From positions 1 to 32,643 of the forward strand of contig CAMVCQ010000014.1 in assembly GCA_947166015.1 (NCBI GenBank): DNA of 32,643 nt, given 5' to 3'. A program made the translations under genes and the position numbers. Shown piece after piece: positions 1 through 32,643 of the stretch. Numbering within the stretch: the first letter of the stretch is position 1; each line of letters opens with the position of its first letter. The notes below the pieces were generated by a model. The model saw only the letters and a program-made list of their open reading frames with translations, was not told the origin of the DNA and ran no database searches. The DNA comes from an uncultured Lachnospiraceae bacterium (GTDB taxonomy: Bacteria; Bacillota; Clostridia; Lachnospirales; Lachnospiraceae).

Positions 1-57
1 AAGTCATTGTTCAAAAACAAAGGACAGGGAAAGAAGGTAGTCGTAGCAAAGATGTAG
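1..57 (+). CDS. C-terminal end of an unidentified upstream gene (partial)
   Basis: Frame 1 is open from the window edge to a TAG at 55-57 and would encode the last 18 residues of a protein, ending KKVVVAKM. The lysine-rich hydrophilic tail followed by a second stop-like TAA looks like a natural protein end, and the next gene starts 34 bases later with its own ribosome binding site. Too little is visible to name a function. Confidence 0.4.
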   Translation, partial: KSLFKNKGQGKKVVVAKM

Positions 58-91
58 TAACGTTGTAGCACGATCAGAAACGGAGAGATTT

Positions 92-1594
92 ATGAGCAGG
101 ACATTTTTGTCAAAGTACGAAAGCTATTCAAAAATTTGTATCCAATGTCACGATAACCCTGATGCAGACGCACTTGCATCAGGGTATGCTCTTTTTAAGT
201 ATTATTCGTCGAAGGGCATTGAGACTTCGCTTATCTATGGCGGACCAAACAGGATTACAAAGCCGAATCTAAAAATGATGTGTGAGAAGCTTGAGATTCC
301 TGTGGAGTACGCAGCGACGCTTCCTGAGTGTGACCTTTTGATAACGGTTGACTGCAGGTATGGCGAGAGCAATGTCACGCATTTTGATGCAAAAAAAGTT
401 GCCGTGATAGACCATCACGAGAGCGACCGCGATCCTGATGATGACTGCTATATCAGGAGTAATCTCGCATCCTGCTCGACTATAGTCTGGGATATGCTTG
501 TGCAGGAGGGGTATGATATAGAGGAGGACAGTCAGCTCTCGACTGCACTCTACTACGGACTCTATACGGACAGCAATGCTTTTGAGGAGCTGTTTCACCC
601 GATGGATAGGGATATGAGAGATATGCTAAAAAAAGACGAGGAGCTTATATTTCGACTTATAAATACAAACCTTTCTATAGAAGAATTAGGAGTAGCTTCG
701 AGGGCGCTTAACTCACAGGTGTTCTCGGATATATACAGGTATTCGGTGATAGAGGCTGAGGCGTGCGATCCCAATATCCTCGGCATCATCAGCGATTTCG
801 TGATACAGGTTGATGAGGTTGATATGTGTGTGGCGTACAATCGCAACCAGGGCGGATACAAGCTGTCTGTCAGGGCGTGTGTGCCGGTCGTGAAGGCAAA
901 CGAGCTTGCAAAATTCATGTGCGAGGGGATCGGCGGTGGCGGTGGCCATATAAATAAAGCAGGTGGATTTATATCTGCGGATTGCTTCAAAAACCACATA
1001 AAAGACTATGACAATCTCACTGATTATCTGAGAAACAGGCTGTATATGTATAGCACGATGTTTGATATCATCTACGCAAAGGACTATGACATCGACATCA
1101 CCGGTATGGAAAAATTCGTCAAGCTTCCGGTAAAGGTCGGATATGTAAAAGCGAGCGATGTCGTAAAAGAAGGTACGCCGATACTTATCCGTACACTTGA
1201 GGGAGATGTAAATCAGATAGTGTCAGATGATCTGTATCTGATGATAGGTATAGACGGTGAGGTTTATCCGATCAGAGAGGAAAAATTCCGTTCAAGCTAC
1301 GAGCTTATTGATGAAAAACCCGAGATAGAGGCTGACTACAAGCCGGTGATCAGGGACAATGTATATGGAGAATTCTATCAGCTCAAAGACCTTATGAAAG
1401 GCTGTGTGACTACCGGCGAGGTGAGCATTTTTGCCAGAAAACTTGAAAAACCGGTGAAGGTGTTTACATCGTGGGATCCGGATAAGTATTACCTGGGGAA
1501 TGTCGGAGATTACCTCGCTGTGAGAGAGGATGATATGCACGATATATATGTCATCAAAGGGGACATTTTTGACAGAACATACGACAGAGTGTAA
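92..1594 (+). CDS. DHH/DHHA1 family phosphoesterase (NrnA-like) with extra C-terminal region
   Basis: Predicted cytoplasmic, metal-dependent phosphoesterase of the DHH superfamily, which hydrolyses short oligonucleotides, pAp or cyclic dinucleotides. The N-terminal half carries HDNPDADALAS at residues 20-30 and the signature DHH at 107-109 (VIDHHES). A DHHA1-type glycine-rich loop (GGGGGHINKAGG) lies near residue 283. NrnA-like enzymes usually stop at about 320-340 residues; this one has about 160 more. The extra part seems to contain two related modules: LPVKVGYVK then DDLYLMIG and F-x-x-SYE, and KPVKVFTSW then DIYVIKG and F-x-x-TYD. ATG 92 is preceded by GGAGAG at 82-87. The stop is 15 bases before the TIR gene, so the two are probably co-transcribed. 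The exact substrate cannot be read from sequence. Confidence 0.85.
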   Translation: MSRTFLSKYESYSKICIQCHDNPDADALASGYALFKYYSSKGIETSLIYGGPNRITKPNLKMMCEKLEIPVEYAATLPECDLLITVDCRYGESNVTHFDAKKVAVIDHHESDRDPDDDCYIRSNLASCSTIVWDMLVQEGYDIEEDSQLSTALYYGLYTDSNAFEELFHPMDRDMRDMLKKDEELIFRLINTNLSIEELGVASRALNSQVFSDIYRYSVIEAEACDPNILGIISDFVIQVDEVDMCVAYNRNQGGYKLSVRACVPVVKANELAKFMCEGIGGGGGHINKAGGFISADCFKNHIKDYDNLTDYLRNRLYMYSTMFDIIYAKDYDIDITGMEKFVKLPVKVGYVKASDVVKEGTPILIRTLEGDVNQIVSDDLYLMIGIDGEVYPIREEKFRSSYELIDEKPEIEADYKPVIRDNVYGEFYQLKDLMKGCVTTGEVSIFARKLEKPVKVFTSWDPDKYYLGNVGDYLAVREDDMHDIYVIKGDIFDRTYDRV

Positions 1595-1609
1595 GGGAGG
1601 AGTTCACCT

Positions 1610-4600
1610 ATGAGATATGCGGCTTTTGTCAGCTACAGGCATGAAGGGCTTGATGCTCAGATTGCAAAAAAAGTTGCATCGTATATCGAGAATTGGAAAA
1701 TTCCGAAAAAAATAGCCAAAGAGACAGGCAAAACCCGCTTCGGGAGAGTTTTTCGCGATGAGGACGAGCTGCAGGCTTCGAGCGATCTGTCGGCGGCGAT
1801 AGAGGAAGCGATCGATGAGACGGAATGGCTGATCGTTGTTTGTACAAAAAGGTACAAGGAGTCTCATTGGTGCCTGGAAGAGATAGAGTACTTTTTGAAG
1901 GATCACGACCGCGATCATATAATCGTGATCCTCGCTGAGGGAGAGCCTGACGAGAGCTTTCCGGATATTCTTACAACGATTGAAAGAGACGGAAAAACTG
2001 TCCATATCGAGCCGCTGGCTGTGGATATCAGGGCAGAGTCCGAAAAAGAGATATACAAAAACCTGAAAAATGAACGCTTCAGGTTTTTCTCTTCGATGCT
2101 GAAAGTAAACTATGATGATCTGAAAAACCGTCAGAGGTTGAGGAGACTTCGTTTTGTACTGGGCTCATCCGCTGCGGCTTTTTGCATTCTTATCGGCGTT
2201 CTTGCCGTGATACTCGCAAAAAATATTGAACTAAATCACGCCTATGATGCCCTGGACAAGTCTATGCAGGACACGTTGAAGGGTGAGTCGTATTATCTGT
2301 CCGAGTACGCTGATGAAGCCTACGCAAACGGTGATCCGAAAACCGCTATAAAGTTATCTTTGCAGGCTCTGCCTGATGATCTGCAAACCCCTGAAAGACC
2401 GTATGTTTCACAGGCTATGACTTCGCTTACAAAAGCACTTGGAGTCTATGATCACTCGGATGGCTACAGGGTGTTTGACTCGATTGACTTTGAGGGGGAG
2501 ACATTTGATGTAAGGACGGAGGTAAGCCCCGCGGGGGATACTCTTTTGGTGGAAAGATACACCTATGCTGCCGGAAACATGCTGGACAGAGAGGTCAGGG
2601 TATACAGACTGACTGACGGTCGGAGCATTTTTAATGAAGTGCTTGTGCCGCTTAACAGAAGCTGCTATCATTCGGCTTCGGTCGGTGCGAAGTTCTCAAA
2701 AGATGGGAAAAATGTCATCTTTGCCTCGGAGGATGGGTTGAAAGTAGTTGAACCCGAAACCACGAAGGTTGTATACACCGGAAAACCGGTCTCTGAGATC
2801 AGGACGGGAGTAAACTCCGATGTGGTTGTGGCGGTTGACTATGATGGCGGATATCTGTACGAGTACGGCAGCGGTGGCGAGGAGATCATAAGCTGTGAGA
2901 TAGGCAAGGATATGAATTACACGCTTGGGCAGATATCTCCGGATGAAAATATGGTTGCTCTCTCTGCGAAGGCGGAGGGGATGTTTGGTATCATAACCAT
3001 TGATTTGAAAACCGGTGAAAACGCTATGATACAGACACCGGGTGAGGCCTCGGATGTGAGGTTTATAGACAAAAACAGACTTTGCTTTTTGCAGGAGGAC
3101 TCCGAAGACGGCCTCAAGCACATAGTGTACTACAACTTATCTGATGCCGATGAGGGGTATCTGTGCAATACGGACTGGGATGTCCAGTCTATGGCGGTTT
3201 CAGACGCAATGACGGTGTATTATTACCATGATAACAGAGTTTTTGAGGTGGACTGCAAACACAAAAAAGGCAAAAAAATCTGGGAAAAGCTTTTCTCATC
3301 AAATGTCGTATCAGTGATCACGGGCAAAGATCTTGTGGCGATCACGTGCAGAGACGGCTCTGTGAACATTTTTACCGAGTCGGGCAAACAGGCGATAGGC
3401 ACGCCAGCCGGTGACAAGACTGCGTGCTATATGATGAATGTGGATGCTAAGTATGCTTGTATGAGGGATTATTGGGGCAAACACATCAGGATCTACAGAA
3501 AAAGTGATGAGGTCGAGGATGGAGTGGACAGCCTGAAACTCGCATCGGCTGAGAGATTTACGCCGAAAAAATGGTATCCCGCTTTTTCGGGAAACTGTGA
3601 GGGGTTTGGACTTGGGCTTCATTCAGGAAACAGAGATGTGCTCTCGCTTTTCGACGGAGTGGAGTTTGCTCAGTTGGCGGACGCGGACCTTGATGCGATC
3701 GGATATGAGGGCTTTGATGATCTCTCTCTCGATGTGAAAAACAGGGACTACTTTTGCGTGCAGGACTTCGGCTTCTATACAAATGCGCATTTTTTGATGA
3801 AGTCTTTTGAAAAGACGATGGAGTTTGGTGAGGATTCGTTTTATTTCTATGAAGAAACGGGAGAAAAGCTGTATCTGTCAAAAGGGAAAAAAGTGATCGA
3901 GTATGAGGCTGCAACCGGAAAAAAAGTCCGGGAAATCGATATTCCGGATGGCTTTGACAGGGGAGTTGATATAAACGGTGCGGACATTTTTGGAAACGAT
4001 GATTCGATAAGGATCGTTTATTCCAACGGCACTACGGAAAATGTCGACCTGCCCGATGCGGTGCTCTACAGCTTCAATGCCAAGAGAAATCTGATATTCT
4101 ATCGAAACAAGGCCAAGGACAGATGGTTTGCTTATGACATTGTCAAAAAGGCAGTTGTGTGCGAGGGAGAAGCCGGTGCGTACTCCTGCGTTATGTTTTT
4201 TGACAACAACAGATATCTTTTGAATGATTACAACAGTGTTTATGATATGGACACCTGGGAAAAGGTGCTTGACTTGAAAAAAATGGAGGGAAGCATCTAC
4301 GGTGTCCAGACAACGGATGAGAGTCCGTATTTTGCGGTGATGATCAGACAGAGCGAATCAGACGGCGCCGGAAACTCGGGCTCAAATATGGCGTATCTGT
4401 ATGACAAAAAAAGCCGCGAGATAGTGGGAGAGATTCCCGACTTTGTCACGATGACGCCGGACGGCAGAGTGGTTTCGTTTGATGGAAAGGATATGCTTTA
4501 CAGGTTCAGGCTGTACTCCGCAACCGAGCTTATAAAAATGGCAAAAGACAAGGTTGGCGGTGAAAAGTTCACTGACGCGCAGAGAGAGGAGTATCATTTG

Positions 4601-4612
4601 TATAATGAGTGA
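1610..4612 (+). CDS. Transmembrane TIR-domain protein with C-terminal propeller-like region
   Basis: A 1000-residue protein of receptor-like layout. Residues 1-130 form a TIR domain: FVSYRH (6-11) is the box-1-like strand, FRDEDEL lies at 49-55, and SHWCLEE (85-91) matches the W-C-L-x-E motif whose final glutamate (E91 here) is the catalytic residue of NAD-cleaving TIR enzymes. A hydrophobic helix at about 183-204 is preceded by RQRLRRLR, so by the positive-inside rule the TIR end should be cytoplasmic and the remaining 790 residues outside. After a helical linker (210-280) the rest reads as repeated beta strands (WD40/propeller-like). GGGAGG at 1595-1600 sets the start. It follows the DHH phosphoesterase by 15 bases and ends before a bidirectional terminator. 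The family is sure for the TIR domain. NAD hydrolysis, ligand sensing and any defence or signalling role are inference. Confidence 0.85.
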   Translation: MRYAAFVSYRHEGLDAQIAKKVASYIENWKIPKKIAKETGKTRFGRVFRDEDELQASSDLSAAIEEAIDETEWLIVVCTKRYKESHWCLEEIEYFLKDHDRDHIIVILAEGEPDESFPDILTTIERDGKTVHIEPLAVDIRAESEKEIYKNLKNERFRFFSSMLKVNYDDLKNRQRLRRLRFVLGSSAAAFCILIGVLAVILAKNIELNHAYDALDKSMQDTLKGESYYLSEYADEAYANGDPKTAIKLSLQALPDDLQTPERPYVSQAMTSLTKALGVYDHSDGYRVFDSIDFEGETFDVRTEVSPAGDTLLVERYTYAAGNMLDREVRVYRLTDGRSIFNEVLVPLNRSCYHSASVGAKFSKDGKNVIFASEDGLKVVEPETTKVVYTGKPVSEIRTGVNSDVVVAVDYDGGYLYEYGSGGEEIISCEIGKDMNYTLGQISPDENMVALSAKAEGMFGIITIDLKTGENAMIQTPGEASDVRFIDKNRLCFLQEDSEDGLKHIVYYNLSDADEGYLCNTDWDVQSMAVSDAMTVYYYHDNRVFEVDCKHKKGKKIWEKLFSSNVVSVITGKDLVAITCRDGSVNIFTESGKQAIGTPAGDKTACYMMNVDAKYACMRDYWGKHIRIYRKSDEVEDGVDSLKLASAERFTPKKWYPAFSGNCEGFGLGLHSGNRDVLSLFDGVEFAQLADADLDAIGYEGFDDLSLDVKNRDYFCVQDFGFYTNAHFLMKSFEKTMEFGEDSFYFYEETGEKLYLSKGKKVIEYEAATGKKVREIDIPDGFDRGVDINGADIFGNDDSIRIVYSNGTTENVDLPDAVLYSFNAKRNLIFYRNKAKDRWFAYDIVKKAVVCEGEAGAYSCVMFFDNNRYLLNDYNSVYDMDTWEKVLDLKKMEGSIYGVQTTDESPYFAVMIRQSESDGAGNSGSNMAYLYDKKSREIVGEIPDFVTMTPDGRVVSFDGKDMLYRFRLYSATELIKMAKDKVGGEKFTDAQREEYHLYNE

Positions 4613-4686
4613 GCGGGTAGTGTGCGCGGAAAAAAATATAGTATGAGAGCAGTAAAAAAACAGAAAAAACTACTGTAGAGAATAAT

Positions 4687-4720
4687 AAAAAAATGCGATC
4701 GCCGAAGCGGTCGCATTTTT
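4687..4720. terminator. Bidirectional intrinsic terminator between convergent genes
   Basis: An 8-bp stem (TGCGATCG / CGGTCGCA, one G-T wobble) with a 6-base loop is flanked by an A-run on the left and a T-run on the right. It can therefore end transcripts of both the TIR gene and the convergent gene at 4746-5219. Confidence 0.85.
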
Positions 4721-4745
4721 GTGTTTCTATATGGAAGTTAAACGA

Positions 4746-5219
4746 TCACTGTTTTGACATCCACTCTTTCATGGCATTGTTTCTGTCGGCGTCATCGACA
4801 TAGATGTGGATCGACTCGAGATACCCGAAATACTCTGTTTTGCTGATGCCTGGGTTGATCACAAGGCCGATTGCCCGTTCAAGAGTTGTGGCGCTGACGC
4901 CACCGAAACGGCTGAGTGAGTAATAGTATGGGCATGGAACATATGCATCATTTCCTGCAATCTTTACAAATCTGAGTGGCTCTACGAGGATGTCGTTGTA
5001 GTAAAGCCTGTATGTGATGGTGTCCTCGATCGCCTGCTCATAAGCGCCTTTGAGTCTGCTGTCAGGCTTAGGAAGACCGAGATCTTTGTCATCAGCTTTT
5101 ACGAGGCTGATGTGGATGTCGTGTTTGTTGAGGATCCTCCCCATTCCTGAGCTGTACAGCCAGTCATCGGATCCCGCTTTTTCGTTTGTGATGATGTTTA
5201 CGATTTTTTCATACTGCAT
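4746..5219 (-). CDS. Hypothetical protein, 157 aa
   Basis: I do not recognise this protein. It is soluble (no signal peptide or membrane helix) and rich in aromatic residues in the middle (VPCPYYYSLSRFGG around residues 110-123). The coding case is good: ATG at 5217-5219 is preceded by a strong GGGAGG (5228-5233 on the opposite strand), a matching sigma-A promoter lies at 5276-5303, and it ends before the shared terminator. It is a single-gene unit facing the TIR gene and divergent from the surface-protein gene. Confidence 0.75.
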   Translation of the reverse strand: MQYEKIVNIITNEKAGSDDWLYSSGMGRILNKHDIHISLVKADDKDLGLPKPDSRLKGAYEQAIEDTITYRLYYNDILVEPLRFVKIAGNDAYVPCPYYYSLSRFGGVSATTLERAIGLVINPGISKTEYFGYLESIHIYVDDADRNNAMKEWMSKQ

Positions 5220-5275
5220 ATGAATATCCTCCCTTTATAATGATTGCTGTTTCGTGCCGGTTGGCACACAATTCA

Positions 5276-5303
5276 ATTATACTATGAATCCCGAATTTTT
5301 CAA
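5276..5303 (-). promoter_or_regulatory. Sigma-A promoter for the 157-aa gene
   Basis: Read on the - strand: TTGAAA (5298-5303), 16-base spacer, TATAAT (5276-5281). It lies about 60 bases upstream of the start codon at 5219. Confidence 0.75.
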
Positions 5304-5564
5304 GGACTTTTTGACATTTTTTTGACGAAAAATGTTCCGATTTTAGACAAAAATGTGCAAAAAATCTGACGCGTAAATTACATTTTTTTGATATAAAAAT
5401 TCCCCAATCCTGCCATTTTCGCGTGTTACCATACGACCATAGACAAAAAACAAACGACCTTGACAGCAGCGCGACCGGCCAAAGTGACTGCTGTGAATGT
5501 AAAGAGTAACCCGTAAACAAAAACTATTTGGAAGAAAAGGAATTCTTCAGAAAGGCAGGAAACT
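5304..5564. other. Intergenic region upstream of the surface-protein gene
   Basis: This AT-rich stretch separates two divergent genes. The ribosome binding site for the surface protein is AGGCAGGA (5553-5560). A TTGACA at 5460-5465 lacks a convincing -10, and a TATAAA at 5392-5397 lacks a good -35, so no + strand promoter can be called. The leader could be long. I see no hairpin or known riboswitch in it. Confidence 0.4.
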
Positions 5565-7958
5565 ATGATCAAAAGAACAGCAAAGAAGGCACTCGCTTTC
5601 ACACTCGCAGCAGGAATGGCATTTACGGCAGCACCGGTTGCATTCCCGGCAGCAACACAGATTTCAAAAGCAGCTGAACAGGGCAAGATAAGTAATATCA
5701 CATCAGTAAGCTTCAATCTCGGCGGAGAGATCTACAATTCATTCAAAGCAGACGGACTCGCAACAATGATAGGCGCCAATGTAACGGCGACGGTTGAGGA
5801 TCCGACGATCGCAGGTGTAGCGCTTGACTCGGCGCTCAAGTACGCAGATAACGCTGAAAAAGTAAACGAGAAAGCTGCGGCAGATATCGCAGCGCTGAAA
5901 GCTAAGCTCGGTGAAGGCAAGGTAGACACGACAGCCTGGGGAAATTCAGTTCAGGTTGATGACGCAAACGCAAACATCAATGTAAAAGCATTAAAAGAAG
6001 GAACAACAAAAATAACCCTTCATTCATCTGACGGAGCAACTGAGGATCAGATAATCTCCGTAAAGGTAGATGCTCAGGAATCATACTTCAAGGTACTTGA
6101 CAGCGCTGACAAAGAGATCGCTGACGGAGGTACATTAAATGTAGTTGCAGGCGGAGATGTTACAGCGAAGCTCAGCGCAATGAATATAAAAACAAATGTA
6201 GACTCGATCGGAGTAGCAACAGACACGACTCATTCGGGATACATAAATTCAGATCCTTCGGTAGCTACAGTGACCTACGATGCAGGAACGGATACATTTA
6301 CATTCCACGGAGTTGAAGCAGGAACAACACAGATGTCACTGTATCTGAATGAAGACTCAAAAATCTTCAGATTCTATGTGAGTGTGATCGCTGAAACTGA
6401 GATCTATGCAAACATCGATGAAAGCGTATATACCTATGACGGAGCTTGGAAGCTCGACGGCGAGGCAAAAGATCCCGTGATCTTCCTTGACAACATAGAT
6501 GATTCGGCAAAGATCACTGCATACTCAAATAACGGGAAAAATGCATCATATGCACTTAAATCTGGAACAAACATTGTTCTCGGAAATGACGGCTCTATCG
6601 CTGCAAAAACAGTTGACGGAAAACCGGTCAAAGGAACATCGGTCGTAACAGTGAGCATCCCCGAGAACACAGAGACCGGACAGGCTGCTAAATCAGCAGA
6701 TATAACGATCATTGTAAATGAGGAAAAAGCAAGTCTCGTTTCTGTAGACGTTTCATCAGGAGATGGAGAGTTTATCGGAGGAGCAAGTGCAAAGGTTACC
6801 GGAGTTGATACATACGCTCCCGGAAATGAAGCAGGAGACGCTATCAAGCTCTCGACAAAGGACAAAAAAGAGATGGCATTTGGAGTAAATGCAAATGTAA
6901 AAGAAAGCCTGGTAAGCATCACATCAAGCGATGAAACAGTCGTAAAATACGAGGACGGAAAGCTCGTTGCATTAAAAGCAGGAACTGCAACAGTGACAGT
7001 AAACGCAAAACCTGATGTTGGATTTATCGACAAGGATGCAACAGTGACATTTGCAGTAACTGTATCTGACAAGAATATCAACAACAATATCACTGTAACA
7101 GGAGCTCCTATCGTAGTAAACTCAGAGAAGCTCACCGGAAAAGTAAATGCAAAAGCTGATTATGACAATGCACTTACATATCCTACACTTGCAAGAAGAG
7201 CAACATCAAATGATACAAAAGAGCAGCAAAGAGTTGGATTTGTAGATCTCGGAAGCATTGGAACAGAGGCACAGTACGATGTGACTCTCAATGCAACAAC
7301 AGGTGAGGTCACATACAAAGATAACGGCAAGAGCGGCACAATATATGTAAAGGTAGTAGGAGCTGCAAATGATGTATCAGAAGCACCGGAGCCTGAGTAC
7401 GTAGAGGTTCAGTACGGAACACTCAAGGATTCAGAGCTGAAGGTTGCAGCAAACAAGGTATCTGTAGTAGCCGGAAGCACAGTATCTGCAGGAGCAACCG
7501 CAGAGGGCCAGACTATCACATACGCAAGTGATGATGAGAGCATAGCAGTAGTAGCAGCAGACGGAACGATCACAGGCGTTAGCGCAGGAACTGCGGTTAT
7601 CACCGTGACAGCAGAGGCAAACGGAGTTTACAAAGAGGCTACAAAGACAGTAACGGTTGTAGTAACAGCAAAGTCAACAGCGAAAAAGTCAGTAGTATTC
7701 AAAAATACTTCAAAGACCTACAAAGCAAAAACACTCAAAAAGTCCAAAAAGACATTCTCAGTGATCAAGTCTTCGGGCGGTGGAAAGGTTACATACAAGG
7801 TTACAAAAGGATCCAAAAAGTATGTAAAGGTATCCACAAAGGGTGTAGTAACAATGAAAAAAGGTGCAAAAAAAGGCACATACAAGGTAAAAGTAACAGT
7901 TGCAGCAAAAGGAAAATACAAAAAGACATCAAAGACCATCAGTGTTAAGGTTAAATGA
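5565..7958 (+). CDS. Secreted surface protein with bacterial Ig-like (Big2) domains and lysine-rich C-terminus
   Basis: A 797-residue exported protein. Residues 1-36 form a signal peptide (MIKRTAKKAL, then a hydrophobic core, with a likely cut near SKA-AEQ). The mature part is built of beta-sandwich repeats. Two clear Big2-type endings are visible: KLVALKAGTATVTVNA (near 465-485) and GTITGVSAGTAVITVTAEA (near 666-685). The last 90 residues (706-797) are very rich in lysine and serine/threonine (KNTSKTYKAKTLKKSKK...), a tail often seen on Lachnospiraceae exported proteins and probably used for wall or polymer contact. There is no LPXTG motif and no SLH domain. Codon use leans on GCA and ACA more than in neighbouring genes, which may reflect high expression. 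It stands alone between a divergent gene and a strong hairpin. The binding target is unknown. Confidence 0.8.
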   Translation: MIKRTAKKALAFTLAAGMAFTAAPVAFPAATQISKAAEQGKISNITSVSFNLGGEIYNSFKADGLATMIGANVTATVEDPTIAGVALDSALKYADNAEKVNEKAAADIAALKAKLGEGKVDTTAWGNSVQVDDANANINVKALKEGTTKITLHSSDGATEDQIISVKVDAQESYFKVLDSADKEIADGGTLNVVAGGDVTAKLSAMNIKTNVDSIGVATDTTHSGYINSDPSVATVTYDAGTDTFTFHGVEAGTTQMSLYLNEDSKIFRFYVSVIAETEIYANIDESVYTYDGAWKLDGEAKDPVIFLDNIDDSAKITAYSNNGKNASYALKSGTNIVLGNDGSIAAKTVDGKPVKGTSVVTVSIPENTETGQAAKSADITIIVNEEKASLVSVDVSSGDGEFIGGASAKVTGVDTYAPGNEAGDAIKLSTKDKKEMAFGVNANVKESLVSITSSDETVVKYEDGKLVALKAGTATVTVNAKPDVGFIDKDATVTFAVTVSDKNINNNITVTGAPIVVNSEKLTGKVNAKADYDNALTYPTLARRATSNDTKEQQRVGFVDLGSIGTEAQYDVTLNATTGEVTYKDNGKSGTIYVKVVGAANDVSEAPEPEYVEVQYGTLKDSELKVAANKVSVVAGSTVSAGATAEGQTITYASDDESIAVVAADGTITGVSAGTAVITVTAEANGVYKEATKTVTVVVTAKSTAKKSVVFKNTSKTYKAKTLKKSKKTFSVIKSSGGGKVTYKVTKGSKKYVKVSTKGVVTMKKGAKKGTYKVKVTVAAKGKYKKTSKTISVKVK

Positions 7959-8012
7959 TGAGCAAAAAAACAGCCGGAAATCACTATCCATAAATGGAAG
8001 GCCACGTACCGG

Positions 8013-8060
8013 AACAGGCGGTCGCTTGATAGATCAAGCGGCCGTCTGTTTGAGTTTGTA
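8013..8060 (+). terminator. Long hairpin, probable terminator of the surface-protein gene
   Basis: Arms 8013-8030 and 8033-8050 pair over nearly 18 bp (AACAGGCGGTCGCTTGAT against its complement, two wobble pairs). They are followed by TTTGAGTTTG. The stem is unusually long and the T tract weak, so termination is likely but an mRNA-stabilising 3' hairpin is also possible. Confidence 0.6.
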
Positions 8061-8148
8061 CGGCAGGTAGATAATGAGAGTATCTCAACGTGATACGCTG
8101 TCACACAAAGACTGCAGTAAATTTACTCAGCCTTTTGGCTACTTCGTA

Positions 8149-8177
8149 TTGATTTTTGAAAAGCAAAGGAGTATAAT
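8149..8177 (+). promoter_or_regulatory. Sigma-A promoter of the DUF1858 gene
   Basis: TTGATT (8149-8154), 17-base spacer, TATAAT (8172-8177). It is 64 bases upstream of the ATG at 8242. Confidence 0.8.
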
Positions 8178-8241
8178 GGGTTTTGTTTGATACAACTAAC
8201 GCTGTTTGGATCAAGCGCAAGAAGCAAAGGAGAAATACAAG

Positions 8242-8787
8242 ATGGAAGAAGAAGTAAAAATATACGCTACGCCCGATATGCCGATCAATGACCTTTTGCA
8301 GGCACATCCGGAGGCATTTATGGCACTCCTTGAGTGCGGGATGGGATGTGTGAGCTGCCCGTCTGCTGCTGTTGAGACCATAGCTGAGGCTTGTATGGTG
8401 CATGGACTCGATGTGGATGATGTGATCGATTATGTCAATCATTCTCTGACCGAGAAAGACAAACAGTCATCGGGAGGCGCTCAGCCACAGAATGCCGGAA
8501 AGTTTGATGATTCCATATACAGTCGTGCGAAGGCTGTCGGAGCAGGCGAGAGTCCCAAGCTTGAGAAGGACATGGAAGAAAAAATGATGGATTTTCTGGA
8601 TGCTGAAAACTACGCAGACAGGATAAGGATTTTTGAGGATATGCGCGGTGCTGATTCAAGGATACTCAACAATATCGCAGTGAGTATGGATATCACGCTT
8701 GATGATTCCGGAGATGACTATGAGAGGATCTACTCAGAGCTTATTTTTCGGAAAAAATTTGAAACAAGCCGCGGTGACAGACTATGA
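8242..8787 (+). CDS. DUF1858 (hybrid-cluster-associated redox disulfide) domain protein
   Basis: A 181-residue protein whose first 60 residues match DUF1858: MPINDLLQAHPEAFMALLECGMGC then VSCPS, with cysteines at 32, 36 and 39 (CxxxCxxC). The domain is often found beside hybrid-cluster and other redox proteins and is thought to use its cysteines in thiol or metal chemistry. The remaining 120 residues are acidic and helical with no family I recognise. I choose ATG 8242 because AAAGGAG (8226-8232) lies 9 bases before it; the frame stays open upstream to a TTG at 8206 that has no ribosome binding site. Its stop overlaps the start of the next gene (ATGA), so the two are translationally coupled. 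The physiological role is not known. Confidence 0.8.
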   Translation: MEEEVKIYATPDMPINDLLQAHPEAFMALLECGMGCVSCPSAAVETIAEACMVHGLDVDDVIDYVNHSLTEKDKQSSGGAQPQNAGKFDDSIYSRAKAVGAGESPKLEKDMEEKMMDFLDAENYADRIRIFEDMRGADSRILNNIAVSMDITLDDSGDDYERIYSELIFRKKFETSRGDRL

Positions 8788-9014
8788 GATGTGAAGAGTT
8801 CAAAATGGAGCGCCCGGGGCTCGTGAGCGAAGGTGATGAGGTGGAGATCACCGAAGGAGTACTGCCGAGCGCTTATTATTATACTATAGTTCCGGCTGTT
8901 GCGATGTCGGCAAACTATACGCTCAGAAACCGCATAAAGTCCACAAAAGGCATTGTGAAAGAAGTTCGCGAGGACGACAGAGGGTTTTATGTCGTTGTGG
9001 AATTTGATGAATAA
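8784..9014 (+). CDS. Small hypothetical protein, 76 aa
   Basis: I do not recognise a family. The 76-residue soluble protein has an acidic N-terminal half (SEGDEVEITEGVLP) and a C-terminal beta-rich stretch (KGIVKEVREDDRGFYVVVEFDE) that reads like a small SH3- or KOW-like barrel; that fold is a guess. Coding status rests on the ATGA overlap with the DUF1858 gene and on a conserved-looking protein composition. It is followed 35 bases later by the M18 aminopeptidase, so all three may share the promoter at 8149-8177. Confidence 0.7.
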   Translation: MRCEEFKMERPGLVSEGDEVEITEGVLPSAYYYTIVPAVAMSANYTLRNRIKSTKGIVKEVREDDRGFYVVVEFDE

Positions 9015-9049
9015 ATCAAAAATAAAATTAACAAATGGAGGTTGCAAAA

Positions 9050-10453
9050 ATGGACAGACCGAACGCTTGGAACAGCTACAAAAAAGCACAGTTAAAGGAA
9101 GTTGACGCACTTGCAAAGGACTATATCAACTTCATAAGTGAAGGAAAAACTGAGAGAGAATGTGTAAAGCTTGCTGAAAAAGAGGCAAAAGCGCATGGAT
9201 ATATCTCGCTTGATGAGGCTATCAAAAAAGGCAAAAAGCTCAAGGCGGGAGACAAAGTGTACGCCATCAATATGAAAAAGACCATAGTGCTCTACAACAT
9301 CGGCAAAAAGCCGCTTGAGGACGGGATGGCTATCCTCGGTGCACACATAGACAGCCCGAGACTTGACATCAAGCAAAACCCGTTGTATGAGGATACCGAG
9401 TTTGCTTACCTCGATACTCATTATTACGGAGGGATCAAAAAATACCAGTGGACAGCACTTCCGCTTGCTATTCATGGAGTGATCGTAAAAAATGACGGAA
9501 CGGTCATAGATGTGTGCATCGGTGAAAAAGAAGATGACCCGGTATTTTGCATTTCAGACCTGCTTCCGCATCTTGCATCAGAGATCATGGACAAGAAAGC
9601 AAGCAAGTTTATAGAAGGAGAGGCTTTGGATATCCTGATCGGAAGTCAGCCTTTACCTGATTCTACAAAAGACGAAAAAGAAAAATCAGATGCAGTTAAG
9701 AAAAACATAATTAAACTATTGGATGAGATTTACGGAGTGGATGAAGAGGACTTTCTTTCAGCTGAGCTCGAGGTTGTACCTGCCGGAAGAGCCAGAGAGG
9801 CCGGACTTGACCGTTCACTGATCCTTGCCTACGGACAGGACGACAAGGTGTGTGCTTATACATCACTTCGCGCGATGCTTGCTGTGGAAAAACCGGAGTA
9901 CACAACCTGCTGTCTGCTCGTTGACAAAGAGGAGATAGGAAGTGTCGGAGCAACCGGTATGAGATCACAGTTTTTCGAGAACACCGTCGCAGAGCTTGTC
10001 GGGCTGACCGGGGATTATGACGAGAGACTGGTCAAAAGATGCCTTGCAAATTCGAGGATGCTTTCATCGGATGTGAGTGCCGGATACGATCCGACCTACG
10101 CGAGCGTATTTGAAAAGAAAAATGCCGCTATGGTAGGCCATGGAATGGTATTCAATAAATTTACGGGCTCCAGAGGTAAATCAGGCAGTAATGATGCAAA
10201 TGCCGAGTATATGGCAAGGATACGAGGCGTTCTTGACAAAGAGAAGGTTGCATACCAGACTGCGGAGCTTGGAAAGGTCGATATCGGAGGCGGCGGAACG
10301 ATCGCATACATCCTTGCGCTCTATGGAATGGAGGTTATCGACTGCGGAGTAGCAGTGCTGAACATGCATGCACCGTGGGAGCTCACCAGTAAGGCAGACC
10401 TGTTTGAGACCGAAAGAGGATATGAATGCTTCCTGAAGGGCATTTTTTCCTGA
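9050..10453 (+). CDS. M18 family aminopeptidase
   Basis: A predicted cytosolic, two-zinc aminopeptidase that removes N-terminal residues (acidic or neutral) from peptides. Family signatures are in order: HIDSPRLD near residues 99-106 (H99 and D101 as metal ligands), DKEEIGS at 292-298 (catalytic and metal-binding glutamates), SSDVSAGYDP, and MHAPWE near the C-terminus (final histidine ligand). At 467 residues it is normal for M18. The start at 9050 is chosen because GGAGG (9037-9041) is correctly spaced; an in-frame ATG at 9035 overlaps that ribosome binding site and is unlikely. A terminator follows at 10486. Confidence 0.93.
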   Translation: MDRPNAWNSYKKAQLKEVDALAKDYINFISEGKTERECVKLAEKEAKAHGYISLDEAIKKGKKLKAGDKVYAINMKKTIVLYNIGKKPLEDGMAILGAHIDSPRLDIKQNPLYEDTEFAYLDTHYYGGIKKYQWTALPLAIHGVIVKNDGTVIDVCIGEKEDDPVFCISDLLPHLASEIMDKKASKFIEGEALDILIGSQPLPDSTKDEKEKSDAVKKNIIKLLDEIYGVDEEDFLSAELEVVPAGRAREAGLDRSLILAYGQDDKVCAYTSLRAMLAVEKPEYTTCCLLVDKEEIGSVGATGMRSQFFENTVAELVGLTGDYDERLVKRCLANSRMLSSDVSAGYDPTYASVFEKKNAAMVGHGMVFNKFTGSRGKSGSNDANAEYMARIRGVLDKEKVAYQTAELGKVDIGGGGTIAYILALYGMEVIDCGVAVLNMHAPWELTSKADLFETERGYECFLKGIFS

Positions 10454-10485
10454 AAAATGGGCATTTAAGATGAGTTAGTATAACA

Positions 10486-10514
10486 ATGCTGTGGAGTTAT
10501 CCGCAGCATTTTAT
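10486..10514 (+). terminator. Intrinsic terminator after the M18 aminopeptidase
   Basis: A 10-bp stem (ATGCTGTGGA / TCCGCAGCAT, one wobble) with a GTTA loop is followed by TTTTATATT. Confidence 0.75.
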
Positions 10515-10553
10515 ATTATTATAGGAAGCTTAAAAAAAGTTGAAAAATACCAT

Positions 10554-10655
10554 GGGCGTCAGACGCCCAAAATGGCATGTCCGGGAGCTGGCATAAACAG
10601 TAAGTTTGAGAGGGGTGCTGGGCGTCTCACGCCGATTTTTGGGCGTCTGACGCCC
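10554..10655. repeat. Cluster of three GGGCGTC-type small palindromes
   Basis: GGGCGTCAGACGCCC (10554-10568), GGGCGTCTCACGCC (10620-10633, imperfect) and GGGCGTCTGACGCCC (10641-10655) lie in the gap between the M18 and recA genes. Each is a self-complementary 7-bp arm around a single central base, and all are much more GC-rich than their surroundings. They could be REP-like elements, protein binding sites or mutually pairing RNA arms. The rest of 10515-10806 shows no gene. Confidence 0.7.
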
Positions 10656-10806
10656 TGGAATTCCGGATAAACGACACTTTACCGGCGAAAAAATGTGTGC
10701 TATCATGACATCATTCGCATGGCGATACGAAAATCGGATCGTGCACGACCTGACAGGCAGTCTTGAAACGACACGATCCTTTCCCCTCAAAAAAACAAAA
10801 AAACTA

Positions 10807-10835
10807 TTGACAAAGTCATGTTTTTTGTGTAATAT
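10807..10835 (+). promoter_or_regulatory. recA promoter
   Basis: TTGACA (10807-10812), 17-base spacer, TAATAT (10830-10835). It sits directly upstream of the LexA box. Confidence 0.85.
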
Positions 10836-10844
10836 AAACATATG

Positions 10845-10858
10845 CGAACGGGTGTTCG
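10845..10858. promoter_or_regulatory. LexA (SOS) box of recA
   Basis: CGAACGGGTGTTCG is a perfect match to the Gram-positive LexA/DinR consensus CGAAC-N4-GTTCG. It begins 10 bases after the -10 element, covering the predicted transcription start, a position suited to repression. A second half-site-like pair, GAACAG (10877-10882) and CTGTTC (10894-10899), lies in the leader and may form a hairpin just before the ribosome binding site. Confidence 0.92.
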
Positions 10859-10914
10859 TGTATCAAACAAATTAGCGAACAGTTGTGCAGGGACTGTTCT
10901 GATCGGAGGAGATT

Positions 10915-11991
10915 ATGTCAGATATGAAACAAAAGGATCCAAACAAACTTCGCGCATTGGAATCCGCGATCGCTCAGATTGAAAAGCAGTATGGACAGGG
11001 TTCCATCATGAAGCTTGGAGACAACTCACATCTTCAGGTTGAATCGACACCCACAGGTTCGCTCAGTCTTGATATCGCCCTCGGAGTCGGTGGTGTACCG
11101 AAGGGCAGGGTTATCGAGATATATGGGCCGGAGTCAAGCGGAAAGACTACGGTTGCGCTTCATATGGTAGCGGAAGTTCAGAAACGCGGTGGTATTGCCG
11201 GATTTATCGACGCAGAGCATGCGCTTGATCCGGTCTATGCAAAAAACATCGGAGTAGATATCAATGATCTCTACATCTCGCAGCCGGATAGCGGTGAGCA
11301 GGCTATGGAGATCACGGAGACTATGGTGCGTTCGGGAGCTGTGGATATCGTGATCGTGGATTCGGTCGCAGCACTGGTACCGAAAGCTGAGATAGACGGA
11401 GATATGGGAGATTCCCATGTCGGATTGCAGGCCAGACTTATGAGCCAGGCACTCCGTAAGCTCACCAGCGTTATCAATAAATCAAACTGTACTGTTATCT
11501 TTATCAATCAGCTTCGCGAGAAGATCGGTGTTATGTTCGGTAACCCGGAGACAACTACGGGCGGTCGTGCGCTCAAGTTCTATGCATCCGTAAGGATTGA
11601 GGTGCGCAGGATCGAGACTCTGTCTCAGGCAGGTGAAAAGATCGGAAACCGTGTTCGCGCAAAGATAGTCAAAAACAAAGTTGCACCGCCGTTTACCGAA
11701 GCAGAGTTTGATATTATGTTCGGTAAAGGCATTTCAAGAGAGGGTGATGTGCTCGATCTGGCTGCATCACAGGATATCATAGTTAAGTCCGGAGCATGGT
11801 ATAGTTACAAGGGCGAAAGGATAGGACAGGGACGCGAGAATGCCAAAACGTTTCTTGCAGAGAATCCTGAGATTTTTGATGAGGTTGAGCAGGCAGTCAG
11901 AGACAAGATGCTTTCAAAGGACTCGGGGTCAGAAGAGGAAAAGGATGAGGAAGCTCCCGCAAAAGGAGCCAAGTCCGAAGCCGATAAATGA
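10915..11991 (+). CDS. recA: Recombinase RecA
   Basis: DNA-dependent ATPase that forms filaments on single-stranded DNA, performs strand exchange and stimulates LexA self-cleavage. The 358-residue protein shows the Walker A loop GPESSGKTT (71-79), the MAW-type signature [14 protein letters not shown], and an acidic disordered tail ([13 protein letters not shown]). Length is normal. GGAGGA (10905-10910) precedes ATG 10915. It is a single-gene transcript, with its own promoter and LexA box upstream and a strong terminator at 12036. Expression should rise on DNA damage. Confidence 0.98.
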
Positions 11992-12035
11992 TTACGGTTG
12001 TTACGTCTTCCTATATTATTCTCAATTCAACAGGT

Positions 12036-12064
12036 GAAAAAAGTCCCATTTTGGGGCTTTTTTC
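12036..12064 (+). terminator. recA terminator
   Basis: Arms GAAAAAAGTCCC (12036-12047) and GGGGCTTTTTTC (12053-12064) pair with one wobble around a short T-rich loop. The T-run lies within the 3' arm. Confidence 0.85.
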
Positions 12065-12073
12065 ATTGCTTTG

Positions 12074-12106
12074 TTAAAAAAAATCATAAAATCTGATTTT
12101 TCTTAA
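12074..12106. promoter_or_regulatory. Operator-like palindrome upstream of the leuA promoter (copy 1)
   Basis: TTAAAAAAAATCA (12074-12086), 7-base spacer, TGATTTTTCTTAA (12094-12106). The inverted repeat extends outward by TTG/CAA to 16 bp per arm with one mismatch. It ends 9 bases before the -35 element. Its half-sites recur in a second palindrome at 12154-12183 on the other side of the promoter. Confidence 0.6.
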
Positions 12107-12115
12107 CAAAAACTC

Positions 12116-12144
12116 TTGACATACGGAATAATCGGTGCTACAAT
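12116..12144 (+). promoter_or_regulatory. leuA promoter
   Basis: TTGACA (12116-12121), 17-base spacer, TACAAT (12139-12144). The predicted leader to ATG 12217 is about 65 bases. It has no T-box or leader-peptide features. Confidence 0.85.
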
Positions 12145-12153
12145 ACAATCACA

Positions 12154-12183
12154 TTAAAAAACATCAAAAATGATATTTTTTAA
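12154..12183. promoter_or_regulatory. Operator-like palindrome downstream of the leuA promoter (copy 2)
   Basis: TTAAAAAACATCA (12154-12166), AAAA, TGATATTTTTTAA (12171-12183). The left arm matches copy 1 in 12 of 13 positions and the right arm in 11 of 13. It starts at about the transcription start. The spacer is 4 bases against 7 in copy 1, which weighs against a single rigid dimer binding both identically. It could also act as an RNA hairpin in the leader. Confidence 0.55.
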
Positions 12184-12216
12184 CATCACATAGAAGAGAA
12201 ACGGAGGTAAAGACTT

Positions 12217-14226
12217 ATGAAAGGATACGAAAAATACGAACCGCCGTATTTCATGCCACCCGAGGTGACATACGACTGGGTTACAAAAAAGGAGATAACC
12301 AAACCGCCGGTATGGTGTTCGGTGGATCTAAGAGATGGAAACCAGGCTTTGATAGAGCCGATGAGCCTTCAGGAGAAGCTCGACTATTTTGATCTGCTTG
12401 TTAAAGTTGGATTTAAAGAAATTGAGGTTGGCTTTCCGGCTGCATCTGAGACAGAGTACGAATTTATGCGTGCTTTGATAGAACAGAACAAAATCCCTGA
12501 GGATGTTACAGTTCAGGTATTAACTCAAGCGAGAGAGCATATCATCAGAAAGACATTTGAAGCTGTCAAGGGTGCACCCTGTGCTGTTGTACATCTTTAC
12601 AATTCAACATCCGTTGCTCAAAGAGAGCAGGTTTTCAAAAAAGACAAGGATGAGATATTGAAAATAGCTGTTGACGGAGCAAAGCTGTTAAAAGAGCTTG
12701 CTGATCAGACAGAGGGTAACTTTAGATTTGAGTACAGTCCTGAGAGCTTCCCGGGAACTGAGGTTGAGTACGCTGTTGAGGTATGTAACGCGGTTCTCGA
12801 CATCTGGAAGCCGACACCTGATTGGAAGGTTATCATCAATATCCCTACAACTGTTGAAAACGCAATGCCTCACGTGTTCGCATCACAGCTTGAGTATGTG
12901 CACAAGCATCTGAAGTACAGAGACGGAGTTGTACTTTCGCTTCATCCGCACAACGACAGAGGCGAGGGTGTTGCTACTGCCGAGCTTGGTGTGCTTGCCG
13001 GAGCTGATCGTATCGAGGGAACACTTTTTGGAAACGGAGAGAGGACTGGTAATGTCGACATAGTCACGATCGCTATGAATATGTTTTCACATGGATACGA
13101 TCCGGGACTTGATTTTTCAAATATGACCGAGATCAGACAGAGATACGAGAGCTATACCCGCATGGTAGTTCCTCCTCGTCAGCCGTACGCAGGAGATTTG
13201 GTGTTTACCGCATTTTCGGGCTCGCACCAGGATGCCATCGCAAAAGGTATGCAGTGGAGAGAGGACGGGAAAACGGATAAATGGTCTGTGCCGTATCTGC
13301 CGGTTGACCCGAAGGATGTTGGAAGGACCTATGATTCCGATGTTATCAGGATCAACAGCCAGTCCGGAAAAGGCGGCGTAAACTACACCCTCAAGCAGAA
13401 TTTCGGAATCGTGCTTCCGGAGAGCATGAGAGAAGAGGTTGGCTACCTTATGAAAAATGTCTCCGACGAGGAGCACAAGGAGCTCTCGCCTCAGTGGATA
13501 TACGAGATATTTGCGGATAATTACATCAACCCGACACCTGTATTCCAGATAAATGAATGCCATTTCAAGCAGGTTGACGGGATCATGGCAAGTGTTACCA
13601 TCACCTGCGGAGACAAAGACACTGTGATCGACGCAAACGGAAACGGAAGAATAGATGCTGTCAGCAACGCTATCAAGCAGTTTTTCGGCATCAGCTATCA
13701 GCTGACAAGCTACGAGGAGCACGCGCTTACCAAAGGCTCATCGTCGAAAGCCATAGCATTTGTCAGTGTGACCTGCGATAACTCGGTGTACTGGGGTGCG
13801 GGGATCCACGAGGATACTATCACTGCAGCGATCCACGCACTTGCAGTTTGCGTAAACAAGCTTCCTTCCGTGAAAAACAACGAAGAGCTCAAAGACGAGC
13901 GCCTCATAAAAATGATGAACTACATGCAGGAAAACTACAAAACAGTTACGCTTGAGGAACTTGCTTCAAAAATGAACCTCTCGGAGCCGTACATCAGTAA
14001 GTACATCCATGACAAGAGTGGCAAAACATTCAAAGAGATGATCACTTCGATCAGGCTCAAAAAAGCAAGGACATTGCTCAAAAACGGATCGATGAGCGTT
14101 GAGAATATCGCGCTTTCGATCGGGTATCCAAATTCCGAGCACTTCAGCAGGGTGTTCAAGAAAAAGTACAACATGACACCTGTTCAGTACAGAAATGACC
14201 AAAACAAGCCTGACCAGGGGAGGTAG
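12217..14226 (+). CDS. leuA: 2-isopropylmalate synthase fused to a C-terminal AraC-type DNA-binding domain
   Basis: The enzyme part catalyses the first committed step of leucine synthesis (acetyl-CoA plus 2-ketoisovalerate). LRDGNQ (38-43) is the catalytic start of the HMGL-like TIM barrel; LHPHND holds the metal ligands H243 and H245, and FGNGERTGN follows near 276. Residues about 430-555 form the LeuA allosteric (leucine-binding) domain. At about 562-662 the same open frame continues into a full AraC/XylS double helix-turn-helix: VTLEELASKMNLSEPYISKYI, then SVENIALSIGYPNSEHFSRVFKK and the family ending MTPVQYR. LeuA normally ends near 510-560 residues, so the extra 100 residues match the DNA-binding module. 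No frameshift or internal stop separates the parts. GGAGG precedes the ATG. leuB, leuC and leuD are not in the window. Autoregulation is inference, supported by palindromes around its promoter. Confidence 0.93.
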   Translation: MKGYEKYEPPYFMPPEVTYDWVTKKEITKPPVWCSVDLRDGNQALIEPMSLQEKLDYFDLLVKVGFKEIEVGFPAASETEYEFMRALIEQNKIPEDVTVQVLTQAREHIIRKTFEAVKGAPCAVVHLYNSTSVAQREQVFKKDKDEILKIAVDGAKLLKELADQTEGNFRFEYSPESFPGTEVEYAVEVCNAVLDIWKPTPDWKVIINIPTTVENAMPHVFASQLEYVHKHLKYRDGVVLSLHPHNDRGEGVATAELGVLAGADRIEGTLFGNGERTGNVDIVTIAMNMFSHGYDPGLDFSNMTEIRQRYESYTRMVVPPRQPYAGDLVFTAFSGSHQDAIAKGMQWREDGKTDKWSVPYLPVDPKDVGRTYDSDVIRINSQSGKGGVNYTLKQNFGIVLPESMREEVGYLMKNVSDEEHKELSPQWIYEIFADNYINPTPVFQINECHFKQVDGIMASVTITCGDKDTVIDANGNGRIDAVSNAIKQFFGISYQLTSYEEHALTKGSSSKAIAFVSVTCDNSVYWGAGIHEDTITAAIHALAVCVNKLPSVKNNEELKDERLIKMMNYMQENYKTVTLEELASKMNLSEPYISKYIHDKSGKTFKEMITSIRLKKARTLLKNGSMSVENIALSIGYPNSEHFSRVFKKKYNMTPVQYRNDQNKPDQGR

Positions 14227-14238
14227 GAGAGAGATCAG

Positions 14239-14616
14239 ATGTATAAACACAGATTGAAAAAAGCTCTTGCATACTACAGGGAGCTTCTCAAAAATAGTCA
14301 GATAGATGAAGCGACCGCCCAAAGAGAGATGAAAAGACTCGCGACGCAGATAGCATTTTTTCAGCACGAGCGATTGGTGCACCTGATAGTTACGGTTCTT
14401 TTCGGACTCTCGACGGTGATCACAATACCGTTTAACCTGATGCTTATGCAGCCGGCGCTTATGCTTCTTTCGGGACTGCTCATCGTGCTGCTTGTTCCGT
14501 ATATCGGACATTATTTTCACCTCGAAAACGGCGTGCAGACGCTGTACAAATACTATGATTTCCTGGAGAGGATAGCTGACAAGGAGCTGGTAGATATATA
14601 TGAATACGATATCTGA
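14239..14616 (+). CDS. Small membrane protein, 125 aa, unknown function
   Basis: I do not recognise the family. The first 50 residues are charged and helical (HRLKKALAYYRELLKNSQ). Two membrane helices follow at roughly 50-90 (LIVTVLFGLSTVITIPFNLM and ALMLLSGLLIVLLVPYIGHY), and a short cytoplasmic-looking tail completes it. It starts 12 bases after the leuA stop with AGGAGAGA (14225-14232) as its ribosome binding site, and its last 17 bases overlap recX, so it is part of the leuA-recX operon. Confidence 0.75.
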   Translation: MYKHRLKKALAYYRELLKNSQIDEATAQREMKRLATQIAFFQHERLVHLIVTVLFGLSTVITIPFNLMLMQPALMLLSGLLIVLLVPYIGHYFHLENGVQTLYKYYDFLERIADKELVDIYEYDI

Positions 14617-15097
14617 CAATCAGGACATTTTTCCTGATCAGGAGTGTAAACAGGCGGCTTCGAAAGCACTTAAGCTGCTCCTGCATCAGGACAGGACGAG
14701 AGCCGGACTTGAGGAAAAGCTTACAAAAGCCGGTTTTTCGCAAAAAGCCACGGATTTCGCAGTTGATTACGCTGCGGGCTACGGCTACCTTAATGATGTG
14801 AAGTACGCCAGAAACTATGTTGAGTACAAAAAAACGACCAAAAGCAGGATGGAGATCGTGTACAAGCTCCGCGAAAAAGGAGTTTCTGATTACGATATGG
14901 AAGAGGCTTTTTCGGAGTACACAAGTGATGATGAGTACGGTGCTCTGAAAGAAAGGCTTGCAAAACGCCTGAAAAATGTACCTGCCGCAGATCTGACATT
15001 TGAAGAAAAACAAAAGCATATCAGATACCTGACAGGTTGCGGGTTTCCGATGCCACTTGCAAAAAGGGCATTTAGTGAGCTCGAGGGAGACAGTTAA
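14600..15097 (+). CDS. recX: Recombination regulator RecX
   Basis: RecX binds RecA filaments and modulates their growth and activity. The 165-residue protein has the family's three-helix repeats: ALKLLLHQDRTRAGLEEKL, GYLNDVKYARNYVEYKK and the MEIVYKLREKGVSDYDMEEA stretch, with a normal length. ATG 14600 lies inside the end of the preceding gene, with AAGGAG at 14581-14586, pointing to translational coupling. Unlike the common recA-recX order, it is separated from recA by a terminator and two genes and should be transcribed from the leuA promoter. Confidence 0.9.
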   Translation: MNTISDNQDIFPDQECKQAASKALKLLLHQDRTRAGLEEKLTKAGFSQKATDFAVDYAAGYGYLNDVKYARNYVEYKKTTKSRMEIVYKLREKGVSDYDMEEAFSEYTSDDEYGALKERLAKRLKNVPAADLTFEEKQKHIRYLTGCGFPMPLAKRAFSELEGDS

Positions 15098-15116
15098 ATG
15101 CTTTGAAAAAATAGTC

Positions 15117-15145
15117 TTGCGGCTATGCTCATAATATGATATAAT
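15117..15145 (+). promoter_or_regulatory. secA promoter with extended -10
   Basis: TTGCGG (15117-15122), 17-base spacer, TATAAT (15140-15145), preceded by TGA (15137-15139) as an extended -10. It lies 50 bases before the secA ATG. Confidence 0.85.
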
Positions 15146-15195
15146 GTCTTGAAGTGTTTGTATATATTTCAACTCAATAAAAAAGGACGCACAAA

Positions 15196-17751
15196 ATGGG
15201 ACTTATTACAAAGATTTTTGGTACACACAGTGAACGCGAATTGAAGCGCGTGTATCCGATAGTTGACAAAATTGAAGCATTAGAGCCACAGATGGAGGCT
15301 TTGTCGGATGATGAGCTTCGTGCAAAAACGGACGAGTTCAAGGGAAGACTTGAAAAAGGAGAGACGTTGGATCAGCTTTTGCCTGAAGCCTATGCTGTAG
15401 TCAGGGAGGCATCCAAAAGAACAATAGGTTTAAGACATTTCAGGGTTCAGCTTATAGGTGGAGTTATCCTTCATCAGGGCCGTATAACCGAGATGCGTAC
15501 AGGTGAAGGAAAAACTCTTGTTTCAACTCTGCCTGCTTATCTGAATGCATTGACCGGGGATGGTGTACATATAGTAACCGTCAATGATTACCTTGCAAAC
15601 CGTGATGCCGAGTGGATGGGACAGATCCACAGATTTCTCGGACTTTCGGTGGGTGTCATACTAAACAGTATGGATTCCGATGCCCGCAGGGAAGCGTACA
15701 ACTGCGATATCACATATGCTACAAACAACGAGCTTGGATTTGACTATCTGAGAGACAATATGGTCATCTACAAAGAGCAGCTTGTCCAGAGAAAGCTCAA
15801 CTACGCAATCGTGGACGAGGTCGACTCTGTTCTTATCGATGAGGCGAGAACTCCTCTTATCATATCAGGTTCCTCCGGCAAGTCTACAAAAATTTATGAG
15901 GCTTGTGATAATTTCGTGCGCCAATTGAAACGCGGAACCGAAAAAGAACTCTCAAAAATGGACATAATCATGCAGGAGGATTCCCAGGAAACAGGGGATT
16001 ATGTTGCAAATGAAAAAGAAAAAACAGCAAACCTCACTCAGCAGGGTGTGGAAAAAGCGGAGAGATTTTTCCATTTGGAGAACTTAGCAGACCCCGAAAA
16101 CCTCGAGATCCAGCATTGTATAAACCTTGCTCTTCGTGCACACAGCCTTATGCACCGCGACAAGGATTATGTGGTACAGGACGACCAGGTCCTGATAGTT
16201 GACGAGTTCACCGGCCGTATCATGCCGGGAAGAAGGTATTCGGATGGACTTCATCAGGCTATAGAAGCAAAAGAAAAGGTAAAGGTTAAGCGTGAGTCCA
16301 AAACTCTTGCGACTATCACCTTCCAGAACTTTTTCAATAAATACAACAAAAAATGCGGTATGACCGGTACTGCGGTCACCGAAGAAAAGGAGTTCCGTGA
16401 GATCTACGGAATGGACGTTGTCGAGGTTCCGACAAACCTCCCCGTTGCCCGTATCGATCATCAGGATTCCGTGTACAAAACAAAACGCGAAAAGCTAAAC
16501 GCTGTTGTCGAGGATATCAAAGAGAGCCACGCAAAAGGACAGCCGGTGCTTGTCGGAACGATAAATATCGATGCTTCCGAGGAGCTTTCGCAGATGCTTA
16601 ACAAAAATGGTATCAAGCACAAAGTCCTCAATGCCAAATTCCACGAGATGGAGGCTGAGATCATAGCCGATGCCGGACAAAAAGGTGCGGTCACGATCGC
16701 GACCAACATGGCCGGTCGTGGTACGGATATCCAGCTTGGCGAGGGCGTAAAAGAGCTTGGCGGTCTGAAGATAATAGGTACCGAAAGACACGAATCAAGG
16801 CGTATAGACAACCAGCTGCGCGGTCGTGCCGGTCGTCAGGGAGATCCCGGTGAGTCCAAGTTCTATATCTCACTTGAAGATGATCTGATGAGACTTTTCG
16901 GTGCGCAAAATCTGATGAATATGTTCAACTCTCTCGGAATTCCGGAGGGAGAGCAGATCCAGCACAAAATGCTCACAAACTCTATTGAGCGCGCACAGAG
17001 AAAGATCGAGAGCAACAACTACGCTATTCGTAAAAACCTTCTTGATTACGATCAGGTCAACAACGAACAGCGCGAGATCATATACGCAGAGCGTTTCAAG
17101 GTGCTCGACGGCGACAACATGCGCGAATCAATCCTTGGTATGATAGAGGAGCAGGTTGAAAGATATGTCGGACACGTGATAGGAGAGGACCAGACGCCTA
17201 CAGCCGAAAACATAAAAGAGCTCAATGAGCTTTTGCTGCCCATTATTCCACTTGAGCCTATCAAGTTCAGCGAGTGCGAGGGCTTAAACAAAAATGAACT
17301 GACACAGGAGATCAAAGAGAAGGCTCTGACTCTGTACGAGAGCAAGGAGGCTGAGTTTGATGAGCCTGAGCAGATCCGCGAGATTGAGCGTGTCATCATC
17401 CTCAGAGTCACTGACTCACACTGGATGAATCATATCGATGATATGGATCAGCTTCGTCAGGGAATAGGACTTCAGAGTCTCGGACAGAGAGATCCTGTTG
17501 TTGAGTACAGGATGCAGGGATTTGACATGTTTGAGGAAATGATCACATCGATCCGTGAGGAGACGGTCAGAACACTTATGCATGTTCGTATAGAGCAAAA
17601 GGTTGAAAGAGAGCAGGTTGCAGAGGTGACGGGAACCAACAAGGATGATTCCGGAGTGGTATCTCAGAGAAAGTCCGAAAAAGTCGGACGCAATGACCCC
17701 TGCCCGTGCGGATCAGGCAAAAAGTACAAGTACTGTCACGGTCGTATGTGA
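15196..17751 (+). CDS. secA: Preprotein translocase ATPase SecA
   Basis: Motor of the Sec export pathway; it drives unfolded preproteins through SecYEG. The 851-residue protein has the DEAD-like Walker A region [10 protein letters not shown] (near 100-109), the Walker B-type [17 protein letters not shown], the preprotein cross-linking domain, the helicase half with [13 protein letters not shown], the helical wing and scaffold, and the C-terminal zinc-binding tail [18 protein letters not shown], which contacts SecB or lipid. Length is typical of clostridial SecA. AAAAGGA precedes ATG 15196. It heads the transcript secA-prfB-cheW-hom, with gaps of 22, 12 and -8 bases. Confidence 0.98.
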
Positions 17752-17773
17752 TCGCAGTACGAAAGGAAACAAA

Positions 17774-18880
17774 ATGGTTGAGTTAGACAATATAAAGATC
17801 GAATTAAACGGATTCGAAAAACCACTTGAGCAGATAAGGGATTCGCTCAATCTTGAAGACAAAAGGCTTCGTGTCGAGGAGCTCGAGCGCAACATGGAGG
17901 CTCCGAATTTTTGGGATGATGCCGAGGCGGCAAGTGCTTCGATGAAGGAAGCCAAGGATTTAAAAGATATCATCGGACAGGTTGAGAAGCTTGAATCTGA
18001 CTATGAGGATATTCTTACACTCATTGAAATGGGAAATGAAGAAAACGACGAATCTCTGGTGGATGAGGTAAAAGAAGAATTCGAAGATTTCAAAACAAGA
18101 TTTGACAATTTGAGAATATCCACAATGCTTACCGGCGAGTATGATATGGAAAATGCGATACTTACGTTGCACGCCGGTGCGGGTGGTACGGAAAGCTGTG
18201 ACTGGGCCAGCATGCTCTGCCGCATGTACGAGAGATGGGCGGACAAAAAAGGCTACAAGGTCACTGTTCTTGATTCACTGGATGGAGACGAAGCCGGTTT
18301 GAAATCGGTCACTCTTCAGATAGAGGGAACAAATGTCTACGGATATCTCAAAAGCGAGCATGGAGTACACCGTCTGGTGCGCATTTCTCCGTTCAATGCT
18401 CAGGGAAAAAGGCAGACATCCTTTGTATCCTGCGATGTTATGCCGGATATTGAACGGGATATCGACATAGAGATAAATGATGATGACATCAGGATCGACA
18501 CCTACAGATCGAGTGGTGCGGGCGGTCAGCACATCAACAAAACATCATCTGCGATCAGGATCACTCACTTCCCTACCGGAATAGTGGTTCAGTGCCAGAA
18601 TGAGCGTTCACAGCATATGAACAAAGACAAGGCTATGCAGATGCTCAAGACAAAGCTTCTCATATTGAAGCAGCAGGAAAACCTTGACAAGGAGTCAGAC
18701 ATCAGGGGAGAGATCATGGAAAACGGATTCGGAAGCCAGATCAGATCCTATGTCATGCAGCCGTATACGCTGGTCAAGGACCTTCGTACAGAGGCGGAAA
18801 CAGGCAATGTTTCGGCAGTTATGGACGGAGACATAGACATGTTTATGAATGCGTATCTGAAGTGGGTTAATGAAAAATAA
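17774..18880 (+). CDS. prfB: Peptide chain release factor 2
   Basis: RF2 recognises UGA and UAA stop codons and triggers peptide release. It has the SPF recognition tripeptide at 205-207 and the GGQ catalytic loop at 250-252 (SGAGGQHINKTSSAIR). I start it at ATG 17774, behind AAAGGA (17762-17767), which gives 368 residues, the normal size. The frame is open upstream to 17645 but that is inside secA. The frame runs straight through the region where many prfB genes carry an in-frame TGA and +1 programmed frameshift: here DSLNLEDKR is encoded without a stop, so the autoregulatory frameshift is absent. Confidence 0.97.
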   Translation: MVELDNIKIELNGFEKPLEQIRDSLNLEDKRLRVEELERNMEAPNFWDDAEAASASMKEAKDLKDIIGQVEKLESDYEDILTLIEMGNEENDESLVDEVKEEFEDFKTRFDNLRISTMLTGEYDMENAILTLHAGAGGTESCDWASMLCRMYERWADKKGYKVTVLDSLDGDEAGLKSVTLQIEGTNVYGYLKSEHGVHRLVRISPFNAQGKRQTSFVSCDVMPDIERDIDIEINDDDIRIDTYRSSGAGGQHINKTSSAIRITHFPTGIVVQCQNERSQHMNKDKAMQMLKTKLLILKQQENLDKESDIRGEIMENGFGSQIRSYVMQPYTLVKDLRTEAETGNVSAVMDGDIDMFMNAYLKWVNEK

Positions 18881-18892
18881 AGTGAGGTGCCT

Positions 18893-19615
18893 ATGAAGCA
18901 GGTAGTCAGCTTTCTTATAAACGGAAAAGAGTTTGGCCTTGATATGACCAGGACCAAGACTATTGACAATCCCAGAGAGCTTATCATCAGGGATGATCAG
19001 CCGGATTTTGTCCAGGGTGTGATGAATATCCATGGAGAGATGATCCCTATAGTTGATGTAGCTCAGAGGATGCAGCTTCCCGAGATCGACCCGTCAGAGA
19101 TCGATGAGATTGAAAAAAGGGTGCTTGTATTTTTGAATAAGTCAGGCAACTATGGAATACCTGTAGATGCGGTTACGGAGATATTTAGGGTGGACGATGC
19201 CGATGTTCAGCGGATCCCGAGCTTTTTCTCCGGGAGTGAGACTGATTACACGGAGTGCATTGTAAAAAAAGGCAATTCACTTGTGCTCGTCCTTGATCCG
19301 GACAGATTCCTCCTTCCCAAGCAGTGGGATGAGATGATTGTTCTCATGGAAAACATAGAAAAAGAACGCATAGAGGAAGAAAAAAGAAAGCGTGAAGAAC
19401 TCAGGCGCAAAAAAGAAGAAGAAAAAAGAAAAAGAGAAGAAGAGATGAAAGCCATGGCTGAGGCTCAAAACGCCGAAGCGCAGGCCGACGCCGACGCCGA
19501 AAAAGCCGAGGACAATACAGAAACACAAACCGAAAACGACGCCGATAAAACTGTCGAGAAAAACGACGCACAAGATGAAGCGCCGCAGGAAGGAGATAAA
19601 TCAGAAAATGACTAA
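18893..19615 (+). CDS. CheW-domain chemotaxis protein with long charged tail
   Basis: A CheW-like coupling protein links chemoreceptors to the CheA kinase. Residues 1-150 form the CheW fold: MKQVVSFLINGKEFGLDM, GVMNIHGEMIPIVDVAQRM, YGIPVDAVTEIFRV and LVLVLDPDRFL. A classical CheW ends there. This one adds about 90 residues: a lysine/arginine/glutamate stretch likely to form a single charged helix (EEEKRKREELRRKKEEEKRK), then a disordered acidic Ala/Asp/Asn/Thr tail. I prefer ATG 18893, with GAGGTG at 18884-18889, over a GTG six bases earlier. It follows prfB by 12 bases and its stop overlaps the start of hom. Whether it works as CheW or as a CheV-like scaffold is not known; no receiver domain is present. 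Confidence 0.85.
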   Translation: MKQVVSFLINGKEFGLDMTRTKTIDNPRELIIRDDQPDFVQGVMNIHGEMIPIVDVAQRMQLPEIDPSEIDEIEKRVLVFLNKSGNYGIPVDAVTEIFRVDDADVQRIPSFFSGSETDYTECIVKKGNSLVLVLDPDRFLLPKQWDEMIVLMENIEKERIEEEKRKREELRRKKEEEKRKREEEMKAMAEAQNAEAQADADAEKAEDNTETQTENDADKTVEKNDAQDEAPQEGDKSEND

Positions 19616-20804
19616 TGTAGCCATACTTGGATACGGAACTATAGGTTCAGGTGTAGCCAAAGTTATAAAAGAAAATCAGGATGTAATTAAACTCAATTCG
19701 GGAGATGACATAAAAGTCTCAAAAATCCTCGATCTAAGGGATTTTCCGGGCGACGAGAACGAATCCTTGATCACTCATGATTATGAAGAAATCGTAAATG
19801 ATCCGGACATCGATATAGTAGTTGAAACGATGGGAGGCACTAAGCCTGCCTTTGATTTTGTCAAAAGAGCGATCCTCGCCGGAAAAAGCGTATGTACATC
19901 AAACAAAGCGCTTGTGGCAGATCATGGAACAGAGCTTATCCGCACTGCAAAAGAAAAAAATGTCAAGTTCTACTTTGAGGCAAGTGTGGGTGGCGGCATC
20001 CCGATCCTCAGACCGCTCAAAACCTGCATCGTAGCTGATCAGGTCGAATCGATCCGAGGAATCCTGAACGGAACGACCAACTTTATCCTTACAAAAATGG
20101 AAAAAGACGGCGCTTCCTACGAGGATGTACTCAAGGAGGCACAGTCATTGGGTTATGCGGAAGCTGATCCGACAGCCGACGTGGAGGGCTTTGATACCTG
20201 CAGGAAAATAGCTATTCTTACAGCGCTTACCTATGGTGCACAGGTTGATTATCAGGATATAGATACAAAAGGTATCACTCAGATAACATCTGAGGATATG
20301 GAATACGCTCAAAAAATAAACCGAAAGATCAAGCTTCTCGGAATGAGCAAAAAAGAAAACGGAAAGCTCTATGCTCTTGTAGCTCCGTACATGCTTGATG
20401 AAAACGATCCTCTTTTCCCCGTTAGCGGAGTGTTTAACGCTATTACGGTCAAGGGCAATATGCTCGGAGATGTGATGTTCTACGGACAGGGAGCCGGAAA
20501 AGAAGCGACTGCAAGTGCGGTTGTCACAGACATCGTTGAGGCGGTAAAAAAACACGGCGAACCGCTTGATATCAGATGGGAAGCCGAGAAACTCACGGTT
20601 GAGTCTGCAGATGAACTTGAGGACAGGTTCTTTGTGAGACTTTCATCTCAGGATGCTGCGGCTGCGGATACACTGCTTGATTATGAGAGGATCGAGGGTG
20701 TGATCCCCGGAGAAGTGGGATTTATCACGAAAAAAATGACCTACACGGAGCTTCAGGGAAAACTTGACGGCCTGAACGCGCTTTCGGTCATCAGATATGC
20801 CTGA
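19608..20804 (+). CDS. hom: Homoserine dehydrogenase
   Basis: NAD(P)-dependent reduction of aspartate semialdehyde to homoserine, the branch point to threonine and methionine. The dinucleotide-binding motif GYGTIGSGV lies at residues 8-16, followed by VVETMGGTKPAFDFVKRAI and GKSVCTSNKALVADHG; the substrate-binding signature LNGTTNFILTKM and DVEGFDTCRKIAILTALTYG follow. The last 80 residues (FFVRLSSQDAAAADTLLDY...) resemble an ACT regulatory domain. ATG 19608 gives 398 residues and follows AAGGAG (19590-19595); the upstream frame to 19575 lies inside cheW and is ignored. Its start overlaps the cheW stop by 8 bases, so the two are coupled. Confidence 0.95.
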   Translation: MTNVAILGYGTIGSGVAKVIKENQDVIKLNSGDDIKVSKILDLRDFPGDENESLITHDYEEIVNDPDIDIVVETMGGTKPAFDFVKRAILAGKSVCTSNKALVADHGTELIRTAKEKNVKFYFEASVGGGIPILRPLKTCIVADQVESIRGILNGTTNFILTKMEKDGASYEDVLKEAQSLGYAEADPTADVEGFDTCRKIAILTALTYGAQVDYQDIDTKGITQITSEDMEYAQKINRKIKLLGMSKKENGKLYALVAPYMLDENDPLFPVSGVFNAITVKGNMLGDVMFYGQGAGKEATASAVVTDIVEAVKKHGEPLDIRWEAEKLTVESADELEDRFFVRLSSQDAAAADTLLDYERIEGVIPGEVGFITKKMTYTELQGKLDGLNALSVIRYA

Positions 20805-20827
20805 GATTTCAAAGCATAAGGTATAAT
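20799..20827 (+). promoter_or_regulatory. Possible promoter of the 266-aa membrane protein
   Basis: A perfect TATAAT (20822-20827) sits 27 bases before the ATG, but the expected -35 position reads GCCTGA, which is poor. The call rests on the -10 alone. Confidence 0.35.
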
Positions 20828-20854
20828 TAAAAGCACTCCGGAGGAGAAAAGGGT

Positions 20855-21655
20855 ATGGTTACAACCGGACAGATATTGGGGATGATACTTGCCATCGTGA
20901 TACCGATGGCTGCGGTAGTTGTCCTTCAAAGACAGATCATGAAAAAACTCAAGAAAAAGGGCATTTTCACCTGCTTTGTGTACGGTATGCTGGGATATTG
21001 CTGGCAGATGATCCTCTATGCTTTTGTCCACTCCTGGGTAGTCGGATTTCTCGGACAGTATGATTTTTTCAAGGCCGGATTCGGATATATCCTTGCAATG
21101 ATGATAAATGCGATCGTATACGCATTTTTTGTGGTACTTGCCACCTCGTGGTGTTTGTATCTCGCCAATATGAGAATTCGCGAGTTTGACAGGGGCGTGC
21201 CGATCGGTGTCGGTTATGCCGCAGCGTATATATTCTGGAGTTATCTGTTTGCTTACGGAATAGCGCTTTTCTACGGGATCCAGATAAAAACAGGAAGCTT
21301 CCAAGGAAGTGACGAGATCAAGGAAAAGATATTCTCTCTCTCTGTTGAAAATATGTACCTCTATATCGCCGATATGATCATTTTTCTGCTGATCATGGCC
21401 GGTACGCTTGTGCTGATGAGCCATTTTTTCACAAAGGGAGAAAAAGGAAAAATGATCCTCGTGCCTTTGCTTTCACAGTATGTGATCAATTTCCTCGATT
21501 CATTTTTGCCGTATATGCTGCCTGAAGTGGCATCATCGATCATCTACCACCTTGTTACGGGGACGATGGCTGTATACGGATTGTGGCTGATATATGGGTA
21601 TATAAAAAGCGGCCGCCTTGAACTATTGCCGGGGAGAAAAACCTCCGAGGAATGA
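20855..21655 (+). CDS. Polytopic membrane protein, possibly YhfC-like
   Basis: A 266-residue membrane protein with about seven predicted helices, beginning GQILGMILAIVIPMAAVVVL, then a basic loop (RQIMKKLKKK) that should be cytoplasmic. The overall pattern resembles the YhfC family of putative intramembrane proteases, but I cannot point to a convincing catalytic motif, so the family link is weak. GGAGGAG (20840-20846) sets the start. It follows hom by 50 bases and is convergent with cheY; no clear terminator is visible in 21656-21715. Confidence 0.65.
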   Translation: MVTTGQILGMILAIVIPMAAVVVLQRQIMKKLKKKGIFTCFVYGMLGYCWQMILYAFVHSWVVGFLGQYDFFKAGFGYILAMMINAIVYAFFVVLATSWCLYLANMRIREFDRGVPIGVGYAAAYIFWSYLFAYGIALFYGIQIKTGSFQGSDEIKEKIFSLSVENMYLYIADMIIFLLIMAGTLVLMSHFFTKGEKGKMILVPLLSQYVINFLDSFLPYMLPEVASSIIYHLVTGTMAVYGLWLIYGYIKSGRLELLPGRKTSEE

Positions 21656-21715
21656 TCAAGGGCGACAGCCTCTGATTGAAATTCGTATTTATGATGAGTG
21701 ATCCTATAGACTTTT

Positions 21716-22075
21716 TCAGCCTATGATTGACTCAATAACTGATTCAATTTGGTCGGGATCAAACGGTTTCTGCATAAACTCGAGTGCACCGCGTTTGATT
21801 GCTTCGACCATTTTTTCTTTTTGTCCTGCGGCGGTGACCATGATCACATTTGCTTCAGGATCCTCGTCGATGATGACATCAAGCGCTCCCAATCCGTCCA
21901 TTTCGGGCATTGTGATGTCAAGTGTTACAAGATCGGGTTTGAATTCACGGTATTTTTCTATACCTTCAATTCCGTTTTTTGCTTCGGCTACAACCTCGTG
22001 ACCAAATCCCTGAAGGATGTTTGATAACATTCGACGTGAGGTGCGTGAGTCGTCTACTATCAATATTCTAGCCAT
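21716..22075 (-). CDS. cheY: CheY-type single-domain response regulator
   Basis: A 119-residue stand-alone receiver domain. The acidic pocket is D8 and D9 (VDDS), the phosphoacceptor is D53 (LDITMPEMDG), the switch threonine is T81 (VTAAG) and the conserved lysine is K103 (QKPF). No output domain is present, so it acts by protein-protein contact, most likely with the flagellar switch or a signalling partner. GAGAGG upstream sets the start. It lies 32 bases downstream of the CheX-like gene on the same strand and the two probably form one transcript, pairing a response regulator with its phosphatase. Confidence 0.92.
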   Translation of the reverse strand: MARILIVDDSRTSRRMLSNILQGFGHEVVAEAKNGIEGIEKYREFKPDLVTLDITMPEMDGLGALDVIIDEDPEANVIMVTAAGQKEKMVEAIKRGALEFMQKPFDPDQIESVIESIIG

Positions 22076-22107
22076 TTTTATATCCTCTCTTCTGTAATAA
22101 TACCAAA

Positions 22108-22977
22108 TTAATTGAACTGCACGATGATGTGGCTTTCTTTGCCTTCCAGATAGATAGGAAGTGAATAGTACTCCCCGGTCACATCGATTTCTTTGTCAAA
22201 TGAAAGCTGTGGAGGCATCATATCCAGAGAAATGTTCTGGAAGCTAAGCTCTGCGGCGTAAAGGCCGTTTACGCAGTTCGTGAACTCTGCGATGGAATCA
22301 AGGGCATCCTCGTCAACTGTCGGGAATTCCTCTTTTGCATATCCGTCTGCAAGAGCCAAAATATCATCATTTTCACCGGTGAAACCGAGTGTGAGCTCAT
22401 AGTCGCCGATTATCTTCTGGTATGCGGCGTACTTGGGAAGCTTGTCTGATACAAAACAACCCGGTGCTATACGCACGTATGAACTGATAAACCTGATGAT
22501 GTTTCTCAATGTTAGTCCGATCAGATCAAGGTATCTTTTGTCCTTCACATCAACAAAAGCCGGAAGCATTCCCTCGATGTTGCCGTCTCTTATTGCTTTC
22601 ATGATGGAATTGGAAAAATCGTTCTCTTTCTGAAAAGCGGTGAGATTGTAATCAATCTCGTCATTTGTAAGGCAACCGTTTTCGTCCAGAGCCTGCACAA
22701 AAAGCAGGTAAGGATTGCTTTGAAGTCCCAAAAGATAGTTTACATCTGATTCTGTCAGATATCCCTTTTTGACAGCCAGATCGCCGAAGCGCTCATCCGA
22801 CTGTACCTGGAGATAGTTAAGTTCCATAACCTGGCTGCTTGTCAACAACCCCTCGCTCTCTGCGATCAGACCAAGCTTAACACGGTTAGCTTTTATGTAG
22901 GTCATGCAGGCGGAGAACTGCTCAGCGGTTATTTTCTGGTTTTCAACAAGATAGTTTCCAAAAAATTGACTAAACAT
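22108..22977 (-). CDS. CheX-like phosphatase-domain protein with N-terminal helical region
   Basis: The C-terminal part (about 150-289) looks like the CheC/CheX fold that dephosphorylates CheY-P. The active-site helix is DSIAEFTNCVNG, giving D227, E231, N234 and G238 in the D-x3-E-x2-N-x3-G spacing. The N-terminal 150 residues hold two similar helical units, GLLTSSQVMELNYLQ and GYLTESDVNYLLGLQ, of the kind seen in MshEN-like regulatory domains; this part is absent from classical CheX (about 155 residues). AAAGGAGA upstream sets the start, and a good promoter lies at 23007-23035. With cheY directly downstream, CheY-P is the likely substrate. Confidence 0.8.
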   Translation of the reverse strand: MFSQFFGNYLVENQKITAEQFSACMTYIKANRVKLGLIAESEGLLTSSQVMELNYLQVQSDERFGDLAVKKGYLTESDVNYLLGLQSNPYLLFVQALDENGCLTNDEIDYNLTAFQKENDFSNSIMKAIRDGNIEGMLPAFVDVKDKRYLDLIGLTLRNIIRFISSYVRIAPGCFVSDKLPKYAAYQKIIGDYELTLGFTGENDDILALADGYAKEEFPTVDEDALDSIAEFTNCVNGLYAAELSFQNISLDMMPPQLSFDKEIDVTGEYYSLPIYLEGKESHIIVQFN

Positions 22978-23006
22978 AAAAATCTCCTTTCAAGTCTACT
23001 CGTTAC

Positions 23007-23035
23007 ATTATACTATAAGCAAAAAAAATATGCAA
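23007..23035 (-). promoter_or_regulatory. Promoter of the cheX-cheY operon
   Basis: Read on the - strand: TTGCAT (23030-23035), 17-base spacer, TATAAT (23007-23012). It is a sigma-A type, not the sigma-28 type common for chemotaxis genes. Confidence 0.8.
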
Positions 23036-23060
23036 GAAAAAAATGTGCCGTTGTCGATTT

Positions 23061-23129
23061 AGTATGACGGAAAAAATGAGTTCAGTATGTCAGAAAAAAC
23101 ACAATTGGAATGACAGAAAAAAATATACT
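23061..23129. repeat. Three tandem 23-bp repeats between divergent promoters
   Basis: Units start at 23061, 23084 and 23107 and share the core (A/G)-G-(T/A)-ATG-(A/T)-C-(A/G)-GAAAAAA. The period is exactly 23 bases twice. They lie between the -35 of cheX (23030) and the -35 of purB (23131), the place expected for a regulator. The last unit abuts the purB -35. Confidence 0.7.
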
Positions 23130-23130
23130 G

Positions 23131-23159
23131 TTGTAAATTCATAAAAAAAATGCTATTAT
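23131..23159 (+). promoter_or_regulatory. purB promoter with extended -10
   Basis: TTGTAA (23131-23136), 17-base spacer, TATTAT (23154-23159), with TGC (23151-23153) as an extended -10. Confidence 0.8.
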
Positions 23160-23173
23160 GTGTAGTGGTATTT

Positions 23174-23190
23174 GCGGAAATAGTTTCCGC
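23174..23190 (+). other. Hairpin at the 5' end of the purB leader
   Basis: GCGGAAATAGTTTCCGC is a perfect 7-bp inverted repeat with a 3-base loop. It begins about 14 bases after the -10 element, so it would sit near the 5' end of the purB mRNA, as a stabilising hairpin or an operator. Confidence 0.55.
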
Positions 23191-23223
23191 GGGAGTATTT
23201 TTAGTATGATCAGGAGGATAAAA

Positions 23224-24678
23224 ATGGCAACAGATATTTATTCAAGTCCGCTCTCCGAGCGCTACGCAAGCAAGGAGATGCAGTATATATTTTCACAGGA
23301 TAAGAAATTCCGCACATGGAGGAAGCTTTGGATAGCACTTGCCGAGACAGAGCAGGAGCTTGGTCTGAAGGACGCTGACGGCAATCCAAGGATCACCGAT
23401 GAGCAGCTCGAGGAGCTGAGAGCCAATGCGGCTGATATAAACTATGATGTGGCAAAGGCTCGTGAAAAAGAGGTCAGACACGATGTGATGAGCCACGTAT
23501 ACGCGTATGGCAAGCAGTGCCCGAAAGCGGCAGGTATCATACATCTGGGAGCAACCTCCTGCTATGTGGGAGACAATACTGATGTGATCCTTATGAGAGA
23601 AGGACTCAACCTGATCAGGAAAAAGCTTGTAAATGTCATAGATGAGCTGACAAAGTTCGCAACCAGGTACAAGGACCTTCCGACGCTCGCATTTACTCAT
23701 TTCCAGCCGGCTCAGCCGACTACGGTGGGCAAAAGAGCAACGCTTTGGATACAGGAGCTTCTGATGGACTTAGAGGATATCGAGTATGTGATTGGAAGCC
23801 TGAAACTCCTCGGTTCAAAGGGTACTACAGGTACGCAGGCTTCATTTTTGGAGCTTTTTGACGGCGACCAGCAAAAATGTATCGAAGCTGACAAGATGAT
23901 CGCAAAAAAAATGGGATTTGACTCTTGTTTTGCAGTGTCAGGTCAGACATACTCGAGAAAGCTTGATACAAGGGTTGTAAACGTTTTGGCGGGCATAGCA
24001 GCTTCGGCTCACAAGTTCTCCAATGACATCAGGCTTTTGCAGCACTTAAAAGAGATCGAGGAGCCTTTCGAAAAAAGCCAGATAGGTTCATCTGCTATGG
24101 CTTACAAGAGAAATCCGATGAGATCAGAGAGAATCGCGTCACTCTCCAGATATGTGATGATAGATGCGCTGAATCCCGCTATCACATCAGCTACGCAGTG
24201 GTTTGAGAGAACGCTTGATGATTCGGCAAACAAAAGGCTTTCTGTTGCTGAGGCATTCCTGGCGACAGACGGAATTCTTGATCTGTACTTAAATGTAGTA
24301 GACGGACTTGTGGTGTACGAAAAAGTCATCACAAAGCACCTGATGGCCGAGCTTCCTTTTATGGCTACCGAAAACATCATGATGGATGCCGTAAAAGCAG
24401 GCGGTGACAGACAGGTGCTTCACGAAAAGATAAGAGAGCTTTCTATGAAGGCCGGAACAAATGTCAAAGAAAGAGGCCTTGACAACAATCTTTTGGAGCT
24501 TATCGCTGAGGATGACGACTTCCCGATGACATTGGATGAGCTCAAGGCGTCTATGAATCCTTCAAAATACGTAGGAAGAGCACCGCATCAGGTTGAAGAG
24601 TTCATAGTTGATGTGGTTAAGCCGATTTTGAAAGAGCGCGAAGAGCTGCTTGGAATGAAGGCTGAGATCAATGTCTGA
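23224..24678 (+). CDS. purB: Adenylosuccinate lyase
   Basis: Catalyses two fumarate-releasing steps of purine synthesis: SAICAR to AICAR and adenylosuccinate to AMP. The fumarase/aspartase superfamily signature SSAMAYKRNPMRSERI lies near residues 288-303 and holds the flexible catalytic loop. HLGATSCYVGDN and THFQPAQPTTVGKR are the other two active-site segments. From ATG 23224, chosen for GGAGG at 23213-23217, the protein has 484 residues, normal for the family. The frame stays open upstream to 23158 but that ATG lies inside the -10 element. No other purine genes are nearby. Confidence 0.96.
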   Translation: MATDIYSSPLSERYASKEMQYIFSQDKKFRTWRKLWIALAETEQELGLKDADGNPRITDEQLEELRANAADINYDVAKAREKEVRHDVMSHVYAYGKQCPKAAGIIHLGATSCYVGDNTDVILMREGLNLIRKKLVNVIDELTKFATRYKDLPTLAFTHFQPAQPTTVGKRATLWIQELLMDLEDIEYVIGSLKLLGSKGTTGTQASFLELFDGDQQKCIEADKMIAKKMGFDSCFAVSGQTYSRKLDTRVVNVLAGIAASAHKFSNDIRLLQHLKEIEEPFEKSQIGSSAMAYKRNPMRSERIASLSRYVMIDALNPAITSATQWFERTLDDSANKRLSVAEAFLATDGILDLYLNVVDGLVVYEKVITKHLMAELPFMATENIMMDAVKAGGDRQVLHEKIRELSMKAGTNVKERGLDNNLLELIAEDDDFPMTLDELKASMNPSKYVGRAPHQVEEFIVDVVKPILKEREELLGMKAEINV

Positions 24679-24725
24679 CGCATATGATACTATAAAAATG
24701 ACAGCTTTGAGATTGGAGGAAAATT

Positions 24726-24925
24726 ATGTCAGGATTAGATAAAGATAAAGTCGAAGGCTTTTTCGACAGGATGTCTGATAAGGTTGAGGAGGTGCCGAAA
24801 AAGCGGTTGATTTCGCAAAAGAGCACGAACTTGACCAAAAAGCCAGGTTTGTCGGAGAGAGCCTGAAAGAAGGCTTCAAAGAAATCGGCAGCACGATGAA
24901 GGATACTTTTGGAAAGAAGGACTGA
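24726..24925 (+). pseudogene. Small helical protein gene with an apparent one-base frameshift
   Basis: ATG 24726, behind GGAGG (24715-24719), opens a frame MSGLDKDKVEGFFDRMSDKVEE that soon runs into a rather basic sequence and stops at 46 residues. From about 24794 the -1 frame gives a far better continuation, AEKAVDFAKEHELDQKARF then VGESLKEGFKEIGSTMKDTF and a TGA at 24923-24925. Together they make a 66-residue amphipathic helical protein. One extra G in the run GGAGGTG (24788-24794) would restore it, so a single-base loss or sequencing error is most likely. A GAAAAAG stretch at the join (24797-24803) would also allow -1 slippage. The family is unknown. Confidence 0.6.
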
Positions 24926-24954
24926 TGGTCCGGAAAAGAATATCGGGGTGAAAA

Positions 24955-25917
24955 ATGTTACTTGCAGACAGATGGAATGATTATGAGGTGCTGGATACAT
25001 CGTCGGGAGAAAAGCTTGAGAGATGGGGAGACTATATCCTCGTGCGCCCGGATCCGCAGGTGATATGGACCACCGATCATGATCACCCCGCATGGAAAAA
25101 TAAGAACGCTCACTACCACAGAAGCAGCAAGGGTGGTGGTAGTTGGGAGTTTCTCAATCTGCCGGATCAGTGGCAAATAGGCTACGGACTCGGAAGAGGA
25201 GAATTTAATCTGAGATTTAATCTTAAACCATTTCAGTTCAAGCATACGGGAGTTTTCCCTGAGCAGGCTGTGAATTGGGAGTGGGTCTACAAGCGTATAA
25301 AAATCTGGAATGAGTCAAATCAGGATTTAGAAAAGGGAAAAACAGATAACGCATCCGCCGATGGGCATGCAAAACAGTTCGGCGGAGACAAATTCAAGGT
25401 GCTCAACCTTTTTGCTTACACAGGAGGGGCGACTCTTGCTTGTGCAGCCGCCGGAGCTGCTGTAACTCATGTGGATGCGTCAAAAGGAATGGTTGGATGG
25501 GCAAAGGAGAATGCTGCATCCTCCGGACTACAGGATGCAGATATCAGATACCTTGTTGATGATTGCGTGAAGCTTGTCGAGAGAGAGATCAGGAGAGGCA
25601 ATCATTACGAAGGGATAATCATGGATCCGCCTTCATACGGAAGAGGCCCAAAAGGAGAGATATGGAAGATAGAGGAGAAGGTCTATGATCTTATAGTTCT
25701 GTGTTCAAAATTGCTGAGCGAAAATGCCTCGTTTTTCCTTATAAATTCCTATACTACAGGACTACAACCGGGCGTGTTGAAATACATGCTTGATTTAACA
25801 ATTAAAAACAAACTCGGTGGGGAAGTTACAGCCGACGAGATTGGAATTCCCGTAACGGGAAGCTCCGGTGAAAAAGTATTACCCTGCGGAGCAAGTGGGA
25901 GATGGAGTTGTAAATGA
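24955..25917 (+). CDS. Class I SAM-dependent methyltransferase (rRNA large-subunit RlmI/RlmK-like)
   Basis: Probable RNA cytosine- or guanine-type methyltransferase. SAM-binding motif I is NLFAYTGGATLACAAAGA (about 151-168), followed by the acidic ribose-binding VTHVDASKGMVGWAKENA; the catalytic-site motif IIMDPPSYGRGPKGE begins near 221. The protein ends with PCGASGRW, a recurring end of this bacterial family. It lacks an N-terminal PUA domain but has about 110 residues with aromatic strands (GYGLGRGEFNLRF). The GGGGTG at 24945-24950 sets the start. The stop TGA overlaps the ATG of the transporter gene (ATGA), so the two are coupled. The target base is not known. Confidence 0.85.
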   Translation: MLLADRWNDYEVLDTSSGEKLERWGDYILVRPDPQVIWTTDHDHPAWKNKNAHYHRSSKGGGSWEFLNLPDQWQIGYGLGRGEFNLRFNLKPFQFKHTGVFPEQAVNWEWVYKRIKIWNESNQDLEKGKTDNASADGHAKQFGGDKFKVLNLFAYTGGATLACAAAGAAVTHVDASKGMVGWAKENAASSGLQDADIRYLVDDCVKLVEREIRRGNHYEGIIMDPPSYGRGPKGEIWKIEEKVYDLIVLCSKLLSENASFFLINSYTTGLQPGVLKYMLDLTIKNKLGGEVTADEIGIPVTGSSGEKVLPCGASGRWSCK

Positions 25918-26846
25918 AACAAAAAAGCTATCACAAGGGTGTCATATATCTTATCATCTCAGCGTTTTTTTTCGCGTTGATGGCTGTATTTATACGATTG
26001 GCTGGCGATGTTCCCACGATGGAGAAAGCGTTTTTCAGAAATCTGGTGGCTTTTTTCGTAGCCGGAGGGTTGATCCTGAAAGACAGGTTCAAGGAGAGGA
26101 AGCAAAATCGCGGAACGCAGGATGAAGGCCATCTGAGGTTGGTTCCGAAAGGCGCTTGGTCTCCTATCATTATGAGAGCTCTGTTCGGGACTGTTGGAGT
26201 GTTTTGCAATTTTTATGCGGTGGACCACCTGGTGCTTTCGGATGCGGCAATCTTGAACAAGATGTCACCGTTTTTTGCTGTCCTTGCATCGTATTTCATA
26301 TTGAAGGAAAAGTTTACCCTGCCGCAGGGACTTGCCGTATTTATCGCGTTTATCGGTGGACTGCTTGTGGTTAAGCCGGGCTTTGCAGGTATGGACTTTT
26401 TGCCTGCGCTCATAGGACTGATTGGAGGTGTAGGAGCCGGGATCGCCTACAGCTTTCTCAGAAAAGCCGGTACTATGGGAGTGAAAGGCCCTGTTGTTGT
26501 CATATGCTTTGCCGGGTTTTCGTGCCTTCTCACGCTTCCGATCGCATTGATTCAGTTTGTTCCTATGGATGCGTATCAGTTTTTGATGCTGATCCTCACG
26601 GGGGCGAGTGCGGCGGCGGGCCAGTTTGCAATAACGGCGGCGTACTATCACGCTCCGGCAAAAGAGATATCGATATTTGACTACTCGCAGTTGATATTTT
26701 CAACTCTGATGGGACTTTTTATATTCGGAATGGTGCCGGATTATATCAGTATCATCGGCTATGCAGTCATAGTTGCGATGGCTGTCTGGATGTTTGTTTA
26801 CAACAAAAAGAAGGTAAATGAGAACAGTATTGAGAAAAATGCTTAG
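25914..26846 (+). CDS. EamA family transporter (DMT superfamily)
   Basis: A 310-residue integral membrane protein with ten predicted helices in two EamA repeats, starting GVIYLIISAFFFALMAVFIRLAG and, in the second half, GLIGGVGAGIAYSFLRKAG. The family exports or imports small metabolites such as amino acids; the substrate cannot be told. The first loop carries a basic insert (KDRFKERKQNR). ATG 25914 overlaps the preceding stop, and GGAG at 25904-25907 is its ribosome binding site. It ends 28 bases before yigZ. Confidence 0.88.
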   Translation: MKQKSYHKGVIYLIISAFFFALMAVFIRLAGDVPTMEKAFFRNLVAFFVAGGLILKDRFKERKQNRGTQDEGHLRLVPKGAWSPIIMRALFGTVGVFCNFYAVDHLVLSDAAILNKMSPFFAVLASYFILKEKFTLPQGLAVFIAFIGGLLVVKPGFAGMDFLPALIGLIGGVGAGIAYSFLRKAGTMGVKGPVVVICFAGFSCLLTLPIALIQFVPMDAYQFLMLILTGASAAAGQFAITAAYYHAPAKEISIFDYSQLIFSTLMGLFIFGMVPDYISIIGYAVIVAMAVWMFVYNKKKVNENSIEKNA

Positions 26847-26874
26847 AAAAACATATTGAAAGCAGAGAGTAAGT

Positions 26875-27525
26875 ATGGGAGAAAAAGTATTGATGGCCGG
26901 CGCCGAGGTGCAATATGTGGAAAAAAGATCCAAGTTCATCGCGCAGATAATCCCTGTGAAAAATGAACAGGAGGCTATGGCCCAGATCGAAGCTATCAAA
27001 AAAAAATACTACGATGCCAGACATAATTGTTATGCGTATGTGGTGTATAATGAAAATGGTGATTTGATAAAAAGGAGCAGCGACGACGGCGAACCGTCCG
27101 GAACAGCCGGTAGACCGATGCTTGAAATACTCGAAGGAAATAAAATCAACAATATACTTTCTGTAGTGACGAGATACTTTGGTGGGACGTTGCTCGGAAC
27201 AGGTGGGCTTGTGAGAGCATACAGCACATCTGTAAAGGACGCTTTAGCAAAGTGTGAAATGAGTGAGATTTTTGACGGTGTAAAGCTTGAATTAAAAACA
27301 GATTATACGAGCCTTGCCCAGGTTCAAAACCTGATGAGGAATCTAAATGTCATAGAACTCGAAAGTGCCTATGAAAACGATGTTAATCTTGTTTTAATCT
27401 CACCGTTGGAAGCGCTCGCGAAATTCAAAAAAGAATTAGCGGAGTTGTTTTCAGGAAGAGAAATAACTACGGAAATTGGAAAAGTGCGATATGGAAAAAA
27501 CGGGCAGGACATTTTTGTACTATGA
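26875..27525 (+). CDS. YigZ/IMPACT family protein (UPF0029)
   Basis: A 216-residue protein with the UPF0029 N-terminal signature: KRSKFIAQIIPV, YDARHNCYAYVV, SDDGEPSGTAGRPML and VVTRYFGGTLLGTGGLVRAYS. The last 75 residues match the small ferredoxin-like domain DUF1949. Eukaryotic IMPACT affects translation control, and the bacterial proteins have no agreed function. The ribosome binding site is weak (CAGAGAG). It sits between the EamA transporter and rarA on the same strand. Confidence 0.92.
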   Translation: MGEKVLMAGAEVQYVEKRSKFIAQIIPVKNEQEAMAQIEAIKKKYYDARHNCYAYVVYNENGDLIKRSSDDGEPSGTAGRPMLEILEGNKINNILSVVTRYFGGTLLGTGGLVRAYSTSVKDALAKCEMSEIFDGVKLELKTDYTSLAQVQNLMRNLNVIELESAYENDVNLVLISPLEALAKFKKELAELFSGREITTEIGKVRYGKNGQDIFVL

Positions 27526-27558
27526 GTGTAGTCTGAGGAATGTCACAAGGAGGATTGG

Positions 27559-28881
27559 ATGAATCTGATCGATTATTTGGGAGAGCAGAATAAGGAAAAA
27601 GAGTCACCTCTGGCATCGAGGATGAGACCGAGAAATCTCGATGAGGTTGAGGGACAGGAGCATATCATAGGTAAGGACAAACTTCTATATCGAGCAATTC
27701 AGGCAGACAAACTTACCTCTGTGATTTTTTATGGTCCGCCGGGAACAGGAAAGACAACCCTGGCAAAGGTCATAGCCAATACAACGAGTGCCCGGTTCAA
27801 ACAGATCAATGCTACGTCCGCAGGCAAAAAAGATATGGAAGAGGTCGTAGAAAAGGCAAAAGAAACGATGGCGGCCTATGGGAAAAAGACTATTCTTTTC
27901 ATAGACGAGATCCACAGATTCAACAAAGGACAGCAGGATTACCTCCTTCCTTTTGTGGAGGACGGGACGGTAGTACTGATCGGAGCGACTACAGAGAATC
28001 CGTATTTTGAAGTCAATGGAGCTTTGATCTCCAGATCGATCATCTTTGAACTGCATGAATTATCAAATGAGAATATAATTTCTATCATCAAAACAGCGCT
28101 TGCAGACGACGAGCGTGGTCTGGGGAGTTTTGGGGCTTATATCGACGATGACGCTCTTGAGTTTTTGGCTGATGCAGCAGGTGGAGATGCGCGTACTGCA
28201 CTCAATGCGATAGAGCTGGGAGTGCTCACGACGGATAAGGATGACGACGGAAGGATACATATCACTCTTGATGTTGCGCAGGAGTGTATACAGAAGAGAA
28301 GAGTTTCGTATGAGAAATCGGGTGACAATCACTATGATACCATCTCGGCGTTTATCAAAAGCATGAGAGGTTCAGATCCGGATGCGGTCGTGTACTACCT
28401 CGCAAAAATACTCAATGCCGGAGAGGATATCCGTTTCATCGCCAGGAGGATCATGATATGTGCATCTGAGGATGTGGGGATGGCGGATCCCAATGCCATC
28501 GTTGTAGCTGCTGCGGCGGCAGAGATAGTTGAAAGGGTCGGTATGCCCGAGGCGAGGATACCGCTTGCCGAGGCGGCGGTGTATGTGGCAACTGCTCCAA
28601 AGAGCAATTCCTCGTATATGGCTATAGATACTGCTCTTTCGTATGTCAGAAACAATCCTCAATATCAGGTTCCCGCTCATCTTCGGGATTCGCATTATTC
28701 GGGATCGTCGAAGCTCGGACGGGGGATTGGATACAAGTACGCACACGATTTTCCGGGGCATTATGTGAAACAGCAATACCTGCCGGAAGAGGTGGAAGAG
28801 AGATTTTTCGAGCCGGGTGAGAATGGCTATGAAAAAATGATCAGAGAGTATATGGACAAAACCATAGACGCTGATAAATGA
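27559..28881 (+). CDS. rarA: Replication-associated recombination protein RarA (MgsA)
   Basis: AAA+ ATPase of the clamp-loader type that acts at stalled replication forks. Walker A is GPPGTGKTT (about 59-67), Walker B is ILFIDEIHRF (about 112-121), sensor 1 is GATTENP, and the C-terminal tetramerisation and MgsA-C parts contain PDAVVYYLAKILNAGEDIRFIARR. At 440 residues it is the usual size. AAGGAGG precedes ATG 27559. It is one of three recombination-related genes in the window, but is not next to recA or recX. Confidence 0.95.
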   Translation: MNLIDYLGEQNKEKESPLASRMRPRNLDEVEGQEHIIGKDKLLYRAIQADKLTSVIFYGPPGTGKTTLAKVIANTTSARFKQINATSAGKKDMEEVVEKAKETMAAYGKKTILFIDEIHRFNKGQQDYLLPFVEDGTVVLIGATTENPYFEVNGALISRSIIFELHELSNENIISIIKTALADDERGLGSFGAYIDDDALEFLADAAGGDARTALNAIELGVLTTDKDDDGRIHITLDVAQECIQKRRVSYEKSGDNHYDTISAFIKSMRGSDPDAVVYYLAKILNAGEDIRFIARRIMICASEDVGMADPNAIVVAAAAAEIVERVGMPEARIPLAEAAVYVATAPKSNSSYMAIDTALSYVRNNPQYQVPAHLRDSHYSGSSKLGRGIGYKYAHDFPGHYVKQQYLPEEVEERFFEPGENGYEKMIREYMDKTIDADK

Positions 28882-28897
28882 AAAGGAGAATTAATAA

Positions 28898-29314
28898 ATG
28901 ACTGAAAATAACTCGCAGAAAAATGAGGTTCAGGACAGACCTGTTCGACCGAAGTCGCACCGTATATTAGCGTGGATTGTGATAGTTTTGCTTTTGGCGA
29001 TGTACATAGCTACACTGGTGGTTGCGATCACGGGTGGAGGTGTAGCAGGACCGATGTTTATGGCTTGCGTCGGAGCGAGCATTTTTTTGCCCGGAGCTCT
29101 GTGGTTTCATCTCAGACTCTGGCAGATATCGGTTGACAGAAATCGCAAGGAATACGAAAAATTTGCCAAAAGCGGTGAGCTCAGCGGAGTTGCCAAAGTA
29201 AAAGCCAAGGATGCGGGTGATGAAAGCAGTTCGCAGGAAGAAGCAGACGATAGTGCCGACAACTCTCAGGAAGCTACGGGAACGAGTGATGACTATGAGA
29301 AAAATGAAGTATAG
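28898..29314 (+). CDS. Small membrane protein with acidic tail, unknown function
   Basis: No family recognised. After a basic start (VRPKSHRI) two membrane helices follow: ILAWIVIVLLLAMYIATLVV (about 25-44) and a glycine-rich one (GPMFMACVGASIFLPGALWF, about 51-70). The tail is hydrophilic and acidic (SSSQEEADDSADNSQEA). AAAGGAG (28882-28888) precedes the ATG. The frame ends at TAG (29312-29314), but reading past it gives 50 more residues of equally hydrophilic sequence up to a TAA at 29463-29465, so the end may be a recent nonsense mutation. A lysine/proline-rich frame overlaps the 3' end. Confidence 0.75.
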   Translation: MTENNSQKNEVQDRPVRPKSHRILAWIVIVLLLAMYIATLVVAITGGGVAGPMFMACVGASIFLPGALWFHLRLWQISVDRNRKEYEKFAKSGELSGVAKVKAKDAGDESSSQEEADDSADNSQEATGTSDDYEKNEV

Positions 29315-29456
29315 AAAAGAGATGAAGGCGTTCAAGGAGATGAAAGCCTTCAAAGAAATGAAACCGCCCAAAAGGATAAAGCCCTCGAAGCCGATAAAAA
29401 ACACCAAGCCGGTCAAACCTATCAAACCAATCCGGCCGATCAAGCCAATGAAATGA
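29295..29456 (+). CDS. Possible small Lys/Pro-rich protein, 53 aa
   Basis: A frame starting MRKMKYRKEMKAFKEMK and continuing as repeats of K-P-I-K type (KPSKPIKNTKPVKPIKPIRP). It overlaps the end of the preceding gene in another frame. In this frame the DNA repeat units differ mostly at third positions (CCG/CCT/CCA for Pro, AAA/AAG for Lys, ATA/ATC for Ile) while the residues stay the same, which suggests it is the frame under constraint. There is no strong ribosome binding site, so the gene may be coupled or not real. Confidence 0.35.
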   Translation: MRKMKYRKEMKAFKEMKAFKEMKPPKRIKPSKPIKNTKPVKPIKPIRPIKPMK

Positions 29457-29480
29457 TAAACAGTTAAAAAATATTTATTA

Positions 29481-29509
29481 TTGTAAAATAACAAGAAATG
29501 ATGTATAAT
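29481..29509 (+). promoter_or_regulatory. Promoter of the chemoreceptor gene
   Basis: TTGTAA (29481-29486), 17-base spacer, TATAAT (29504-29509). The leader to ATG 29651 is about 135 bases. Confidence 0.82.
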
Positions 29510-29542
29510 ACTGTGCATAGGTCGTACATTTAATCAGCATGG

Positions 29543-29570
29543 AAGCTCGTCGGACGTACCGAAGGAGCTT
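29543..29570 (+). other. Hairpin in the chemoreceptor mRNA leader
   Basis: AAGCTC (29543-29548) pairs with GAGCTT (29565-29570), and the inner TCGG (29550-29553) pairs with CCGA (29559-29562) around an ACGTA loop. I see no match to the c-di-GMP or other known riboswitches in this leader. Confidence 0.45.
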
Positions 29571-29650
29571 TGATATCCTGTTTTTGAATCGATATGTTTT
29601 ATCTATCAGCTATGTAAGGCAAAAAAATACACTTATCAAGGAGAGAAAGC

Positions 29651-31660
29651 ATGAGAAAGAGAAAAACCCTGAAAAAAGTTCTTTTGACGCATATCATTGC
29701 TTATGTTGCGATCATTATTGCGATCATCACGACCATAAGCATTTTTATGCAGACATCAAAAATCTCAAGTCTGACAGAGTCGGTGCTTGGAAAAGAATCG
29801 ATCTCGTACTCCAGCGAGATAGGAAACTGGTGGAGTAATGTCCAGCAGCGTGTTCAGCAGGTTGCGGATGTTTTGAAAAATACTCCGGATTTGAAGTACG
29901 ATGACGCACTCAAGATGCTCTTGAAGCTGACTGAGATCGATCCGGATTCTCAAGACATCTACATCGCATACGGCGATACCAACAAATTCTTGGATGGTTC
30001 GGGCTGGACTCCGGATGCTGATTTTGTTTTCACAGACCGTCCATGGTATATCGGCGCGATCGAGAAAAAAGGTGAAGTGTTCTCGTCAGAGCCTTATGTC
30101 GATGCTTCTACCGGAAAGACCTGTATTGCTTGTTCGGAAATGCTTCGCGACAAGGTGGTTCTCAGTAGTGATATAAACTTTGACAAGGTTTCGGAGCAGA
30201 TGGCAAAATTCGAGTCAAGCTCTCCGGATGCGAAATACTTCATTATAAATAAAGAAACAAAGGATATCCTCCTGAGCAGCATTCCTGATATCGCCGGACA
30301 GAAGCTCGAAGAGTGTACAGTTCCGGTCGCACAGGGATTGAGTTCAGTTTTTGAGTCGTTGAATACGGAAATATCGCTCACGGCTGAAAAAGTTGAGACA
30401 GCTTCAACAGCTGATGGAAAAATGATGTATGCTGCGACTGATATATCGGGCACATCATGGGCGGTTGTTTCCGCAGTACCGCGTTCGTTCATGTCAGATA
30501 GCATTGTGAAAAATGTCATCATAACCGCTTCTGTGGGAATCGGACTTCTACTTCTTCTGGCGGTTGTAATGTTTTTGTTGATCTCAAGAATGATCAACCC
30601 GGTTGCAAAGGTTACTGCAAGGATCACAGACATAAGTGACGGAAACTTCGCAGTGAGACTTGATCCCGAAGGTAACAACGAGATCACAACTCTTAGCGAG
30701 CATATGAATAATTATATAGAAGGAATGCGTTCAACACTGTCAAGCATGACGGACGTATCCGAGTCTATGAATGAGAGCGCAACAAGGTGCTTTGACATTT
30801 CTCAGACATTGTCAGAGGCCAACCAGAGCCAGGGTGAATCCATAACCAAGCTCAATGACACGCTCGGACTTATGAACCGCTCAATTGATGAGATTGCAAA
30901 TTCTGCAACAGAGCTCGCTGTGACATCAGGAGAGGTTATGGAGAGCGCAGAAGGTGTTCGCGAGCTTTGCAAGACAACACTTGAGTCCTCTGCTTCAGGA
31001 AAAGATGAGATGGGCCGCGTGACAGACAATGTAACAATGCTCGGCAAAAATATCGAGGAGTTGGCTGGCATCATCCGTGTTGCAGCCAAATCGGTTGAAG
31101 AGATCACGGGAATCACAGATACCATCAATGCGATTTCGGAACAGACAAATCTTCTGTCACTCAACGCTTCCATAGAAGCAGCCAGAGCAGGAGAGCAGGG
31201 CAAAGGCTTTGCTGTCGTTGCATCTGAGGTTGGAACACTTGCTCAACAGTCAACTGAGGCTACGGAAACTATCAGACAGTTAATTCAGGGTATAACAAAG
31301 AATATAGAAGACATCAACAATAACGCAGAGACCTGTGTAGCAGATATGGAGGCTTGCGTAGAAGGTGTCAAGGTTGCAAACGCTTCATTTGATGAGATTT
31401 ACACAAATGTCGAAAAGGCTACAGAGGGAATCGTTGACATCACCGGAGGAATAGGAAGGATCACCGATTTCGCCTCGACAAATGCCGCTACGACTGAAGA
31501 GCAGGCTTCATCGATCAGCGAAATCCTCGGATTGAGTGATGAGATTCTGAGTGAGAGCGAGAGGCTGAATTCCCAGACAGACAGCATAACGAGAATATCA
31601 GAGGACTTGAACGAGTATTCATCAAGGCTTCGTGATAATCTTTCACAGTACGAGTTGTAA
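29651..31660 (+). CDS. Methyl-accepting chemotaxis protein with extracellular Cache sensor
   Basis: Transmembrane chemoreceptor of 669 residues. TM1 is at about 11-31 ([20 protein letters not shown]), a double-Cache-type ligand domain lies outside at about 35-280 ([21 protein letters not shown] is typical), TM2 is at about 288-313, HAMP at 314-366 ([19 protein letters not shown]), and the signalling coiled coil at 390-650. The kinase-contact tip is [20 protein letters not shown] at about 497-516, followed by [11 protein letters not shown]. There is no C-terminal CheR-tethering pentapeptide; the protein ends LSQYEL. AAGGAGAG precedes the ATG, and a clear promoter lies upstream. The ligand is unknown. 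It should feed the CheW/CheY system whose parts lie elsewhere in the window. Confidence 0.95.
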
Positions 31661-31669
31661 AAATCGTTA

Positions 31670-31698
31670 TTGACATTTTCGTTTCCGTATGCTATATT
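31670..31698 (+). promoter_or_regulatory. tRNA-Pro promoter
   Basis: TTGACA (31670-31675), 17-base spacer, TATATT (31693-31698), with TGC (31690-31692) as an extended -10. A cUUCGg tetraloop hairpin (31714-31727) lies between promoter and tRNA and would be part of the 5' leader of the precursor. Confidence 0.85.
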
Positions 31699-31730
31699 AT
31701 ACCTTGTTTTGAAAAGCCTTCGGGCTTGCT

Positions 31731-31804
31731 CGAGGTGTGGCTAAGTTTGGTATAGCGCTGCGTTCGGGACGCAGAGGTCGCAGGTTCAAATCCTGTCACC
31801 TCGA
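31731..31804 (+). tRNA. tRNA-Pro (anticodon CGG)
   Basis: A full cloverleaf folds by eye: acceptor CGAGGTG (31731-31737) with CACCTCG (31797-31803), discriminator A (31804), anticodon stem CTGCG/CGCAG with loop TTCGGGA (31763-31769), anticodon CGG at 31765-31767 followed by G37 as in proline tRNAs, and T-arm GCAGG-TTCAAAT-CCTGT. C1-G72 fits proline identity. The 3' CCA is not encoded (CGA follows), so it must be added by the CCA-adding enzyme. The gene is a likely attachment site for the adjacent element. Confidence 0.93.
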
Positions 31805-31819
31805 CGAGTGACAATCAAC

Positions 31820-31856
31820 GAGGATTCGGTACTTTCCGAATCCTCTTTATTTTTTT
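31820..31856 (+). terminator. tRNA-Pro terminator
   Basis: A perfect 10-bp stem GAGGATTCGG (31820-31829) / CCGAATCCTC (31836-31845) with a 6-base loop is followed by TTTATTTTTTT. Confidence 0.92.
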
Positions 31857-31877
31857 CAAAGGCTGAAAAACGAATTT

Positions 31878-31999
31878 ACTCCCCCAATTACTCCCCCAAC
31901 CAGAATGGCTAGAGGATTTTTTTGGGGGAGTATTTTTGAAATAATTGGGGGAGTAGAATTGATTTATTGGGGGAGTAAAACAGAATTATTGGTGGAGTG
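31878..31999. repeat. Phased array of six ACTCCCCCAA / TTGGGGGAGT repeats
   Basis: Two adjacent 12-bp copies in one orientation (ACTCCCCCAA at 31878 and 31890) face four copies in the other: TTGGGGGAGTA at 31922, 31945 and 31967, and TTGGTGGAGTG at 31989. The four are 23, 22 and 22 bases apart, about two DNA turns, so they lie on the same face of the helix. The array lies between the tRNA terminator and the excisionase-like gene, as expected for arm-type sites of a recombinase and its accessory protein. An iteron-like origin is another possibility. Confidence 0.8.
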
Positions 32000-32000
32000 G

Positions 32001-32231
32001 TCATATCACATGGAAGTATGAGCCGTAATTCTTTTCAATCCACTTCTTCAGACCATCACGGTAGATGAAATATCGTTTCCCGATTCGGATGCATGGGAAG
32101 CCTTTGATTTTTATGAGTACTGTCCGCACATAGTCATCTTTGCAGCCGAAAAACTTCGCCACATCGGCTATTGACATCATATCGGTTTTATCTTCTGGGA
32201 TTTCCGGCTTTTTTGATTCAAGCGTCTTCAT
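32001..32231 (-). CDS. Excisionase-like helix-turn-helix protein, 76 aa
   Basis: A small DNA-binding protein with a MerR/excisionase-type winged helix: MMSIADVAKFFGCKDDYVRTVL is the helix-turn-helix and IKGFPCIRIGKRYFIYRDGLKKWIEK the wing, typical of Xis-like proteins of conjugative and phage elements. AAGGAGGTGA upstream is a strong ribosome binding site. Its stop is one base from the last repeat of the array. It overlaps the end of the upstream gene by 14 bases, so the two are coupled. Binding to the adjacent repeats is inference. Confidence 0.8.
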   Translation of the reverse strand: MKTLESKKPEIPEDKTDMMSIADVAKFFGCKDDYVRTVLIKIKGFPCIRIGKRYFIYRDGLKKWIEKNYGSYFHVI

Positions 32232-32598
32232 GATTGCTCACCTCCTTGATTAGTGCCCGGGTGATCTCGTCACGGAGCTCTTGGTTATTGACAAATCCTA
32301 TGACTGATTCGACTCTGCACCGGTCTATCTTCTGGATGTTTCGAGGATTCAGGTATTGTGACCGCCTCAACTCGCTACAGTCGCGTTTAGTTATCTTTAT
32401 GTCCTTGGTTTCACTATGGCGGGTTTCTGTCCGGAAGATCGGAATGACCATCAGGTTGTGATCGCGGTTTGTGATTCCGTTCTGACCTGCAACATAAGAG
32501 AGCTTCTTTCCGTCAATCCTGCTCCGGCAAGAGCTGTGTCCATAATTGATCATTACGATATCTCCGTTGTGCAGAACTGTGTATTTTGATGTTTTCAT
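32218..32598 (-). CDS. Hypothetical protein of the putative element, 126 aa
   Basis: I do not recognise a family. The protein is hydrophilic and basic in the middle (IFRTETRHSETKDIKITKRDC) with a strand-rich start (YTVLHNGDIVMINYGHSSC) and a helical end. I start it at the ATG at 32596-32598 because AAGGAGGT lies 5 bases upstream; the frame is open to a further ATG at 32628 without a ribosome binding site. It is transcribed towards the tRNA together with the excisionase-like gene, which it overlaps by 14 bases. Confidence 0.65.
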   Translation of the reverse strand: MKTSKYTVLHNGDIVMINYGHSSCRSRIDGKKLSYVAGQNGITNRDHNLMVIPIFRTETRHSETKDIKITKRDCSELRRSQYLNPRNIQKIDRCRVESVIGFVNNQELRDEITRALIKEVSNHEDA

Positions 32599-32608
32599 AT
32601 GTACCTCC

Positions 32609-32643
32609 TTATGGCGCGATGAATCCACGTTTAATCAGATAAT
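32609..32643 (-). CDS. C-terminal end of another gene of the element (partial)
   Basis: Read on the - strand from the window edge, one frame gives YLIKRGFIAP followed by TAA (32609-32611), which overlaps the ribosome binding site of the next gene. It looks like a natural protein end, but only 10 residues are visible. Confidence 0.3.
   Translation of the reverse strand, partial: YLIKRGFIAP

Follow-up and report, generated by a model that had tools for sequence, protein, structure and literature searches.

A 2-isopropylmalate synthase fused to an AraC-type DNA-binding domain in Lachnospiraceae, and a predicted operator upstream of its gene

The fused gene and its locus

The window, meaning the whole stretch of 32,643 nucleotides analysed from an uncultured Lachnospiraceae bacterium, contains a gene, here called leuA-HTH, that encodes a protein of 669 amino acids in a single open frame from ATG to TAG (Table 1). 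All five Pfam matches of this protein exceed their curated cut-offs. The C-terminal double helix-turn-helix (HTH), PF12833, scores 74.3 bits against a cut-off of 33.6, and HTH_AraC is also matched at residues 622–660 (46 bits). The NCBIfam LeuA model PRK03739 covers residues 5–548 at 788 bits (cut-off 455) and stops before the HTH, while the leuA_yeast model TIGR00970 scores 650, under its cut-off of 697. Pfam matched no AraC-type N-terminal sensor/dimerisation domain in the protein; LeuA occupies that place. A preliminary description of this DNA had proposed that a complete LeuA is joined in one frame to a complete AraC-type HTH ending in MTPVQYR, and the open reading frame, Pfam and NCBIfam all confirm it; the window sequence has neither a stop nor a frameshift near codon 560.

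Table 1. Features of leuA-HTH, its promoter and sites at other genes (positions are those of the window; sites in other genomes are given by locus and genome).
Feature	Position or locus	Strand	Basis
leuA-HTH, 2-isopropylmalate synthase with AraC-type DNA-binding domain	12217..14226	+	ORF translation, Pfam, NCBIfam
HMGL-like catalytic barrel, residues 32–308	12310..13140	+	Pfam, 237 bits
IPMS_D2 post-catalytic domain, residues 327–393	13195..13395	+	Pfam, 115 bits
LeuA_dimer allosteric (leucine-binding) domain, residues 423–549	13483..13863	+	Pfam, 83 bits
Variable linker and first helices of HTH region, residues 550–581	13864..13959	+	conservation, structure model
HTH_18 double helix-turn-helix, residues 582–660	13960..14196	+	Pfam, 74 bits
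Predicted recognition helix 1, residues 590–601	13984..14019	+	conservation, structure model
Predicted recognition helix 2, residues 640–651; E641, F643, R645, F647 invariant	14134..14169	+	conservation, structure model
O1, predicted upstream operator (diverged) with half-sites in inverted order, TTAAAAAAAATCAT / TTAAGAAAAATCAG	12074..12106	+	matrix from other species
-35 box TTGACA, identical to consensus, in contrast to most relatives	12116..12121	+	
-10 box TACAAT, 17-bp spacer	12139..12144	+	
O2, inverted repeat of O1-type half-site, TTAAAAAACATCAAAAATGATATTTTTTAA	12154..12183	+	nine bases after -10
Ribosome-binding site GGAGG	12203..12207	+	by eye
R1 site before leuB-ilvD	L210, G378		
R1 site before leuCD	L212, G244		
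R1 site before leuD-leuC type pair	L214, G239		family-level, not equivalog, scores
R1 site, partial, before ilvN-ilvC	L215, G074		

leuA-HTH is flanked by a recA-like ORF (10915–11991, assigned by eye) and recX, and no leu operon surrounds it. In the window genome (G000) leuA-HTH is the sole LeuA match at E≤1e-60; one further HMGL-like ORF scores weakly and is not LeuA-like. An ORF of 125 amino acids (14239–14613, forward strand) stands between leuA-HTH and recX, with a hydrophobic stretch noted by eye and no Pfam match. Elsewhere on the forward strand of the window, a protein of 1000 amino acids (1610–4609) carries an N-terminal TIR domain (TIR_2, 43 bits, with weak ThsB_TIR and PADLOC ThsB matches) followed by a long C-terminal part without a Pfam match, and a gene at 18887–19612 encodes a CheW-like domain with a long and strongly charged tail behind it.

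Conservation and structure of the fused protein

The metal-binding and catalytic residues, which we take to be those represented by R80, D81, E218, H285, H287, N321, H379 and Y410 in Mycobacterium tuberculosis LeuA, are invariant in 78 fusions, as is the GNG motif of the leucine site (residues 475–477). The GNG loop is equally invariant in 13 other LeuAs (ten without an HTH, two with the HTH out of frame and one cut). By its sequence leuA-HTH is an intact enzyme, and it would be expected to be catalytically active and inhibited by leucine.

Within the HTH the invariant residues are Y592, S594, G602, F605, K615, G636, Y637, E641, F643, R645, F647 and P655. Residues 590–601 and 640–651 are presumably the recognition helices, a role assigned by analogy with AraC and MarA. 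Codon comparisons indicate strong purifying selection on the HTH, with a median dN/dS of 0.020 (20 pairs). The medians of the other parts are 0.027 (catalytic domain, 24 pairs), 0.032 (LeuA_dimer, 24) and 0.049 (linker, 23). A check across relatives for loss of DNA-contact residues found the HTH conserved.

The AlphaFold2 model of the protein has a mean pLDDT of 75 and a pTM of 0.52, residues 320–387 being mostly poor, and in it the HTH region forms seven helices with block pLDDT values of 80–89. The top Foldseek matches of the model are M. tuberculosis LeuA structures.

Distribution and history of the fusion

The fusion is found in 23 of 39 genomes of the genus, including the window's own, the remaining ones being 76–92% identical. 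Two of the 23 are imperfect: in G008 codon 265 is a TGA in frame, and that of G018 is cut by a contig end. Among the other genomes of the genus, G020 and G024 have a LeuA that is 77–78% identical and lacks the HTH, twelve have only a distant LeuA (49–52%) and two have none. In the family (Lachnospiraceae-like genomes), a LeuA ORF of at least 640 amino acids occurs in at least 89 of 397 genomes, and named contigs bearing the fusion include Lachnospiraceae bacterium P6B14, COE1, Butyrivibrio sp. and Agathobacter sp. Five genomes with the fusion consist of one contig (G073, G123, G228, G333 and G360). Since the fusion recurs across genus and family, one-contig genomes included, chance or assembly error is a very unlikely origin. 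In a sample of the class, 13 of 391 genomes match through residue 660 or further, three of them (G508, G644 and G646) in other families, where the fusion could stem from transfer or from binning contamination.

Of 119 LeuA loci, 102 carry the HTH in the leuA frame and two in another frame; in the other 15 it is absent or cut. A tree of the LeuA parts of these loci, built by a quick method and with 44 of 116 inner branches weak, requires six changes of the HTH label, compared with a mean of 14.4 after shuffling. The HTH-less loci L102/L104, L206 and L106/L107 are nested among HTH-bearing rows. The fusion is widespread in the family.

Several loci depart from the usual form. In L100 and L120 (5560–5760 in each) the HTH follows leuA directly in another frame, an arrangement that could represent a split gene, frameshifting or assembly error; L120 has a run of nine A at the leuA/HTH junction. 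L013 and L060 (MAG RGIG8302) have a TGA in frame at leuA codon 265, with operator and HTH retained.

A predicted operator upstream of fused leuA

A predicted operator of about 39 bp, TTAAAAAAnATCAAnnAAAnTGATTAAATTTAATCATT, is found upstream of fused leuA, mostly in one copy per genome. It contains three ATCA/TGAT elements at spacings of 11 and 12 bp, each about one helical turn, and a double HTH is expected to need elements about one helical turn apart. The candidate operator stands at a fixed distance from an extended -10 box and overlies the -35 position. Sixty-three sites, selected because they match the core at 19 or more of its 26 positions, can be aligned gap-free, spacer included, to the extended -10, whose TG is present in 57 of them. 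At the -35 position 61 of the 63 sites have two or more mismatches to TTGACA. Two or fewer mismatches are found in 26 of the 63, compared with about 16% in simulated AT-rich sequence; random sequence rich in AT thus does no better at this position, indeed somewhat worse, so that a weak -35 box may be present. After the -10, 29 of 61 loci have a second site that passes a shuffle-based threshold of 99%; by eye they belong mainly to two groups.

An IUPAC pattern of the operator (up to three mismatches) has exactly one match in each of 22 of the 39 genus genomes, whereas the reversed pattern, used as a control, matched none of the 39. The genomes matched are 21 of the 23 with the fusion, none of the 14 with LeuA ORFs too short for an HTH, and G028, in which the match stands at a contig end and no LeuA was found. 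Across the 397 family genomes, the profile R1 gives 50 matches at E≤1e-5, all 50 upstream of leuA and on the same strand. Forty-eight of these precede fused ORFs. The other two had looked like operators without an HTH and were rejected as such: in G099 (locus L100) the HTH is present in another frame, and in G200 (L205) the contig ends inside it. The same holds for L120, with its HTH in another frame after an A9 run at the junction, and for L013, which has the in-frame TGA within leuA. At E≤0.01, R1 gives 86 matches, 70 of them upstream of leuA (66 on the same strand), and covers 63 of the at least 89 genomes with the fusion. Both the pattern and R1 were built from fused loci, so the presence of sites at such loci is partly a matter of construction; the absence of the operator elsewhere and in HTH-less relatives is not an artefact of this kind.

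Association of the operator with the HTH

Scored with a leave-one-out matrix, 115 loci comprise 88 with both HTH and operator, 13 with the HTH and no operator, 14 with neither and none with the operator alone, where lack of an operator means that no site scores 10 or more. L205, L105, L090 and L234 were left out of this table (cut, or with less than 200 bp upstream). L095 and L400 apparently share one contig, so the operator there, counted in the matrix, is no independent evidence. The association is strong when kinship is ignored (Fisher p 6e-11); correction for kinship leaves five independent pairs, about four concordant and none discordant (p 0.125). L233 (G277), a fusion whose HTH contact helices are degenerate, was coded as lacking the HTH; it has no operator, which is an instance of joint decay, and a T-box-like sequence is present.

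Eight of the 13 exceptions with an HTH score between 0 and 9.5, all above the range of the HTH-less loci (-8.5 to -41.9). The remaining five (L238, L097, L236, L223 and L115) score below -11, L115 offering only 288 bp to scan. L073, L074, L079, L080 and L048, candidate fusions without an operator, were rejected as such, the operator being present 502–1552 bp upstream of leuA; at this distance leuA may share a transcript with other genes or a T-box.

A T-box was found by Rfam at 12 of the 13 HTH-less loci submitted, or 11 of 12 because L106 and L207 are one gene, and at one of the seven fused loci submitted. None was found in the window. In the comparative set of loci, from which LeuA matches were dropped if they had fewer than 520 residues, began beyond residue 8, contained a stop or were identical, a simpler T-box string occurs at 24 of 101 loci with an HTH, which suggests that many fused genes carry both a T-box and the HTH.

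The window's own promoter

A matrix of 59 sites taken from other species, to which neither the window nor G017 contributed, places the best site of the 32.6 kb at 12073–12111, at the leuA-HTH promoter, with a score of 8.1; the next, at -3.8, overlaps it on the other strand. The best score in 60 simulated windows is -1.8. The left 25 bp of the site score 21.8 against a simulated maximum of 11.8, and the right part is diverged. Neither the IUPAC pattern nor R1 has a match anywhere in the window genome, and the claim of an operator is consequently weaker for this species than for its relatives. Given the consensus -35, the diverged upstream site and O2, the window copy may act mainly as a leucine-dependent repressor, and for this copy repression appears as likely as activation.

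Sites at other genes

R1 at E≤0.01 also gives 16 matches away from leuA. Four of the ten inspected stand before leucine or branched-chain genes in genomes with the fusion (Table 1). A broader regulon was also sought. No good site was found before ilvC at 30 loci, drawn from the 38 genus genomes with ilvC. In 80 chosen genomes (54 with the fusion and 26 without), leuC was found in all 80 and leuB in 79; a site scoring 5 or more precedes leuC in two fusion genomes and leuB in two, and none of the 26 others has one, with no overall shift in upstream scores between the two sets for leuB or leuC (p 0.44 and 0.63). An initial leuC search with TIGR00170 had matched none of the 39 genus genomes, this being the wrong LeuC subfamily; the LeuC here is TIGR02083. 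When R1 was applied to 40 fusion genomes at a relaxed threshold, the leuB, leuCD and leuDC sites were recovered again together with 19 weak others (E 0.002–0.09), and the four of these 19 that were inspected have no leucine gene beside them. The ilvC, leuB and leuC scans thus do not support a leucine or branched-chain amino acid regulon as the rule. The usual strong target is leuA alone, and sites at other leucine-pathway genes are the exception, though the operator may have targets beyond those noted.

Mode of regulation

It is likely, judging from sequence, that LeuA-HTH is a leucine-feedback-inhibited trigger enzyme whose fused AraC-type domain binds the operator at its own promoter, so that one molecule probably both makes leucine and adjusts its own production. 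An operator over the -35 position and beside the -10 is the layout known from class II activation by AraC. With the operator so placed at an extended -10, the fusion probably activates its own gene when leucine is scarce, and promoter geometry supports activation in most of the clade. Leucine-free LeuA-HTH would then act from the site over the -35, and leucine, bound at the conserved site of the LeuA_dimer domain, would probably halt both the reaction and the effect on DNA. The second operator after the -10, present in the sub-clade of the window and in one other group, points to a repressing mode. AraC represses by DNA looping, and repression from the second site could perhaps proceed likewise.

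The preliminary description had suggested that enzyme and DNA-acting regulator could be one molecule. Selection on the HTH, the occurrence of the operator with the HTH and its absence from the HTH-less relatives tested strongly support this; the loci L100 and L120, with the HTH in another frame, and L233, with a degenerate HTH, speak against it. Its further suggestion, sensing of leucine through the enzyme's own feedback site, may hold, that site being conserved. The two out-of-frame loci, L100 and L120, which keep the operator, are also what favours a DNA-binding form that is a separate HTH polypeptide (from an internal start, cleavage or a split gene) and not the joined enzyme. We regard this as improbable, since of 104 loci with an HTH 102 have it in the leuA frame. 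Slightly more doubtful still is a separate regulator that uses the operator, the HTH of LeuA having some other or structural role. An AraC-type protein is seen in L211, and other AraC-type proteins are common in genomes of this kind, but the operator is absent at all 14 tested loci without an intact HTH, L102/L104, L206 and L233 included, and the strong operator occurs once per genome. That the HTH is a functionless, neutral passenger would agree with its loss in L102/L104, L206 and L106/L107, and is contradicted by its low dN/dS (0.020), by the invariant residues in the predicted contact helices and by the association with the operator, which together make it extremely improbable.

A more serious competitor, though still an unlikely one, accepts regulation of the own promoter and questions leucine as the signal: the HTH might act constitutively or follow occupancy by the substrates ketoisovalerate or acetyl-CoA. 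Conservation of the leucine site is expected from feedback inhibition alone, the GNG loop being just as invariant in the 13 other LeuAs, and the trigger enzyme PutA responds to its substrate, according to passages of PMC8249747. Leucine as the signal is favoured by the short linker that joins the HTH to the leucine-binding dimerisation domain, and by the position of the extra sites at leucine-pathway genes. The fullest version of the preferred reading, a single-chain leucine homeostat that uses the enzyme's end-product site as its ligand domain, activates mainly its own gene from the site over the -35 and represses it from the second site, has replaced the T-box in a large group of gut bacteria and, in a few lineages, is starting to reach leuB, leuCD and ilvN promoters, could equally well prove right or wrong.

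Significance and comparison with known systems

No report of a LeuA-AraC fusion was found in the PMC full-text literature, a body whose coverage leaves out most subscription papers and preprints; this agrees with the statement in the preliminary description that no described example was known. What is new here is the operator upstream of fused leuA and its association with the HTH. LeuA-HTH is present in dozens of bacterial genera from gut and rumen. The matching NCBIfam models would label the fusion as plain 2-isopropylmalate synthase, leaving an annotation gap. The separate lineages in which HTH and operator were lost together, with a T-box as the alternative, constitute a natural experiment. 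For Lachnospiraceae, a promoter that responds to leucine and a switch made of one protein are predicted.

Only a few trigger enzymes have a DNA-binding role, and LeuA-HTH would add an anabolic amino-acid case in which an allosteric site serves as a ready sensor. Those of Escherichia coli named in passages of PMC8249747 are BirA, NadR, PepA, PutA and PyrH, and LeuA is not among the trigger enzymes named in the passages available from PMC8249747 and PMC6978683. PutA, the proline dehydrogenase, is likewise an amino-acid-pathway enzyme with a DNA-binding domain by which it controls its own gene, and is presented as a single-target regulator in E. coli (passages of PMC8249747). PutA is a catabolic enzyme and a repressor, whereas LeuA-HTH is biosynthetic, with an allosteric site for the end product, a domain of the AraC type and a promoter whose geometry resembles that of an activated one. 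The DNA-binding fold of PutA is a ribbon-helix-helix. The biotin ligase BirA represses an operon of other enzymes, and its signal and HTH type differ from those of LeuA-HTH. Like LeuA-HTH, BirA unites enzyme and DNA-binding domain in one chain and controls its own pathway (passages of PMC8249747 and PMC6978683); its HTH is N-terminal, as stated in part of PMC4016012.

A T-box leader upstream of leuA controls leuA too, but by an RNA mechanism. M. tuberculosis LeuA (PDB 1sr9 and 3fig) is 45% identical over the Foldseek alignment and shares the domains up to the regulatory domain, after which its chain ends in the alignment; we take it to be without a DNA-binding domain. The C-terminal double HTH is shared with AraC/XylS regulators, the nearest solved by sequence being 6swi and XylR (4fe4), and seven helices are predicted here. 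In those regulators the sensor is the usual ligand-binding domain; in LeuA-HTH it would be a whole enzyme.
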